NCBI GenBank assembly: GCA_036984305.1
Contig: BQWY01000001.1
Coordinates: 3,927,501 to 3,991,500, forward strand
DNA from: Nitrospira sp.
Lineage (GTDB): Bacteria > Nitrospirota > Nitrospiria > Nitrospirales > Nitrospiraceae
DNA: 64,000 nt
Direction of reading: 5' to 3'
Part shown: in pieces, positions 1 through 64,000 of the stretch
How positions within the stretch are numbered: the stretch's first letter is position 1
Layout: every line of letters begins with the position of its first letter
Position numbers and translations under genes: made by a program
The notes under the pieces: generated by a model
What the model saw: the letters and a program-made list of their open reading frames with translations, nothing else
The model's database searches: none
Told to the model about the DNA's origin: nothing

Positions 1-540
1 CTCCGTGCCGAACACGGCCCTAAACTGCTGCTGGTAGCCTTTGATCTTGCCGAGCTTCTTGACCACGTTCTCATGCGTTTCGGCCATTTCCACGGGATTG
101 GCGATCGGCCCGATGGCCTGTTCCTCGAGTGAACCGGCCCGCCCATCCCAGAATTGCAGAGGGATGTACCCGGTATTGTAAACAGTCGGAGCCTGACGGC
201 CTCCCACGCCCCCATCCACGCCGATCGAGGTTTGACGGGGGTCGGCGAAGCCGGTGAACGGGTTGTGGCAAAACGCGCAGGAAATGGCGTTATTCTTGGA
301 GAGCCTGCCATCGAAATAGAGCTGCTTTCCCAGTGCGATTTTGGTCTTGTAGTTGAGATTCGTCGCCGGAATCGGTACGGCCGTCGGCAGCGGACCGATG
401 TCAGGCACAGTCATGTCGTCCAGCATGACCATCCCGGGCGGTGCCGACGGTTCCGCGTTGAGTTCCGTGAATGACATCCATGCGCTGGCTACCACCCCGG
501 CTGCAAGACACCCAATGAGGATTCCTCTGTTCTTCTTCAT
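1..540 (-). CDS. di-heme cytochrome c peroxidase (MauG/CcpA family), 3' end outside window
   Basis: Minus-strand reading frame open to the window edge, so only the N-terminal 180 residues are present. The start at 540 has a GGAGGAGAGG ribosome site 6-8 nt upstream. A signal peptide (about residues 1-29) is followed by the family signature ALGKQLYFDGRLS and the first haem site CAFCH at residue 88, then FADPRQTSIGVDG and the WDGRAGSLEEQA segment typical of bacterial di-haem peroxidases. Family members reduce periplasmic H2O2 with electrons from small cytochromes, or act as MauG-like oxidases. The second haem motif and the C-terminus lie left of the window. Neighbours are further periplasmic cytochromes and a Cu/Zn superoxide dismutase, which fits an oxidative-stress role. 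Confidence 0.93.
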   Translation of the reverse strand, partial: MKKNRGILIGCLAAGVVASAWMSFTELNAEPSAPPGMVMLDDMTVPDIGPLPTAVPIPATNLNYKTKIALGKQLYFDGRLSKNNAISCAFCHNPFTGFADPRQTSIGVDGGVGGRQAPTVYNTGYIPLQFWDGRAGSLEEQAIGPIANPVEMAETHENVVKKLGKIKGYQQQFRAVFGTE

Positions 541-600
541 CCTGACCTCTCCTCCAATGTCTACTGGCCACACTGAGCCCCGATTCGTCTCGACTCAGGC

Positions 601-939
601 CTATTGCATCATTCCGTGCGGGACGTTTCGTTGCATGTCCCGCGAATGGCGCTCTGCTTCATCTGCCTGCTTGCGCAGCGTTTCTGCCATCTCGCGCCAA
701 TGGGCAAGCCGTTCTTGGTCCGGGTTTGGTTGGAGGGACAGCATTTCGGCCTCCAGTTCCCTCTGATGCGCCATGGCACGCAACGTAGCCGCCAAGTTTC
801 GATAGTCGAGCACGGCTCGTGCCGCTTCTTCCTGCGACGACGGCATCGCTCCGTACTCACCGGGTTGAGTCGAGGCGCAACCCGTCATGACAATCATCCC
901 CACGACCAACAGGGTTTTGGTGACGCATATCTGTCGCAT
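601..939 (-). CDS. small lipoprotein, helical, function unknown
   Basis: 112 residues from the ATG at 939, which has AGGAGG 8 nt upstream; a longer start at 1014 lacks this site. The N-terminus is a lipoprotein signal ending in MTGC (Cys21). The mature part is acidic and helical with many Glu, Arg and Gln (residues about 35-105, heptad-like ELEAEML and MAETLRKQADEAE), suggesting a coiled coil. It ends in a Met/Gln-rich tail. Not recognised beyond that. It sits 60 nt upstream of the peroxidase and may be co-transcribed with it. Confidence 0.75.
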   Translation of the reverse strand: MRQICVTKTLLVVGMIVMTGCASTQPGEYGAMPSSQEEAARAVLDYRNLAATLRAMAHQRELEAEMLSLQPNPDQERLAHWREMAETLRKQADEAERHSRDMQRNVPHGMMQ

Positions 940-1079
940 CGAACCGCCTCCTTTGACGACATTCTCACTGCCTCTCCGATCGCGCTCCCGCGTTTCTCGA
1001 AGGACTGGTCCCATGGACGCCAGTCTCTCTGCTCAAGCGGCCTGTGCCCTCCGGCACCCCCGCCCTGCGCAACGCATCG

Positions 1080-1280
1080 CTAGAACGCAAGAAGGTGTGC
1101 AATACCTTCTCGCGCGCAGAGGGCTTCGAGTGCCTGGGCGTGTCGGCCTTCCGCCTCCACGATGTTGACGAACGGTCGCACCGGCCCGAATGCCTTGATT
1201 ACCAACCGATAGAGCGCCCGCGCCTTGTATTCATCATGCAACGCCTCGAGCACCATGGCTGTATTCTTCTTGTCGAGCAT
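1080..1280 (-). CDS. short ferritin-like (DUF2202-type) protein, probably truncated
   Basis: 66 residues. The stretch HDEYKARALYRLVIKAFGPV followed by FVNIVEAEGRHAQAL matches the core of DUF2202 ferritin-like proteins: a Glu-Tyr pair in one helix and ExxxRH in the next, the sort of residues that bind di-iron. Family proteins are usually about two to three times longer, with four helices; here the frame stops soon after the second helix (REGIAHLLAF). No clear ribosome site precedes the ATG at 1280, and the gene follows the cytochrome c'-like gene by 9 nt. It may be a remnant or a minimal two-helix protein that dimerises. Confidence 0.5.
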   Translation of the reverse strand: MLDKKNTAMVLEALHDEYKARALYRLVIKAFGPVRPFVNIVEAEGRHAQALEALCAREGIAHLLAF

Positions 1281-1289
1281 GGTCGGCCG

Positions 1290-1775
1290 TCACAATTTAA
1301 AAGCCCGGTGACAGGACACACAGGCTCCGATGGTTTTGTCCAATTGCGATATGATTGCCTTGAAATCGTGCGACGGAATTACCGCGGCCAGATCTTCAGC
1401 CTCTCGATGGTGCGCCATCGCGAGATCGTGATATTCGGGCGGAAAGGTGGCCCCCGCTTCACGCTCCATCGCTCGATGATGCTTCGGAAATCCCAGTTCT
1501 TCATGCGCAATGGAAGCTGCCCGGTCGAACTCTGCGCGGCCTAAGGCGGCGACGACATCGTGAATTGCTTCCAGATGTTCCCGCATGGTGAGCTTCAGGC
1601 CGGCCTCGGCTGTCGGTCCAAGGTTCAATGTCACCCGCTCATCGCGAGCGACATCCCCGGCGATCTCGGCGCTGCCCTGCCCGTGCTGATGGTCATGCTG
1701 CGCGTTCACGACCGACGCCAGGCTCATGAGTGCCGCCATTACTAACCCGCACGTTGCGACAACCGCACGGCTCAT
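1290..1775 (-). CDS. cytochrome c'-like monohaem protein
   Basis: 161 residues from ATG 1775, preceded by GGGGGAAG. A signal peptide (to about residue 25, ending VVNA) is followed by a His-rich mature start (QHDHQHGQ). The only haem motif, CVSCHRAFKL, is at the very C-terminus, the arrangement of cytochrome c' / c-556 four-helix proteins rather than class I cytochromes. The body is rich in Ala, Glu and His. Such proteins bind NO or carry electrons in the periplasm; the exact role cannot be read here. It is the first gene of a short run with the ferritin-like fragment downstream. Confidence 0.82.
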   Translation of the reverse strand: MSRAVVATCGLVMAALMSLASVVNAQHDHQHGQGSAEIAGDVARDERVTLNLGPTAEAGLKLTMREHLEAIHDVVAALGRAEFDRAASIAHEELGFPKHHRAMEREAGATFPPEYHDLAMAHHREAEDLAAVIPSHDFKAIISQLDKTIGACVSCHRAFKL

Positions 1776-1914
1776 CACACTTCCCCCGCACATGGACTGA
1801 TCTGTACTGAGGCGGGCTTTCCACACCAGGAGTCAATTGTGCTCGGCATACGTCTAGGCATCCTGACAACGTGATGCTCATACACGAGTCGGCTGGAGAA
1901 GCCTCCGTGCGCTC

Positions 1915-2286
1915 TTAGGGACTGAGCGACCGAATGTACGCGATGACGTCGGCAACCCCAGTATCATCGAGGGCGCCCTCGAATCCGGCCATCGCCGTAC
2001 CGGTTCGGCCCTCGAGGATGATCGTGCGCAGCTGTTCGTCGGTCTTTGACTGCGTGGCTGTGTTGAGCAAGTTCGCCGGGGGCGGCGTCAGATAGGCAGC
2101 CAGCTCACTCTGACCGTCGCCTTTGGCGCCATGACAATGTTGGCAACTTTCCATGAAGATCGACCGGCCCTTGTCGGCATGGCCCGCTTCCGCGAAAGCA
2201 CCGGATACTCCCCACCAGAGTGCACTCGATGCGACGATGAGCCGACCTGCCTGTATGACAACCCTTGGTGGTGAATGCAACGACAT
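1915..2286 (-). CDS. class I cytochrome c, monohaem, periplasmic
   Basis: 123 residues with a signal peptide ending near residue 32 (GAFAEAG). Haem motif CQHCHGAKGDG at about residue 48, then the PPPANL loop, a Met ligand candidate in GTAMAGFEGAL and the final helix VADVIAYIRSLSP. This is the same short architecture as the cytochromes at 21088-21453, 36709-37053 and 50356-50760. The probable role is a diffusible electron carrier between periplasmic dehydrogenases and a terminal oxidase; the partner is unknown. Confidence 0.88.
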   Translation of the reverse strand: MSLHSPPRVVIQAGRLIVASSALWWGVSGAFAEAGHADKGRSIFMESCQHCHGAKGDGQSELAAYLTPPPANLLNTATQSKTDEQLRTIILEGRTGTAMAGFEGALDDTGVADVIAYIRSLSP

Positions 2287-2543
2287 CGCGCCATCCTTTC
2301 AATCGTCCAATTGCTACTTGTACGTCATCATGTAGACGGTCAAGACGCGGCGTGGGCTGTCCGTCGATGTGGTGGCATTGCACGAACGTCGTCTGTGCGC
2401 CTCTTTCCCCGAGACTGACCGCTCTCGCCACCTCAAACAGCACCCGCCACGGCAAGAAGCGCCCCCGGGGCTGCACACTTCATCGCGGCCCACACCAGGT
2501 TGTGGGCGCCCACCCTTGCTTCCCAGGTCGCCCTGCATGCACC

Positions 2544-3125
2544 CTATTCCTTCACGATCACGCCGCAGGCGATCCGCGGTCCTCCCGGCGCATCCTTGGT
2601 CGGTGGATCCGGCAAGTACTTGTCCTGATACTCATGAATGATGAAGGCGCTTCCGTCCTTGTCGAAGAGCGTGTTCAGCCCTTCGGACAATGTCACGCGG
2701 CTGGTGATGGTATAGAGAGAGCCCTTGCGGCTGTCGTCGACCGAGAGATTCTGTAAATCTCCCAGGTGATAGGGGTGATTCGCCAACCCCGGACTCACGT
2801 TCGCGTCCGGATTGACTTGAGGGTCGATATTGCCGTCGTAATGTCCCTTGGCCGAGGAAAACGGTTCGCAGTTACCGGTCTCATGGATGTGGATCGCATG
2901 CAGGCCCGGAGTCAGCTTGCTCTCCGGGGTTCCCTCCAATTTTAGCTTGATGCGAATCCGCCCCTCGTATTCCTCATACAAGTGCGCTTCACCTGTGATA
3001 CCAGGCCCCGCAATGGAGGCTTTGGCGTGCAATTTCGATGGATGTTTTCCCGTGTGATAGGAAGAGCACCCAGCCACCATCACGGTCGCTAAGACGCTTG
3101 TGCCGATCAGACGCATCGTACTCAT
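2544..3125 (-). CDS. sodC: Cu/Zn superoxide dismutase, lipoprotein
   Basis: 193 residues from ATG 3125, chosen because GGAGG lies 6 nt upstream; upstream in-frame starts lack a site. The lipoprotein signal ends at VAGC (Cys20). Copper and zinc ligand regions are recognisable: HAIHIHETGNCEP, GHYDGNIDPQ, HPYHLGDL and SAFIIHEYQDKY, plus the C-terminal ACGVI cysteine that normally forms a disulfide with the one near the HETGNC motif. The enzyme dismutates superoxide in the periplasm or at the membrane. It lies between cytochrome genes, fitting protection against reactive oxygen made by the respiratory chain. Confidence 0.93.
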   Translation of the reverse strand: MSTMRLIGTSVLATVMVAGCSSYHTGKHPSKLHAKASIAGPGITGEAHLYEEYEGRIRIKLKLEGTPESKLTPGLHAIHIHETGNCEPFSSAKGHYDGNIDPQVNPDANVSPGLANHPYHLGDLQNLSVDDSRKGSLYTITSRVTLSEGLNTLFDKDGSAFIIHEYQDKYLPDPPTKDAPGGPRIACGVIVKE

Positions 3126-3203
3126 CGTTGCCTCCATGTCGCGTTCGCTCCTCCCCCGATAACACACCGCTCACCAACGCGCGGTCAGCAGAACGACATC
3201 TTT

Positions 3204-3647
3204 CTACACGGGCGTGTTTTCGATTGATACGCCGAGACCGATCCAGGCCCGTAGTAGATCGTGCCGGGTAATGCTGTAGGACACCTTCCCGTTCTTTTTG
3301 ACCGGGAGATTCAAGAGCCGCTTGTCTTCCATGATTCTGACAGCCTCGTCGATCGTCGTATTGTCAGTCACGGCGATGCGGTCCTTCGCCATGACGTCCT
3401 CCGCCGTAAGCCGATTGAGATCCTTCTCGGCTTCGAGCGCTCTGAGAATATCGAACTCGCTGATGAATCCGATAAAGTCCCCCTGCTCGTCGACGACCGG
3501 CGCGCCCGGCGTGTGTGTCGTGAGGAGTTCCACCGCCACGCCCATCGCATTCTGTGTGCGCAGAAACACCAGATCGTTGGTCGCGTGGACCTGCCCAACC
3601 GTCTTGTAGCCTCCAACTGGAACTCCGGGTCTTGTTAACGTCGTCAT
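3204..3647 (-). CDS. stand-alone CBS-pair protein
   Basis: 147 residues, with AAGGAGGTC before the ATG. It consists of two CBS domains: residues about 15-72 (HTPGAPVVDEQGDFIGFISE) and about 85-140 (DNTTIDEAVRIMEDKRLLNL followed by VKKNGKVSYSITRHDLLRAW). CBS pairs bind adenine nucleotides and sense energy state, or regulate a partner enzyme or channel. No other domain is attached, so the target is unknown. The gap to the upstream cytochrome gene contains a tRNA-3'-end-like fragment. Confidence 0.9.
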   Translation of the reverse strand: MTTLTRPGVPVGGYKTVGQVHATNDLVFLRTQNAMGVAVELLTTHTPGAPVVDEQGDFIGFISEFDILRALEAEKDLNRLTAEDVMAKDRIAVTDNTTIDEAVRIMEDKRLLNLPVKKNGKVSYSITRHDLLRAWIGLGVSIENTPV

Positions 3648-3678
3648 GATGACCTCCTTCGGTGAACGATACTGACGC

Positions 3679-3703
3679 GGGTGGGCTCGGCGAGACTCGA
3701 ACC
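3679..3703 (-). other. tRNA 3'-end-like fragment (possible attachment-site remnant)
   Basis: Read on the minus strand, these bases give a T-loop (TTCGAGT), a T-stem 3' arm CTCGC, an acceptor 3' arm CGAGCCC, and ACC. This is the order of a tRNA 3' terminus. The 5' T-stem arm does not pair and no D-arm or anticodon arm lies upstream, so it is not a functional tRNA. Fragments like this are often left where an element integrated at a tRNA gene. That origin is inference. Confidence 0.35.
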
Positions 3704-3791
3704 ACTCCGTTTCCTATTACTGTGAGTCACGGGATTGCATTCGGATTCGCACCGGTCCGTATTTATTTTCCTTTCCTCCACGATTCACACC

Positions 3792-4370
3792 TCAGGGACG
3801 CGTCAGACCGTCTTCGGATTCGTCGCGACATCCCCGCCCCATACATTCGGACCCGGACTCGGCCCCTCTCATTCCGCCATGACGCCCCATCCCCTCAGAG
3901 CCCATGCCTCCCCCTCGTCCTCGACCACCGGCAAACGTCCGTTCATAGCCTATGATGGACCAGATTTCTTCATCTGAAAGCGTCCCTGCGAACGGGATCA
4001 TCGCAGTGCCGGGACTTCCGTTCTTTACGACCCAAAAGATTTCCCCGTCGCTGCGGTGTCGCCAAAATCCATGATGGTGGAAGTTTCGTGGAGGAGGATT
4101 CAGCCCGGCCGACGCTTCGCCGTCTCCCTTCCCGGTCATGCCGTGACACTTCACGCACCCGCCCTTTCCTTCGTAGAGGGTCTTGCCTTTTTCGATGACT
4201 TCGTCAGAATCGGGCAACGGATTCGTCAGCGCCCGAGCCTCAGCGAGCTTGTCGGCCGGCACGCGAGGGCGCATCATGTCTTGCCGCTGCGCCACAGTCG
4301 GCGCGGTCGTCACTAGACACACGAAGACACACCCGATTCCGCCCCGGATCCATACCTTGGTCTTCCCCAT
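3792..4370 (-). CDS. monohaem cytochrome c with Gly/Met-rich tail
   Basis: 192 residues. A signal peptide (to about residue 27) is followed by an RVPADKLAEA / NPLP linker, haem site GGCVKCHGMTGKGDG at about residue 70, the PPPRNF loop, Met ligand region GSPGTAMIPFAG and the final helix DEEIWSIIGYERTF. After the domain comes an unusual tail of about 50 residues dominated by Gly, Met, Arg, His and two Cys. The linker-plus-domain layout is shared with 14058-14501 and the last domain of the tetrahaem protein at 8866-10278. The tail could bind metal or contact a partner; this is not shown. Confidence 0.88.
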   Translation of the reverse strand: MGKTKVWIRGGIGCVFVCLVTTAPTVAQRQDMMRPRVPADKLAEARALTNPLPDSDEVIEKGKTLYEGKGGCVKCHGMTGKGDGEASAGLNPPPRNFHHHGFWRHRSDGEIFWVVKNGSPGTAMIPFAGTLSDEEIWSIIGYERTFAGGRGRGGGMGSEGMGRHGGMRGAESGSECMGRGCRDESEDGLTRP

Positions 4371-4398
4371 GTGCGGCCTCCTGCTCGACGACGTACGA

Positions 4399-4764
4399 CT
4401 ACGAGACCGGCAAAAACGGCACGATCTCCCTCAGATAGGCGATGACATCCTCGATTTCCTGGTCGGTCAGGCGCCCTCGCCAGCCGTGCATGGGGCTGAA
4501 CAACACCCCGTCCGAGATGGCGATAAAGAGCTCTTGATCCGTTTTCATACGCTGTTGCCACAGGTGAAAATTTGCCGGCGGAACGATCAGCGTCCGAGCA
4601 TCGGGGCCGTTCCCCTCGCCGGAAGGACCGTGGCAACGCACACAATGCCGTTCATAGATCATCTGCCCCCGGTCGGGCTTGGCGCTTCGTTCTTGAGCGG
4701 AAAGCCACCCACTGCTGATCACCACCAACGCGCACGCGGCGATTATCGAAGCAATACGTATCAT
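4399..4764 (-). CDS. monohaem cytochrome c (paralogue of 4819-5184)
   Basis: 121 residues with a signal peptide ending LSAQE. Haem motif ERHCVRCHGPSGEGNGPDAR, a PPANFHLWQQ loop, then GVLFSPMHGWRGRLTDQEIE with the likely Met ligand, and the final helix DVIAYLREI. The next gene has the same length, the same motifs in the same order and clear identity in the FSPMH.WRGRLT segment, so the two are tandem duplicates. The role is presumably periplasmic electron transfer. The conserved Trp-Arg-Gly motif after the Met distinguishes this pair from the other cytochromes here. Confidence 0.87.
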   Translation of the reverse strand: MIRIASIIAACALVVISSGWLSAQERSAKPDRGQMIYERHCVRCHGPSGEGNGPDARTLIVPPANFHLWQQRMKTDQELFIAISDGVLFSPMHGWRGRLTDQEIEDVIAYLREIVPFLPVS

Positions 4765-4818
4765 GGCACATCCTCGTTCCTCGTTGGTTCCGGTCTCCCG
4801 CCGTCAGGACCCACGCGC

Positions 4819-5184
4819 CTAAGAAAACGGCCGTGGTGGAGCCAATGCCCTGATGTACCGGATCACGTCCATCATCTCCTGCTCGGTCAGACGCCCACGC
4901 CATGAATGCATGGGGCTGAACAGGACGCCGTTTGATATCGCGACGAGTAATTCGAAGTCGCTGCGGTCACGAGACGAAAGCGTCTGGAAATTCTCCGGCT
5001 GAACGATCAGATCCTTGGCATCCGGACCATTCCCCTCCCCGAATTTCCCGTGGCATCGAAGACAGTGCGCCTTGTAAATCGCTTCACCACGGTCCGCGCT
5101 GCCGGACGGCACTTGGGCCACCGTCCATCCACTGGCTCCCGCAATCCCTACCAGGAGTGCTGCAATAACTATAGTGGTTCGCAT
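4819..5184 (-). CDS. monohaem cytochrome c (paralogue of 4399-4764)
   Basis: 121 residues from ATG 5184, preceded by GAGAGGG; the longer frame to 5253 has no supporting site. A signal peptide ends at VAQV. Haem motif KAHCLRCHGKFGEGNGPDAK, the loop QPENFQTL, the Met region GVLFSPMHSWRGRLTEQEMM and a C-terminal helix. It is the tandem duplicate of the downstream gene, 54 nt away. A periplasmic electron carrier is likely; whether the two copies serve different donors is unknown. Confidence 0.87.
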   Translation of the reverse strand: MRTTIVIAALLVGIAGASGWTVAQVPSGSADRGEAIYKAHCLRCHGKFGEGNGPDAKDLIVQPENFQTLSSRDRSDFELLVAISNGVLFSPMHSWRGRLTEQEMMDVIRYIRALAPPRPFS

Positions 5185-5560
5185 TGCGTCCCTCTCTGCA
5201 TCAATATGCGTTGGATGTCCGAAAGATACCGGCTGTTGGTGAGAGCAAGACACATGCCGGTCGCGGTGTTACCGAGAATGACAGCAATCGACAGTGCGCG
5301 GCATGCCTTTAGGAGTGCGCGCTCATCGGGATTGATCCGATGGGAAAATGAAGAGGAATCTTGGGACAGACGACCGGTTGTCAGTGAGGCATCACGCTAC
5401 AAACCAACAAGCCCACAGGGTGGTAGGAATGATGAATCCTTTTCGCGATGGACGCCTCTCAGCAGCACGCCGGTCTGATGCCGCGTTATCCGGGCCCTTC
5501 CCGACAGGAGGCACGCGCTGTCGCGCATCGGAGAAGTCAAGCACGGAGGCTCAAGGACCT
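5185..5560. other. intergenic, no gene recognised
   Basis: 376 bases between the cytochrome gene and the DsrE-like gene. Frames in this stretch have no recognisable motif or ribosome site. On the minus strand it would carry the promoter of the cytochrome pair, but no confident -35/-10 pair was found. A weak GAGG...CCTC hairpin lies just past the DsrE stop. Confidence 0.4.
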
Positions 5561-5920
5561 CTAAAATACAATGCTCCGATCCCGTTCGACCACGGCCTTG
5601 ATGTAGTCGGGCATGCCTTTGATCGACGCGCCGGCCACCAAATCCGACCCGCCGATCTGCCTTGCCACCGCGCAGGCACCGCAGACCCAAATCGGTATCC
5701 CGGCAGCTTGTACCGATGTCAGAAGATCCTTCAACGGGGTCAGGTTCACACCCGTCACGTGATCCGCGGTGCCCTTCCGTCCCAGCGTCACCGCCTCGTT
5801 CCATAACCAGATGACGACGTCGTGGCCCTGTTCCTTGGCGGTCTTGGCCGCCATGAAGGGAAGTGTCGCCATGGTGGGATCGTCCGTGCCTCGACTGCCT
5901 GAAACGATGATCGTTGCCAT
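5561..5920 (-). CDS. DsrE-family protein
   Basis: 119 residues, GGGAGGGAG before the ATG. The fold signature of DsrE/DsrF/TusD-like proteins is visible: N-terminal strand MATIIVSGSRG, helix with AAKTAKEQGHDVVIWL, and a Cys pair in IPIWVCGACAVARQIG (Cys at about residues 79 and 82), followed by GMPDYIKAV. Family members are sulfur-relay or persulfide-carrying cytosolic proteins, and the conserved cysteine is present. Presence near SorAB, TsdA-like and transporter genes fits sulfur metabolism, but the partner is unknown. Confidence 0.85.
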   Translation of the reverse strand: MATIIVSGSRGTDDPTMATLPFMAAKTAKEQGHDVVIWLWNEAVTLGRKGTADHVTGVNLTPLKDLLTSVQAAGIPIWVCGACAVARQIGGSDLVAGASIKGMPDYIKAVVERDRSIVF

Positions 5921-5948
5921 TCCCTGTCTCCCTCCCGATTCAGAGCTA

Positions 5949-6989
5949 TTAACCTGCCGTCACCGGATGCCCCGGCGCTCGGAGGACACGTTCCACGCGC
6001 TTCAAACTAGTCGGAACTCCCAATACAATCAGCTTGTCCCCACGCGACAGTCGGACGTCGGGCCCCGGGTTGAATTCCATCGAGCCGGCTGCCCGCGAGA
6101 CGGCTACCAGGATGAGTCCCCGATCCTCTGCCAATCCGCAGTCGCAGGGCGTGCGCCCGTCAAACCGAGCGTCATCGATGAGGAATTCCTCCATCTGAAG
6201 ATCGAGATGCTCGCTCTGCACGGCCAAGTCGAGAAAGTCGACCACGGCCGGCCGAATCAGAGCTTGGGCCACTTGCATGCCGCCGATCAGATAGGGTGAC
6301 GACACGCGGTTCGCCCCTGCTCGAAGCAGCTTCTGTTCGGAGCCCTCCTCTCCGGCTCGTGCCACGATGTGAAGATGCTTGTTGAGACCTCGCGCCGTGA
6401 GGACGATGTACAGATTTTCCATGTCGGTGCGTACGACGGAGACCAACCCTTTTGCGCGCGCAATGCCCGCCCGAGTGAGGACGTCGTCCTGCGTCGCATC
6501 GCCCTCAATGGTCAGGACATCCCGTCCTTCCACGCCGGCAAGCGCGGCAGGGTCTTTATCGATGACGACAAATGGGACCGGCTTGGCGCGAAGCTCTTTG
6601 CAAATCCTCCTGCCCATGCGGCCATATCCGCAGACAATGTAGTGTTGTTCCAAGCGTTTCACCCTTGCATCGACACGGTATTGGCCGAACACATCACGGA
6701 GTTCTCCCTCCAGAACCAGGCGGGCGACGTTACCAAGCACATAGAACAACATTCCCACGCCCGAAATAATGAGCACCAACGTAAAGGCACGTCCCGCGTC
6801 CGAGAGTGGATACACCTCTTGATAACCGACCGTGGTCACCGTCGTGACGGTCATGTACAGAGCATCGAACGTCGTCCATCCCTCGATCACCACATAACCG
6901 ATCGTGCCGCCAATGAGCAGCACTCCCAGGGCGACAACAGAGAGCAGGAGTCGGTGAAGGGAGCCAGATGTGACGGGCGAGCTCGGCAT
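5949..6989 (-). CDS. two-TM potassium channel with TrkA-N and TrkA-C domains
   Basis: 346 residues. TM1 (about 12-32), pore region with the selectivity filter in VTTVTTVGYQEV, TM2 (about 68-90), then a Rossmann TrkA-N domain starting HYIVCGYGRMGRRIC (Gly-rich NAD-binding loop) with VIDKDP and IEGDATQDD, and a TrkA-C domain (from about residue 255, HLDLQMEEFLI). The filter reads GYQ rather than GYG, as seen in several bacterial channels of this type. It moves K+ across the inner membrane under ligand control. Transcribed with the DsrE gene downstream (28 nt gap). Confidence 0.92.
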   Translation of the reverse strand: MPSSPVTSGSLHRLLLSVVALGVLLIGGTIGYVVIEGWTTFDALYMTVTTVTTVGYQEVYPLSDAGRAFTLVLIISGVGMLFYVLGNVARLVLEGELRDVFGQYRVDARVKRLEQHYIVCGYGRMGRRICKELRAKPVPFVVIDKDPAALAGVEGRDVLTIEGDATQDDVLTRAGIARAKGLVSVVRTDMENLYIVLTARGLNKHLHIVARAGEEGSEQKLLRAGANRVSSPYLIGGMQVAQALIRPAVVDFLDLAVQSEHLDLQMEEFLIDDARFDGRTPCDCGLAEDRGLILVAVSRAAGSMEFNPGPDVRLSRGDKLIVLGVPTSLKRVERVLRAPGHPVTAG

Positions 6990-7004
6990 AACCGAAGGTA
7001 CGCG

Positions 7005-7637
7005 CTATTGATGCAACGATTGGAGCCATGCGTGAATATCCGCGATCTCCTGCGGCTTCAGGACAGCGCCCCACGGCGGCATCGCTCCTCGCCCGTGCAG
7101 CACCGTATCCCAAAAACGGTCGTCCTCATTGAGGATCGGATTTTGCGCAAGCTTCGGCCCCACCCCTCCGATAGCCTTCAGCCCGTGGCACGCCTGACAG
7201 TTCGCGAAAAAGATGCCGGCACCGCGTCGCGCATTGCCCTCCGGCCGTTCACCAGTCGTCTTCTGCTCGCCTTCGATACGGAACGGAACCGCAGCATTCG
7301 CCGATCCCATCACGGGCGGAAGTACCTCCGGTGCGTCCGACGAGTAGCGACCGGACAAGTAATCAACCAGAATGAGCGCCTCGTCGTCGCTGAGTTCTGC
7401 GCCCCAATGGCGCATCTTGGTCACCGTCGCGTCCCATGTGTCTCGACTGAGTCGTTGTTGTCTGATCAAATCGGGGCTATGACAGACCGCGCACCGCGCC
7501 AGCACAAGTCCCTCTCCGCGAGCGGCCAGACTGCCGCTTGGGGGTGAATCCGGTTGCGCTCGATCCGGGGCCACCAACACGGCCCAAATGAGGCAGGTGG
7601 CGAAGGCTCCTGCCAAACCGCTCCAATGCCGTATCAT
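7005..7637 (-). CDS. sorB: sulfite dehydrogenase cytochrome subunit, di-haem
   Basis: 210 residues from ATG 7637, which overlaps the stop of the upstream molybdoenzyme gene as ATGA. The signal peptide ends near residue 36. Two haem motifs: CAVCH (about residue 52) and CQACH (about residue 137), with RRGAGIFFANCQACHG and a Met candidate in GRGAMPPWG. In Starkeya-type SorAB the cytochrome subunit has one haem; two here suggests a longer wire or a fused carrier. Its overlap with sorA makes the pairing strong. Confidence 0.8.
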   Translation of the reverse strand: MIRHWSGLAGAFATCLIWAVLVAPDRAQPDSPPSGSLAARGEGLVLARCAVCHSPDLIRQQRLSRDTWDATVTKMRHWGAELSDDEALILVDYLSGRYSSDAPEVLPPVMGSANAAVPFRIEGEQKTTGERPEGNARRGAGIFFANCQACHGLKAIGGVGPKLAQNPILNEDDRFWDTVLHGRGAMPPWGAVLKPQEIADIHAWLQSLHQ

Positions 7638-8824
7638 GCCGCGACCGTCACAGATACTCGATCCCACCCGTTCCAGAGGAACCCGCCTGGATTCCATGAA
7701 GATCGTTCGGGTTGCACGTCGCCTCGGCTGTCGGTCGCCCGGCACAGCAACGTGACAGGTCCCGACGCTGCGGCGTCCCAGCGATACTCCCACCGTCGCC
7801 AGGCATAGGGCACGTCGTTGCCAAGTAATGTGGCTGGTTTCCAATGTCGCCCGTCATCCATCGACACCTCGACGCGCGTCACCCGTGCCTCTCCCGTCCA
7901 TGCGACGCCGGCGATCGTCACCGGGCCAGCAGAGACCTCCGCTCCTTCGCCCGGCGTGACGATCAACGACTTGACGATCATCTCTTCCACCGGGACCATG
8001 TCCCCGCCCGATACCGAGGCCCCCGATTCCACCGGAGCGGTTGGATGCCGATAGGCCGTTTGCATGTAATACCCCTCCGCCTCGTGCCCCTGGACGCGAA
8101 TGGCCGCCAACCATTTCGTCCACGAGTCGGCCATCCATCCGGGTGTAACGAGCCGCAGCGGTCCTCCATGAAGCACGGGTAGAGGTTCATCATTCATACG
8201 GTACACGACCAATGTGGCCGGATGAAGCGCCTTCACCATTGGAATACTCCGAAAGAACAGCGGCGTCTTCGTGGACACCGGACGATCGGCTCCCTCGAGT
8301 TGCACGTGCTTCGCCTTGGACCGGTCGAGTCCCGCTTGCTCAAGGACGTCCCGCAGCCGCACACCGGTCCACCGCGCGTTCCCCACCGCCCCGCGTTCCC
8401 ATTGCACACCGGGTACACGCGGACGCTGATTGGCTCGCCCGTTTCCGCTGCACTGGAGGACGGCGGTGATGGTGACCTGCTCGAGTCGATTCAAGTCGCT
8501 GAGAGTCAGATCCAGCGGCGTGTCCACCAAGCCCGACACCGACAGCCGCCATCGCGCCGGATCGATGGCGTCCGGTGCGGGCGGACCGAAGTGGCTCCGA
8601 ACGAAAAACTTTTCGTTCGGCGTCAGCCACTCGCGAAAGACCGCAACATCGGTTTCCGCGTCGTACGGCCGTGTCACGTGTGTCCGGAGACCATTGGATG
8701 ACGGCGCATCGACCTGCGCACCCCAGCTCAACTGTCCTAATCCGCGGGGATTGGCGCCAACCACAACCGCGGCGGCGGCCGCCAGTTGCAGCATACGACG
8801 TCTGGATATCGAGTCATCGGCCAT
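7634..8824 (-). CDS. sorA: sulfite:cytochrome c oxidoreductase, molybdopterin subunit
   Basis: 396 residues from ATG 8824. A twin-arginine signal (SRRRMLQLAAAAAV) sends the folded enzyme to the periplasm. The oxidoreductase molybdopterin domain holds the cofactor-ligating Cys125 in VLQCSGNGR; HGGPLRLVTPGWM and SWTKWLAAI are also family signatures. The C-terminal Mo-co dimerisation domain spans about residues 285-395 (VTIAGVAWTGEARV, VEVSMDDGRHW). It oxidises sulfite to sulfate and passes electrons to cytochrome c. The overlap with sorB and the tetrahaem gene 41 nt upstream suggest one operon. Plain sulfite-oxidase homologues with other substrates exist, so the substrate is inferred. Confidence 0.88.
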   Translation of the reverse strand: MADDSISRRRMLQLAAAAAVVVGANPRGLGQLSWGAQVDAPSSNGLRTHVTRPYDAETDVAVFREWLTPNEKFFVRSHFGPPAPDAIDPARWRLSVSGLVDTPLDLTLSDLNRLEQVTITAVLQCSGNGRANQRPRVPGVQWERGAVGNARWTGVRLRDVLEQAGLDRSKAKHVQLEGADRPVSTKTPLFFRSIPMVKALHPATLVVYRMNDEPLPVLHGGPLRLVTPGWMADSWTKWLAAIRVQGHEAEGYYMQTAYRHPTAPVESGASVSGGDMVPVEEMIVKSLIVTPGEGAEVSAGPVTIAGVAWTGEARVTRVEVSMDDGRHWKPATLLGNDVPYAWRRWEYRWDAAASGPVTLLCRATDSRGDVQPERSSWNPGGFLWNGWDRVSVTVAA

Positions 8825-8865
8825 GTCTGGCGTGTCCTTTCCCTTTCTCCCCTTCACCCGATTTC

Positions 8866-10278
8866 CTACTTCGCCAACGTGCGGATATAGTGGATCAACT
8901 GCCACACCTCGTCGTCGGACAGATTCCCAAACGGCATCATGCCGGTTCCGGGCGATCCGTTCTTGATGATCCAGAAGAGCTGCCCGTCCGGAAGGCCCTT
9001 CATCGTTTGACCGCAGGTGAAATTCCGCGGCGGCGGCTGAAACGCCAGCCCCATGGCTCCGCGACCGTCCCCTGCCGTACCGTGGCAGTTCATACAGGCA
9101 AGCGGCGTTGCGGTCTGCTGGAAGAGCGTCTTTCCGGCCTGCACCGCTTTCGATGAGGCAGGCAACGGGTTCACCTTCGCCAGGAACTCCGCTGGTGCCC
9201 GTTGGGTCTTCCGCTCCTGCGGGCAGACGCCCATGCCTCCCGCCGTCGCGGCACCACCCTCGCCACCTTTGAACGTAGCCTTCAGGTATGCAATGACGTC
9301 GGCCACCCTCTGCTGCCCAAGCGTGAGCCCCCAATACGGCATACTGGGCGATTTGCCGACCGACACTCCGCCATGATTGATGACCGTATACAGATACTCC
9401 ATCGGGAGCTTGTCGAAGGCCATATTGGCGTGCACCGCTGGTTTGGGATTCAACCCGGAGGCGGCCGGTCCGTCACCTTTTCCCGTCATGCCGTGGCATT
9501 GCGCGCAATATTCCTTATAGACGATCTTGCCGCGATCGACGCTGGCATGGGCGAATTCTTCGCTCGTCCAGGGCTCGTAATAGCTAAAATGCTGAATCCC
9601 TTGTGTCGCGAGAAAGCCGATGACGGCGCGCAATTGCGGATCCGTCGCATCGGCCAAGAACTCCCCGGTATGCTCGATAAAGTCTTGTGGATTTTGCCCG
9701 AAGCGATACAGCCAGTCCATGTTATAGCGTCGACCGGCCTCCTGGAGCGCCGTGCTTTGGGGACCGCCGATGATCTGCCCGTTTTCTTCAATCGTATGGC
9801 AGCCCAGACAGGCGTGCGCCTTGTACGCCATCTGCCCGAACGTCGCCTCGTATTTCGACACCTTCGAGACGTCGAATGCCCCGGCCTTCACGCGTGGATC
9901 CTTGTTGTGCTCCTGAAAATAGTCGGCAATGGCGTTGGCATTCGCCTCTGATACCGTGATGTGCTGATGCGGCTCCTGCGAGAGATCCCAGCGATAGCCC
10001 TTGGCGTAGAGCGGCGGCTCTTTGCCCGTAAGCCAACGGATGAGCCAGGAGCGCTGGTACTTGCTGCCAGCCCAGATCAGATCGGGCGCCTTGAGATTGA
10101 AGCGGGAACCGGCGTGTCCCTCCAAGCGATGACACCCCGCACAGGTCGTCTTGATCATCGTGCTGATGTTCTTTTGTCCCTCATCGGACCATGTCGTGGA
10201 CAGGAAGCCCACGGCCGCCGTCACCCCCACGATACCGATCCGGACTGCCCATCGCCCGACTCGCGTGCTCCCCCGCAT
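8866..10278 (-). CDS. tetrahaem cytochrome c of three cytochrome modules
   Basis: 470 residues from ATG 10278, with GGGGAGGAG upstream. Four haem sites: CAGCH (46), CLGCH (157), CAQCH (258) and CMNCH (395). The first two belong to a less usual N-terminal di-haem part (LIWAGSKYQRSWLIRWL); the last two are ordinary class I domains with HINHGG/YWG and GSPGTGMMPFG loops. The last domain is preceded by the same AEFLAKVNPLPAS linker seen in 3792-4370 and 14058-14501. It lies 41 nt upstream of sorA and probably relays electrons from sulfite oxidation or to a reductase; this is inference. Confidence 0.87.
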   Translation of the reverse strand: MRGSTRVGRWAVRIGIVGVTAAVGFLSTTWSDEGQKNISTMIKTTCAGCHRLEGHAGSRFNLKAPDLIWAGSKYQRSWLIRWLTGKEPPLYAKGYRWDLSQEPHQHITVSEANANAIADYFQEHNKDPRVKAGAFDVSKVSKYEATFGQMAYKAHACLGCHTIEENGQIIGGPQSTALQEAGRRYNMDWLYRFGQNPQDFIEHTGEFLADATDPQLRAVIGFLATQGIQHFSYYEPWTSEEFAHASVDRGKIVYKEYCAQCHGMTGKGDGPAASGLNPKPAVHANMAFDKLPMEYLYTVINHGGVSVGKSPSMPYWGLTLGQQRVADVIAYLKATFKGGEGGAATAGGMGVCPQERKTQRAPAEFLAKVNPLPASSKAVQAGKTLFQQTATPLACMNCHGTAGDGRGAMGLAFQPPPRNFTCGQTMKGLPDGQLFWIIKNGSPGTGMMPFGNLSDDEVWQLIHYIRTLAK

Positions 10279-10316
10279 AATCTCCTCCCCTCCCACGATG
10301 ATGACTAATCAATGAG

Positions 10317-10736
10317 TTACGCCGATGATGCCCACGTAGCACCGGCTGTCGACAATCGAATATGCACAGCCGACGGCTTCAGCACGGTCTGGTGCACCGT
10401 GCACCCCTCTGCGACACGTAAGAGGCGCTCCTGCTCGGAAGGATTCACCGTTGCCGGCAGTTGAATACGGACCGTCATCGGTCCAACCCGATGGGGCCGC
10501 TCGACCATGTCATACTCGGCATCGACCACGAACCCCTCGCATGGGATGTGATGTCGCTCGCAATACCTCGCGACGAAGAACGCGATGCAACTGACCATCG
10601 ACCCGACAAAGAGTTCGACCGGACTCATGCCGGCGTTGGTGCCGCCATCCTCCGCCGGCTGGTCGGATACTACGACGTGAGCGCCGCTCAGAATATGGAA
10701 TTTTGTTCCTCCCCGGTAGGCTACAGACAGATTCAT
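10317..10736 (-). CDS. OsmC/Ohr-family protein
   Basis: 139 residues from ATG 10736, which overlaps the upstream transporter stop (ATGA). The OsmC fold is visible: NLSVAYRGGTKFHI, SPVELFVGSMVSCIAFFVARYCERH and CTVHQTVLKP. The two reactive cysteines of the family are probably Cys in MVSCIAF and CTVHQ. These proteins reduce peroxides or act on sulfur species. Being the third gene of an ATGA-coupled trio with a split YeeE/YedE transporter suggests a sulfur-transfer role rather than plain peroxide stress. Confidence 0.88.
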   Translation of the reverse strand: MNLSVAYRGGTKFHILSGAHVVVSDQPAEDGGTNAGMSPVELFVGSMVSCIAFFVARYCERHHIPCEGFVVDAEYDMVERPHRVGPMTVRIQLPATVNPSEQERLLRVAEGCTVHQTVLKPSAVHIRLSTAGATWASSA

Positions 10737-11263
10737 GATCGACTCCGATTCTCCGGCAATCGTTGGGCCAGCCAGATCGCGAGACTGCCCAGCGGGAGCG
10801 CCAACCAAATGCCTCGCACCCCCAGCCAACCCGACAGCGTCACCGGGCCATAATGTCCGACGGTCAATATTCCTTGCTCGAATTCAGGGATCAGGAAGGC
10901 AAAGGTGAGTGCCCCTACCAGCCCCCCCGACATGGTCACCAGCGCGTCGGCCTTCCCTTCGGCCGCGGCCGCCAAGGCGGTTCCGGGACAGTAGCCAGAC
11001 ACCGCAAATCCGATTCCAAAAATCAGACCGGCCTCGAGCACGCCTGGCATGTAGAGATCCTTGACCTTCATGTGTGCCAATCCCCATGCGTCCAGCAGAT
11101 GGACCCCGATCATGCCGACGCCGATGCCCGTCAGGATCAGCTTGATAATCGTCCAATCGCGCAGGCGCAAGGCGTTGATGATCTTCGTGTGACTCGATGC
11201 CCCCGCCAACTGCAGCAACGCTCCGAACACGACGCCCAGCATCGATCCGTACACCAGCTTCAT
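10733..11263 (-). CDS. YeeE/YedE transporter, C-terminal half subunit
   Basis: 176 residues, start ATG 11263 overlapping the previous stop. Four to five membrane segments with MKLVYGSMLGVVFGALLQLA, FGIGFAVSGYCPGTALAAAA (conserved Cys in the GYCPGT loop) and the terminal helix. Together with the preceding gene it makes the full YeeE/YedE (DUF6691) membrane protein. Homologues import thiosulfate (TsuA) or sulfur compounds using conserved cysteines. It is located with a thiosulfate-dehydrogenase-like gene. Confidence 0.86.
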   Translation of the reverse strand: MKLVYGSMLGVVFGALLQLAGASSHTKIINALRLRDWTIIKLILTGIGVGMIGVHLLDAWGLAHMKVKDLYMPGVLEAGLIFGIGFAVSGYCPGTALAAAAEGKADALVTMSGGLVGALTFAFLIPEFEQGILTVGHYGPVTLSGWLGVRGIWLALPLGSLAIWLAQRLPENRSRS

Positions 11264-11820
11264 GGGTGTTCCATCTGGTTTGGATGGTCGGGATACAACC
11301 ACCGCGCTGTCACGATTCCGCCGAGAAACACGGCCGCCGAAAACACGAACGAGCTCAACGCCAGTTGCGAGATACCGCTGATCATGTGGCCGGACGTGCA
11401 GCCCCCACCCAAGCGTGCTCCGAACAGGAGCAGGAAGCCTCCGGCAAAACTGGCAGCCAATCGCTTCACCGGCGAGGGACCAAAGCGTGCCTTCCACTCC
11501 TCCGGCACGAGGCGAGGAGAAAAGCGTCCGGTCAGCCACGCCGAAAGCCACGCGCCAAGGGGAATTCCGCCGACAAATGCGAATTCATACGTCGCCAGCG
11601 ACCATCCCTCCGCCAGCTCGCTCAGGTATGTACTTCGCGCAGCCAGCTCGGGCGCAGTCGCATGCAGAAACACCCCGTCGAGCACGACGTACTGGGTCGA
11701 CACTCCGATCGGCTGCAGCAGTCCAACCGCCGCAATCAGCACCAGCCCGATCCCCGCCCCTCCGGCCCACCACGGAATCACCGGCTGCGCCCTACTAGCG
11801 TCATTCGTGATTCGTGTCAT
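11260..11820 (-). CDS. YeeE/YedE transporter, N-terminal half subunit
   Basis: 186 residues. Membrane segments at about 16-36, 75-97, 110-135 and 145-172. Family signature FGARLGGGCTSGHMISGISQ with the conserved Cys. The first 11 residues (MTRITNDASRA) are encoded by a small tandem repeat, but a GGAGG site lies about 11 nt before the ATG, so this start is kept. The downstream partner starts at its stop codon. The likely cargo is thiosulfate or another sulfur species (TsuA-like); not proven. Confidence 0.86.
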   Translation of the reverse strand: MTRITNDASRAQPVIPWWAGGAGIGLVLIAAVGLLQPIGVSTQYVVLDGVFLHATAPELAARSTYLSELAEGWSLATYEFAFVGGIPLGAWLSAWLTGRFSPRLVPEEWKARFGPSPVKRLAASFAGGFLLLFGARLGGGCTSGHMISGISQLALSSFVFSAAVFLGGIVTARWLYPDHPNQMEHP

Positions 11821-11836
11821 TCGCGATTCGTCCTCC
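11799..11836. repeat. short tandem repeat at the start of the transporter gene
   Basis: Three near copies of ATTCG(T/C)GATTCG are packed here, covering the last 16 bases upstream of the start codon and the first 22 coding bases of the transporter gene at 11260-11820. A related string occurs just before the cytochrome b start at 30928-30942. The role is unknown; it may be a spreading intergenic repeat. Confidence 0.5.
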
Positions 11837-11980
11837 TTGTCCAGTGCGTCAATCGTCTGTCGCGAAGTGGTGAGCGTACGGTACTTGAGCTGAAGAACAC
11901 GCTCCGTTCCGACCTGGGCCGTTCAATCTCTTTCTCCTTCTGGTCTGCAGTCTCGGATTCAACACTCAACCACGACCTCA

Positions 11981-11999
11981 CAATTGACGATTGACTCAT
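11981..11999. repeat. intergenic repeat, ATTGACGATTGAC type
   Basis: ATTGACGATTGAC followed by TCAT, 17 nt past the TsdA-like stop. The same 13 bases followed by GTCAT occur at 30981-31000, where the repeat contains the Rieske stop codon. The shared location just past a minus-strand gene suggests a repeat family placed at gene ends. Confidence 0.5.
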
Positions 12000-12015
12000 T
12001 ACGAATGCGCCGCTC

Positions 12016-12867
12016 CTAGTACGGTGCATCCTGCGGCTTTCCGCCCAGTGGCCAATCGAACCGCTTGTCCGGAAAGTCCGGACGCGGCTGCCGATTCACA
12101 TACGCAGCCACATCGTAGGCCTCTTCGCCTGTCAACCCATCTTCCTGTCCGAGCGGCATGTTGTGCCGGATGAACGACGCCGACACGCTGTTGCGTGCCA
12201 TGCCCGCGCCCACGGTATACGATCGCGGGCCCCAGAGCGGCGGCGCCATGGAAGTTCCGTGGCCGTCGCTCCCGTGACACCCGCTGCAGCGTCGCCGGTA
12301 CACACGCTCGCCTCGCGCCGGCTGGGGCGGCCTCGTCGTCGCAACTGTGCTGAATCCACGGGAGGCGAGCGCCTCTTCGCGAGACAGGCCCTCGGAAAGC
12401 CATGTAATGTACGCGACGAGGGCTCTTTGTTCCCGGCTTCCGGAGGAAAGCGGCGTCCCGTTCATGCTTCGTAAGAAGCAATCGTTCAACCGATCTTCGA
12501 GCGAGTTCACCCGTGCGTTGCGCGCTCGATACTCGGGATACACAAGCGTCAATCCGCTAAACGGCGCCGCGCCAACCCGACGCCCTGCATCCAAATGGCA
12601 GTTCGAACAGTTCAAGCCGTTGCCGACATGGGATCGCGCGCGCACCTGGGTCTGTGTCACCAGCTCATACCCCAGGCGGATCAGTGCACCTGATTCGTCG
12701 ACCGGCAGCGTCTCGATGGACCGTCTCTGGAGTTCGTCTCCTCCATGACCATGACCGATCCGAGTTTCGCCGACCGACTCTGACCAAGCCTCGACTCCTG
12801 GGTCGAATCCAAGCCATCCCACACAGACAGCAACCGCGAGGAGTGCGTTCCACACGGTACCGGCCAT
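12016..12867 (-). CDS. tsdA: TsdA-like di-haem cytochrome c (thiosulfate dehydrogenase family)
   Basis: 283 residues with a signal peptide ending near residue 27. Haem 1 CSNCH (87-91) is followed by LDAGRRVGAAPFSGL and NSLEDRLNDCFLRSMNG; the Cys130 in this motif matches the axial Cys ligand of Allochromatium TsdA. Haem 2 CSGCH (194-198) is a class I domain. TsdA couples two thiosulfates to tetrathionate, or the reverse, in the periplasm. Located beside a YeeE/YedE transporter and OsmC gene. The assignment rests on motif recognition; some relatives act in other sulfur reactions. Confidence 0.78.
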   Translation of the reverse strand: MAGTVWNALLAVAVCVGWLGFDPGVEAWSESVGETRIGHGHGGDELQRRSIETLPVDESGALIRLGYELVTQTQVRARSHVGNGLNCSNCHLDAGRRVGAAPFSGLTLVYPEYRARNARVNSLEDRLNDCFLRSMNGTPLSSGSREQRALVAYITWLSEGLSREEALASRGFSTVATTRPPQPARGERVYRRRCSGCHGSDGHGTSMAPPLWGPRSYTVGAGMARNSVSASFIRHNMPLGQEDGLTGEEAYDVAAYVNRQPRPDFPDKRFDWPLGGKPQDAPY

Positions 12868-13019
12868 GCTGCGAGCCGCATGCCAGGCCCCCGAACGCCA
12901 GCAATCGGGAACCAGTCGATTTCAGCTTGTTTTGCGGCGGCTTCTGGTCGGTCGTTTCGCCGCTTGCAGAGGAAGGCTACACGTTGTCAGTGCGGACTGG
13001 CGCACAATGCGACAGTCGA

Positions 13020-14051
13020 TTAGAACCGGTACTGCGCGCCGAGAGAGAGAATCGTATCGTTGAAGTCGCGAAAGGCATTGGTCGACGTGCGTTGCGTGCG
13101 TTGGAGCCCCAGCGTAAACAAGGCACGGGCTGTGGCCTGGTACCCAAGTTCTGCGAGTCCCTGATGAAGGTGATCACGCCGGCCGAAATGCGTATCCTCG
13201 GGAAGATCACTGGTAAAGTCCTTCCGTTGGTAGGTATAGGCCAACGAAAGCAGCCAGCGGGGCGAGATCGTTATCTCGACTCCGCCCGAAAGATGATAGA
13301 GACGATAGGAGACATCGTCGTTGAACTGAGTTTCTTCCGCCCCATCCGCGTTGCCACGCTCATACAGCGCGGTCACGTAGGCTCCCACTCTCGGCAGCAC
13401 TCGATAGAAAATTCGGGGCCCGAGGGTCCAGAAACGCGTGTCCCGTTCCGAGAATGGTTGATTGTAGGTCCGCAATCCGTACCGGCCGATGAGCGTGCCC
13501 ATCAAGCGAGATGTGAACTTCCGCTCGATTTCCATTCTCCATTTGCTGGTCGTGACGCGCTCGCCTTCGATCAAGCGTTGCCCGGTTTGCCGCTCGAGAT
13601 TAGGGCCAAGGAACAAATTTGGAATGTAGCGATACCGGAGTAACACGGACGTGGCAGAACCCAGATACTGACGGACCTGCGCCCGATAATCGCCGTGGGT
13701 AAAGACAGGATTATTGGTGAAAATGAAGCCGTGCCCCTTCACTGACAATTCAGTCTGCCCAAAGGAGGGATGCAGGGCTTTGATGACCTCCAGCGACGGC
13801 TCCCAAATGACGTCTTCCGGATTCCCAAGAGGAATGCCCGTCGGAAGACTGGGATCATCACTGAATTGCAACCGGCGGGCGGACGAAAACTGGTTGGCGT
13901 TGGTGGTATAGCTGACCTTCTGTTCCGCGATTGCCGTCCATTCCGCACGGACGGGAGATGAAACGCTACAGAGGCCAAAGGTTACTACCGCGCATCCGAT
14001 GCTGATGAAGCAACCCCGGGCCTGCCTAGCTGTCCATATCCTGCTCCACAT
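13020..14051 (-). CDS. outer-membrane beta-barrel protein
   Basis: 343 residues, signal peptide to about residue 36 (SSPVRA). The remainder is alternating hydrophobic/polar strands with many Arg and Tyr (QKVSYTT, LLRYRYIPNLFLG, AYVTALYERG, LLSLAYTYQRKDF) and ends in QYRF; a C-terminal Phe is the usual Omp signal for BAM assembly. No haem site. It starts 6 nt after the monohaem cytochrome at 14058-14501, so translation of the two is tightly linked. It may be a porin or a scaffold for a cytochrome in the outer membrane; the substrate is unknown. Confidence 0.78.
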   Translation of the reverse strand: MWSRIWTARQARGCFISIGCAVVTFGLCSVSSPVRAEWTAIAEQKVSYTTNANQFSSARRLQFSDDPSLPTGIPLGNPEDVIWEPSLEVIKALHPSFGQTELSVKGHGFIFTNNPVFTHGDYRAQVRQYLGSATSVLLRYRYIPNLFLGPNLERQTGQRLIEGERVTTSKWRMEIERKFTSRLMGTLIGRYGLRTYNQPFSERDTRFWTLGPRIFYRVLPRVGAYVTALYERGNADGAEETQFNDDVSYRLYHLSGGVEITISPRWLLSLAYTYQRKDFTSDLPEDTHFGRRDHLHQGLAELGYQATARALFTLGLQRTQRTSTNAFRDFNDTILSLGAQYRF

Positions 14052-14057
14052 CCTGAC

Positions 14058-14501
14058 TCATGGCGCGCCAAATGATCGCACATAGAGCAGGACCTGCCAG
14101 GCCTCATCCTCGGTCAACACGAGGGGGATGAATGGGGCCATGTCGGTGCCAGGGCTGCCGTTCTTAAGTATCCACAGCAATTCGCCGTCCGTCCGAGCCT
14201 TCTGCCACGCGCGATCGGTAAAATTGCGCGGGAGCTTTCCGCGCAATCCCGGTATGTCACCGAGCCCTTTGCCATCGCGGCCGTGGCAGGTGACGCAAAA
14301 GGCTTTGCCGTGAAAAATCGACTTGCCGCGCTCGATCTGCTCGGCGGTCGCGGGAAACGGATTGGTCCAGGTTCTGGCCTCCTCGATTTGGTCCGGCGGT
14401 ACACGCGACCTCAATACTTCGGCATCGGCTGCGAAGAGAGCGGCCGCACAACTTACTTCGAGAACAAACTGCACCGCCAACGTCACCGATAGACGTCTCA
14501 A
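14058..14501 (-). CDS. monohaem cytochrome c coupled to the beta-barrel gene
   Basis: 147 residues, signal peptide to about residue 24. Linker RVPPDQIEEARTWTNPFPAT, haem site CVTCHGRDGKG (about residue 69), LRGKLPRNFTDRAW, Met region GSPGTDMAPFIP and final helix AWQVLLYVRSFG. Same layout as 3792-4370. The stop codon is 6 nt before the beta-barrel start, suggesting a functional pair. Predicted to be periplasmic, passing electrons to or from an outer-membrane partner, but direct evidence is lacking. Confidence 0.86.
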   Translation of the reverse strand: MRRLSVTLAVQFVLEVSCAAALFAADAEVLRSRVPPDQIEEARTWTNPFPATAEQIERGKSIFHGKAFCVTCHGRDGKGLGDIPGLRGKLPRNFTDRAWQKARTDGELLWILKNGSPGTDMAPFIPLVLTEDEAWQVLLYVRSFGAP

Positions 14502-14633
14502 GCGACCTCCCCTGGTAAGCGAAGAAAGGTTTAGACAGGAATCGGGGCGATCCCGCCTGTGAGCCTAAGACTGCCCCGATTCGTGTACATCATCCGGCGC
14601 GTACCGACACGCGCAGCAACCCGGCTAGGTCCC

Positions 14634-15158
14634 TTACTTCTCGCTGTGCCCGGGAAACTGATGCCCCAGCGACTGTGGGAATGTCACCGACCCGTCAGGA
14701 AATTCCTTGCCCGGCTGCCAGAGCTGGTAAATCACCCCGTCGGTTTTCGACGCCGCTTCCGCAACTTTCTTTGCCTGATCTTCCGGCATGTCCAACACTT
14801 GCACACGCCCCGTCGCGATCTCGACCTTGTGATCGTGGAAAAAGCGATGCCATTGGATCGGGGAAAGCTTGCGGCTCAGGTCCTTCGCCACGAAATATTC
14901 GACCCCCAAAAGCTTCGCCTTGGGGTCCGTGGAGTCGAACAATAGGCATTGCAGAATCTGGTCGGAGATGCCTTTGCAGTAGTGATGGAAGGGCCCACCC
15001 GGCTCGCCGTTCGGCATGAGATGCGGAGCTTGCACATGAATGTCATAGCCCTCTGCCGGCGACTTAGGATCGTCGGCAAGCGCCAGACCCGACCATCCTG
15101 CCATCGCCATTGCACATACCACCGCGGTCAACGAACGTCCCAACACTGTCTGTCGCAT
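14634..15158 (-). CDS. DUF1264 family secreted protein
   Basis: 174 residues from ATG 15158, with AGGAGG 7 nt upstream; a longer start at 15200 is not needed. Signal peptide to about residue 28. The body shows DUF1264 features: IHVQAPHLMPNGEPGGPFHH, YCKGISDQILQCLLFDSTDP, LLGVEYFVAK and IQWHRFFHDHKVEI. The plant relatives are oil-body-associated proteins; the bacterial function is not established. Nearby are cytochromes and a small secreted protein. Confidence 0.82.
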   Translation of the reverse strand: MRQTVLGRSLTAVVCAMAMAGWSGLALADDPKSPAEGYDIHVQAPHLMPNGEPGGPFHHYCKGISDQILQCLLFDSTDPKAKLLGVEYFVAKDLSRKLSPIQWHRFFHDHKVEIATGRVQVLDMPEDQAKKVAEAASKTDGVIYQLWQPGKEFPDGSVTFPQSLGHQFPGHSEK

Positions 15159-15461
15159 ATCGGCCTCCTGTGTGTGAAGAAATGAGCGGTACCCATCCAC
15201 CGATGGGTCACCCTATGAATCCTGGACGTTAGAGACAGATCCAGGAGAAACGATTCATCTCCGGATGTTTTGGTTTTTGGCGAGCCGCACAACCGCCAGC
15301 AATGCCGGAGGAGTCCAGCCGATAGCCACAGAGTGACCCGCGCGTAGCCCATCCTAGAGAACCACTTCCGCCAAGTCCATGACTTGGTCCATGCCACCCG
15401 GCTTCCAGCCCCGTCGAGGGCCACACCGTCCTAAACCCGCCGAACCTCGGGACGGCTGACG
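15159..15461. other. intergenic, nothing recognised
   Basis: 303 bases between the DUF1264 gene and a small secreted protein. No frame with a ribosome site or family motif was found, and no clear promoter pair. It should hold the promoter of the DUF1264 gene. Confidence 0.4.
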
Positions 15462-15833
15462 CTACTGAGCCACAAAATCGAGGCTAAGGCGTTCCTTCTT
15501 GGTCGTCGTGGCGCATTGCAAGTCGATGCTCCAACGGCCTGGGGGTCCCGCTTTCGGAACCTGCCATGTCCAGGCCGCATGACCGTTCGAGTCCACGGAC
15601 TGGGCTGACAACCCGACGCGCTGGACGGGCTTTTCCTCATTCCACGCCTTGCCCACACACAGGGCCCCGGCCTCGGTCTCTACCATGAGTTCGGCCTTCC
15701 CTCCAAGGGCGACCGATTCGGTGAGCGTCACGACCTTAACCGTCAGATCAGACACGCCGAAGGCGCGCATCGGCCCCACACCGAAGTAGAGCACCAGCGC
15801 CGAGAAAACATGCATCGTACGCGTGCGTCTCAT
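15462..15833 (-). CDS. small secreted protein, function unknown
   Basis: 123 residues from ATG 15833 (GGAAGGGGG upstream). Signal peptide ends near residue 26. The rest is a predicted beta-sandwich-like stretch: LTVKVVTLTESVALGG, AGALCVGKAWNEEK, HAAWTWQVPKAGPPGRWSID and LQCATTTKKE. It resembles an invasin or Ig-like domain, with two cysteines that could pair. Not recognised as a family. The end is 54 nt upstream of the phosphoketolase end on the same strand. Confidence 0.68.
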   Translation of the reverse strand: MRRTRTMHVFSALVLYFGVGPMRAFGVSDLTVKVVTLTESVALGGKAELMVETEAGALCVGKAWNEEKPVQRVGLSAQSVDSNGHAAWTWQVPKAGPPGRWSIDLQCATTTKKERLSLDFVAQ

Positions 15834-15887
15834 TCGTTCCCCCTTCCACCCCAACTTGCGCTGTTCCCCAGGCCGCCTTCGAGGCGG

Positions 15888-18263
15888 TTATCTCCGGGTA
15901 TGGTAAGGCCATTGCCATTCTCGGATCTCCGTGAGGTCTTGGCCGTAGCGGGTAATGTATTCGTGATGTTCAATGAGCTTGTCCCGCAGGTGCTGCTTGA
16001 GATGTGCCGCTCGGGAACCCAGCGTCGGAACCCGGTCGATCACATCGCATACGAGATGAAACCGGTCGAGATCGTTCCTCACGACCATGTCAAACGGCGT
16101 GGTCGTGGTCCCCTCTTCCTTATAGCCACGCACGTGGAGGTTCGGATGGTTGGTTCGGCGGTATGTCAACCGGTGGATGAGCCACGGGTATCCGTGATAG
16201 GCGAAAATCACGGGCTTGTCCCGCGTAAACAGGGTATCGAACTCCCGGTTGGACAGGCCGTGCGGATGTTCTTCCTCGGGCTGCAGCGTCATGAGATCCA
16301 CGACGTTGAGGGTTCGGACTTTCAACTCCGGCAAGTGGCGGCGCAAAAGATCGACGGCCGCCAACGTTTCCGTGGTCGGCACGTCTCCCGCGCACGCCAT
16401 CACGACGTCAGGATCCCCGTCGACGTCGTTGCTCGCCCATTCAAAGATGCCGATGCCCGCGGTGCAATGTTTGATCGCGGCATCCATGTCAAGCCACTGC
16501 GGCTGCGGTTGCTTGCCCGCGATGATGATATTGATGAAATTTTTCGAGCGCAGGCACCAGTCCGCCACGTAGAGCAATGAATTCGCGTCCGGCGCCAAGA
16601 ACACACGAATGATATCCGCCTTCTTGTTCATGGCAAGGTCGATGAAACCGGGATCCTGGTGGGAAAAGCCGTTGTGATCTTGCCGCCAGACATGGGACGT
16701 CAGCAAGTAGTTCAGCGAGGCGATAGGCCGCCGCCACGGTATTTCCTTCGTGGTGACCTTGAGCCATTTGGCATGCTGGTTGAACATGGAATCGACGATA
16801 TGCACAAACGCCTCGTAGCAGGAGAACAATCCGTGGCGGCCGGTCAGAAGATAGCCCTCCAACCAACCCTGACACGTATGCTCGGACAATATCTCCATGA
16901 CGCGTCCGCTCGGAGACAAGTGATCATCCGACTCCACGGTGTTTGCCACCCACCTGCGATCGGTCGCCTCAAACAACGCACCCAACCGATTGGAAGCCGT
17001 TTCATCCGGGCCGAAGACGCGGAAGTTGCAGTGCTCGACATTGAGCTTCATGACGTCCCGAAGATAGCCGCCCAAGACGCGTGTGGCTTCGCCGGTCTTT
17101 TCTCCCGGTTCCGCCACGTTGAGGGCGTAGTCCCGGAAGTCCGGCAAACGCAGATCTTTCAGCAGGAGGCCTCCGTTCGCGCGGGGATTGGCACCCATGC
17201 GGCGGGCCCCCTCCGGAGCCAATGCCTTGAGCTCCGACCGAAGCGTGCCGCTCCGGTCGAATAGTTCTTCGGGATGGTAACTGCGCAGCCAGGCCTCCAG
17301 CATGGCGAGGTGTTCCGGCTTCGACGCCAATTCGGCCAACGGAACTTGGTGCGACCGCCAATGCCCTTCGGTCGGCTTGCCGTCCACCGACTTCGGGCCG
17401 GTCCATCCCTTTGGCGTGATCAGGACAATCATGGGCCATCGCGGACGTCTCGTGAGCTTCTTCCCTCGAGCCTCTTGCTGGATCGCGCGAATGCGCTGCA
17501 CCACGCGGTCCAGCGTGGCGGCCATCAACTCGTGCATGTGCACCGGCTCATGTCCCTCGACCACGAGCGGCTCGTAACCGTAGCCGGTGAACAGTTGCTC
17601 CAGTTCGTCACGGCCGATGCGCGCGAGAATGGTAGGATTGGCGATTTTGTAGCCGTTGAGATGCAGGATCGGCAGCACGGCGCCATCCGTGCTTGGATTC
17701 AAGAACTTGTTAGAGTGCCATGCCGTTGCGAGCGGCCCCGTCTCCGCTTCCCCGTCACCGACCACGCAGGTCGCAATCAAGTCCGGATTGTCGAACACGG
17801 CACCGAACGCGTGCGCCAGCGAGTAGCCCAGTTCCCCGCCCTCATTGATCGATCCCGGCGTCTCCGGCGCGGCGTGGCTGGGAATTCCACCGGGGAAGGA
17901 GAACTGGCGGAACAACCGCCGCATCCCCTCCTCATCCTGCGACGCGCTCGGGTACAGCTCACTGTAGGTACCTTCAAGGTACGTACTTGCTACCATTGCG
18001 GGTCCGCCGTGGCCTGGACCGCAAACATAGATCATGTCGAGATCGAACTTCTTGATGACCCGGTTGAGATGGGTATAGACGAAGTTCAATCCGGGGGTGG
18101 TGCCCCAATGGCCTAGCAAGCGGGGTTTGACATGGTCCAACGTAAGCGGCTGCTTGAGCAACGGGTTGTCGATCAAATAGATCTGTCCAACCGAGAGGTA
18201 GTTGGCAGCCCTCCAGTACGCATTGATACCGGCGAGCTCCGCCTCACTCAATGTCGGCTCCAT
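15888..18263 (-). CDS. xfp: phosphoketolase
   Basis: 791 residues, the normal length for bacterial phosphoketolases, from ATG 18263 with ATAGGAGGAG upstream. Signatures: [60 protein letters not shown] and the thiamine diphosphate motif [20 protein letters not shown]. It splits xylulose-5-phosphate and/or fructose-6-phosphate to acetyl-phosphate plus triose or tetrose phosphate. The acetate kinase gene 87 nt upstream fits an ATP-yielding or acetyl-CoA-supplying pathway. Whether it is dual-specific cannot be told from sequence. Confidence 0.95.
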
Positions 18264-18346
18264 CGCGACACTCCTCCTATCGTATGCAGTGCGGTCCGTT
18301 GCTCGGGCCGGCATGCTGTACATTCGCAGTTGCAGGATCCTCGATC

Positions 18347-18364
18347 GGGGTCACGACCGACCCC
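18347..18364 (-). terminator. GC hairpin at the acetate kinase end
   Basis: GGGGTC, a 6-base loop, then GACCCC: a perfect 6-bp stem overlapping the ackA stop codon, 83 nt before the phosphoketolase start. There is no clear U run, so it may modulate read-through to xfp rather than end transcription. Confidence 0.3.
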
Positions 18365-19598
18365 GCTTCAGACACATGACGGTCGCACGCGCGATCTCGA
18401 ACTCCTCGTCGACACCCGCCACATAACACGCGATGGGCGACGCCGGTGTACTGACGCAGACCGCTTCGCCAGCTCCAACCCCTACCGTCTCATCATTTCG
18501 AGTCTGGTCCAGTTCGATCCCCAGCCCCCCGAGCCCCTCGCACACCTTGGCTCGGATGGAGGGCGCATGGGCGCCGATGCCGCCCCCGAAGACAACGGCA
18601 TCGGCGCCTCCCAGCACGGCCAAATAGGCGCCCACGTATTTCGTGATCCGATAGCAAAAGACCTCGATGGCGAGGGCCGCGCGGGAATCGGGGTCGCGCA
18701 CGGCGTGGTCCCGCAGCTCCCGCATGTCATGAGACACGCCGGAGAGGCCCAGTAAACCCGACCGTTCGTTCAATCCGCGCTCGACCGCTTCAAGCGACAG
18801 TCCTTCGCGGCGGGCGAGGTATCCGACGAGGGCGGGATCGAGATCGCCCGATCGCGTCCCCATGACCAATCCTTCCAGCGGCGTAAAGCCCATGGACGTG
18901 TCGACCGACCGTCCACGGTCGATAGCCGCCGCGGAGCAGCCGTTGCCCAACTGCAACGTGATAAGCCGCAGCTCTCCGGGCGAACGCTTCGCCGCGGCCG
19001 CGCAAGCGGCCGTCAAGGAGGCATGCGCGATCCCATGGAATCCGTAACGATGGATGCCATGCTTCCGCGCAAGGTCCAAATCGAGCGCATACGTGGCGGC
19101 CCGTGGCGGCAGAGTTCGGTGAAAGCCGGTGTCGAAGACGGCCACCATCGGCATGTCCGCTCCAAATACGGAACGGGCCCCCTCAATGCCGGCCAGACAA
19201 CCGGGATTGTGCAAGGGCGCCAATGCGACGAGATCATGGATGGCGTTCACGACCGTCTCGTCGATGACAACGGGCTCCTGAAAACGTTCACCCCCATGGA
19301 CCACGCGATGACCGATGGCATCCAGACAGAGCGTACGACCATTCGAAGCGTAACAGGTCTCCAGACTCTTCAACATCCACCGGACAGCTTGGGTGTGGGA
19401 TTGTATCGATCGAGGTTCGTGAGAGACCCGCTCCCCGTCGGAGAGAAATGCGAGACGAGCCTGGGGGCCGATTTCCTCGACGGCGCCTTCGTCCCGGACT
19501 CGCGCGAACCGAGCTTCGGTGCCGCCGGCAGTCTCGCCGACTGCGACGACTTTAAACTTAACCGACGAACTCCCGCTATTGAGCGCGAGTATGTTCAT
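18351..19598 (-). CDS. ackA: acetate kinase
   Basis: 415 residues, typical length. Family signatures: NSGSSSVKFK near the N-terminus, GHRVVHGGERF, FDTGFHRTLP, YGFHGIAHASL, LGNGCSAAAIDRGRSVDTSM and TRSGDLDPALVGYL. Interconverts acetyl-phosphate and acetate with ATP. Paired with phosphoketolase, it allows ATP from sugar phosphates or acetate activation. The sequence before the ATG lacks a strong ribosome site; GAGG occurs about 30 nt upstream. Confidence 0.95.
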   Translation of the reverse strand: MNILALNSGSSSVKFKVVAVGETAGGTEARFARVRDEGAVEEIGPQARLAFLSDGERVSHEPRSIQSHTQAVRWMLKSLETCYASNGRTLCLDAIGHRVVHGGERFQEPVVIDETVVNAIHDLVALAPLHNPGCLAGIEGARSVFGADMPMVAVFDTGFHRTLPPRAATYALDLDLARKHGIHRYGFHGIAHASLTAACAAAAKRSPGELRLITLQLGNGCSAAAIDRGRSVDTSMGFTPLEGLVMGTRSGDLDPALVGYLARREGLSLEAVERGLNERSGLLGLSGVSHDMRELRDHAVRDPDSRAALAIEVFCYRITKYVGAYLAVLGGADAVVFGGGIGAHAPSIRAKVCEGLGGLGIELDQTRNDETVGVGAGEAVCVSTPASPIACYVAGVDEEFEIARATVMCLKRGRS

Positions 19599-19788
19599 CG
19601 CACGGGAGGTCCCGCTCGGAGGTTCCTCCCCTTAAGGCGCAGCGGCGGATCGCACGCAGCGATGCGGATACGCGGCGCCCCGCTCTTTGAAGAGCTGTGC
19701 GGCTGCATCGACACGGATCACCTCATGCTCGCAGTTGGATGCCAACGGCGCCTTGCACAACGATCGGAGGATCAGCATACAACGCCGG

Positions 19789-20088
19789 TCAGTACACGAC
19801 AGCCGGGCGTTTCTCAGCGATCACCAACATCAATCGGCGATGCCGAAGCGGTCGTTCCGGATCCCTCGTGTAATGGGATAAATCCTCTGACACCTCGGTC
19901 CGACTGAGCGGCATCGACACGTGCTGACGCATATGGGGGACGCGGGTCTCGATCGACAGATCGACCATGACGTCATTGCAGCCGGTCACCTCGGCACTGA
20001 GGTCACTCTCGTCGAGGAAATTCACCGTCACCCGTTCCTCCGGGTCGATCCAAGGGCGGATCTTTTCCACTTTCTCCTCATTGGTCAT
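19789..20088 (-). CDS. small conserved protein, function unknown
   Basis: 99 residues from ATG 20088, with CTGGAGGAG 6 nt upstream. It is acidic with a possible strand-rich core: ERVTVNFLDESDLSAEVTGC and DVMVDLSIETRVPHMRQHVS. One Cys. No signal peptide or membrane segment. It sits between a small membrane protein and acetate kinase on the same strand. Not recognised. Confidence 0.65.
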   Translation of the reverse strand: MTNEEKVEKIRPWIDPEERVTVNFLDESDLSAEVTGCNDVMVDLSIETRVPHMRQHVSMPLSRTEVSEDLSHYTRDPERPLRHRRLMLVIAEKRPAVVY

Positions 20089-20157
20089 GCTCTCCTCCAG
20101 TTTCCACCATCGTACCACCCGCCGCGATCCGTCGGGCAGCGAACCGACACCTTCGAC

Positions 20158-20415
20158 CTACTTGGCCAATCGGCCTGCCAGCACGTTATAGAGCCAGGCA
20201 AAAATCGCTCCGCCAATCAGCCCGTCGGCAAACCCCCACGCGAGCCCGATCACGCTCCCGCTCGGGCTCACATTATACCCGCGATAGACATGTCCGATGA
20301 AGGTCGCCTCTCCGGTCATTCCTTCAAAGGCCATGATCCACCAGGTGAGCAAGAGGAGACCGGGGCCCCAAATGAGACCACAAGTCAGTGCGAAGGCCTT
20401 CACGTTCAGATGCAT
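20158..20415 (-). CDS. two-TM small membrane protein, phage-holin-like family
   Basis: 85 residues from ATG 20415. Two membrane helices: about 7-28 (FALTCGLIWGPGLLLLTWWI) and about 57-78 (GLAWGFADGLIGGAIFAWLY), separated by VYRGYNVSPSGSV. This pattern is found in small proteins annotated as holins in many non-phage genomes. Nothing phage-like is nearby, so a housekeeping membrane role is likely. The ribosome site is weak. Confidence 0.68.
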   Translation of the reverse strand: MHLNVKAFALTCGLIWGPGLLLLTWWIMAFEGMTGEATFIGHVYRGYNVSPSGSVIGLAWGFADGLIGGAIFAWLYNVLAGRLAK

Positions 20416-20452
20416 GCGATTCACCCTGTGGAGAACCGGGCTCGGCCGGTTG

Positions 20453-21004
20453 CTATCTTCGTGCCGCACGTTTGGTCTTCTCGGCAGCGTCCGGACCTCT
20501 CCAGTCGACACGGATCAGCATGTCGCGATGAGCCCAATGATACGTGACATGACCTTTAAAAGCTTTGACTAATTCACGCCCGATGCGCTGAGCCAGCCGG
20601 TCGGTCGTGGTTTGCACTTCGAGATTGGTGCGGCGCCGTGTTGACTTCATGACCCGATCCAATGGATTCACCAACATGAGGCGCGACTCCACGTGGGTAA
20701 TCAACCCCCGGATGTCCGCGTCATGTGCGGGAAGGTCCGCCCAGGTCAACGTGACGATGCCCTCCGGGTATTGGTCACGGATCTTTTGACACGCAGGGCA
20801 TATGATGCCCTGGCTACCTGGTGTGGCCGCGAGTGTGCGGGCTTCGTCCGGATCGAAGTACCAGCGCTTCTTCGCGTAAATGACGCGGCATGTGCGACAC
20901 CATGCAACGCCTTTGGGCGCCTTGCGCATCGCATACGGATCTTGATTGGGATACTCTTTTTTCTTGTAGGACGTTGAATAGCGCTGACCTCGTCTGGTGC
21001 TCAT
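20453..21004 (-). CDS. BCAM0308-like zinc-ribbon protein
   Basis: 183 residues from ATG 21004. Two Cys pairs, WCRTCRVIY (about residues 36-39) and IICPACQKIRDQYPEG (about 69-72), form a zinc ribbon. The rest resembles a NMD3-like or ribosome-associated fold, with HDADIRGLITHVESRLM and TTTDRLAQRIGRELVKAFKG. The basic N- and C-termini suggest RNA binding. The function is not established. Family assignment is from recollection of this motif order. Confidence 0.72.
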   Translation of the reverse strand: MSTRRGQRYSTSYKKKEYPNQDPYAMRKAPKGVAWCRTCRVIYAKKRWYFDPDEARTLAATPGSQGIICPACQKIRDQYPEGIVTLTWADLPAHDADIRGLITHVESRLMLVNPLDRVMKSTRRRTNLEVQTTTDRLAQRIGRELVKAFKGHVTYHWAHRDMLIRVDWRGPDAAEKTKRAARR

Positions 21005-21087
21005 GAAGACCTCTTTTTCGCTGTACGGTCCCGACACAGGTCTCATCGTTGCCGCGCACTTCACCGGGTTCGCGTCTTCACGCGTTT

Positions 21088-21453
21088 CTATTGGGCGAGG
21101 GATCGGATGTAGCGAACAACGTCATAGCGGTCCAGTTCCGAGAGCGCCCAGTTCCATGCCCCCATGGCCGTTCCCGGCTTGCCTCCATGAATGAGGCTCA
21201 CCAATTCGGCATCCGATCTCCCCTGCACCGCCCCACCGGTCAAATCCGCGGGCGGCGGAGTCACTTGGTCATACCCGCTTCCATTTCCCGACACGCCATG
21301 ACAGAACTGGCAATGGCGCTCGTAGAGATGCTTTCCCTTGTACCAATCGTAGTAGGCGCCCAACGCATCGTCGGGACGCATCGGTTCGGCCGCGTGACTC
21401 ACCATGGAAAGCCACATCCCCATGAGTACGATACCAATGGTGGCGGATTTCAT
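21088..21453 (-). CDS. monohaem cytochrome c
   Basis: 121 residues from ATG 21453. Signal peptide ends near residue 22. Haem motif CQFCHGVSGNG (about residue 48), DQVTPPPADLTGG, Met region GGKPGTAMGAWNWAL and helix LDRYDVVRYIRSLAQ. The ribosome site is weak (AGGCGAAG). Divergent from the membrane protease gene over a 445-nt gap. Probably an electron carrier of the same family as 36709-37053 and 50356-50760. Confidence 0.86.
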   Translation of the reverse strand: MKSATIGIVLMGMWLSMVSHAAEPMRPDDALGAYYDWYKGKHLYERHCQFCHGVSGNGSGYDQVTPPPADLTGGAVQGRSDAELVSLIHGGKPGTAMGAWNWALSELDRYDVVRYIRSLAQ

Positions 21454-21898
21454 AGCGTAGCTTCGCCTGTTCCAGTCCAGCCCTGTCGCTCCTCCTCTCC
21501 ATACAGCGCAATCATCGTGCCATGAGGCTGCTCCCTCGACTCTTCCGAGCCACCTCAATTTATTGAAACACAACATTTCTCTGCGCCCTGCCGCTCGCCG
21601 AGTCACGGCAAAAGTCCCCAGCCTAGCCATCCTGCTGTTGCAAGACGCCCCACACAGCCACGCGGGGACTGTCCGGGATCCTTCGGAGCGGGAGTTCTTC
21701 GCGCTAAGAGATAAAAGGAGGGGACGCGAGCTCATCGGGGCGCTACGACTCGGGCGCGCCCATGAAAATCTTGTTATGGTATCGGGAGAGTTCGATGTGC
21801 ACATGGTGGAAGTGCCATCCTGAGTTGAGCCTGGTGGGATTCCGGGCGCGCGACTTGTGTGGAAGAGTCGTCGCCCGGATCCTTCAGTCGAGGAGGCT
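21454..21898. other. divergent intergenic region
   Basis: 445 bases between divergently oriented cytochrome and protease genes, so promoters for both should lie here. No convincing -35/-10 pair or operator was recognised, and no frame looks coding. Confidence 0.4.
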
Positions 21899-23032
21899 AT
21901 GATCGGAAAACAGGTGACGCTGTTCGAAGTCCTGGGCTTCAAGATTCAATTGGACTTCAGTTGGATCTTTCTCGCCCTCCTCGTGACGTGGTCCTTGGCG
22001 ATCGGATATTTCCCGGCTTACTACCTCGGTTTGGAGACCTCGACCTATTGGTGGATGGGTGCAGTCGGGGCGGTCGGCCTGTTCGGATCGTTGATCTTCC
22101 ATGAATTGGCCCACTCGCTCGTCGCGCGGCGGTACGGACTGCCCATTCGTTCGATCACCCTGTTCATCTTCGGCGGGGTCGCGCAAATGGACGAGGAACC
22201 ACCGAATCCCAAGACGGAACTGTTGATGGCCGCCGCGGGCCCGATTTCAAGTTTCGTGCTCAGTGCCGCGTTCTACGCAACGTTCGATCTCGCGTATCGG
22301 GTTCAAGCACCGCTATCGTGGCTCGGCATCGTGGGGTACTTGGCATTCGTGAATCTGCTGCTGGGAGCCTTTAATCTGCTCCCGGCCTTTCCGCTGGACG
22401 GAGGTCGGGTCCTGCGCGCCGCACTCTGGTATTGGAAGAAGGATCTGAGAGAAGCGACCCGGTCGGCGTCTCGGATCGGCTCCATCTCCGGCATGCTCCT
22501 CATGTTTTCAGGAATCTTTCACATACTGATGGCGAACTTCGTCACGGGTGTCTGGTGGTTCGTGATGGGTCTCTTTCTGCGCGGCGCGGCCCGGGCGTCC
22601 TACTACCAGACGATCGCGCGCACGGCGCTCGGAGGAACGCCCATCCGGAACTTCATGACGCCAAACCCCGTCACGGTCGCCGAGGATCTGTCCATCGCCG
22701 CCCTTGTCGAAGAACACTTTTATCGATCTCATCACGACCTGTATCCCGTCATGCGAGACTCGCATCTCGTCGGATTGATCACGCCCAAACAGGTGGCGAC
22801 GGTCCCCAAAGATCAGTGGATGCGGTTGACCGTCGCCGAACTGACCCTGCCGCTCACGGCGGACAATACGATCGACGTTGACACGGACGCGCTGGCCGCG
22901 TTGACGATCATGAACCGAACCGGGAGCAGCCGGCTTTTGATCACGGAGGGCGAGCGTCTTGTCGGCATCGTAGCCTTGAAAGACCTGCTCAAACTGCTCT
23001 CGCTGAAGCTCGAACTGGAGGACAGACGATAA
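21899..23032 (+). CDS. membrane site-2 protease (M50) with CBS pair
   Basis: 377 residues from ATG 21899, with AGGAGG 2 nt upstream. About six membrane segments; the zinc site is FHELAHSLVARRYG (HExxH) with the second motif NLLPAFPLDGGRVLRAALW. Two CBS domains follow (about 245-300 and 315-372: PVTVAEDLSIAALVEEHFYR, NTIDVDTDALAALTIMN). Such proteases cleave membrane regulators; the CBS part senses nucleotides. It is one of two intact plus-strand genes. The target is unknown. Confidence 0.92.
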   Translation: MIGKQVTLFEVLGFKIQLDFSWIFLALLVTWSLAIGYFPAYYLGLETSTYWWMGAVGAVGLFGSLIFHELAHSLVARRYGLPIRSITLFIFGGVAQMDEEPPNPKTELLMAAAGPISSFVLSAAFYATFDLAYRVQAPLSWLGIVGYLAFVNLLLGAFNLLPAFPLDGGRVLRAALWYWKKDLREATRSASRIGSISGMLLMFSGIFHILMANFVTGVWWFVMGLFLRGAARASYYQTIARTALGGTPIRNFMTPNPVTVAEDLSIAALVEEHFYRSHHDLYPVMRDSHLVGLITPKQVATVPKDQWMRLTVAELTLPLTADNTIDVDTDALAALTIMNRTGSSRLLITEGERLVGIVALKDLLKLLSLKLELEDRR

Positions 23033-23050
23033 CCAGGCACTCGGTGCTGG
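23033..23050. terminator. possible hairpin between convergent genes
   Basis: Bases 23033-23050 form CCAG(G)CAC, TCG, GTGCTGG: a 7-bp stem with one bulge and a 3-base loop, directly after the protease stop and before the phosphatase stop. No T run follows, so a role in ending both convergent transcripts is tentative. Confidence 0.35.
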
Positions 23051-23078
23051 AACTGTTCGATTGTCTCTGGAGCCGTAT

Positions 23079-23921
23079 TCACAGACGCTTGGGCACATCC
23101 CGCAGCGTCTCGAGGTAGGATTCCGGGATCGCGGCTAGAATGGCCTGATGGCACGCGCGATTTGTTGCAGCGAACCCTCTTGGATTTTTTATCTCCGCGT
23201 CATTATACCGAATCGGCTCCCCGGACAGATCGGTCAGCACGCCGCCCGCCCCTCTCAGAATCGCATCCGCCCCACAGACATCCCATTTGCTCGTGTACGT
23301 CGAAGGCTCCACGTAGGCATCGGCCAGCCCGGCGACGAGCAGACCGATTTTGGCGCCCACGCTCCCGCATGGCAGCTCGTCGAAGTGTGTCAGGCCGGCC
23401 TTAATCTTGTCGATGACGAGGTTCCGATGCGACCGTGAGACGGCCAGCCGCACGCGATTGGGCGGCGCGACGCTCGTGACCGCGGCGCGCCTGCGCTCCC
23501 CCCCGGCGATTACCCAGGCGTTTTCATCACGTGTGCCCGCATACAGCACATCCCCCACCGGCCGATAGATCACGCCGCGCTTCGGCAGACCCTCAGCGAG
23601 AAGCCCGATGATCACGGCAAACTCCCCCGTGCGACCGACGAATTCCCCGGTACCGTCCATGGGGTCGACATACCAGACACGACACTTTTGGCGAGCCTCC
23701 TCAGAGACCGGACTCTCTTCGGAGACGATCCCGTCGTCGGGAAATGCGCGAGCCAATCCGGACACGATGATTTCCTCAGCCTTCAGATCCGCATCCGTCA
23801 CCGGATCGTTTTCGCCCTTGTATCTCACTTCGAAATCGGTTTCGTACACCTCTAAGATCGCTCGGCCGGCCGCACGCGCGAGACGCGAGATCACTTCGAG
23901 CTCTTCATCCACAAAGGTCAT
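23079..23921 (-). CDS. cysQ: 3'(2'),5'-bisphosphate nucleotidase / inositol monophosphatase family
   Basis: 280 residues. Metal and phosphate motifs of the family are complete: KGENDPVTDADLKAE, VSEESP, the DPMDGTGEFV loop and the C-terminal WDVCGADAILRGAGG. CysQ removes the 3' phosphate from PAP formed in sulfate assimilation; close relatives act on inositol phosphates. The sulfur-rich window supports CysQ but the substrate cannot be fixed. Transcribed toward the protease end; a gap of 87 nt separates it from the PDH E2 end. Confidence 0.86.
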   Translation of the reverse strand: MTFVDEELEVISRLARAAGRAILEVYETDFEVRYKGENDPVTDADLKAEEIIVSGLARAFPDDGIVSEESPVSEEARQKCRVWYVDPMDGTGEFVGRTGEFAVIIGLLAEGLPKRGVIYRPVGDVLYAGTRDENAWVIAGGERRRAAVTSVAPPNRVRLAVSRSHRNLVIDKIKAGLTHFDELPCGSVGAKIGLLVAGLADAYVEPSTYTSKWDVCGADAILRGAGGVLTDLSGEPIRYNDAEIKNPRGFAATNRACHQAILAAIPESYLETLRDVPKRL

Positions 23922-24008
23922 GGCTCTCTCTTATTCCCAGTTATCGACCCGGATCGAGGACCAGGCCGCACCTTCCTGATGCCAGCCCGTCGCACCGGTG
24001 GTATCGTC

Positions 24009-25382
24009 TCACACGGCGAGCGTGAACGCTTCCAGATCGGTGAGGGTCTCGATCATCGCATTGACGAATCGCGCCGCGTCGGCTCCATCGTTCACACGAT
24101 GATCGAACCCGAAGGAAATGGGAAGCAGCAATCGCGGAACGATCTTGGGCTGGTCTCCCATAGCCTGCACCACCGGCTGCCATCGTGCGCGGCCCAGCCC
24201 AAGGATGGCCACTTCCGGATAGTTGATGATCGGCGTGAAGCTCGTTCCACCCAAGGGGCCTGGATTCGTAATCGTGAACGTGCCTCCGGTCACGTCGTCC
24301 CGGTTGACGTCGCCTCCTCGTACCCGCTCCGCCAACTGGAACAGCTCCATGGCCAGCTCACTGATACTCTTTCGGTCCACATCCCGGATGACAGGAACCA
24401 ACAGGCCACGGGGGCTATCGAGCGCGATGCCCAAATGGTAGTACCGCTTGAGGATCAACTCTTCCTGCTCCACGTCCAGCGTCGCATTGAACCGGGGATG
24501 TCGATGCAGCGCGGCCACCACCGCTTTCATGACCAGGACGGTGAGCGTGAGCTTCCCGCCTTTGGTTTCGATGTCCTTGACGTGGCGCTGTCTGAATGCC
24601 TCCAACTCCGTAATGTCCGCCACATCATTATGGGTGACGTGGGGGATCTGCGACCATGACAGCGCCATGCGCTTGGCGGTTTCCCGTCGAAGGGACCGCA
24701 AGGGCGTGCGTTCGACCTGGCCCCATTGTGAAAAATCCGGTAACGATGGCGCTTCGGTCGGGGTGGTTTGGACTTGGGGCCGATCGCGTTTGGCGCGCGT
24801 GGGCTCCCCTTTCCCTCCTTCTGGTGCGCCTCCCTCCGCAAACGCACGGACATCGGAGGTCAACACGCGCCCCTCCGCTCCGGATGGCGTGACGGCACGG
24901 AGATCGACGCCCAACTCCTGCGCCACACGCCGCGTGGCAGGGGACGCGGGGATTGGTGTCCGGCCCTGCGAAGGTTTCCGCTCGACTTCTTCTTTGGGAC
25001 GATCCTGTTCGGCACGCTTAGCCGGACGTTCCTTCGGCGCTTCCGTAGCCGATTTTTTTTCGGCTGGTTCTGATGTGTCCGCGGGACGACGCGAGGGTGG
25101 AGACTCGCGATGGGTTTTCGGAGGGGGCGTGGCGGCTTCTCCGTTCCCGTCGGAGAAGGTGAAGAGCGTCTCTCCGACGTGGATCATCTCTCCTTCCTTA
25201 ATATGGATCTGCTCGACGACGCCGCCGAACGGACTGGCCACCTCGAAGACCGCCTTGTCGGTCTCGACCTCGAGGACCTTTTGTCCTTCCGTCACCCGTG
25301 CACCCTTGTCCACCAATATCTTGACGACTTCGCCCTCGTAGATTCCCTCACCGGGATCTTGGAATGTGAACGGTCGTGTCAT
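24009..25382 (-). CDS. pdhC: dihydrolipoamide acyltransferase (E2) of pyruvate dehydrogenase
   Basis: 457 residues from ATG 25382, 13 nt after the E1 beta stop. One lipoyl domain (residues 5-78, lipoylated Lys in EVETDKAVFE), a long Pro/Glu/Arg/Ser linker (about 80-165), an E1/E3-binding domain (ATRRVAQELGVDLRAVTPSG) and a catalytic domain (from about 230) with FGFDHRVNDGADAARF. Takes acetyl from E1 to CoA. One lipoyl domain places it in the simpler Gram-positive/bacterial type. Branched-chain complexes look similar; PDH is the likeliest. Confidence 0.92.
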   Translation of the reverse strand: MTRPFTFQDPGEGIYEGEVVKILVDKGARVTEGQKVLEVETDKAVFEVASPFGGVVEQIHIKEGEMIHVGETLFTFSDGNGEAATPPPKTHRESPPSRRPADTSEPAEKKSATEAPKERPAKRAEQDRPKEEVERKPSQGRTPIPASPATRRVAQELGVDLRAVTPSGAEGRVLTSDVRAFAEGGAPEGGKGEPTRAKRDRPQVQTTPTEAPSLPDFSQWGQVERTPLRSLRRETAKRMALSWSQIPHVTHNDVADITELEAFRQRHVKDIETKGGKLTLTVLVMKAVVAALHRHPRFNATLDVEQEELILKRYYHLGIALDSPRGLLVPVIRDVDRKSISELAMELFQLAERVRGGDVNRDDVTGGTFTITNPGPLGGTSFTPIINYPEVAILGLGRARWQPVVQAMGDQPKIVPRLLLPISFGFDHRVNDGADAARFVNAMIETLTDLEAFTLAV

Positions 25383-25395
25383 GGTTAGGTGTTCC

Positions 25396-26376
25396 TCAAT
25401 ACCGGACGGTTTCGCGGACGGCACGCACGATCCGTTCGGCGTCGGGCAAGTAGGCTTGTTCTCTTTGGAAGTACGGCGTGGGCACATCATACCCGCTCAC
25501 CCGGCGAACCGGCGCTTCCAGATACAGAAAGGACCGCTCCACCAGACACGCAATGATCTCGGCCCCCGGTCCGAATGTCTGGGGGGCCTCATGGACGATC
25601 ACCACGTGCCCCGTTTTGCGGGCTGACTCGCAGAACCTTCCATAATCCAGCGGCGACAGCGTGAGGAGATCGATCACCTCCGATTCGATTCCGTCCTCTT
25701 GGTGGAGACGCTCGGCTGCCTCGAGTGTCCGTCGCACCATGGCGCCATAGGTAATGAGCGTGACGTCACCGCCTTCCCGCACCAGCCGAGACTCACCGAG
25801 GGGGATCGTTTCGGCCTCGTCCGGCACTTCCTCACGAAACGACCGATAATTGAGCTTCGGTTCGAAGAAGACGACCGGGTCCGGATCGCGAATGGCGCTG
25901 GCGAGCAGCGCTCTGGCGTTACGCGGCGTCGAGGGAATGACCATTTTCAGCCCCGGCGTGTGGGCGTAGTAGACCTCTCGGCTTTCGGAATGGTGTTCGA
26001 GCGCGCGCACTCCCCCACCGTAAGGCATCCGGACGACTACGGGGACTTGAAACCGTCCCTGCGAGCGCCAGCGCAGGCGCGCAGCATGATTCTCCAACTG
26101 GTGGAAGGCAAAATAGCTGAATCCGGAGAATTGCAGCTCGGCCACCGGCCTGAGCCCGGCGAGCGCCATGCCGATGGAAAAGCCGACGATGCCGGACTCG
26201 GCCAATGGGCTATCCACGACCCGTTCTGGACCGAATCGGCTCAGCAGCCCGTCGGTCACCCGGAAGATCCCGCCATCCACGCCGATGTCTTCACCGATCA
26301 GCAGTACGGAAGGATCGCGGTCCATTTCCTGGCGCATCGCCAAATTCAGCGCCTGAACCATCGTCAGTTCAGCCAT
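25396..26376 (-). CDS. pdhB: pyruvate dehydrogenase E1 beta subunit
   Basis: 326 residues, overlapping the alpha gene end by 8 nt. Transketolase-like pyrimidine domain: LLIGEDIGVDGGIFRVTDGL, DSPLAESGIVGFSIGMALAG, AVELQFSGFSYFAFHQLENHAA-type motif and RMPYGGGVRALEHHSES; C-terminal transketolase domain with GDVTLITYGAMV. Together with E1 alpha it binds thiamine diphosphate at the subunit interface and decarboxylates pyruvate. All four complex genes are in order lpd-pdhA-pdhB-pdhC. Confidence 0.94.
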   Translation of the reverse strand: MAELTMVQALNLAMRQEMDRDPSVLLIGEDIGVDGGIFRVTDGLLSRFGPERVVDSPLAESGIVGFSIGMALAGLRPVAELQFSGFSYFAFHQLENHAARLRWRSQGRFQVPVVVRMPYGGGVRALEHHSESREVYYAHTPGLKMVIPSTPRNARALLASAIRDPDPVVFFEPKLNYRSFREEVPDEAETIPLGESRLVREGGDVTLITYGAMVRRTLEAAERLHQEDGIESEVIDLLTLSPLDYGRFCESARKTGHVVIVHEAPQTFGPGAEIIACLVERSFLYLEAPVRRVSGYDVPTPYFQREQAYLPDAERIVRAVRETVRY

Positions 26377-27475
26377 GACGGGCCCCTTCCCCGCGTGTCG
26401 ACCACTCCTGCACGAACCTGTCCTGTTGCTCCTTTAGCGCAGGCGGCTTGGATGCGTACAGGTGCTCGAACATCACGGCGGGGTCCGTGAGCGACGCCAT
26501 TCGGTCCTCCCATGCATGAAGTGCCGTCTTGATGCGAGCGGATACCGCTTCTTCCGCCGCTTCGACATCCTTCTCCGCCAGCATGCCCAGATTTCGCAGG
26601 TACGTTTGAAAACGAGAGAGCGGATCACGACGCTCCCACGTTTTGACCTCTTCCTCTGACCGATATTTGGACGGATCGTCCACCGTCGTATGAACCGACA
26701 GGCGGTAGGTAACACATTCGATCAAAGTCGGCCGGTTCTCCGCACGCGCCCGTTCGGCCGCCTCTTTTGCCGCAACATATACTGCCAACACATCGTTGCC
26801 GTCGACCTGGAGGCACGGCATCTCATACGCGATGGCCTTCTGGGCGAGCGTGCGGGAGGATGTTTGTTTCGCGCGCGGCATCGAGATGGCATAGTGATTG
26901 TTCTGGCAGAGAAAGATTACCGGGCAGGCCAGAACGCTGGCGAAGTTCAGCGCTTCATGAAAATCGCCTTCGGAGGTGGCGCCATCCCCGAAGAAGGTCA
27001 GCACGATGGCGCCACTTTTCTTGAGCTTTCCCCCGTAAGCGAGTCCCGCCGCATGGAGCATTTGAGACCCGACGGGCACGCTCGGAGGCAAAAAGTTCTG
27101 CCCATCCGGCACACGCCCGCCTTCGTTATAGCCTGCATTGTAGAGCAACACTCCTTCCAGCGGCAGGCCCCTCCAGACGAGCGCTGCGGTTTCCCGAAAT
27201 GAGGGGACGACCCAATCCTGTTCGCTGAGTACCGCCGCCGCACCGACCTGCGCCGCTTCCTGACCTTTGACTGGGGCGAAGGTGCCAATGCGGCCTTGCC
27301 GCTGCAGGCTCAGCATGCGCTCGTCGAAGCGGCGAGCCAGCAGCATTGCATCGTGCAGACGACGCAGGAAATCTTGGGGCAATTTGGGCTCCAACTTGGC
27401 ATCGACCTGACCGTCCTCGTCCAGGATGGACAGGAACTCGACGGCCGGCGGTGTATAGGTAGTCTTGCGTGGCAC
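26369..27475 (-). CDS. pdhA: pyruvate dehydrogenase E1 alpha subunit
   Basis: 368 residues from a GTG at 27475, chosen because GGAGGAGG lies 5-6 nt upstream; the frame runs further back but without such a site. Thiamine diphosphate motif FFGDGATSEGDFHEALNFAS ... QNNHYAIS is intact. RFDERMLSLQRQGRIGTFAP and VTYRLSVHTTVDDPSKYRS are alpha-type signatures. Catalyses decarboxylation with E1 beta. The 269-nt gap to lpd may contain an internal promoter. Confidence 0.92.
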   Translation of the reverse strand: MPRKTTYTPPAVEFLSILDEDGQVDAKLEPKLPQDFLRRLHDAMLLARRFDERMLSLQRQGRIGTFAPVKGQEAAQVGAAAVLSEQDWVVPSFRETAALVWRGLPLEGVLLYNAGYNEGGRVPDGQNFLPPSVPVGSQMLHAAGLAYGGKLKKSGAIVLTFFGDGATSEGDFHEALNFASVLACPVIFLCQNNHYAISMPRAKQTSSRTLAQKAIAYEMPCLQVDGNDVLAVYVAAKEAAERARAENRPTLIECVTYRLSVHTTVDDPSKYRSEEEVKTWERRDPLSRFQTYLRNLGMLAEKDVEAAEEAVSARIKTALHAWEDRMASLTDPAVMFEHLYASKPPALKEQQDRFVQEWSTRGEGARHG

Positions 27476-27744
27476 CGTGACCTCCTCCGATAGCAGGATG
27501 TTGAAAAAGTCCGCCAGCTTTGTTCTCGCATCGCTCACAGGCTCAACGTACGGAGAGGAGTACGATTCGCCTCTTCGCTCGCTGCGGCCGCGGACGGGAG
27601 CAGGCGCGCCTCCAACGCGCCGGGGCTGGGCGGGTGAGAACGGAGCCATTTTGAACATCCCGCGGGGCTTTCTTCGGCTGTTCCGTGAGTCGATTACAGA
27701 CCACACAAATAACAGGCAGCTCAATATCCTTCATCAACAGCCTA

Positions 27745-29154
27745 CTAGATATGAATGGCCCGCCCGTGCGCGGCCAAGGCCGCCTCCCGCACAGCCTCGT
27801 TGACCGTGGGGTGAGCATGGGACATCCGACTCAGTTCTTCGACCGACGCACCGAACTCCATGGCCGCGACAAGCTCATGGATCGTGGTCCCGGCGTCGGG
27901 CCCCAAAATATGCGCGCCCAGGATGAGATCCGTCTTCTCATCGGCCAGCACCTTCACGAAGCCATCGAGATCGCCAGTGCAGCGTCCCCGACTATTGGCG
28001 CGATAGGGAAAGCGCCCAGCCCGGTAGGTCACACCGTTCGCTTGCAGCTCGTCCTCTGTCCGGCCGACGCTGGCGACTTCCGGCCATGTATAGACCACTG
28101 CCGGAATGGCGTCATAATTGACGTACCCGGTCCGCCCGGCGATGCCGTCAATGCAGGCCACGGCTTCGTCCATGGCCTTGTGCGCCAGGAGAGGTGGTCC
28201 GGCCACGTCACCGATGGCGAAGACCCCTTCTGTCGTGGTGCGGAACTGACGGTCGATCTTGATAAATCCATGTTCGTCAACGTCGATGCCAGCCTGTTCG
28301 AGTCCCAGCCCGTCGGTCGACGGACGCCGACCGACGGCGATCAAGAGGTGCGAGCATTGCAGAGTCTCCAGCCGACCTTCCCCGGACGAAGCGAGGCTCA
28401 CTTCAATGGTCTCTCCCAGCCGCCGTGCCGCCGCAACCTTCGTCTGCAAGCGCACGGTCAGCCCCTGCTTCTCCAAAATCCGTTGCAGTTGTGTTGCGAG
28501 TTCGTGGTCCATACCGGGAAGCAACCGATCCGTCATTTCAAGGCACGTCACCCTCGAGCCCAGCCGCGCCCAAACCGATCCGAGTTCCAACCCGATATAG
28601 CCCCCGCCGATGACAACCAGATGTTCTGGAACTTCGGGTAAAGCCAGCGCCCCTGTGGAGGTCACGATCCGCTGTTCGTCGATCGGGATATCCTTCAGCG
28701 CAATCGGGGCTGATCCCGTCGCGACCACGATGGAGGGGGCCTCGATGTCCCTGGTTCCGCCCTCCGACGCCGAAACGGCGACCCGGCCCACGGTCAACCG
28801 GCCACGCCCCTGGATCCGCTCGATTTTGTGCTTTCGGAACAGGTGATCGATCCCGCTGGTCAACGTTCGGACCGCTTCCGACTTCTGCCGCATCATGGCA
28901 GGGAGGTCCAACGAAAGGCCCTCGATCACAATTCCGTGTCGTCCCCATCGCTCTTTGGACTCCCAAAAGTATCGCGAAGAATTCAGCAGCGCCTTCGACG
29001 GGATACAGCCGACGTTCAAGCACGTTCCGCCCAGCGCCGGCCGGTCTTCAATACAGATCACGCGCATTCCGGCTTGGGCGGCTCGGATCGCGGCCACATA
29101 GCCACCCGGCCCGCCGCCGATTACCACCACATCAGCATCTGACGATTGATTCAT
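27745..29154 (-). CDS. lpdA: dihydrolipoamide dehydrogenase (E3)
   Basis: 469 residues from ATG 29154. FAD-binding Gly-rich motif VVVIGGGPGGYVAAIRAAQ, redox-active disulfide GGTCLNVGCIPSKALL, NAD-binding VIGGGYIGLELGSVWARLG, FAIGDVAGPPLLAHKAMDEA and C-terminal HAHPTVNEAVREA with the His-Glu pair of the active site. Reoxidises lipoamide in PDH (and any other lipoyl complex). First gene of the PDH cluster; ribosome site GGCGGGAAG. Confidence 0.95.
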   Translation of the reverse strand: MNQSSDADVVVIGGGPGGYVAAIRAAQAGMRVICIEDRPALGGTCLNVGCIPSKALLNSSRYFWESKERWGRHGIVIEGLSLDLPAMMRQKSEAVRTLTSGIDHLFRKHKIERIQGRGRLTVGRVAVSASEGGTRDIEAPSIVVATGSAPIALKDIPIDEQRIVTSTGALALPEVPEHLVVIGGGYIGLELGSVWARLGSRVTCLEMTDRLLPGMDHELATQLQRILEKQGLTVRLQTKVAAARRLGETIEVSLASSGEGRLETLQCSHLLIAVGRRPSTDGLGLEQAGIDVDEHGFIKIDRQFRTTTEGVFAIGDVAGPPLLAHKAMDEAVACIDGIAGRTGYVNYDAIPAVVYTWPEVASVGRTEDELQANGVTYRAGRFPYRANSRGRCTGDLDGFVKVLADEKTDLILGAHILGPDAGTTIHELVAAMEFGASVEELSRMSHAHPTVNEAVREAALAAHGRAIHI

Positions 29155-29238
29155 ACCAGGCACTTCCCGCCAGGACCCATGGATTGCCCTCGTGTCGAAG
29201 GTCTGTCACGATGAGGGCCACGTCGGCGTACCAAGCGA

Positions 29239-29517
29239 TCAACGCCTCTTTTTGAGCGCTTCCGTGATCTCTGTTCTTTTTTGTTGCCGCTTGGCCGCTT
29301 CTACTTTTCGCACTAAGGGACTTGCAGCCGGTGAGCCTTCGTTTCCCTGCCGGCGCCTGACCGCCTCGGAGGATCGCTGGGACTCCTCCAATGCCGCCGT
29401 AATGTCCTCCGCTTTCTTACGCCGCTTTGCTGCCGCGACGGTACGTGCCAGTGGACTTGCGTAGGTCGACCTTGTGGTCGTGGTCTTCGGTTGCTTGGTC
29501 TTGCTTCGTCCAGCCAT
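29239..29517 (-). CDS. small basic protein with internal duplication, unknown
   Basis: 92 residues, GGGAG before the ATG. Two similar segments make up most of it: SPLARTVAAAKRRKKAEDIT (about 21-40) and SPLVRKVEAAKRQQKRTEIT (about 66-85), each followed by AL. Very Lys/Arg-rich with no signal or membrane segment, so a nucleic-acid or ribosome-associated role is possible. Not recognised. Lies between lpd and the cytochrome b-c fusion on the same strand. Confidence 0.68.
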   Translation of the reverse strand: MAGRSKTKQPKTTTTRSTYASPLARTVAAAKRRKKAEDITAALEESQRSSEAVRRRQGNEGSPAASPLVRKVEAAKRQQKRTEITEALKKRR

Positions 29518-29598
29518 AGGGATCTCCCTTCCTTCTCACGCCGTCGCTCGGATGCAGACTTGCTCCCGTGGTCACGATCCGGTCGCGACATGTTCAGC

Positions 29599-30924
29599 CT
29601 AGGCCTCCTTCTTCAAACTCACCATATAACTCGCCAGATCGCGCAGCTGCTGCTCGGTCAGTGGAAACTTTGGCATGATCGACCCGGGAGAGACCGACGC
29701 GGGATCCTTGTGATGGCGCACATGCCAGTCTCGATCGGGGCGACTGTCCCCGACGAAAGACAGGTCGGGGCCCACGGCTCCCCCTTCCCCGTGGATGCGA
29801 TGACACGCGGCGCATCCGAACTGGGCATACACGGCCTTGCCCCGCATCACGGACGGATCGGCGCGCGACACCGCGTAGAGGTCTCTGAGCGAGATGCCGA
29901 GAAGAGCAAAGACCACGAAGAGAAACACCATCCCGCCGCCGATGGCAACGGGACGACGGACCGGATTGCGTGCGGGATTGCGATCGATGAAAGGCCAGAA
30001 CAACATGACGAGAATGACGATCGCCGGCAGCACCCAGGTAGCCAACGGTTCCAATGGTCCGTGCACGTACTTCAGCAGCTCGTAATAAAACAGGAAATAC
30101 CATTCCGGAACCGGAACGAAGCTCGTGTCGGATGGATTGGCTTTGTCAGCCAGGGGAAACGGGAGCCAAATCGCCAGCGCCGCAATGACCAGAAAGACGC
30201 CGAGCATCACCACCGCGTCCATGTAGACCTGCCGTGGATAAAATGCTTCGTGACGCAGCTCGGCCCGTTGATCGGTCCAAGGACCGGCAGGACCGACTCG
30301 ACGGAGTATGAACAAGTGCACCGCGATCAGACCCATCAGGAGCGCGGGCAGAAACAACACATGCACCGCGAAGAACCGGGAGAGCGTCAGCGCGCCCAGT
30401 GTGTCGCCCCCGCGCATGACTTTCATCAGAAATTCACCGATCAGCGGCACGGTGCCCACCATATTGATGCCGATGTGCGTGGCCCAGTAGGCGGTTTGAT
30501 CCCACGGAAGCAGATAGCCTGTAAAGGCAAACGCCATCACGATGAGGAACAGCACCACGCCCGCCATCCACATGGCCTCCCGCGGTGGTTTGTAGGCGCC
30601 GTAGAGGAACGTTTGGAGCATGTGCAGCCCGATGGCGACGACCATCCCCGAGGCCCCCCAGTGGTGCAGTCCGCGTACAAACGCGCCGAACGTCACCTCC
30701 GATTCAATGAACTGAATGCTGTCATACGCATGGTCGGGTGTCGGGGCGTAGTACACGGCGAGGAACATTCCCGTGACCGCTTGGAGGGCGAACAAGAAGA
30801 GGGTCGCGGAGCCGAACACATAAATCCAACTGGCCCCGCCGGGGATCGGTTCGTCGAGGAGCGTCTTTTGGATGGGCTTCAGGTTCAGGCGGCTGTCGAG
30901 CCACGTGTAGAGTTTTGAAGCCAT
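29599..30924 (-). CDS. cytochrome b fused to cytochrome c (bc complex)
   Basis: 441 residues from ATG 30924. N-terminal cytochrome b (residues about 1-215) with haem His in GLHHWGASGMVVAIGLHMLQ and in FFAVHVLFLPALLMGLIAVHLF. The subunit-IV-like part follows (about 235-350) with the quinol-site PEWYFLFYYELL. A last membrane helix leads to a cytochrome c domain with CAACHRIHGEGG (about residue 381) and Met in GSIMPKFPLTEQQLRD. With the Rieske protein upstream it forms a quinol:cytochrome c oxidoreductase in which the c1 role is on the same chain. Confidence 0.9.
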   Translation of the reverse strand: MASKLYTWLDSRLNLKPIQKTLLDEPIPGGASWIYVFGSATLFLFALQAVTGMFLAVYYAPTPDHAYDSIQFIESEVTFGAFVRGLHHWGASGMVVAIGLHMLQTFLYGAYKPPREAMWMAGVVLFLIVMAFAFTGYLLPWDQTAYWATHIGINMVGTVPLIGEFLMKVMRGGDTLGALTLSRFFAVHVLFLPALLMGLIAVHLFILRRVGPAGPWTDQRAELRHEAFYPRQVYMDAVVMLGVFLVIAALAIWLPFPLADKANPSDTSFVPVPEWYFLFYYELLKYVHGPLEPLATWVLPAIVILVMLFWPFIDRNPARNPVRRPVAIGGGMVFLFVVFALLGISLRDLYAVSRADPSVMRGKAVYAQFGCAACHRIHGEGGAVGPDLSFVGDSRPDRDWHVRHHKDPASVSPGSIMPKFPLTEQQLRDLASYMVSLKKEA

Positions 30925-30980
30925 GCCGTCATTCGTCCTTCGCACAAGCCCACAAAGGCGCCCCGCCAGCAAAGGCTCCC

Positions 30981-31000
30981 CGATTGACGATTGACGTCAT
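30981..31000. repeat. intergenic repeat, ATTGACGATTGAC type
   Basis: Shares 13 identical bases plus TCAT with 11981-11999. Here it contains the Rieske stop codon, read on the minus strand, and a second string like that at 11799-11836 lies at 30928-30942 just before the cytochrome b start. Confidence 0.5.
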
Positions 31001-31563
31001 ATTTCGACCTTTTTGGCGAGCCCCGCCTTGAACTCCTTATAGGTGACGAACAGCGTTCCGTCCTCTACCTTGGAGGGCAGCACATCCAGCGGACGCGGTG
31101 CCGGCCCTGCTAGCACGTGGCCTTCGATGTCATAGACGCTGCCGTGGCACGGACACTTGAACTCCCGCTCGGAGGCGTCCCAATGATAGCCACAGCCCAG
31201 GTGGGTGCACAGCGGGGAGAATACGGTAATGTCTCCGCCGGCCTGCTTGACAGCCCAGACGGCCTTATGTGACTTCGTTTCGACGTAACCGTCCTTGATC
31301 GTCGACATGTGATCCAATTGCGTGGGTTGCTCGACCGGCAAACCACCGACGGATCCCACCGCGACCCACGGCTTGTCGCGACGCTTAAGAGCGGGAGAAA
31401 TCACATAGCCGAGCAGCGGCACCGCGAGTCCAAGGCCGATCAATGATGCGGCCACGCCGGTCACCCAACCAAAAAAAGTTCGGCGGCCTCCGAGAGCTTG
31501 CTGACCTTCAACTCCGGCCTCGACCCGATGCTCGGTCGACATTTCGTTCTTGTAAGGTTCCAT
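30997..31563 (-). CDS. Rieske iron-sulfur protein
   Basis: 188 residues. An N-terminal membrane anchor (about 29-53, FFGWVTGVAASLIGLGLAVP) then the Rieske fold with both cluster motifs CTHLGCGYHW and CPCHGSVYD, which supply two Cys and two His to the 2Fe-2S centre, and the Pro loop GPAPRPLDVL. It passes electrons from quinol to the c haem of the neighbouring cytochrome b-c fusion. It starts 73 nt before that gene. Confidence 0.94.
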   Translation of the reverse strand: MEPYKNEMSTEHRVEAGVEGQQALGGRRTFFGWVTGVAASLIGLGLAVPLLGYVISPALKRRDKPWVAVGSVGGLPVEQPTQLDHMSTIKDGYVETKSHKAVWAVKQAGGDITVFSPLCTHLGCGYHWDASEREFKCPCHGSVYDIEGHVLAGPAPRPLDVLPSKVEDGTLFVTYKEFKAGLAKKVEI

Positions 31564-32064
31564 TCGATGGAAGCAGTTCAGACACGCAGCCTAAGCATTG
31601 TCTTATCCGAAATTGGTTTCTCAGTCCAGGGCCATTGCAATGCGCTTGCCTTCGTCGACAAGACGCGACGCGCTTTTCTCCACGTCAGATGAGAGCCCTC
31701 ACTTCGCCGTCGCTTCAGTCAGGAGCCTTTCGCGCTACGCAATTGTTTCTTTTTCTTCGCTCGCCCAGAATGTTTCCTCGGAAGTCGTGGATCATTATGC
31801 GGCAAGCGTGCAAGAGGCGGACCTTCGTGAAGGTGGTCTGTGACGCCCCGGTCTCCCGGTTGCTGCCCCATTGCGCACCAGCGGGAGTCCTAGACCTGTG
31901 GAAGTTGTCGCCAGGAAGAGGGCGAAGGCGGTAGAGAGAGGAATTGGCAGCCCGAAGCACGGGCTTCTTCTATTGAGAAGCATGCACGGTATGAGCCGGA
32001 GCGTGCTCCCCGCCCTTACCCTGACGTCAAGGACGGGGGGCTACGCCTCAGAACCTGCTTTGTG
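31564..32064. other. intergenic, no gene recognised
   Basis: 501 bases between the Rieske gene and a small secreted protein. Several short frames exist on both strands, none with a ribosome site plus a family motif. The minus strand should hold the promoter of the Rieske/cytochrome b operon. Confidence 0.4.
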
Positions 32065-32430
32065 CTACTTCGGTGCTGCGTTGACCTTCGTGGCCTCCTT
32101 AACAGGCGGCTCAATGGTGATATTGGGCCCCTCCACCTTCGGAAGAAGTCCGGCTCCTGGTTTTTCGAGTATCCGCTTGTCCTGACGGTTGATGGACAAC
32201 TCCTGTTTCACGTGAGCATCCTCCGCGCTTGACGCTTCCGCCAGCGCCTTGTCACCAACGGCATTCGATTGCCCCGCGTCGTTGGCGAGCGACTGACCGC
32301 GCACGGGATCGACCGATTTGCCCATTGGATAACCTGGATGCTTCGGAATCATGGACGGATTTGCACCAGCTACCGAGAGGCTGAGCAACACAACACCGAA
32401 CACAGTGGAGAGAGGGAGTAGAAATCTCAT
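32065..32430 (-). CDS. small secreted protein, function unknown
   Basis: 121 residues with AAGGAGGAGG before the ATG at 32430. Signal peptide to about residue 23 (LSVAGA). The mature part is hydrophilic and low in hydrophobic core, with Pro, Gly and Lys: SMIPKHPGYPMGKSVDPVRG, ILEKPGAGLLPKVEGPN. Likely intrinsically disordered periplasmic protein. Not recognised. Confidence 0.68.
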   Translation of the reverse strand: MRFLLPLSTVFGVVLLSLSVAGANPSMIPKHPGYPMGKSVDPVRGQSLANDAGQSNAVGDKALAEASSAEDAHVKQELSINRQDKRILEKPGAGLLPKVEGPNITIEPPVKEATKVNAAPK

Positions 32431-32731
32431 GGCAGCACCTCCTCCTTAGAGAGATGAGTAATGAAAACAGATGGCAGAGGGACCTTGGGGACCTTCAGAT
32501 TGACTGACGGACTGAAACGTCACACTAGGCTTAAAGGATAGCCTGCGCCCGTGTTGGGCTGAACTAGGAGGAGTCCCAGTTGTCGCGACGAACATCCCGG
32601 GCGTCCGTCCTCGCGATAACACGAGGACTAGACTCTCTGGCAGGAGACTATGATGGACCGGCGCGAGTGGAAATCCATAGCCCCGCTGGGCTACCGCCGC
32701 TCAATCGCCAAGCGACACGAGTGAGGCAGCC
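32431..32731. other. intergenic, nothing recognised
   Basis: 301 bases between the end of the lipoprotein and the start of the small secreted protein on the minus strand. It should hold the promoter of the secreted protein. No coding frame with a start signal was seen. Confidence 0.4.
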
Positions 32732-33118
32732 CTATCGCGTACACGACGCAAAGATCTCTTCGCAGTGATAGGCTTCGTAGTCTGCGCCAGCGGGAATCGG
32801 CACGAACTCCACCAGGCGGATTGTCTCGTCCTCCACTTCGACGGCGGCTCGGCATCCATGACGCGGAACCCTTGTCATCGTCGTGTGCGTGGTCGGGAAT
32901 CCCTGTTCCAGCGCGCCGCAGCCCTTGTAGTAAACCAGAACAGCACGTCCGTTCTGTTGAGTCACGTCCTGCGGCTCGCCGGCGCAAGTCACAAGTTCAG
33001 TTCGTGTGAGCCCGACCAGAGCGTTGCCTACGACACGGGCCTGTTGCATTTCCGCGGACACGCATCCCGCGGAGCCGATCAGCGCCAACACCAGCCCATA
33101 GCTCGCGTATCCCGTCAC
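32732..33118 (-). CDS. lipoprotein, possible SmpA/OmlA-like fold
   Basis: 128 residues from a GTG at 33118 that overlaps the stop of the SQR gene (GTGA), with GGAACGGAG upstream. The signal ends in IGSAGC (lipobox Cys19). Mature region: VVGNALVGLTRTELVTCAGE, then QDVTQQNGRAVLVYYKGCGA and a C-terminal VPIPAGADYEAYHCEE. The VGLTRTELVTCAGEP pattern resembles the start of SmpA/OmlA/BamE-type small proteins. Coupling to the SQR gene suggests linked expression; function is unknown. Confidence 0.65.
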   Translation of the reverse strand: MTGYASYGLVLALIGSAGCVSAEMQQARVVGNALVGLTRTELVTCAGEPQDVTQQNGRAVLVYYKGCGALEQGFPTTHTTMTRVPRHGCRAAVEVEDETIRLVEFVPIPAGADYEAYHCEEIFASCTR

Positions 33119-34362
33119 GTGCTCCGTTCCAGCTTCGTGATACCCACCGCCTTGAGGATCGCCTTTTCGTAAAACGGCTCGCTGACGCCTCGCTTCATTT
33201 TGTGAAGGAAATATTTTTCGAGACCGACCTTGGCGAGATGCACCCATTTTCCCTTCTTCGCCCACGTCACGTTGCGCGGCGCCATCTGCGGGAGCGCCAC
33301 GAAGGCCATCCCGGTGTCACCCATGTCGGCCAGACAAATCGCGTTCCAGGTCGCCGTCTCGCGCTTGGCCTCATTGTCGATATCGGCTTTGATATTGTGC
33401 ACAGCGGCCGAGACCATCGACTCGATCATATAGCCGGTCTTCGGCGCACCGGTCGGTATCGGAGTCTGTTCGACGGGCGGGATCGCCACGCACACACCGA
33501 CGGCATAGATGTTCTTGAATTTGGGATTCGCCTGCTTGTCGTCGATATTCACGAAGCCCTTTGGGTTGCACAAGCCGACGGTGGAGGCCACGGCGTCCAC
33601 CCCGCTGAACGGCGGGATCAACATCGAATAACGGAACGGCACCTCTTGCCCATCCTCTAGAAGGACCTTGCCGGGCTGGATTTCCTTGATGGCGGTATTG
33701 TAGATCGGCTTGATCGCGTGCTCGGCGAATTCGTCTTCCATCAGACGTCGTGATTTCCCAACCCCGGCCAGCCCCATATGTCCGACATACGGCTCCGGCG
33801 TCACAAAATAGATCGGCACTTTTTTGCGGATCCGTTTCTTTCTCAAGTCGGCATCCAAGATAAACGCCATTTCATAGGCCGGGCCGAAGCACGATGCGCC
33901 CTGAGCCGCTCCCACCACGACCGGACCGGGGTCCTTGAGGAAGGATTGGTACAACCCCCAGGCTTGTTCGGCATGATCCACCGTGCAGACCGACTGCGTG
34001 TATCCGCTGGGTCCGAGGCCCGCCACCGCCGGAAAATTTAGTTTCGGGCCCGTGGCGATGATCAAATAGTCGTAGGGCACCTCTCCCTTGGCGGTCACGA
34101 GACGGTTCTGTTCGGGCTCGATCCGTTCAGCGGCCGCATGGATGAATTCGATGCCTTTTTTTGCCAGGACCGGCGCGAGCGGAAAACTAATGTCCTTCCT
34201 CGTCCTCCAACCGACTGCGACCCACGGATTGGACGGCACGAAGTGGAAGTAGTCGACATTCGACACCACCGTCACCTTGTGCTTCTTATCCAGCAGCAGC
34301 CGTGCCTCATAGGCGGCCGGCAATCCTCCGATCGACGCACCCAAGATCACGACCCGTGCCAT
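33115..34362 (-). CDS. sqr: sulfide:quinone oxidoreductase
   Basis: 415 residues. N-terminal FAD-binding motif RVVILGASIGGLPAAYEARL and YDYLIIATGPKLNFP. The three cysteines expected for sulfide:quinone reductases are present: Cys126 in SVCTVDHAEQAW, Cys158 in GAAQGASCFGPAYE and Cys343 in NAICLADMGDTG. GASCFGPAYE and CLADMGDTG are typical of this family. It oxidises sulfide to sulfur and reduces quinone at the membrane. The lipoprotein gene is translationally linked to its 3' end. Confidence 0.87.
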   Translation of the reverse strand: MARVVILGASIGGLPAAYEARLLLDKKHKVTVVSNVDYFHFVPSNPWVAVGWRTRKDISFPLAPVLAKKGIEFIHAAAERIEPEQNRLVTAKGEVPYDYLIIATGPKLNFPAVAGLGPSGYTQSVCTVDHAEQAWGLYQSFLKDPGPVVVGAAQGASCFGPAYEMAFILDADLRKKRIRKKVPIYFVTPEPYVGHMGLAGVGKSRRLMEDEFAEHAIKPIYNTAIKEIQPGKVLLEDGQEVPFRYSMLIPPFSGVDAVASTVGLCNPKGFVNIDDKQANPKFKNIYAVGVCVAIPPVEQTPIPTGAPKTGYMIESMVSAAVHNIKADIDNEAKRETATWNAICLADMGDTGMAFVALPQMAPRNVTWAKKGKWVHLAKVGLEKYFLHKMKRGVSEPFYEKAILKAVGITKLERST

Positions 34363-34452
34363 AGCTCACCTCCCTCATTAGGGACTGACTTCATTGGACT
34401 GCGGTTGCACATGAGGAGCGGTTACCACCGTGTCCAGCCGCGTTCGACTTGT

Positions 34453-34674
34453 TCATGCTCTCGTTCTTGGAGCTTGCGTTGGGCACGTATTGATGCCTAG
34501 CAGGCTCCATGCCGGACAGTATCCGATCAGGCCTGTAATCAGTGCCACGGCACCGACGATGATTACCCCCCACATCCCGGCCGGAGGCAAATCCGCGAGC
34601 ATGCCCAGTGCCAAAAACGCGAGACCCAGAACCATCCGAATGGGTCGCTCGATTCCACCAACATTGCAGGTCAT
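34453..34674 (-). CDS. DUF2892 (YgaP-like) small membrane protein
   Basis: 73 residues, GGGGGTG before the ATG at 34674. MTCNVGGIERPIRMVLGLAF then two membrane helices (about 13-30, 33-52), ending ITGLIGYCPAWSLLGINTC. This is the DUF2892 pattern common beside sulfur-metabolism and rhodanese genes. It lies just upstream of the SQR gene on the same strand (90-nt gap). The function is not established. Confidence 0.85.
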   Translation of the reverse strand: MTCNVGGIERPIRMVLGLAFLALGMLADLPPAGMWGVIIVGAVALITGLIGYCPAWSLLGINTCPTQAPRTRA

Positions 34675-34802
34675 ACGGCACCCCCTTGTTCACATGCGTG
34701 AGAAGGCCATTCTGCGTCGTCTGTCACAATTCGTTTTCCACTCGGACTCGCTCGTACACCATATGAGATTCGACATGATGAAAGGATTCACGCTGCCCGC
34801 CC

Positions 34803-35306
34803 TCACTCCCTCTGACTGCGTATCCCGCTCCCCGTCGCAGTCTCATGCTCAGCTGCAAGGCGATAGAGATCGTGGCAGGTTGTACATCGTGCCGTCATGC
34901 TCGAGAGCCGTTGCAACAGCTGCTGTGGGGCCTCTTGGTGCGCAACCGCATCCGCAAGCGCATCCATGTCTTTGTGAATCGACAGGCCCATTTGCTTGAA
35001 GGCGAGGGGCAACTTCGCCATGATCGCCGGACTGGTATCGGCCGCCATCTTCATGCCGGCTTCCCTGGCCGCTCTTTCTATCTGGCTGGCGTCGGCCCCC
35101 GGTTCACTCAGTCCCCGCACAACCCCGTCCACGGCCTTCAACAGAATCCGCATTTCCCCGAGGATGTGATCCCGTTCCGCCGGCGCCAAGACGATCTCCT
35201 GCCTCCCATCACTCCCCGGCCGTGTCCAGCCAGTTACGAATACCCATCCGGCTGCCGCCACGAGAAGCGTCCATAAGACCAGTGCGAGGATGCACAGCGA
35301 ACGCAT
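34803..35306 (-). CDS. cytochrome c'-like protein with C-terminal haem
   Basis: 167 residues from ATG 35306 with AGGAGGG upstream; the frame runs to 35354 without a site. An N-terminal hydrophobic segment (about 1-24) may be a signal or an anchor. The helical body has AERDHILGEMRILLKAVDGV, AGMKMAADTSPAIMAKLPLA and FKQMGLSIHKDMDALADAV. The only haem site, RCTTCHDLYRLA, is near the C-terminus, as in cytochrome c' / c-556. Related in layout to 1290-1775. Confidence 0.8.
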   Translation of the reverse strand: MRSLCILALVLWTLLVAAAGWVFVTGWTRPGSDGRQEIVLAPAERDHILGEMRILLKAVDGVVRGLSEPGADASQIERAAREAGMKMAADTSPAIMAKLPLAFKQMGLSIHKDMDALADAVAHQEAPQQLLQRLSSMTARCTTCHDLYRLAAEHETATGSGIRSQRE

Positions 35307-36182
35307 GAAGATCCCTCCTGGGCGGGAATGCTCGAAGAGAAGAGCGACCATCATGCCAGAGCGCGACCCTCAGTCGGTGATCCGGGACGGCTGGAAGTGC
35401 TTGGTTCTTAAGGCTACCTGGCCGGGATGTGATCGGGCCCTGCCGCGTAAGGCCCCAAGACATTCCGCCTCGTTGGGGCGAGACGCAACAGGGCGAGAAC
35501 CTCTCTCAAAATTGAGTTGAGAGCCTGACACCGTGACGGAAGACTCCGAGCGGGGACAAGCTTGCGAGCGGTTGGTCCCCCGCCCCACTCTTCCCTCTTC
35601 TACGGTGGGAGGGGATGAGTCCGCCAGCCTTCGCGATGGCAGAGACTGAAGCCTGCAGGCCAGCCCCGCTGCTCGTCGCCGATCCGACCTGCTCCTGGGA
35701 GGTGACCAGCCAATCCGAGCACGTCAGCCGGCGTGCCCAACATCAACGCATCAGGGCGAGGCTGGCGCGGCTCATCACTCACCAGCCGACCGAGTTTCAC
35801 GAACACTACTGTTTAGTTAGCAATCTTGAGATAGGTTCTATTCTAAAATCAGAACGCGGCGGATGGTGAAGTCGATCATCCAGTGGATCACGCCGCACCT
35901 GCTCCTCTGTCAAGCCGGTCTCGCCTTGAGGGCCTAGGACCTTCACTCTGTCGCAGGAAGCGACAAATACTCCTCTTTCTTCTGTGCCAAATTTCCTCAA
36001 GGCCTTTGCTCTGCAGTTTGAGAAAAATTCTTGCCCCTAAGTCTTGAACTCGGCATTCTGATACATTTCAATCCATTGTCAATGCATTTTCCTCCGGCAT
36101 TCAGGGGCATAATTTATGCCTGTGCTCATTGGGCCAGGAGGCCGATTGCACGGCATAAAGGCTCTAAACTCGCACACTTGTT
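35307..36182. other. long low-density intergenic region
   Basis: 876 bases with no supportable gene. The right part (after about 35990) is visibly richer in A and T than its surroundings, unlike the GC-rich coding regions. Short frames on both strands lack ribosome sites and motifs. It ends at the decayed tandem gene. Confidence 0.4.
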
Positions 36183-36610
36183 ACTGTCGGCTTTACTCGA
36201 TTCTCTTCTGCAGCCGGTTCGAAACTCATTGAAGGAGACACTTTGAAGATTGAGGGAGAGCAGTACACGGTGCATGATTCGAGTGGGCACGACGTGCCGC
36301 TTCATGTCGACACGAAAACCCATCGCGAAGGCGCGCATTCAAGGTCGGTGACAAGATTGAGGCTCACGTCACGGACAAAGATCATGCTCGGTCTATCGTG
36401 CGTTTGACCGCGCCTGGCAAGTGAGAAGCACAGGGCTCGAAGATTATCGAAGGACATATTCTGACCATTGAGGGAGAGTTTTATACCGTCCATGATGAGT
36501 CTGGCCATGAGATCCGTTTGCATGTCAATAAAAAGAGCCATCTGGAAGACAAATTCAAAGTGGGGGACAAGATTGAGGCCTATGTCACCGATAAGCCACG
36601 AAAAGGATAG
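36183..36610 (+). pseudogene. decayed tandem small-domain gene
   Basis: Two copies of a small strand-rich domain lie in tandem on the plus strand. Copy 1 (from 36219) reads SKLIEGDTLKIEGEQYTVHD then a frame change near 36331-36340 into FKVGDKIEAHVTDKDHARSI and a stop at 36424. Copy 2 (36437-36610) reads SKIIEGHILTIEGEFYTVHD, SGHEIRLHVNKKSHLEDKFK and ends VTDKPRKG. No start codon begins either copy; a short hydrophobic run lies before copy 1. Best read as a secreted OB-like domain gene that duplicated and decayed. Confidence 0.7.
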
Positions 36611-36708
36611 AGTGCGGGACCGCTCGATGTCCGAGCGCCGAGGTGGGTCGGCTCTACGCGGCGTTGCACGGACTGAACAAAGTAGTGCGTGGCACTATAG
36701 TGATACTG

Positions 36709-37053
36709 ATGAGAGGATTTAGCCTGCTGGCCGTCGTCGTGGTCTTGGGGGTCTCACCGCCAGCGCTCGTGGCCTCGCCCAAAAAGGGCAATACCAAAAC
36801 CGGTGAGAAACTGTATGTCGCAAGCTGCCAGATCTGCCACGGACCGGCAGGCAACGGCAACCCTGACATGACCGCCTACTATCTGACGCCCTTGCCAGAT
36901 CTGTCTGCGAAGAAAACTCAGGACAAAACAGATGCGCAATTGCGAAGCATTATCCTGAAAGGACATGGCACAGACATGTGGGCTTATGCTGGCGCCTTCG
37001 AGGAAGATCAGTTAGGCGACGTGATTGCCTATATTCGCTCGCTCAAACCATAA
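36709..37053 (+). CDS. monohaem cytochrome c
   Basis: 114 residues from ATG 36709; earlier GTG starts are possible and no good ribosome site precedes any of them. Signal peptide ends near residue 22. Haem motif CQICHGPAGNG (about residue 40), TPLPDLS, Met candidate in GTDMWAYAGAF and final helix LGDVIAYIRSLKP. Same short type as 1915-2286 and 21088-21453 but on the other strand. It sits beside a decayed gene and a broken Fic gene, so this may be a disturbed locus. Confidence 0.8.
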   Translation: MRGFSLLAVVVVLGVSPPALVASPKKGNTKTGEKLYVASCQICHGPAGNGNPDMTAYYLTPLPDLSAKKTQDKTDAQLRSIILKGHGTDMWAYAGAFEEDQLGDVIAYIRSLKP

Positions 37054-37069
37054 GCCCAGTTCATCTTGA

Positions 37070-37092
37070 GCAGTTCTCATTGGTTGAACTGC
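37070..37092 (+). terminator. inverted repeat after the cytochrome gene
   Basis: GCAGTTC, nine-base loop, GAACTGC: a perfect 7-bp stem starting 17 nt after the cytochrome stop, between convergent genes. There is no clear T run, so termination is tentative. Confidence 0.4.
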
Positions 37093-37231
37093 CAGAAGGA
37101 AGTTGGACAGGCTGAGCTTGGCCGGGGGGAGTCATCGTCTCACCAAATGGTACAGGGAAGTCGAGGGCCTTCCCCGACTCTGCCCAAACCGGCTACCTAA
37201 CTCGCACGTCTCAAACGGGAATTGGCTCAGG

Positions 37232-38441
37232 TCACCGAGGAGCGCGACATTGTCGGAACTGCACAAGCGGATACCGCGCAGGAAGATCACCTATCTCTGG
37301 TCTTGAGTTCGATTGTTCCAAAATGGGTCTCGCCAGATAGAGCCTGCCCCACGCGCGGCCGGTTATTTCAGTCAGGATTCCCTTGCGCTGAAGATAACTC
37401 ACAGCCTGCCTCGCGGTGGGGTTAGTCACACCAAGTATCTTCTCAGCTCTCGCCACCGACATATATGGATTGAGGAAAAGCTCATCCAAGAGAGCCAGAG
37501 CTTTTGGCTTCTCACGGACTCGCGATCGAAACTTCTCTCTCAGGTCCATCAAGCGACCGGCTTGGCCAACCGCCTCAAGCGCGATTTCGTTGACCCCCTT
37601 GATGAAGAACCGCAGCCAGCCGATCCAGTCACCATGCGTCCGGACTCGTTGCAGAAGATCGTAATAGTCATGCCTGTGAGCTTCGAGATAGGCGGAGAGA
37701 GATAACAGCGGTTGCCGAAGACGCGCCCGTTCCACGAGAAAGAGCGTGATTAGCAATCTGCCTACTCGCCCGTTGCCGTCGAGAAACGGGTGGATCGCCT
37801 CAAAACTGTTCATGCATGATTGCGCATTGGACGAGGTCTGGGAACATGTCTTTTTCATGGAGGAATTGTTCCCAGTCCGTCAACAGATCATCCATACAGT
37901 CTGGCGGGGGTGGAACATCCGAAGCCGTCGCGATCGTGCTTCCCGCCGGGCCGATCCAGTTTTGGCTGCGCCTGAATTCCCCCGGAGTCGCTTGCTCCCC
38001 TCGTACGCCCTTCATGAGTAGAGCATGGAGCTCTCGGACCAGCCGAAGGGACAAGGGCAACGTCCTCAATCGATCAATCCCATGAGTCATAGCAGCCACG
38101 TAATTGCGGACTTCCCGCAAGTCGGTATCCTCGGGGCGGGGCGTCGACTGCTCCATTTCGTCAATGAGTAAATCCGACAGGCTGGCTTTTGTCCCTTCGA
38201 TCCTCGACGAGAGTACGGCCTCTCTCCGGATGTAAGGACCGATGAGCAGGTGCGGATTTGGGAGATGCCGTCCGAGACCTGCAAGTTCGCTTAGTGCTGC
38301 ATCGGCCCGTGATAATGACAGAATCAGTGGGGTGTCATACTCAATTCTGGGCGGCAGCTTGGCAGGTACAAAAGCCGCATATCCCGCGGACGTCTGGACC
38401 AGCTTCCCCGCAGACTCGGATTGAAAGGCCTTGTTGTTCAT
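37232..38441 (-). pseudogene. Fic-family AMP-transferase, frameshifted
   Basis: N-terminal half starts at 38441 (MNNKAFQSE) and carries VLSSRIEGTKASLSDLL, the Fic inhibitory/N-terminal region. It runs to MHEQF and stops at 37800. The C-terminal half continues in another frame as EAIHPFLDGNGRVGR, the complete Fic catalytic motif, then a winged-helix end (ARAEKILGVTNPTARQAVSY). Removing one T from the run of four at 37802-37805 restores one reading frame of about 402 residues. Fic proteins transfer AMP to hydroxyl side chains. Either a real pseudogene or a sequencing error in a homopolymer. Confidence 0.85.
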
Positions 38442-38597
38442 TGCTTTATCACTACCACTGTTGGCTGACTTTCGGAGCATTATCTGACTTCGAAAAAAAT
38501 TATGGATATTCTTTCAAAGGCAAAGGGAGATTGCAGGACATCTTCCAAAGCCAAGACGGCTCGGACAGGAGGCGGACCTGATCAGCAGCATGCAAGC

Positions 38598-39032
38598 TTA
38601 TTGAATCGTGGGTTCGAGTGTAATCGCGCAGGCCATGGAATTGGAGATCAGGCAGTTGGCTTCGGCCTTCTCGAGAATTTGCTTTGCCTTGGCGGGATCC
38701 TCGCCTGGTTTCAGAGTCAGCCGAGGCCGCAGCACAATCTTGGTAAAGCGAAACCTGCCGTCGACCAGCTCCAGCGTTCCCTCGGCGTCACCAGTATAGG
38801 CCGTGAACCCAAGTCCTCCGCGTTCGGCCATCGCGAGAAACGTCGTCATCAGGCACACATTGGCGGAGGCGACGAACAGGTCTTCGGGAGACCAGATGCC
38901 TTCATGACCCTTGAATTCGGGGGGCGTGGCAACCTCGAGATCAGGTTTGCCGGCCGCAGACCCAATACCTTTGCGATGCTCCGTCCACTTCACGCTCGTG
39001 TGATACGTATAGACCTTCGGCCGAACATCCAT
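38598..39032 (-). CDS. OsmC-family protein
   Basis: 144 residues from ATG 39032, GGAGGAGAG upstream. OsmC pattern: KVYTYHTSVKWTEHRKGIGS, EGIWSPEDLFVASANVCLMT and ILEKAEANCLISNSMACAIT. The two likely reactive cysteines lie in NVCLMT and NCLIS. Differs from the copy at 10317-10736 in length and sequence. Located with DsrE, DUF2892 and RND genes; a role in sulfur or peroxide chemistry is likely but undetermined. Confidence 0.86.
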   Translation of the reverse strand: MDVRPKVYTYHTSVKWTEHRKGIGSAAGKPDLEVATPPEFKGHEGIWSPEDLFVASANVCLMTTFLAMAERGGLGFTAYTGDAEGTLELVDGRFRFTKIVLRPRLTLKPGEDPAKAKQILEKAEANCLISNSMACAITLEPTIQ

Positions 39033-39127
39033 CTTCTCTCCTCCCTCAACCATCAGTCGGCATAGCACGACGACTGTGTCGGTTCACTCGTTTTCCGTCT
39101 TACTCCTTTCTCCTCACACTCCACACT

Positions 39128-39595
39128 TCATGGCTTGATATACGCCCACCCTTGCTCCTGTAACCCCATGAGTCGCACCATCGCCGGAACCGCCCGATCG
39201 ACCTGCGCAACCAAATCGTCGCGAACCAGCCCCCGAGCTTTCATGGTGTTGGAGCAGGCTGTGTACTCAACCCCGAACCGTTGTTTCAGACGTGCCAGCT
39301 GTTCCCCCACGGTCGACTCCCCTTTCACTAGAAGCGACAGCCCCGCCCCGTGTGCCACGATTTCCACATTGAGCGGTTCATTGCCCACCGCCTCGTAGAG
39401 GTTACGAATGTTGTTCATCACGCTCTGATGGACGTGCGCATCTCCGGTGCTCACATGAAAGACGACACGGTGCCCCGGACCCTGAGAAGCACCGTCGGCT
39501 CGGACCGCCGGGCTGGACATGAGCCATATCCAAGCAGCCAGCGCGGCCATCACTGCGAGGAGCCAGATCGGCCGGTGAGGAGCTAATCCGGGCAT
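39128..39595 (-). CDS. secreted DsrE/DsrF-like protein
   Basis: 155 residues with GAGGAAT before the ATG. A signal or anchor (about 10-33) precedes a DsrE-type fold: HRVVFHVSTGDAHVHQSVMN, NVEIVAHGAGLSLLV and the conserved Cys in RFGVEYTACSNTMKARGLVR. Intracellular relatives carry persulfide; this one is exported or membrane-tethered. It lies 16 nt downstream of the RND pump gene and is probably expressed with it. Confidence 0.84.
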   Translation of the reverse strand: MPGLAPHRPIWLLAVMAALAAWIWLMSSPAVRADGASQGPGHRVVFHVSTGDAHVHQSVMNNIRNLYEAVGNEPLNVEIVAHGAGLSLLVKGESTVGEQLARLKQRFGVEYTACSNTMKARGLVRDDLVAQVDRAVPAMVRLMGLQEQGWAYIKP

Positions 39596-39611
39596 ACAAT
39601 ATTCCTCATCA

Positions 39612-42600
39612 TCACGAACGGACCAGCGCTTCTTCCGATTCGACGGTCGATTCCGTCGGCCCGGCTACGGAGCGCGCATCCGTTTGCCTTCGGCCTCTGG
39701 AGAACAGGTAGTACAGAACCGGAATGACGATCAAGGTGAGCAGCGTAGAGGCGCCGACGCCGAATAACAGCGAGACCGCCAACCCCTGAAAAATCGGATC
39801 CAAGATAATCACGAAGGCGCCCACCATCAGCGCGGCCGCGGTCAGAAGAATGGGCCGCGTGCGGATCGCGCCGGCCGTCACGATCGCTTCGCCGAGCGGC
39901 ACCCCGGCCCGCTCCTGAATCTGAATGAAATCCACCAAGAGGATGGAATTCCTGACGATAATGCCGGCCAGGGCAATGAAACCGATCATGGACGTGGCGG
40001 TGAAGTAAGAGCCGGTCAGCCAATGACCCGGCACAATGCCGATCAAGGTCAGCGGGATCGGTGCCATGATGATCAACGGAGTGAGAAACGATTGGAACTG
40101 CCCGACGATCAGCAAATAGATCAACAACATGGCCACGGCAAAGGCGATGCCCATATCCCGAAAGGTTTCATAGGTGATGTGCCATTCCCCATCCCACTTC
40201 ATGGCCAGTTTCTCTTCAGACCAGGGCTGCCTCGCATAATACTGCTCAATCGGATACCCCTCGGCCGGACGATACTCATCCAGTTTCTTTCCCACACCCA
40301 ACACGCCATAGACGGGACTCTCGGCCTGCTCCGCCCCAGGCCCCCCCACGTCCGCGACGACGTACACCACGGGCTTTTGATTCTTGTGGTAGATTGACTT
40401 GTCTTGCGTGGTTTGCTCGACCGTGAGCAGCTCGGAAAGTTGCACGATCCCGCCGGTGTGCGTCCGCAGGCCGATCTCGCCGATGTGTTCCAGCCCGGTC
40501 CGTTCCGACAGGGGAAGACGCAGTACGATTTGCACCGGGCTCTTTTCCTCTGGAATGTGCACGAGCCCGACCTTGGCGCCGTTGAGGGCCAGCCGCAGCG
40601 TCCGCACGATCTCGTCGGATGGGAGGCCCGCCAAGGCCGCTTTGGCGCGGTCGACCGAGAAGACATACTTGACTTGGTCGGCTTCGATATAGTCGTCCAC
40701 ATCGACGACGCCGGGCGTGGTCTCAAACAGTCCCCGCAACTCGCGCGCAAATGCCAACTGCCGGTCATAATCCGGTCCATAGACTTCCCCGACCAAGACG
40801 GACTGCACGGGAGGACCGGGCGGCACTTCGACCACTTTCACATTGGCTCCGTAGGCTTTGGCGATCCGCTGCACGCCTGGACGAAGGCGTTGAGCGATGG
40901 CATGACTCTGCGCCTCGCGGCGATCTTTGGCTACGAGATTGATCTGTACGTCCGCTTCGTGTGGCTGCTCCCGTAAATAGTAGTGCCGGACCAGGCCATT
41001 GAAGTTGAACGGCGAGGCCGTACCGACGTAGGCCTGGTAGTCACGCACTTCGGGGACCGTGCGGACGTACTCGGACAGCGCCCGCGTCACGCGCGCCGTA
41101 TCCTCCAAGGTTGTTCCCTCCGGCATGTCGACCACCAATTGCAGCTCGCTCTTGTTGTCGAACGGCAACATTTTCACCACGACGTGCCGCGTATAAAACA
41201 GGGCGCATGAACCCGCGAGCAGGAGGGCCACGACACCCAACACGGCATAGGCCAATACGGGATGTGCCAGCAGCGGCGCGAGCGTTCGGCGATAGAGACG
41301 GGCCATGAGCCCGTGCTCATGCTCCTCGTGATCGACGCCCTTGACGCGGACACCGGGCCGATAGCACGTCTGACAGAACCAGGGGATCACGACGAATGCC
41401 ACGAGCAGGGAATAGAACATGGCGATAGAGGCATTGACCGGGATCGGGCGCATATACGGGCCCATCAAGCCCGAGACGAACGCCATCGGCATCAGCGCCG
41501 CGATGACGGTGAAGGTCGCCAGGATCGTCGGATTCCCAACCTCATCGACGGCGCGGATCGATGCATCCCGATGCGGCAGCAGACGAAGGAGCAAATGCCG
41601 ATAGGTGTTTTCGACGACGACAATGGCGTCGTCGACGAGAATCCCTATGGAAAAGATCAAGGCGAACAGCGTCACACGATTGATCGTGTACCCGATCAAC
41701 ATCGACGTGAACAGCGTCAGGGCGAGGGTCAGCGGAATGGCCAGCGAGACGACCAGCGCCGGTCGCACCCCGAGTGCAACACCAAGGAAAGCCACGACCG
41801 CTATGATGGCGATCCCCAAGTGCCACAGCAATTCGTCGGCTTTTTCGCGCGCCGTGTCGCCATAGTCGCGGGTCACGGTCACGCGTACGTCGGACGGAAT
41901 CGCCGTACCCCGCATCTCTTCGACTTTGCGGATCACCTGCTCCGCCACCGTCACCGCATTGGTTCCCGCCTGTTTCGCAATCGCGACGGTGACGGCCGGA
42001 GACTCGTGAGCGGTGAAGGATACGGAGGGAGAGGAGCGATCCTGCGTCGGATCCTGTTCCCTACTGCCCCCTCCTAACCCTTCACCTCTCGCGCCAGGAC
42101 CTAAGCCGAACCACACATAATGCGTCGATTCGGCCGGCCCATCGGTCACCTCGGCCACCTGCCGTAGATACACCGGACGGTGGTCATTCACGCCCACGAC
42201 CAAACTCAAGAGATCGTCGCGCGATTGAATGAATCGCCCGGTCTCCACCAGAAAACTTTGATTCCGACTATCGTATCGTCCGGTCGGCAAGGCGCGATTC
42301 TCGCCGCGAATGACCCCGGCGACCTGGAGCGGGGTCAGGCCGTAGGCCTTCAGGCGTGTGGGATCGATCTGCACGCCAAGCTCACGGGCACGTCCTCCCA
42401 CGATGAACCCGCCGGAGGTGCCGCTCACTTTTTTGGCTTCCTCCAGCACGAGTTCGGCGAGCTGACGCATTTCGAATTCGCCATACCGCTGGCTCGAGAG
42501 CGTCATGGTGACGATCGGCACATCATTGACGTCTTTTGGCTTGACCAAAAAGGGTTCGGCACCGGGAGGTAAGAGATCTTGGTTCGACATCAATTTGTCA

Positions 42601-42977
42601 TATAAATCAACCAGACTCTGCTCCATTGGTTGACCGACGTAGAAGCGCACGATGATCAGCGCCCCGCCCGGGCGAGAAATCGAATACACGTACTCGACCC
42701 CCTTGATCTCGGAAATCTTGCGCTCGAAAGGTCTGGTGAGCTGCTCTTCGACGACTTTGGCGGAGGCCCCTGGAAAGGGCAGCCAGACGTCCGCCATCGG
42801 GACGACGATCTGCGGCTCTTCTTCCCGCGGCGTGACGACAATCGCAAAGAGACCCAGCAGCAAGGCCCCCAGCATGATCAGCGGCGTGAGCTTGCTGCCG
42901 ATAAACAGCGCCGCGATCCGACCACTGAGCCCCGGACGATATGGAGTGGAACCGTTCGGCATCACCCGTCCTGTCAT
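39612..42977 (-). CDS. RND-family efflux permease
   Basis: 1121 residues. Start at 42977, or Met6 at 42962. RND layout: N-terminal TM helix (about 28-50), porter domain with PREEEPQIVVPMADVWLPFP, central TM bundle, second porter domain and the final TM set (GFIALAGIIVRNSILLVDFI; EAIVTAGAIRTRPILLTAAA). The conserved GILVDDAIVVVENTYRH motif of helix IV is intact. Exports metals or drugs by proton motive force. Cargo is unknown. Its first porter domain carries an in-frame palindromic repeat at 42008-42090. No outer-membrane channel gene is adjacent. Confidence 0.9.
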   Translation of the reverse strand: MTGRVMPNGSTPYRPGLSGRIAALFIGSKLTPLIMLGALLLGLFAIVVTPREEEPQIVVPMADVWLPFPGASAKVVEEQLTRPFERKISEIKGVEYVYSISRPGGALIIVRFYVGQPMEQSLVDLYDKLMSNQDLLPPGAEPFLVKPKDVNDVPIVTMTLSSQRYGEFEMRQLAELVLEEAKKVSGTSGGFIVGGRARELGVQIDPTRLKAYGLTPLQVAGVIRGENRALPTGRYDSRNQSFLVETGRFIQSRDDLLSLVVGVNDHRPVYLRQVAEVTDGPAESTHYVWFGLGPGARGEGLGGGSREQDPTQDRSSPSVSFTAHESPAVTVAIAKQAGTNAVTVAEQVIRKVEEMRGTAIPSDVRVTVTRDYGDTAREKADELLWHLGIAIIAVVAFLGVALGVRPALVVSLAIPLTLALTLFTSMLIGYTINRVTLFALIFSIGILVDDAIVVVENTYRHLLLRLLPHRDASIRAVDEVGNPTILATFTVIAALMPMAFVSGLMGPYMRPIPVNASIAMFYSLLVAFVVIPWFCQTCYRPGVRVKGVDHEEHEHGLMARLYRRTLAPLLAHPVLAYAVLGVVALLLAGSCALFYTRHVVVKMLPFDNKSELQLVVDMPEGTTLEDTARVTRALSEYVRTVPEVRDYQAYVGTASPFNFNGLVRHYYLREQPHEADVQINLVAKDRREAQSHAIAQRLRPGVQRIAKAYGANVKVVEVPPGPPVQSVLVGEVYGPDYDRQLAFARELRGLFETTPGVVDVDDYIEADQVKYVFSVDRAKAALAGLPSDEIVRTLRLALNGAKVGLVHIPEEKSPVQIVLRLPLSERTGLEHIGEIGLRTHTGGIVQLSELLTVEQTTQDKSIYHKNQKPVVYVVADVGGPGAEQAESPVYGVLGVGKKLDEYRPAEGYPIEQYYARQPWSEEKLAMKWDGEWHITYETFRDMGIAFAVAMLLIYLLIVGQFQSFLTPLIIMAPIPLTLIGIVPGHWLTGSYFTATSMIGFIALAGIIVRNSILLVDFIQIQERAGVPLGEAIVTAGAIRTRPILLTAAALMVGAFVIILDPIFQGLAVSLLFGVGASTLLTLIVIPVLYYLFSRGRRQTDARSVAGPTESTVESEEALVRS
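42008..42090. repeat. palindromic repeat inserted in frame in the RND gene
   Basis: Arms at 42012-42029 and 42069-42086 are inverted repeats: GGTGAAGG...GGAGGG against CCCTCC...CCTTCACC, with four unmatched bases inside each arm and about 39 bases between. Outer CTC/GAG bases extend pairing. The encoded stretch is low-complexity Gly/Ser/Arg/Glu, unlike the rest of the pump. It resembles the short palindromic repeats that invade genes without breaking the frame. Confidence 0.6.
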
Positions 42978-43044
42978 CGGTCATCCGAATGCCGGAGACA
43001 CCAACGCTGTACGTTCTCCTGGCCCGATCCCGCTGTGATCCGGT

Positions 43045-44082
43045 CTACTGTATGACCTCAACCATCGCACCATCGACCCCTTGCGACGCGCGAAGGAGAA
43101 TCTGCTCGCCCACATCGACACCGGACAGTATTTCCACCCAGTCGTCGAATCGCCGCCCGAGCTTGACCAGGCGAAGCCGGCTCACGTGATCCGTCCCCAC
43201 GACGAAGAGACCGGTCAACTCCCCACGCTGCACCAGCGCGGAGGCCGGGACCACGAGGGTGTCGCTGGTCCCCTTGTCCAATTGAAATCGGCCGAACATC
43301 CCGGTCCTGAGACCGGACGTCGCCGGCAAGTCGACTTTCACCATAAAGGTGTGTGTTTGGGGGTCCCCAGCGGGCAGAATCTGACTCACGGTGCCTGTCA
43401 GCGGGTGCGCATTCAGCGCGTCAATGACGACCGGGATCGTGTCTCCCCTGGCGATGGCCTTGAGATCCCCCTCGGCAACCGTCGCTTCCAACCGGAGATG
43501 CCGAGGGTCTTCCATTTTGAGCAGCGGCTGGCCGGGGGATGCCAACTCCCCCGCCTCCACCTTCTTTTCGGTAATCACACCATCGAAGGGCGCCTTGACC
43601 ACGGTGTAGCTCAGCTGGGCGACCACAGCCTTGCGATTCGCCTCGGCGACTTTGCTGGCGCGCGTCGCGTTTTCCATTTCCTGCTGCGAGACGGCATCGT
43701 CCCGAAACAACTTCTCCATGCGCTTGAGATGCGCTCGGGCATTCTCCACCTCCGCCGTCGCACGTGCCAACTCGGCATCGAGGTCCCGGCGGTCGAGTTC
43801 GACGAGCGTTTGTCCTTTCTTGACTGCCGTCCCCTCCCGAACCAACAGCTTGTCGATGCTGCCTTGAATGCGGCTTGAGAGTGTGGCCTGATAGACGGTC
43901 GCCACCTGCCCCGTGACCTCGACGCGTATTGGGAGCGCGCTGGTTCGGACTTCGACGACGGGGCTGTGGATCACCGGGCGAGCCGACGCCGCCACCCGAG
44001 GTGGCGCGGCCTCCTCCTTCGTATCGCAGCCGACCACGAGCACGATCCCGGCTAACACCATTCGAATCATTCTGATCTTCAC
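43045..44082 (-). CDS. RND membrane-fusion (adaptor) protein
   Basis: 345 residues from a GTG at 44082, with GGAGACG upstream. A lipoprotein signal ends in VLVVGC. HlyD-type layout: lipoyl/barrel-sandwich halves (YQATLSSRIQGSIDKLLVRE; KAPFDGVITEKKVEAGEL), a coiled coil between them (about 105-150) and beta-barrel / membrane-proximal domains to the C-terminus. It links the RND pump, whose gene starts 67 nt downstream, to an outer-membrane channel encoded elsewhere. Confidence 0.92.
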   Translation of the reverse strand: MKIRMIRMVLAGIVLVVGCDTKEEAAPPRVAASARPVIHSPVVEVRTSALPIRVEVTGQVATVYQATLSSRIQGSIDKLLVREGTAVKKGQTLVELDRRDLDAELARATAEVENARAHLKRMEKLFRDDAVSQQEMENATRASKVAEANRKAVVAQLSYTVVKAPFDGVITEKKVEAGELASPGQPLLKMEDPRHLRLEATVAEGDLKAIARGDTIPVVIDALNAHPLTGTVSQILPAGDPQTHTFMVKVDLPATSGLRTGMFGRFQLDKGTSDTLVVPASALVQRGELTGLFVVGTDHVSRLRLVKLGRRFDDWVEILSGVDVGEQILLRASQGVDGAMVEVIQ

Positions 44083-44190
44083 GTGTGTCGTCTCCAGAAG
44101 AAAAGGCCAAGGCGCAGATCTGGTTGAGGTGGCATCCCGTCCCCCAACGCTCCTCACCTTGGCCCAATCCACACGTCTCGCAAGTGTTGC

Positions 44191-44379
44191 TTATTCCTGG
44201 ACACCCAGCGTCCGCAGAAGTGCCATCATCGGGCACCAGCCCGTGAACGCCGATTGGATCAAGTTCGCCGCCACGAACGCCGCGAAATAGTTCCAATACG
44301 GATGTACGGTCGCCCCCAGAACCACAGCCGCCAGCACGAACGCCCCCGCAATGAGTCGCAACCATTCATTCAGTCGCAT
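44191..44379 (-). CDS. DUF2892 (YgaP-like) small membrane protein
   Basis: 62 residues, GGGAGGTGAG before the ATG. MRLNEWLRLIAGAFVLAAVV then a second helix and NLIQSAFTGWCPMMALLRTL, with the Cys-Pro pair typical of the family. Relative of 34453-34674. It precedes the adaptor gene on the same strand and may belong to the pump operon. The function is not established. Confidence 0.85.
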   Translation of the reverse strand: MRLNEWLRLIAGAFVLAAVVLGATVHPYWNYFAAFVAANLIQSAFTGWCPMMALLRTLGVQE

Positions 44380-44447
44380 ATCGGCTCACCTCCCCTCTCC
44401 TGGCGCCCACGAACCTACCCCTATGAGCGTGAGGCCGGGGAAAGGAT

Positions 44448-46865
44448 TCAGCGCGACGCCTGGCGTTCCACGTTCAGAACATGCCGGGTCGTCCGCAACA
44501 CGGCGTCGGGATTGAGCGAGAGGCTGTCGATACCCTGATGAACCAGGAACTCGGCAAACTCGGGATAGTCGCTCGGAGCTTGCCCGCAAATGCCAATCTT
44601 TCGCTTGGTCCGCTTGGCTGCGCCGATGACCGACGTGATCAACGATTTGACCGCCTCGTTTCGCTCGTCGAACAGGGGCGCCACGATTTCGGAATCCCGG
44701 TCGACTCCGAGCGTCAATTGCGTCAGGTCGTTCGACCCGATGGAAAAACCGTCGAAGATGTCGGCGAACTCCTCCGCCAGAAGTACGTTGCTGGGAATTT
44801 CGCACATGACGTACACAGCCAAGTCGCGCTCGCCTCGCCGTAAGCCATGCCGCTCCAATTCCGCGATCACCTTGCGGCCCTCCTCGACCGTGCGACAAAA
44901 CGGGATCATCAACTTGAGATTGGCCAGCCCCATTTCGTCACGAACTTTTTTCATGGCTTGGCATTCCAAGGCAAAACCCGCGCGGTATCGGGCATCGTAA
45001 TACCGGGACGCACCGCGAAATCCGAGCATCGGATTTTCTTCTTTCGGTTCATAGCGGGCCCCACCGATGAGATTCGCATACTCGTTGGTCTTGAAATCGC
45101 TGAGTCGGACGATCACGTCTTTGGGATAAAATGCCGCGGCGATCATCGCCACGCCCTGGGCCAGTTTGTCCACAAAGTAACTGGCTTTGTCCGGATACCC
45201 CACCGTCAGACGTTCAATCTCCTGTTTAATCGATTCGTCCTCCAGACGCGCGTACTCGAGCAGGGCCAGCGGATGTGCCTTGATATAGGTGGAAATGATG
45301 AACTCTTCTCGGGCCAAACCGACGCCATCGTTTGGGATTGACGACAAACTGAAGGCCTCCTCCGGGTTACCGACGTTCATCATGATCTTGGTCTTCGGAC
45401 GGGCCAATCCCCGCAGGTCGACGCGATCGATCGTGAAAGGCAGCGTGCCTTCGTACACAAGTCCCGTATCTCCTTCGGCGCACGAGACGGTCACCGGTTG
45501 GCCGGTGGTCAATACCTCCGTTCCACGGTTGGTTCCGACGACGGCCGGGAGCCCCAGCTCGCGGCTCACGATCGCCGCATGACACGTCCGTCCGCCGCGA
45601 TTCGTCACGATGGCGGCGGCCTTCTTCATGATCGGCTCCCAATCCGGATCGGTCTTGTCCGTCACCAACACCTCTCCCTGGCGGAACGCATGAATCTCTT
45701 GGACACTCTTGATCACGCGCACGGGCCCCTGCCCGATCCGCTCGCCCACGCTTCGACCGCTGACCAGCACCCGGCCCGTTCCGGTCAAGCGAAACGTCTC
45801 AAGCGTGTCGCGCGACCGCTGCGACTGGACCGTTTCCGGTCTGGCCTGTACGATGAACAACTCTCCGGTCAGGCCATCCTTGGCCCATTCCATATCCATC
45901 GGAGTCGAGCGCCCTCTCTTCGCGGTGTAATGGTCTTCGACCGCGCACGCCCAACGAGCCAGCGTGAGAATCTCGTCATCGGTGATGCAGAAGCGGGCCC
46001 TCTCGTCCGGTGCAACCGGCACGTTTTTGACCATCTTCCCGCCGCCCACGTCATACACCAACTTGAACTCTTTGCTTCCCAGCAGCTTCTGGAGAATCGG
46101 CCGATACCCTTCTTTCAGGGTTGGTTTGAACACATACACCTCGTCCGGATTCACGGAGCCTTGGACAATATTTTCCCCGAGTCCATAGGAGGCATTGATC
46201 AGGACGGCATGCTGAAACCCGGTCTCGGTATCGATGGAAAACATGACGCCGGAAGAGGCGAGGTCAGATCTCACCATGCGTTGCACTCCGATGGACAGCG
46301 CAACCTTGAAATGGTCGAAACCCTTATCCTCTCGATAGGAAATCGCTCGATCCGTAAAAAGTGACGCGAAGCACCGCTTGCATGTCTCCAAAAGGGCTAG
46401 ATCGCCTTGCACATTCAGATAGGTCTCTTGTTGACCGGCAAAACTCGCATCCGGAAGATCCTCGGCTGTCGCGCTGCTCCGGACCGCGACGTCCAGAGAG
46501 TCGGGCTGTCCTTCGCCCAGCTTGTGATAAGCGGCGACAATTGCGTCCTCGAGGGTCGCGGGGAGACTCGCCGCCAGAATCGCGTTCCGTACCTGGCGGC
46601 CCCGCCGACGCAGATTGGCAAGATCGTGCGTGTCGAGATCGGCCAGGATCTCCTTGATCTTCGAATCGAGGCCCGCCTGATGCATGAAGTGCCGGTAAGC
46701 ATCGGCGGTAATCGCAAAGCCATTCGGGACCCTGACACCCTTCGACCGCAACTCCCGATACATTTCTCCCAGGGATGCATTTTTCCCTCCGACGGTCGGA
46801 ACGTCCTGGATCCCGATTTCCTCAAACCAGCGGATCGCCGCGATGTTTTCAGAGACAGATGCCAT
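44448..46865 (-). CDS. ppsA: phosphoenolpyruvate synthase
   Basis: 805 residues, the normal length. Start taken at the second Met (46865), 7-9 nt from GGAGGAGG; the first Met at 46871 is too close. PEP/pyruvate-binding domain (GGKNASLGEMYRELRSKGVR; SSATAEDLPDASFAGQQETY), swivelling phospho-His domain (NRGGRTCHAAIVSRELGLPA with catalytic His) and PEP-utilising domain (EIPSNVLLAEEFADIFDGFS; IGICGQAPSDYPEFAEFLVH). Makes PEP from pyruvate and ATP in gluconeogenesis. Fits a carbon-fixing lifestyle together with PDH. Confidence 0.95.
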   Translation of the reverse strand: MASVSENIAAIRWFEEIGIQDVPTVGGKNASLGEMYRELRSKGVRVPNGFAITADAYRHFMHQAGLDSKIKEILADLDTHDLANLRRRGRQVRNAILAASLPATLEDAIVAAYHKLGEGQPDSLDVAVRSSATAEDLPDASFAGQQETYLNVQGDLALLETCKRCFASLFTDRAISYREDKGFDHFKVALSIGVQRMVRSDLASSGVMFSIDTETGFQHAVLINASYGLGENIVQGSVNPDEVYVFKPTLKEGYRPILQKLLGSKEFKLVYDVGGGKMVKNVPVAPDERARFCITDDEILTLARWACAVEDHYTAKRGRSTPMDMEWAKDGLTGELFIVQARPETVQSQRSRDTLETFRLTGTGRVLVSGRSVGERIGQGPVRVIKSVQEIHAFRQGEVLVTDKTDPDWEPIMKKAAAIVTNRGGRTCHAAIVSRELGLPAVVGTNRGTEVLTTGQPVTVSCAEGDTGLVYEGTLPFTIDRVDLRGLARPKTKIMMNVGNPEEAFSLSSIPNDGVGLAREEFIISTYIKAHPLALLEYARLEDESIKQEIERLTVGYPDKASYFVDKLAQGVAMIAAAFYPKDVIVRLSDFKTNEYANLIGGARYEPKEENPMLGFRGASRYYDARYRAGFALECQAMKKVRDEMGLANLKLMIPFCRTVEEGRKVIAELERHGLRRGERDLAVYVMCEIPSNVLLAEEFADIFDGFSIGSNDLTQLTLGVDRDSEIVAPLFDERNEAVKSLITSVIGAAKRTKRKIGICGQAPSDYPEFAEFLVHQGIDSLSLNPDAVLRTTRHVLNVERQASR

Positions 46866-47220
46866 GTACATGCCTCCTCCACTACCTATGTGGTGCCCTG
46901 CAGCTATTCACGAGCCGTCGGGACTCGTATGAAAGCATGGGGAATGCCATCGACCAGGATGCAGGAGGGCGGCCCCGCTAACCGCGCAAATCTATGAGAG
47001 TCTCAGAGGACGAACTCGGCTATACCTTTCGCACGTCGGGATCTCCTGTGGTGTTTTGGGGCAGAATGCGACAGGCCCCTGTCGCAATGCGCGGCAGAGA
47101 CAATGGGCAAGGACAAACCTAGTACTCGGCCCTCATTCTTGGATGGCTTGTCTTGGCCCTCGACGAGGCGTCGCTCGTGTGGGAGACGCGTTGACGTCGG
47201 GTCATGACGAGAGGGATGGA
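46866..47220. other. intergenic, nothing recognised
   Basis: 355 bases upstream of ppsA on the minus strand, which should hold its promoter. No frame with a motif and ribosome site was seen. Confidence 0.4.
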
Positions 47221-47709
47221 TTACAAACTGGTGGGCTGGCGAAGCACCTCCCGTTCCGCCTCTTGCCAATTCTCGCGATCCCGTCCCCGAGGCCGACCCT
47301 GTTGTTCCCACAGCTCGTGTGCTCGCTTGCGGATCTGATCGGCGAAGCAGGCACGTATCGCAGAGTCCACCTGATCGAGATCAAGCGGGCCGTCGCATGC
47401 CGAGACGCCCCCGATGAGCTGATCGACGCCCATGCCCATGGCTTTTCCCATGGTCGATCGAATGGAACTCCCGCCGAGCGCCACGACCTTGCGGTGGCTG
47501 CCCTCTTGCCGCATCTCCTGCAAGATCGCGAGGGGGCTTGGATTCGACATGTACAGATCGAGCACCACGACCTGGGGCTGTTTGTCCCGCATCGTCGCAG
47601 ACACATCCTGCCGATGCGGAGCAACGACCACATCATACCCTCGCTCCCGAAGCGACGCCGTCAGATGTCCCCGCCGCGTGTCATCGTGCGTGACCACGAG
47701 TATCACCAT
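47221..47709 (-). CDS. atypical REC domain fused to DUF2934
   Basis: 162 residues from ATG 47709 with AGGAGG upstream. N-terminal receiver-like domain: VVTHDDTRRGHL acidic pair, phospho-Asp candidate in VVVLDLYMSNPS (about residue 51). The usual C-terminal Lys of receivers is missing (GVDQLIGGVS), so phosphorylation-dependent switching may be altered. The C-terminal part IRKRAHELWEQQGRPRGRDR ... NWQEAERE is a DUF2934 domain, of unknown function. The fusion suggests regulatory output through DUF2934. It lies between PFK and ppsA on the minus strand. Confidence 0.78.
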   Translation of the reverse strand: MVILVVTHDDTRRGHLTASLRERGYDVVVAPHRQDVSATMRDKQPQVVVLDLYMSNPSPLAILQEMRQEGSHRKVVALGGSSIRSTMGKAMGMGVDQLIGGVSACDGPLDLDQVDSAIRACFADQIRKRAHELWEQQGRPRGRDRENWQEAEREVLRQPTSL

Positions 47710-47793
47710 AGAACGCCTCCTGGGTCGGGCGCCTCGTGCGCGGCTGCCGTGCAAGCGGCAAACCCGACACGGTCAAGGTGAACGGCCAATCTG

Positions 47794-49110
47794 TTACATC
47801 GAGGACGGCTGCCCTGTGGCCTCCAGCACGCGCTGCCAGATGTCCCCCTTCGGATCCAACTGGCGACGGGTCGCCACAGCCAGCGGAATCGGTACGTGCG
47901 TGAACCGCTGATTCCAAAATCCCACGAGCATGTTGGTTCTGCCGGCCATCCCGGCGTGCACGGCGTGCTGCCCCAACGCCAGGCAAAACTCGGCATCGAC
48001 GGAATTGGCGGGAAGGCTCCGAATGGTGTAACTCGGATCGATATACTTGATGGTGGCCTTGAGGCCTCGGTCTTTCAGATACCGTCCCATTTGCTCTCTC
48101 AGGAACAAACCGATGTCTTTGAGTCGAATGTTCCCCGATTCATCGCGCCCAATTTCACCGGCCGATTTAATGAGATCCTGACCCGCCCCTTCGGCCACGA
48201 CAATCACAGCGTGATGCTTGGTAGCCAAACGCCGTTCGAGCGCGGACAAAAAACCTCGCGCGCCTTCGAGCGCGAACGGAACCTCCGGAACAAGACAAAA
48301 ATTCACATCGCAGTTGGCGAGGGACGCATGGGCTGCGATGAATCCCGATGCGCGCCCCATCAATTTGACGAGGCCGATGCCGTTATAGGCACCCCGTGCC
48401 TCCTGGTGGGCTGCGACGATCGTGCGTTGAGCCTCATTGACGGCCGTGGCGAAACCGAAGCTGCGCTCGATCCACTCCAGGTCGTTATCGATAGTCTTCG
48501 GCACCCCGATGACGGCGATGGCGAGAGCCCGCCTCTGGATTTCCGCATGAATCGCCGCTGCGCCGCGGAACGTGCCGTCTCCACCAATGAGGAAGAGGAT
48601 ATTCACCCGTTGAGCCGTCAACGTATCCACCATGTCGCCAATGTCTTGCGGCCCCCTGGACGAGCCGAGTATGGTGCCGCCTTGCTGATGGATGTCGTCC
48701 ACGAACTGTGGCGTCAATTCCCAGGGTTGGAAACCCCCTTTCGACGCGAGACCGGCGTAGCCGTACCGAAAGCCCATCACACGTCGAACCCCGTACCCAT
48801 AGTACAGCGTAAGAACAATGGACCGGATGACGTTGTTGGCGCCTGGGCATATACCACCACACGTCACGATTCCGCACGTCACCTCCTTGGGAGGCAAGTG
48901 CAGCCGTTCCCGAGGGCCCGCTGGCTCGAAGGATGGGATCCACGCCTGGCCCGCTAAAAAAGGCTTGATATCCAGGACGGTGGACCCGAGTAGTACTCGA
49001 TCGGCCTCGTCGACCCACGGCGCTCCACGATCCGGCATCGGCGACGGCACCCGACATGGCCCTAAACTGTCAACAGCCAGTTCCTCGGCTCCAGGCCAGA
49101 TTTGGCCCAT
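47794..49110 (-). CDS. pfkA: 6-phosphofructokinase, TP0108/plant-like group
   Basis: 438 residues from ATG 49110, preceded by GAGGAAGAGAG; an ATG at 49134 is possible. N-terminal extension, then GIVTCGGICPGANNVIRSIV, GGTILGSSRGPQDIGDMVDT, phosphate motif IGGDGTFRGAAAI and catalytic GVPKTIDNDLEWIERSFG with the Asp base. The combination GGDGT plus PKTIDND occurs in long PFKs of this group, usually ATP-linked, but PPi use cannot be excluded. MGRASGFIAAHASLA completes the fructose-6-P site. Part of a carbon cluster with ppsA. Confidence 0.88.
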   Translation of the reverse strand: MGQIWPGAEELAVDSLGPCRVPSPMPDRGAPWVDEADRVLLGSTVLDIKPFLAGQAWIPSFEPAGPRERLHLPPKEVTCGIVTCGGICPGANNVIRSIVLTLYYGYGVRRVMGFRYGYAGLASKGGFQPWELTPQFVDDIHQQGGTILGSSRGPQDIGDMVDTLTAQRVNILFLIGGDGTFRGAAAIHAEIQRRALAIAVIGVPKTIDNDLEWIERSFGFATAVNEAQRTIVAAHQEARGAYNGIGLVKLMGRASGFIAAHASLANCDVNFCLVPEVPFALEGARGFLSALERRLATKHHAVIVVAEGAGQDLIKSAGEIGRDESGNIRLKDIGLFLREQMGRYLKDRGLKATIKYIDPSYTIRSLPANSVDAEFCLALGQHAVHAGMAGRTNMLVGFWNQRFTHVPIPLAVATRRQLDPKGDIWQRVLEATGQPSSM

Positions 49111-49665
49111 TCCACTTACTCTCTTCCTCGGCATGTGTTCGGACTCGAGCCGACTTGGGGCCTCATCCGATTGCCGAGACCGCGATCTGGAAGACCTACC
49201 TTCATGGACAATAATCCGTTCGATACCCTTGAGCAAGAGTGCGTTCTGTCCACGCCGGTTACGGGGAAGAAGTTTGAGGGTCCCCCCTATCGTTGAGGGC
49301 AAGACAAGGTACGTTCCACGGACGACCTTGCGCGAGGGCATCCGCAACAGTCATGCCAGCTGGAAATGGACCTCTCGTGGTTGCTGAACGTATTGGCAAT
49401 CCTGAGTTTCGGGACACACCGAGTCAGGGAGGGTCGGCATCGAGGTAGTCGTCTGAAGCCTATGGCCACAGAGGACTTTGGAGGCTGTTGCGAGATGGGA
49501 CAGGCGAGCCCATATGATTCGAGACCGCTGCCATGACAAGCGTTGCTGCAAGTCTCCTGCAGGCAGGCTCGCCCCTCATGGCCTCAATATACTGTTTCGA
49601 GCATGTCTCGGCGTCGGGGACCTTGAATATCTCCAAGGGTCACGCACCGTCATGACTCATGTGGG
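49111..49665. other. long intergenic region before PFK
   Basis: 555 bases between PFK and the response regulator gene on the minus strand. It may contain the PFK promoter and 5' leader. Short frames lack recognisable motifs. Confidence 0.4.
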
Positions 49666-50097
49666 TTAGAGAGAATCAACAAACACTGATTCCGAAAGCG
49701 CTTCCTCGTCGGGTGCGGACGCCGTTGTAAGCAGACGGTGAATGGCCGTCTGTAATTCAGCCAGATGGAACGGCTTTTCGAGAAACAGGTCGCCCCCGCT
49801 CGCCAGTGCCTGGACCTTGGCGGCCTTGGAGTCAATTCCAGAGATCACGATAATCGGCAAGGCTGGGCATAGCGCGCGCAATCGACGAATGTGGTCAAAA
49901 CCCCCGGCCGGCATCTCCAGGTCTGTGACAATCAAATCCAGATGAAGTTGCTCGGCTTTTTGTATGGCCTCCCCGCCGGAGCCCGCTTCAACCACCCTCA
50001 AGCCGTCACTCTTGAGCGCGATCCGCAGCAGCGTCCGCACACACTCATTGTCGTCGATGACAAGGGCCAGCTTTGTTGATTGATAGGGGTAGGCCAT
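49666..50097 (-). CDS. single-domain response regulator
   Basis: 143 residues from ATG 50097, GAGGAGG upstream. Canonical CheY-like receiver: acidic pair in LALVIDDNECVRTL, phospho-Asp in LIVTDLEMP (about residue 58), switch Ser in IIVISGID and the conserved Lys in LFLEKPF. The C-terminal tail (about 25 residues) is acidic and probably flexible. No output domain, so it likely works by protein contact or in a phosphorelay. The histidine kinase is not in the window. Confidence 0.92.
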   Translation of the reverse strand: MAYPYQSTKLALVIDDNECVRTLLRIALKSDGLRVVEAGSGGEAIQKAEQLHLDLIVTDLEMPAGGFDHIRRLRALCPALPIIVISGIDSKAAKVQALASGGDLFLEKPFHLAELQTAIHRLLTTASAPDEEALSESVFVDSL

Positions 50098-50355
50098 GTG
50101 TCCTCCTCGCTTGCTGAGGGTGGTATGCATGGCAGCCCTGTATCGCAAGGTCCGTTCCACGGACTAACTTCGCAAAACTGAAGACCTTTCACATCCATGT
50201 CGTGCACTCGTTGACAGAGCGGTTGTCCTCTAGGGAATACACCTCGGGTGGAAAAATTCGTCCATCGACGCTTCGCCCTCGTGATCCCGACAGGTCATAT
50301 TGCTCCAGGCGCAACTAGAGCCTTCAGGATCCATTCGGGATCAGCTCGGTGAACA

Positions 50356-50760
50356 TTACCGACGGAGATGGCGGACGTAGGCCAGGACATCTTCGATGTC
50401 TTGGTCCGACAGTAACTGCTCCCAGGACCCCATGGCGGTGTCCTCTCGTCCCTTGTGAACGGTCTTGACGAGTTGGGGCGCGAGCTGCGTCGCGACTCTG
50501 GGCGAAGTCAAATCAGCGGGCGGGGGCGTGAGGCCGCGTGCTCCGTCGCCTTTTCCGCGAGGCCCATGACAGACTGCACAATGTTTCACGTAGAGGGCTT
50601 GCCCCGAGGCAATGTGGTCCTCGCCGCCAACCGGCCCCGCTGCCTTCGGGGTGGGTTGGCAGCCCCATACCGCACCCATCCACATGATGACCACCAACCA
50701 ACGCGCATGCCGCTGAAGGCAGCCCGTGCTCCATCTGTCCTTCACGCTTGCCCAGCTCAT
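50356..50760 (-). CDS. monohaem cytochrome c, lipoprotein
   Basis: 134 residues from ATG 50760 (AGGAGGATC upstream), overlapping the upstream ATPase stop as ATGA. The lipoprotein signal ends in GAVWGC. Haem site HCAVCHGPRGKGDGARG (about residue 61), PPPADLTSP, Met candidate in DTAMGSWEQLL and helix DIEDVLAYVRHLRR. It is odd for a cytochrome to be coupled to a Mg2+-type ATPase; this may be chance gene order. Confidence 0.85.
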   Translation of the reverse strand: MSWASVKDRWSTGCLQRHARWLVVIMWMGAVWGCQPTPKAAGPVGGEDHIASGQALYVKHCAVCHGPRGKGDGARGLTPPPADLTSPRVATQLAPQLVKTVHKGREDTAMGSWEQLLSDQDIEDVLAYVRHLRR

Positions 50761-53312
50761 AGGGTGATCCTCCTGTAAAAAACAATCTTTGTCCATTCTG
50801 CTGCCGCGGCATACGCCACGACGATGCCGGCCAGCGCGGCAAGCACGGACACCGGGAGAGCGGCAAAACCAAGCGCCTCCCGTAAGGGTAGGTAAGGGAT
50901 GCTCACGGTGAAGGCTACGACGACGAGGGTCGCCATGAGCAGCGCCCGGCTGGGACGACTGTTGCGAATGGACCGCCGGCTGCGAATCACCAACACGATC
51001 ATTGCTGCGGAGACGACGGACTCCACAAACCACCCTGTGCGGAAGTGCGTGACGTCGGCCTGGAGCAGCCACAACAGGAATCCGAACGTGATCACATCGA
51101 AGAGTGAACTGACCAGACCGAAGGTCAACATGAACTGGCGAATGAATCGAATATTCCACCGGCGCGGCCGTTCGATCAATTCGTCGTCGACCCTATCCGT
51201 CGCAATGGCCATTTCGGGTATATCCGTGAGCAGATTCGTCAGAAGGATTTGCTTGGGCAGGAGGGGGAGGAAGGGCAAGAAGAGCGAGGCGGCGGCCATG
51301 CTGAACATGTTTCCAAAATTTGCGCTGGTGGCCATAAAGACGTACTTGAGGGTATTGGCGAACGTGACGCGCCCCTCCCGCACGCCGTCGATCAAGATGC
51401 CGAGATCCTTTTCCAACAACACGATGTCGGCCGCCTCTTTGGCAACGTCCACCGCGGAGTCCACCGAGATGCCGACATCCGCGGCGTGGATGGCCGACGC
51501 GTCGTTGATCCCATCCCCACCGTACCCTACCACATGCCCGGCCTTCTTGAGCGCCAGTATGATGCGCTCCTTCTGATTCGGTTCCACCTCCGCAAATACC
51601 TCAATGTCGTTCACACGGGACACGAGTGCGTCATCGCTCATGTGCCGTAACTCGTCCCCGGTCAGTATTCGGGCCTGCGCCAGTCCCACCTGTTTGGCGA
51701 CGCAAGCGGCCACCGGTGCCCCGTCACCGGTGAGCATCTTCAACGCGACCCCCATCTCACGCAGTCGGCTGACCGTCTGCGCGACATCCGGCTTCGGCAA
51801 GTCCGTGAACACGAGCATGCCGGCAAAAATCATGTCGGCTTCATCGTCCGGGCCGAGCTTCGCCTGGGCGCCGAGTCGGCGGTACGCAACTCCCAGCACG
51901 CGAAGCCCTTGTTCGCTCAAATCGTGCATCCGTCGAAGAATTGACTCCCGAACGACCCCCATGTCCGTCAGCACCCCACCTTCGGTCTCAGCGCTGGTGC
52001 AGACTTGGAGGATCTGCCGCAGGGCTCCCTTCGTGACCATGAGATGGCCGCCCGGTCCGGCCACGAGAATGGAGAGTCGCTTGCGCACAAAGTCGTAGGG
52101 CTGTTCGTCCAATTTCAGAAAGGCCGACAGATCCACACGACCATTCGCGCGAATGGCTTCGTCGATCGGATTCATGAACCCGCTCTGCAATGTGGCGTTC
52201 ACTGCGGCATACAAGAGCGCCCCCTCGCTCTCGCAACCATCGACATCGAGGGCGGCTTTCAAATGAACGCGCCCTTCCGTCAGGGTCCCGGTCTTATCCG
52301 AACAAAACACCGTCATGCTGCCGAAATTTTCGATCGCAGCCAGGCGCTTGACGATGACCTTCCGTTGAGCCATCCGCTTCGCCCCATGAGCCAGGTTGAT
52401 GCTGATAATGGCTGGTAACAGTTGCGGCGTCAGCCCCACCGCCAAGGCCATCGAGAAAAGAAACGAGTCGAGCACCGGTCGCTTGAAAAACACGTTGATC
52501 ACGAAGATCGCCCCGACCAATCCCATGGTGACTTCCATGAGGAGAAAGCCCAATCGCCGAACGCCACGTTCGAACTCCGTCTCCGGCGGCCGCAGGCGGA
52601 GTCGTTGCGAGATGCGTCCGAACTCGGTGGCGCGCCCGACCGCCACGACGACCGCCGTGCCAGTACCACTCACCACGTGAGTGCCGAGAAACAGGCTGTT
52701 GGACCGTCGTGCAAGCGGCGTCCTGGACGAGAGCACTCCGGGGAGTTTTTCCACGGGATAGGTTTCGCCGGTCAGCGTCGCCTCATCGACAAAGAGTTCC
52801 CTGGACTCGAGCAGCAAGCCGTCGCCCGGCACTGTGTCCCCGGCTCGAAGGAGGATCACATCTCCCGGCAATACCGATTCGACCGCAACTTGGGTGACGA
52901 TGCCATCCCGAAGAACGTCGGACTTGATTTGGACCATCGCGAGAAGACGCTCGACGGCTCGCGTGGCACCCCGTTCCTGCCAAAATCCCAGCAGGCCGCT
53001 GATCGAGACAATGGACAGGATGATGATGGCATCGGTGCGTTGATGGAGAAAGAATGCGACCGATGCGGCGCCCAGTAGGATGAGGATGATGGGACTGGTG
53101 AACTGACTCGCCAGGAGACCGAGGTCCGAAACCCGTCTGGTCGATCTCAGGATCCCCGCCTCGGAAACCGGGCGTCGCTCCAAGGCTTCTGCCTGCGATA
53201 ACCCCGTCGCGCGGGTCCGCAGGATCCCCAAGACCCGCTGCTCCGGTACGCTCCAAAATGCGTCCAGCCCATCGGGATCTTGTCCGTCCGAATGAGAGGA
53301 CCTCTCCGCCAT
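50757..53312 (-). CDS. mgtA: P-type ATPase, Mg2+-transport (MgtA) type
   Basis: 851 residues from ATG 53312; GTG 53345 is an alternative. Actuator motif VDEATLTGETYPVEKLPG, TM4 region ALAVGLTPQLLPAIISINLA, phosphorylation site [14 protein letters not shown], hinge MLTGDGAPVAACVAKQVGLA and GYGGDGINDASAIHAADVGI. TM4 has TPQLLP rather than the PEGLP of Ca2+ pumps, the type seen in MgtA. Imports Mg2+ with ATP. Regulation cannot be read here. Confidence 0.9.
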   Translation of the reverse strand: MAERSSHSDGQDPDGLDAFWSVPEQRVLGILRTRATGLSQAEALERRPVSEAGILRSTRRVSDLGLLASQFTSPIILILLGAASVAFFLHQRTDAIIILSIVSISGLLGFWQERGATRAVERLLAMVQIKSDVLRDGIVTQVAVESVLPGDVILLRAGDTVPGDGLLLESRELFVDEATLTGETYPVEKLPGVLSSRTPLARRSNSLFLGTHVVSGTGTAVVVAVGRATEFGRISQRLRLRPPETEFERGVRRLGFLLMEVTMGLVGAIFVINVFFKRPVLDSFLFSMALAVGLTPQLLPAIISINLAHGAKRMAQRKVIVKRLAAIENFGSMTVFCSDKTGTLTEGRVHLKAALDVDGCESEGALLYAAVNATLQSGFMNPIDEAIRANGRVDLSAFLKLDEQPYDFVRKRLSILVAGPGGHLMVTKGALRQILQVCTSAETEGGVLTDMGVVRESILRRMHDLSEQGLRVLGVAYRRLGAQAKLGPDDEADMIFAGMLVFTDLPKPDVAQTVSRLREMGVALKMLTGDGAPVAACVAKQVGLAQARILTGDELRHMSDDALVSRVNDIEVFAEVEPNQKERIILALKKAGHVVGYGGDGINDASAIHAADVGISVDSAVDVAKEAADIVLLEKDLGILIDGVREGRVTFANTLKYVFMATSANFGNMFSMAAASLFLPFLPLLPKQILLTNLLTDIPEMAIATDRVDDELIERPRRWNIRFIRQFMLTFGLVSSLFDVITFGFLLWLLQADVTHFRTGWFVESVVSAAMIVLVIRSRRSIRNSRPSRALLMATLVVVAFTVSIPYLPLREALGFAALPVSVLAALAGIVVAYAAAAEWTKIVFYRRITL

Positions 53313-53629
53313 TTCCGTCTCGGCCTGGTGTGACTCCCCCTTCACCCGACAGCTTCCTTCACGCGGCGCTCGATGTGTCGACACTTCGCAGTGAGATGAG
53401 ATCGATCTCCATCGAAGCCTGCGCGATGAGCGCATGGTGAGGGCGCCGATATCATCCGACGTCCTGGGAGAGCACCTGTTTGATCAACCGCAGTTCATCG
53501 CGCACGAGCCTCGGCAACAGTAGCTCCCAAGAAGGGAACCTCGCCCGGACAACGAAACCCTCTTTATTCAGCGAACAATTGATCACACGCCAGAAGGACC
53601 AGACCAGAGACTTTATGGCCGTGTGCCCC
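53313..53629. other. intergenic region with a glycosyltransferase-like remnant
   Basis: 317 bases between the two ATPase genes. At 53478-53521 a 44-base block is nearly identical to 59021-59064 in the trehalose-synthase-type gene. On the minus strand it encodes LLPRLVRDELRLIK and then QVLSQDVG to a stop at 53452. Upstream in frame no further similarity is seen, so this is a 3'-end remnant. Confidence 0.6.
53452..53530 (-). pseudogene. 3'-end fragment of a trehalose-synthase-type glycosyltransferase
   Basis: Minus-strand residues LLPRLVRDELRLIKQVLSQD match the C-terminus LLPRLVRDELRLIKAVLAP of the gene at 58984-60270 nearly at the DNA level (about 41 of 44 bases in the core). The rest of the gene is missing. 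Likely the trace of a duplication with later deletion, or of a second paralogue lost at this spot. Confidence 0.6.
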
Positions 53630-56482
53630 CTAGATCCGCACGCAGTGGTGGCGCCGCCACGCCCGCCGCAACCACGTCTCGACCTCCACAACCGCATAGA
53701 CCGTCACTGCCCCGGCCAGGATCAGCGCCCAGGCCGGGCCGTCGATCGGAGCGGTGTGGAATAACCGGTTCATGGCCGGCGCGTAGGTGAGCAACAGTTG
53801 CAGCGCGCCCATCACGGCCACGCCGCGCCAAATCCACGGATTGCTAAACAAACCGATCTCGAACAGGGTGTAGTCCAGCGACCGACAGTTGAACAGGTAA
53901 AAGAGTTCGACCATGACGAAGACATTCACGGCCGCCGTGCGGGCCTCGACCACTGAGCCGGTCCGATCCAACTCCCACACAAAGACGCCGTACGCACCGG
54001 CCAACATCAAGATGGATACGAGCAGCATCCGCTCCACCAGGACACCCGTCAGGAGCGGTTGACCGGGCTGGCGTGGAGGCCGTGCCATCGTCCCCGGCTC
54101 CTTTGATTCGAATGCCAACATCAGACCCAACGCGACGGCGGTCGTCATGTTGATCCAAAGAATCTGCACCGGCAAGATCGGGAGTACCGTCCCCAACGCG
54201 ATCGCCGTCAAGAGCAGGAGGCCCTCGCCCATGTTGGTCGGTAATGTCCAGACAATGAATTTGGTCAGATTGTCAAAGACGCAGCGCCCTTCTTCCACGG
54301 CCGCCTCGATCGAAGCAAAATTGTCGTCGGTCAGGACCATGTCGGCCGCCTCCTTGGCGACTTCGGTGCCGCCCTGCCCCATCGCCACGCCGATGTCGGC
54401 CTGCTTGAGCGCAGGGGCATCATTGACCCCATCGCCCGTCATCGCCACGACGTGGCCGCTGTCTTGTAGCGCCTCGACCAGCCGCAGCTTCTGCTCCGGT
54501 GACACTCGCGCAAACACCGCCGTTCGATCCGCCGCCTGCACGAGCGCCTCGCGAGGGATGGCCGCGAGTTCCTGTCCGGCCATCGCGGACAGGCCCCCAT
54601 GGGCGGGATCCGTACGTCCGTGCAATCCGATCTGCGCCGCGACGGCCCGTGCGGTGGCTGCATGGTCGCCGGTGATCATTTTCACCGCGATGCCGGCGCT
54701 CAGACAGGCTCGTACCGCAGCCACGGCTTCGGGTCGTGGCGGATCCATCATGGCCTGGAGCCCCAAGAACGTGAAACCGCCTTCGACGTCGCCCTCCCCT
54801 ACCGAAACCGTCGCCGCCGGCATCAACTTGCGCGCGAAGGCAAGGACGCGGAGCCCTCGCCCCGCCAGTGCGTTCACACGATCGAAGACGGCGTCGGGAT
54901 CGAGGACCTGCTCTGATCCATCCGCCGCCATCATCCGGTCGCACCGGCGCACCGTTTTCTCCACCGCGCCTTTCAGATAGATCAGGGACATGTCGCCCGA
55001 CTCGCTCCGATGGAGCGTGGCCATGAACTGTCGCTCCGATTCGAAGGGGATCGCATCCGCTCGCGGCCGCGACTCGTTGAGTCGGACAGGGTCGAATCCC
55101 GCCTTCTTCGCCGCGACCAACAGCGCGCCTTCGGTCGGGTCGCCTGCAATAGTCCACCGCCCTTCGCGCTCCACATGCTGGGCATCGTTGCAAAGCGCGC
55201 CGGCCATCAGGAGTTCCTGGATACCCAGCAGCCCTCCCGTCCCCGACTCACGTGTGCCGAGCGTGGCGCCGTCCGACTGCGGAAGCATCTCCTCTCCGGA
55301 CGGGTCCGAGCTGAGCACGGTCAATCCCGTGCCACTGTCCCTGATCTCTCCCACCGGTTCATACCCGGCCCCCTCGACCTCGAACAAGGACGTTCCGACC
55401 AGCACCGCCTGCACCGTCATTTCGTTCTTCGTCAGGGTGCCGGTCTTATCCGAACAGATGACGGTAGTGCTGCCCAATGTTTCCACGGCCGGCAGTTTGC
55501 GGATGATGGCGTGCCGTTGGGCCATCCGGCTCACGCCGATCGCCAGCGTGATGGTGACTGCGGCCGGCAGTCCTTCGGGAATGGCCCCGACCGCCAGCGC
55601 CACCGCAGCCATGAAGATTTCGCGAGGATTCTGGCCCCGCCACAACCCCAGCGCGAACGTGAGAGCCGCAAGACCCAGGATCGCGACGGTCAGCTTTTTG
55701 CTGAACGAGGCCAACTGCTTGGTGAGCGGAGTGGCGACTTCCGTCGCTTGCCCCATCAATTGGTGGATGCGCCCCAACTCCGTCGTCACCCCGGTGCTGA
55801 CCGCGATGCCGGCACCCTGTCCGTAGGTCACCAACGTGCCCGAAAACGCCATGTTCTTCCGATCGGCGACCACCGTCTCTGGTGGCAGGACGTGATCGGC
55901 CTTTTCCACCGGCACGGATTCTCCCGTGAGGGCGGACTCGTCCACCCGCAGCTCGCGCACGGTGACAAGTCGAAGGTCCGCCGGCGTCTTGTCGCCGGAT
56001 TCCAGCAGGACGAGATCACCGGGAACGACGTCTGCGGAGGGAATTCGCATTTTGCGCCCATCGCGCCGGACGGTGGCCTCAGTCTTCATCATCAACAGCA
56101 GCGCATCCAAGGCCTTCTCGGCACGGGACTCCTGGATAAAGCCCACGATCGCATTGACCACCACGACGCCGAAGATGACCCCGGCATCGATCCACTCGCC
56201 CAGCATCGCGATCAACCCAGCGGCGACGAGCAGCACGTAGATCAGTGGGTGATGCAACTGGAGGAGAAACCGCAACAGCGGACCATGCCGGCGAAACTTC
56301 GGGAGCACATTCGGCCCAACGCGTTGGAGACGGGCCGCCGCCTCCTTGGACGGCAACCCATTGGCGAGATCGGTCTCGAGCATCAAGACCACTTCATGGG
56401 AGGGCATGTCGTGATGCCCGGCCCGATGGCGATTGGACTCGCCAGCTCCGTGCCCTCCGGTTGCGCCAGCCGCTCGCGTCAT
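53630..56482 (-). CDS. P-type ATPase, cation-transporting (Ca2+/H+-type)
   Basis: 950 residues; the ATG at 56482 overlaps the antiporter stop (ATGA). N-terminal cation ATPase segment ([20 protein letters not shown]), actuator [16 protein letters not shown]4 [20 protein letters not shown], phosphorylation site [16 protein letters not shown]-hinge [19 protein letters not shown] and [20 protein letters not shown]. The PEGLP in TM4 fits Ca2+, Mn2+ or Na+ pumps more than MgtA. Cargo is not determinable. A member of a stress/ion operon. Confidence 0.88.
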
Positions 56483-57975
56483 GAGCAGACGGCCCCTTCC
56501 CGGTGACCCCGCGACCTACGGTCCTCCAGCATAGCGCGAAGTTCGAAAGAAGACGCCTGATCCGTGAAGACCAGCAGCGAATCATCTTCACTCAGTACCG
56601 TGCCGCCGTCCGGCACAAAGCATTGTCCGTTCCGTCTCGCCAGAATGACGAACATTTGTTTTGGCAACCCCAGATCGAGAAGGCGTTTTCCCACCGCCGC
56701 AGACCCGGGCGGAATGGTCACCTCGATCAAACCGCTCTTCAGGCTGGTCGGAGCGTCCCAGACCGGCGAGGCATCAACACGGGGCTGTATCGGCACGTCC
56801 ACGCGAAGCCATCGTGCCATCAGCGGGATCGACGTGCCTTGCACCAGGACCGACGCCAGGACGATAAAAAAGACCAGGTTGAACATCGTCCCGGCCTGCG
56901 GCACCCCGGCCAAGAGCGGGAACGTCGCGAGGATGATCGGCACGGCTCCTCGTAGGCCGACCCAGGCGATCATCGTCTTCTCCCGTCGGCTCAAAGACGT
57001 GACCGCGAGTGTCGCGAAGACCGCGACAGGGCGGGCGCACAGCATGAGAAACAGCGCCAACAGCAGCCCGGTCCCGGCGATGGGCACGAGCTGTGTCGGA
57101 AACACCTGCAGCCCGAGCGTGAGAAACATCGCAATTTGCATCAACCACGCGAGCCCGTCATGGAACCGGAGCAGGCTTCGCTTGTGGATGAAATCGCTGT
57201 TTCCCATCATGAGCCCCGCGAGGTACACGGCAAGAAAGCCGTTGCCCCCCAGCCACGCGCTGCCGCTGTACGTCAAGAGCACGAGAGAGACAGTCAGCAC
57301 CGGATAGAGTCCGTCGTATTCCAAGCGCAACCGGTTGACCAGCAGCACCATGAGCTTGCCGGTGCCGTACCCGATGGCCGCGCCCATCACCATCTGGCGG
57401 ATGAACAGCGGCACCAGGTCGAGCACCGAGTGCGCGGTCCCGGTGATCAGACCGATCATGCCGATCGTTAGGAACACGGCCATCGGATCGTTGCTGCCGG
57501 ATTCGAGCTCTAGTAAGGGTTTCAAGGGAGGGCGGAGACTCACATACCGCGAGCGCATGACCGAGAAGACGGCGGCCGCATCGGTCGACGACACGATGGC
57601 CCCGATCAAGAGCCCTTCTAGCCACGACATGCCGATGACGGTTGTGGTAAATAGCCCGACCAATCCAGTCGTGAGGGCGACGCCCACCGTCGACAGAGCG
57701 ATACCTTTCCCGAGCTGCGACCGAACACTCGCCCACCGGGTATCCAGACCGCCCGCGAAGAGAATAAATGCCAGCGCCACTACACCGATCGATTGAGCAA
57801 ACCATGGATCGTCAAAGTGAATGCCGCCCGGTCCATCGGATCCTGCCAGCATGCCGATGACCAAGAACAACAGTAGAACGGGGATTCCCAAACGGCCCGA
57901 GGCCCTGCTGGCGATCACGCTCAGCAAGAGGAGGCATGACCCCGCAAGCAGGAAATACTCGATCGTCAGCGTCAT
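56479..57975 (-). CDS. K+/H+ (CvrA/NhaP2-type) antiporter with TrkA-C
   Basis: 498 residues from ATG 57975 (GGGAGAGCC upstream), overlapping the stop of the stress-protein gene. About 12 membrane helices with [15 protein letters not shown] and [20 protein letters not shown] (conserved Asp pair of the transport site). The C-terminal TrkA-C domain (about 405-480, [20 protein letters not shown]) is a regulatory nucleotide-binding part. Exchanges K+ (or Na+) with H+. Gene order links it to the ATPase and stress protein. Confidence 0.9.
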
Positions 57976-58883
57976 CGGCTCTCCCGACGTCGTCCCCCGC
58001 GTCCGATGGCACGAAGGAGCGGGGCCGCCGTCTTCACGACCAGGACGGGGCACCCGGCACGCCTCAAGATCCCTTCGGCCACGCTGCCCAACATCAAACG
58101 GGACAATCCACGCCGGCCCTGCGTCCCGGTCGCCACGAGATCGGCCTCCCACCGACCCGCTTCCTCCAGAATCATCTCGACAGGATCGCCCGATTGCCAG
58201 GCCCCGTCGGCGTCCATACCTTGGCCCCGGAGGCGACGAATGACTTGGTCCAAGTTGCGCCGCCCCCGCCGCTTACCTTCTCGGGTCGTCGTGACATGGA
58301 GAACCCGCACCTTCGCATCCGTCAGCCTCACCAGTAGGGCCACCGCCCCCAAGGCTTCCTGCGCGCACCGAGAGAAATCGGTAGCCAGCAGTATCCGGTC
58401 AAACCTGACACGCGCCGCATGCCTCACCACATCCCCTGCCAGCCCTCCATGGACGGCCAAGACAGGACAGGTCGCCTGACGAATCACTTTGAGCGCCGTA
58501 CTGCCCAGGCGCAGCCGATCCCAGCCGGTTCGCCCCTCGGTGCCCAGCACCAGACATTTCGCCTGAGGCTGTGCCATGTGGTGTAGGATGCGATCGTCGG
58601 GGACGCCGAAATCCAATCGAGGCTCGGCCTGTATGCCCGCTTCCTTCGCGATCCGCGTCAATCGTCCGAGCTCCAGCAGGGCCGATGTTCGAAGGGAGCG
58701 CAGATAGGGAGTGTCCGGCGGAGGCCCGGAGGCATCGGTCGCCGTCTTGATGACATGCAGGATCTCGACTCGGGTCCCCAGCGCCTGCGCCAGGGCGAGC
58801 CCGTAGTAGAACGCCCGCCGCGCCGGTCGTTCAAAGTCCGTCGGCAATACGATGCGGGATGGATGGCTTTGGGACAGTGACAT
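57972..58883 (-). CDS. universal stress protein, two UspA domains
   Basis: 303 residues from ATG 58883 (longer starts to 58994 lack a good site). Two Usp domains: first about residues 9-145 ([40 protein letters not shown]), second about 160-290 ([40 protein letters not shown]) with the ATP-binding G-2x-G-9x-G(S/T) motif in both. The C-terminus is Arg/Gly-rich. Acts in stress or low-energy adaptation. Its stop overlaps the antiporter start. Confidence 0.9.
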
Positions 58884-58983
58884 TAGTGGATCGGCCCATT
58901 GCGAACTGCCCGCCCCAGGTGCCTGCCTGCCCTGTCGCGAGGCGAGGCGTCGAAGCGGACGTGGTCTGTTCACCCGACGCATC

Positions 58984-60270
58984 CTAGCGAGCATGCTCGA
59001 TCGGCGCCAATACGGCCTTGATCAACCGCAGTTCGTCGCGCACGAGCCTCGGCAACAGAAAATGCTGCCGCACGTGCTCGCGGCCGGCGCGTCCGAATGC
59101 CCCACGTTCGCCCGGGCGCCGCAACAGATGGAGGATGCGCTCGGCACACTCCTCGACCGTATCGACCAAATTACCCTCGAAGCCCGAGGGGCATTGCAGC
59201 GGGATCCCCCCCGCTCTGCCGGCCACCACCGGGCGCTCCTTCCAAAACGCTTCCGACACGACCAACCCGAATCCCTCACGCAGAGATTTCTGAATCACGA
59301 TATCGCATCCCCGTTGAAAGACGTTGACCTCCATGCTGCCGACCCCCGCCTGGTTGGTGAAGACGAACATGTCGGGGTCGTTGGCCGATTCCTCCTCCAC
59401 CCGATCCAACAAAGCCCACCCTTCCGGATCGTCTCCGGCCATGGCACCGATGAGCGCAAGTTGGGCTCCTGGAACCTCTCCTTTGACGAGGCGGTACGCC
59501 TCGATGACACCCAATGGGTCCTTCCAGGGATCGAATCGTGATACCTGGACGATCAGCGGGCGTGACGGATCCACGCCGGAATCCGCAATGGCCCGACGGC
59601 ACAGATCCATGGAGATGTCCATGTTCTTCGTTGCCAAGGGGTCGATCGCCGGAGCGATGAATGCCGCCTTCTTGACCCGTAGGTCCGGCAGGAGAAACTC
59701 GGACATGGTGAAGACCACGGCGTCGTATTCCTCGAGATACGGACGGAAGAAGCGGCTCACGTCCGGATCAGGCGACGAACTGTCGATGTGGCACCGCCAA
59801 ATCCATTTGGCGGTTCGAGGACCGGCAAAATGCCGAAGAGCCGCCGGCTGGGGATCGTGTACGACGTACACGTCGTAGTCGTCGCTCAACGCCTGGGCAC
59901 TCCGTTCGTTGACATCGAGGTAGAGTCGCTGCTCCGGTTCTTTCAGCGCGTAGTGTGCTCCCTGGAGCGCATTGTGAAAGGCCTTCGTCACGCTGAAAAA
60001 TTCAGGCTGCCCGTGAATGAGACGCCATTCGGCCTGCAAACCCAGGGCCTGGAGCATGGGTACATAGCGAGCCAACAACTCGGCGACGCCTCCGCCCGAG
60101 GCCGTGGAATTGACATGACAGATGCGCACGCCCTGCAACTCTCGAGATAACTGCGTCAATTCATCCGCAAGCTCATCACTGATCAATGCACGGTAGCGAT
60201 CGAGGTTCGCTTGAATCGATCCGCAGTGACGACCGATCCCGACTTTCTGTAGTGACGTCTGTTCGTTCAT
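58984..60270 (-). CDS. treT: GT4 glycosyltransferase, trehalose synthase (TreT) type
   Basis: 428 residues from ATG 60270 with AGAGAGGCGG upstream. GT-B fold: N-terminal ICHVNSTASGGGVAELLARY and DPQPAALRHFAGPRTAKWIW; C-terminal VQVSRFDPWKDPLGVIEAYR, LREGFGLVVSEAFWKERPVV and GGIPLQCPSGFEGNL. Motif order matches TreT-type trehalose glycosyltransferring synthases, which make trehalose from NDP-glucose and glucose. A close 3'-end copy remains at 53.45 kb. Fits osmotic or heat protection with the neighbouring stress genes. Confidence 0.84.
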   Translation of the reverse strand: MNEQTSLQKVGIGRHCGSIQANLDRYRALISDELADELTQLSRELQGVRICHVNSTASGGGVAELLARYVPMLQALGLQAEWRLIHGQPEFFSVTKAFHNALQGAHYALKEPEQRLYLDVNERSAQALSDDYDVYVVHDPQPAALRHFAGPRTAKWIWRCHIDSSSPDPDVSRFFRPYLEEYDAVVFTMSEFLLPDLRVKKAAFIAPAIDPLATKNMDISMDLCRRAIADSGVDPSRPLIVQVSRFDPWKDPLGVIEAYRLVKGEVPGAQLALIGAMAGDDPEGWALLDRVEEESANDPDMFVFTNQAGVGSMEVNVFQRGCDIVIQKSLREGFGLVVSEAFWKERPVVAGRAGGIPLQCPSGFEGNLVDTVEECAERILHLLRRPGERGAFGRAGREHVRQHFLLPRLVRDELRLIKAVLAPIEHAR

Positions 60271-60332
60271 GAACCGCCTCTCTGTTTTCCTGACATCCCC
60301 TTGGCGCGTACGAAACCAGGACATCCGCTCCT

Positions 60333-60809
60333 CTACTCGAATGTCCGCCGCACCCAGACACCGAGATAATGAGTGATCGCGATCACGGCGACGCCGATGC
60401 CGACGTGCTCGCCGATCACCTTCCACGCCGGGGCCCGCTGGGTCCGCGCCAACACATAACTCAACGCCGCAAGCAAGCTGAGACCCCACAAGGCCGACAC
60501 GACGATGGCCACATCCAGATCCAGCCACAGGACGGGAACGGCGAACGTCAGCGCGACGAGGCATTTGGCAAAGAACGTCGCCGCGGTGGATTCCCATACC
60601 TCGAGTGCCGTCCCGTCGTTCTTGGACTCTTCCGAAATGTGAATACCAAAGGCATCGGAGAAGGCATCGGCGACGGCAATGATCACAATGCCGCCCACCA
60701 CGGCTAATTTGGACTGCGTTCCGGAATGCAGTCCGACCATGAGTCCCAAGGACGTGATGACTCCGGACGTCACACCGAACGTGACGCCGGTCTTCAGCGA
60801 ATCCTTCAT
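60333..60809 (-). CDS. VIT/CCC1-like membrane protein
   Basis: 158 residues from ATG 60809, GAGGTAGTGAGG upstream. Membrane helices at about 8-24, 35-52, 84-104, 106-120 and 133-150. The motif VTSGVITSLGLMVGLHSGTQ and IIAVADAFSDAFGIHISEES resembles the VIT1/CCC1 iron/manganese transporter family, including the acidic/Gly pattern of the first helices. Cargo is not certain. Upstream of the trehalose synthase gene by 62 nt. Confidence 0.78.
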   Translation of the reverse strand: MKDSLKTGVTFGVTSGVITSLGLMVGLHSGTQSKLAVVGGIVIIAVADAFSDAFGIHISEESKNDGTALEVWESTAATFFAKCLVALTFAVPVLWLDLDVAIVVSALWGLSLLAALSYVLARTQRAPAWKVIGEHVGIGVAVIAITHYLGVWVRRTFE

Positions 60810-60981
60810 CCTCACTACCTCGAACGCTCTTGTGGAAAGCGAGACGGTGTCTCGGTGCACGATCCGGCTCTTCCCAAGCTTTCGCTCCTATGCCTCATCC
60901 ATCTCCGACTCACGATCCGCATCCATCGTCCTCGTACTCCGCGATCACTGCGTCGCGACGGCCGGGCGACGCCGCTCGAGC

Positions 60982-62136
60982 CTACACGGTCTGTTGCCGG
61001 CGGAGCGCCGAGACCAATTCCGTCTTCGTCACCGCCAGTGCACCGAGACCAAGAAGAAGGGACAACAACGTCACCAACGGCCCCACCAGCGGAATTACCG
61101 ACAATATGGTGTAGGTAAGCAATCCCGTGATGAACGCCCAGGTCACCGCGGGAACACCCGATACCCATTGAAGCAGCACAAGTCCGAGCCAGACCATCGC
61201 AAAAATGCGAGCCAGATAGAGCGTCGCGAGGTAGAGCGCGGCGAGCACGACTCCGAGCGGAATGCCCAGCACGGTCATCAGTGAGAGTCCGATCACGAAC
61301 GGGCCGGCGACCAACGCGATCCCACCCACGCCAAGCGCGGCCCCCGGCCGTCGCCGAATCGTATCGCCGGCGTTGAACGTAAACACCGGATAGATCCATG
61401 TGAGGAGAAGACCCAATAACAAGGTCGAGACAAAGTTCGCTGCGGCGACCAACACGCGCATCATGGTCACACCTCGTTCAATTCGTTCGGTCTTGAACAA
61501 TTCGGGCAGCGGACGACGGGCGACTCCACCTCGAACCGTGGCTCCTTCGTCAATAGACGGAGCGGTGTCGTCCCAGTATCGAAGCACTCCGCCGACGGTC
61601 GCCTTCGACGTCAACCGCACGTCCCCCGCCGCCACTGACAGATCGTGCCCGATGGCGTTCGAGACGATCACATGGCCGGCGCCAATCCGCGCGTCCTGGC
61701 CGACGCTCCCCGCCAGTCGGACTTCGCCCGCTCCAATCAACGCATTGTCATGGATGACTGCCCCCTCCGACAGCCGCACGGTCCCCGCGCCGACAGTCAG
61801 ATTTCTTCCGACGGTTCCTCCAATCGTCACCTGCCCACCGGCGACTCGGGCGTCCTGTGACACGGTACCGGAGATGGTGACCTGCGCGCCGGCCACGATC
61901 ACGTCGCCGTTGACGGTTCCGTCTACCAACACGTCTCCTCCGGCTGCGTAGACGTCCCCGTTCACCGTCCCTGAGATTTCGACATGTGGCCCGAAGGCAA
62001 AGTAATCGCCGTGGACCACCTGCCCCGCAGGAAGCACGGCCCGCTTCTGGAAACGCCCCTCAACCGACTCCTCGTCGGCCCAGACCGTCGTTGACGTCGC
62101 CACCACGCTCACGAGCAGCAGGATGAAAATGTTCAT
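60982..62136 (-). CDS. bactofilin-like beta-helix plus membrane protein
   Basis: 384 residues from ATG 62136 (AGGAGGC upstream), overlapping the ABC permease stop (ATGA). Signal peptide to about residue 20. A repeated bactofilin-type beta-helix (about 35-195) with many GTVNGDV and GGQVTIGGTVG units, one strand per rung, then a membrane half of about four helices (from about 222). It may build a polymer in the envelope. Gene coupling suggests it works with the adjacent exporter. Confidence 0.82.
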   Translation of the reverse strand: MNIFILLLVSVVATSTTVWADEESVEGRFQKRAVLPAGQVVHGDYFAFGPHVEISGTVNGDVYAAGGDVLVDGTVNGDVIVAGAQVTISGTVSQDARVAGGQVTIGGTVGRNLTVGAGTVRLSEGAVIHDNALIGAGEVRLAGSVGQDARIGAGHVIVSNAIGHDLSVAAGDVRLTSKATVGGVLRYWDDTAPSIDEGATVRGGVARRPLPELFKTERIERGVTMMRVLVAAANFVSTLLLGLLLTWIYPVFTFNAGDTIRRRPGAALGVGGIALVAGPFVIGLSLMTVLGIPLGVVLAALYLATLYLARIFAMVWLGLVLLQWVSGVPAVTWAFITGLLTYTILSVIPLVGPLVTLLSLLLGLGALAVTKTELVSALRRQQTV

Positions 62137-63317
62137 TGGAATTGCCTCCTGAATCTCCAGAGGCCGAGTCCGAAAAGGACCCCGCCCAAGCCGGCCATGG
62201 CCGCGACGGAAGGCCACAAGAGGTTGAGTCCCACCCCCTTCAACAGAATCCCATGCGTGACGTCAATGTAGTACCGGAGGGGCGACAAGGCCATGATGGC
62301 ACGGACCCAACCCGGCATCGCTTCGAAGGGAGTCGTGATGCCGGACAACAGGAGCATGGGCGCCACGATGAGCAGCGAAAACATTCCAACCTGCGCTTGA
62401 TTTCGGGTCACGGTGGCGACAAACAAACCGAGCCCCGCAGTCGTCAAGCAATACAACGCCGTAAGCACAAAAAATAATGGCGCGCTGCCCCGCATCGGGA
62501 CGTCAAAGGCCGGCCTGAGTACGCTCACGAACGCGAATCCAGTCAACAGTACAATGACCAACGTCATCGCCAGCACCTTAGAGAGCATAATCTGCAGCGG
62601 CGTCACCGGAGCCACCAACAACTGCTCGACCGTCCCCCGCTCCTTCTCCCGGACCAGGGCCGCCGCCGGCAGCAAGACCGCGAACAGCGTGATCATGCGC
62701 AGAATATGCGAGATCGACTGAAACCACGTTTCGTTCTGATCCTGATTGAACCACACGCGATGGGCACTTGACACGACCGGAAACCAAGCCGTGCCGTCCG
62801 CGGCGTCGGTCCCTCTCATTGTGGTACGCTCCAAGGCAAATGCCGATACGATGCGCGCGGCGTACCCTGCGGCCGACAGACCTTGCGGGGCGTTGGTCGT
62901 ATCGACTTGAAGTTGGACTGCGGCCGGCTCACCGCGCGAGATCCTCTCGTGGAATCGTGGCGGAATATCCAGCACCGCCATGGCCTCCCCGCGATCGAGG
63001 CTTCGCACTCCGTCATCGGGGTCCTGCACTTCCCCGTCGAATCGAAAATAAGGCGGCTGGAACCGATGGATCAGTTCGCGCGAGGACCGGCTGTGGTCGC
63101 CGTCATGGACCAGCAGCCTTGCATTATTCAGCTGCATCGTAATCCCCGCGCCGCTGATATAGACGGACAGAGAAAACGAATAGAAGAGGAATAGGAGGAG
63201 CGGGATATCCCGACCAAGCTGTAACAACTCCTTCCGCGTCATGACGAACAATCGCCGTCCCCACAATCGGCCCGCTCCGGTTCCGATCTCGCCAATCGCT
63301 CCGCCTCTTCCATCCAC
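62133..63317 (-). CDS. ABC-2 type permease
   Basis: 394 residues with a GGGGGG/GGAAG stretch before the ATG. First membrane helix (about 44-64), a long extracytoplasmic loop (to about 195), then five helices with VREKERGTVEQLLVAPVTPLQI and LSGITTPFEAMPGWVRAIMA typical of YhhJ/ABC-2 exporters. The ATPase is outside the window. Followed by the bactofilin-like gene. Confidence 0.9.
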   Translation of the reverse strand: MDGRGGAIGEIGTGAGRLWGRRLFVMTRKELLQLGRDIPLLLFLFYSFSLSVYISGAGITMQLNNARLLVHDGDHSRSSRELIHRFQPPYFRFDGEVQDPDDGVRSLDRGEAMAVLDIPPRFHERISRGEPAAVQLQVDTTNAPQGLSAAGYAARIVSAFALERTTMRGTDAADGTAWFPVVSSAHRVWFNQDQNETWFQSISHILRMITLFAVLLPAAALVREKERGTVEQLLVAPVTPLQIMLSKVLAMTLVIVLLTGFAFVSVLRPAFDVPMRGSAPLFFVLTALYCLTTAGLGLFVATVTRNQAQVGMFSLLIVAPMLLLSGITTPFEAMPGWVRAIMALSPLRYYIDVTHGILLKGVGLNLLWPSVAAMAGLGGVLFGLGLWRFRRQFQ

Positions 63318-63361
63318 CCGCTTCCCCCCTTACCTTTTACCGTTCACCGACAGGGCGGGCG

Positions 63362-64000
63362 TCACACCTTCGGGCGCTTCGTGAACAACCCATATGCGAT
63401 CACCCGAAGCACCGCTGCGATAAGCGCCAGCGCCGCCAGATCCGTCCACATCGCATGGATACCCAACTGCTTTAGAAAACTCCCTCGCACCACGTTGGTG
63501 TAATACATTCCCGGGAAGAGATGCGCTTGCCATCGTGCACCCGCGCTCAAGGACGACACCGGGACGAGGAGGCCGGAAAACAAAATGGTGGGAAGCATCG
63601 CGATGACGATCGTAATAATCAGCGCCGCCATCTGCGTTCGGACCATGAGGGAAACCAGAAGGCCGATTCCTGTCGCGCAGAGGACGAACAGCAGCGAGCC
63701 GAGGAAGAAAACCGCGAACGAACCTTTGAATGGCACCCTGAACAGACCGATCGCCATCGTCCAGAGGACCACGACGTTGATAGACGAAATGACGAAATAT
63801 GGCAGCAATTTGCCGACCAGAAATTCGGCCCGGCTCACGGTTGCACTGTAGATGTTGTAAATGGATCCTGTCTCTTTTTCTCGGACGACGCCCAATGCGG
63901 TCAACAGCGGCGCGGAGACCATGAGCGTAAACATGATGAGCGCCGGAACCATCGACCAGGTGCTACGGACTTCTTCGTTGTACAGATACCGGGTTTCCAG
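63362..64000 (-). CDS. ABC-2 type permease, 5' end outside window
   Basis: Open to the window edge; the last 212 residues are present. The residues LETRYLYNEEVRSTWSMVPA and LLTALGVVREKETGSIYNIY are followed by membrane helices ending in the C-terminal KRPKV. It is a paralogue of the next gene (VREKE signature). The two permeases probably pair as a heterodimeric exporter with an ATPase encoded further upstream. Neighbouring genes overlap or are very close, suggesting one operon. Confidence 0.9.
   Translation of the reverse strand: METRYLYNEEVRSTWSMVPALIMFTLMVSAPLLTALGVVREKETGSIYNIYSATVSRAEFLVGKLLPYFVISSINVVVLWTMAIGLFRVPFKGSFAVFFLGSLLFVLCATGIGLLVSLMVRTQMAALIITIVIAMLPTILFSGLLVPVSSLSAGARWQAHLFPGMYYTNVVRGSFLKQLGIHAMWTDLAALALIAAVLRVIAYGLFTKRPKV

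Follow-up and report, generated by a model that had tools for sequence, protein, structure and literature searches.

A predicted sulfite dehydrogenase, its di-haem SorB and a tetrahaem cytochrome c lie in the middle of a same-strand sulfur-gene row in Nitrospira

In the window, the whole stretch of 64,000 nucleotides of Nitrospira DNA that was analysed, sorA, sorB and the gene for a tetrahaem c-type cytochrome (hereafter TET) are the middle part of a larger row of sulfur-related genes on one strand (Table 1). The three genes recur together in other genomes, next to two separate clades of SorA. The row probably serves the periplasmic oxidation of sulfur oxyanions, with electrons passing from SorA to SorB, from there to TET or other cytochromes and finally to a bd-like oxidase, and with TET as a shared component.

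Table 1. Features of the sulfur-gene row in the window
Feature	Position	Strand	Description and matches
DsrE-family protein	5561-5920	minus	83% identity with the DsrE-family gene found close to TET in locus L151
K+ channel with TrkA domains	5949-6989	minus	PF02254, PF07885
sorB	7005-7637	minus	210 aa; two-domain di-haem cytochrome c; N-domain resembles SorB, C-domain is a class I cytochrome c
sorA	7634-8824	minus	396 aa; Tat-type, periplasmic sulfite dehydrogenase catalytic subunit (predicted), divergent SorA clade
TET	8866-10278	minus	470 aa; tetrahaem c-type cytochrome, N-terminus looks secreted
OsmC-family protein	10317-10736	minus	PF02566, 8.1e-12
Half-size YeeE/YedE-like sulfur transporter, second half	10733-11263	minus	weak match to TsuA (thiosulfate transporter), far below cut-off; PF04143 when the longer reading frame is taken
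Half-size YeeE/YedE-like sulfur transporter, first half	11260-11820	minus	weak match to TsuA, 3.6e-10, far below cut-off
TsdA-like di-haem thiosulfate dehydrogenase (predicted)	12016-12867	minus	best 8.7e-53 to solved thiosulfate dehydrogenases; PF21342, 1.9e-12
Mono-haem cytochrome-579-like protein	14058-14501	minus	upstream edge of the row; NCBIfam cytochrome579, 9.7e-30, below cut-off

Results

The core genes

The N-terminus of SorA, MADDSISRRRMLQLAAAAAVVVGA, carries a twin-arginine signal, SRRRMLQLAAAAAVVVGA, in which RRR was read by eye, and the protein has only two Cys residues, at positions 125 and 361. Pfam places it with PF00174 (Oxidored_molyb; 1.9e-57) and PF03404 (Mo-co_dimer; 2.2e-18), and the sulfite-oxidase fold with the molybdenum-ligand Cys (Cys125) and the dimerization domain are all present. 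The closest solved structure is SorA from Starkeya novella (PDB entry 2blf; 2.4e-70), with which the active-site Cys, Arg and Tyr positions align. On the NCBIfam SorA model the protein scores 321.7 bits against a cut-off of 600 bits, which it does not reach.

Directly 3' of sorA lies sorB, the ATG of which overlaps the sorA stop codon by 4 nt (ATGA). SorB departs from the single haem of SorAB in having two haem motifs, CAVCH at position 49 and CQACH at position 147. Residues 40-98 match the NCBIfam SorB model (1.1e-14; 54.2 bits against a cut-off of 93 bits), and residues 126-207 match c551/CBB3-type cytochromes. Because each haem motif is followed by a conserved Met (Met75 in 12 of 12 sequences and Met186 in 11 of 11), two His/Met haems would fit.

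TET is encoded upstream of sorA across a gap of 41 nt and has CXXCH motifs at positions 46, 157, 258 and 395; its Pfam matches are to cytochrome c families, including two Cytochrome_CBB3 stretches. Conserved His candidates accompany haems 1 (His106) and 2 (His203), and conserved Met candidates accompany haems 3 (Met313) and 4 (Met426, Met447 and Met448), which makes a set of two bis-His and two His/Met haems plausible. Predicted from 18 sequences, the structure of TET reached a pLDDT of 46, too poor to use. The Cys125 ligand and twin-arginine signal of SorA, the ATGA overlap and the tetrahaem gene 41 nt upstream had all been described in an earlier note on this DNA, and each of these readings is borne out.

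The wider row

On the minus strand the row runs from the TsdA-like gene across 195 nt to the two YeeE/YedE halves, OsmC, TET, SorA, SorB, the K+ channel and DsrE. The first YeeE/YedE half overlaps the second by 4 nt, as does the second half OsmC; the following spacings are 38 nt from OsmC to TET, 41 nt from TET to SorA, -4 nt from SorA to SorB, 15 nt from SorB to the channel and 28 nt from the channel to DsrE. The genes upstream of TET and downstream of SorB had been missed in the earlier note. The TsdA-like protein contains a SoxA/TsdA domain, two haems and a Cys-ligand motif, RLNDCF, aligned to RIGDCF of the solved thiosulfate dehydrogenases; thiosulfate or tetrathionate activity is predicted. 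The L151 gene that resembles the window's DsrE-family gene matches PF02635 at 3.9e-21. Scans for promoters (four found, 3.0 expected) and terminators (seven found, 6.9 expected) stayed at chance level and have no bearing on whether the row is an operon.

Association of TET with SorA

The survey covered 235 genomes of the order. Among the matches listed, TET is found in at least 148 genomes and SorA in 109, namely 79 with divergent SorA and 30 with canonical SorA (31 canonical rows); the SorA count stops at about 1e-66, below which come further paralogues of the sulfite-oxidase type and a number of distant rows. TET coordinates were taken from the order listing together with ten further TET places. 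A tree of 33 of the SorA rows separates the divergent from the canonical clade, and SorA from Nitrotoga is canonical; the NCBIfam SorA model gives 589.5 bits for a canonical-clade SorA from locus L077. Since TET occurs near SorA in both clades, it stands beside two distinct SorA lineages. Among the matches listed, TET lies within 2.5 kb of SorA on the same strand in 59 of the 79 divergent-SorA genomes, downstream of SorA in 56 of them and upstream in three, the window included; 44 of these 59 TET proteins are tetrahaem and 15 are three-haem or partial. For canonical SorA, TET lies within 2.5 kb in seven of the 31 rows, always upstream, and within 10 kb in eight more. TET, sorA and sorB are thus a recurring unit, and a joint electron path is therefore reasonable. 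A chance neighbourhood of the three genes was considered and is ruled out by the recurrence across genomes and in two SorA clades.

TET also occurs apart from SorA. Among the matches listed, 64 of the 148 TET genomes have no counted SorA and 25 of the 109 SorA genomes have no listed TET, both counts depending on the cut-offs. At 80 named TET loci, SorA is found on 23 by direct test and on 22 by protein cluster; by protein cluster, a TsdA-like gene is found at 41, OsmC at 37 and DsrE at 49, and many SorA-free TET loci retain the TsdA-like gene and OsmC. The six haems of the three-gene locus had been taken in the earlier note as a dedicated wire. The recurring unit keeps the joint path reasonable, but 'dedicated' has to be dropped: a TET reserved for sulfite is ruled out by the SorA-free TET genomes and by the TsdA-like and OsmC genes kept at SorA-free TET loci. 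About a dozen TET loci (L093, L105 and L111 for example) have neither SorA nor a TsdA-like gene nor DsrE nearby, and TET must therefore have further partners.

The named TET loci closest to that of the window are in Nitrospira metagenome genomes and in Ca. Nitrospira defluvii (L098), where the order is TsdA-like, OsmC, SorA, SorB, TET. In a draw of 395 genomes from the phylum, 105 have TET at E<=1e-60, and these belong without exception to two families of the Nitrospira order; in a draw from the family of Nitrotoga the figure is 14 of 120 genomes. Three Nitrotoga genomes that were checked contain SorA, with TET on a different contig; the TET neighbours there are superoxide dismutase and often peroxidase genes.

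Haem number of SorB

For comparison with the haem number of SorB, the presence or absence of TET was taken from the order survey at E<=1e-60. In the divergent clade, where a readable SorB is missing in three of the 79 loci owing to contig ends, SorB is di-haem in all 66 cases with TET and a readable SorB; in the ten without TET it is mono-haem in six and di-haem in four (Fisher p = 9.6e-7, without correction for kinship). On the SorA tree the haem number changes four times and TET seven times, and in independent pairs the two move together three or four times and never oppositely (sign test, p = 0.125-0.25). In the canonical clade, SorB is di-haem in 18 and mono-haem in five of the rows with TET, and the rows without TET comprise four with a di-haem SorB and four of the 31 with no readable SorB; the five mono-haem proteins with TET and the four di-haem proteins without it break the rule in this clade. 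That the haem number of SorB follows TET in the divergent clade is suggestive, no more.

Discussion

With S. novella SorAB, a sulfite:cytochrome c oxidoreductase (2blf), the window's enzyme shares the fold of SorA, the Cys ligand, the residues of the active site and an adjacent cytochrome subunit with a SorB-like N-domain, whereas it differs in the second haem domain of SorB, in its divergent SorA and in having TET alongside. The two haems of SorB, as opposed to the usual one, had been pointed out in the earlier note; this holds against S. novella SorB, but a di-haem two-domain acceptor is known from Thermus thermophilus. According to the portion of that study available to us (PMC3561395), with which the comparison is by description, the Thermus c550 likewise joins an N-domain resembling SorB to a C-domain of the c type, with one haem each, the N-domain accepts electrons from the sulfite enzyme, both domains reduce c552 and the C-domain seemed dispensable. 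In contrast to the window, no tetrahaem neighbour is described there, and the system feeds c552 and the ba3 and caa3 oxidases, a type that is absent from the window's genome. The gene at 12016-12867 resembles the TsdA thiosulfate dehydrogenases (PDB entries 4wqc, 4v2k and related) in its two haems and Cys-ligand motif; unlike the solved enzymes, it belongs to a row with SorAB and TET.

Sulfite dehydrogenase in Nitrospira is already known, as is the biochemical precedent of a di-haem SorB-like partner in Thermus c550. In the portions of the papers available to us, SorAB is reported for Nitrospira (PMC7078480, PMC8115632, PMC12342949), Nitrotoga (PMC6050957) and Nitrospina (PMC3578206), and its transcripts were detected in one comammox Nitrospira strain (PMC7078480). 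These concern the same type of enzyme in the same guild, and the same portions do not mention a di-haem SorB, TET or TsdA, OsmC and DsrE neighbours. SorAB is there described as largely restricted to lineage IV (PMC12342949), from which the 79 divergent-SorA genomes found here differ, perhaps because the divergent SorA clade falls below curated cut-offs. Among the papers listed by literature searches, none was seen to deal with a di-haem SorB or with a tetrahaem partner in Nitrospira, which is not proof of absence. What is new is the divergent SorA clade below the curated cut-off and, within it, the distribution of di-haem and mono-haem SorB, which is suggestive of a link between SorB and TET.

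In the proposed path, SorA would oxidize sulfite to sulfate at its molybdenum centre, as its fold and active-site residues suggest, and would pass electrons one at a time to the N-terminal haem of SorB, the counterpart of the single haem of classical SorB. The haem of the C-terminal cytochrome domain fused to it may receive them next and serve as the exit site, from which they would pass to TET and/or small c-type cytochromes. TET would act as a shared periplasmic electron collector that also serves the TsdA-like thiosulfate dehydrogenase, not as a wire reserved for sulfite. A cytochrome bd-like oxidase is the likely end point because the genome lacks a haem-copper oxidase: COX1 (PF00115) had no match in the window's genome and matches in eight of 14 control genomes, and the bd-oxidase matches in the window's genome are two full-length and five partial. 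The substrates and every transfer step are predictions set on observed genes, haem motifs, gene order, distribution and the absence of COX1. Counting against the path are the separate contigs of TET and SorA in the three Nitrotoga genomes, the four divergent-clade genomes that keep a di-haem SorB without TET, the breakdown of the SorB rule in the canonical clade and the seemingly dispensable C-domain of Thermus c550. As stated in the portion of PMC6606698 available to us, a canonical haem-copper oxidase is missing from the Nitrospira genomes analysed, which may instead rely on a bd-like oxidase still awaiting characterization. The terminal acceptor not yet described that had been raised in the earlier note is not indicated by anything in the locus itself, but the idea survives in a narrower form, since with bd and bd-like oxidases only in the genome the oxidase that accepts cytochrome c electrons is an uncharacterized one.

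The main alternatives differ in what TET is for. It is possible, if somewhat doubtful, that TET belongs primarily to thiosulfate oxidation by the TsdA-like enzyme or to sulfane-sulfur handling by OsmC, DsrE and YeeE/YedE, and that SorAB came in to remove or exploit the resulting sulfite. The TsdA-like, OsmC and DsrE genes indeed accompany TET at many SorA-free loci and, at the 80 named loci, each outnumbers SorA by cluster, although the dozen or so loci without SorA, TsdA-like gene or DsrE point to other partners of TET. Plain detoxification of sulfite by SorAB, in which the second SorB haem stores a second electron, electrons leave to the cytochrome c pool and TET shares the operon incidentally, seems unlikely, given that TET adjoins two separate SorA clades and that the haem number of SorB tends to track TET in one of them; it draws on the Thermus c550 study, in the available portion of which no wire from entry to exit was seen and storage of two electrons was proposed (PMC3561395), and on the listed genomes that have TET without SorA or SorA without TET.

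We regard as distinctly improbable a role of TET as the general carrier of nitrite oxidizers, from nitrite oxidoreductase to the oxidase, into which the sulfur genes merely plug. TET is missing from many near-complete genomes within the same family (for example G015, G021, G038, G089 and G137), and no nitrite oxidoreductase gene was among the TET neighbours noted in passing, although the phylum draw places every TET match at E<=1e-60 in just two families, both of the Nitrospira order, TET also occurs in the family of Nitrotoga, and several Nitrotoga are among the named TET matches. The reading of the row as periplasmic sulfur-oxyanion oxidation with a shared TET may be extended, tentatively and with a good deal of doubt, to a collector in both Nitrospira and Nitrotoga that joins SorAB and the TsdA-like enzyme to bd-like oxidases, in which the second haem domain of SorB would dock TET and two SorA lineages would have been recruited to the same TET. 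The docking role draws on the tendency of genomes without TET to lack this domain as well.

In conclusion, the electron-carrying set of the window has counterparts in dozens of relatives and looks to be a variant that has received little study. Several genome papers name sulfite dehydrogenase among the alternative sources of energy that nitrite oxidizers might use, and the portions available to us link no phenotype to it (PMC10579370, PMC8115632). By joining SorAB to a thiosulfate dehydrogenase and a tetrahaem cytochrome, the conserved row supplies an electron path concrete enough to test, with Ca. N. defluvii as a named relative that has the same genes, and it offers a handle on which oxidase takes the electrons of cytochrome c in Nitrospira.

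Genes around the tetrahaem cytochrome

In a subset of genomes SorA, the sulfite dehydrogenase catalytic subunit, is adjoined by a shortened, three-haem version of the tetrahaem cytochrome (TET), which comprises 336 amino acids and lacks the C-terminal haem domain. Shortly downstream of TET many Nitrospira loci carry a gene for polyphosphate kinase 2 (protein cluster c4), which is present on 34 of 80 named TET loci, and a DUF1264 gene is a repeated neighbour of TET in relatives; a gene in the window appears, by look, to resemble the latter. In the Nitrotoga/Nitrosomonadales loci L149, L158 and L163, TET is followed by genes for Cu/Zn superoxide dismutase and DsrE, often also by a di-haem cytochrome c peroxidase and, as judged from the sequence, a putative catalase.

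Coordinates of the features discussed
Feature	Position	Strand
Three-haem TET	L072:6220-7230	
Three-haem TET	L080:7595-8605	
Polyphosphate kinase 2 (example)	L126:7944-9005	
DUF1264	L102:273-836	
Putative DUF1264-like	window 14634-15200	-
Mono-haem cytochrome	window 1915-2286	-
Mono-haem cytochrome	window 3792-4370	-
Mono-haem cytochrome	window 4819-5253	-
Mono-haem cytochrome	window 14058-14501	-
Phosphoketolase (score above family cut-off)	window 15888-18323	-
Partial bd-oxidase-like pair	G000:C1:909714-916300 (outside window)	
Partial bd-oxidase-like pair	G000:C1:2807622-2814004 (outside window)	

The four mono-haem cytochromes, two of which are cytochrome-579-like, flank the row of sulfur genes that includes TET and SorA. 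The two partial bd-oxidase-like gene pairs are candidates for the Nitrospira bd-like oxidases, the proposed final electron acceptors.
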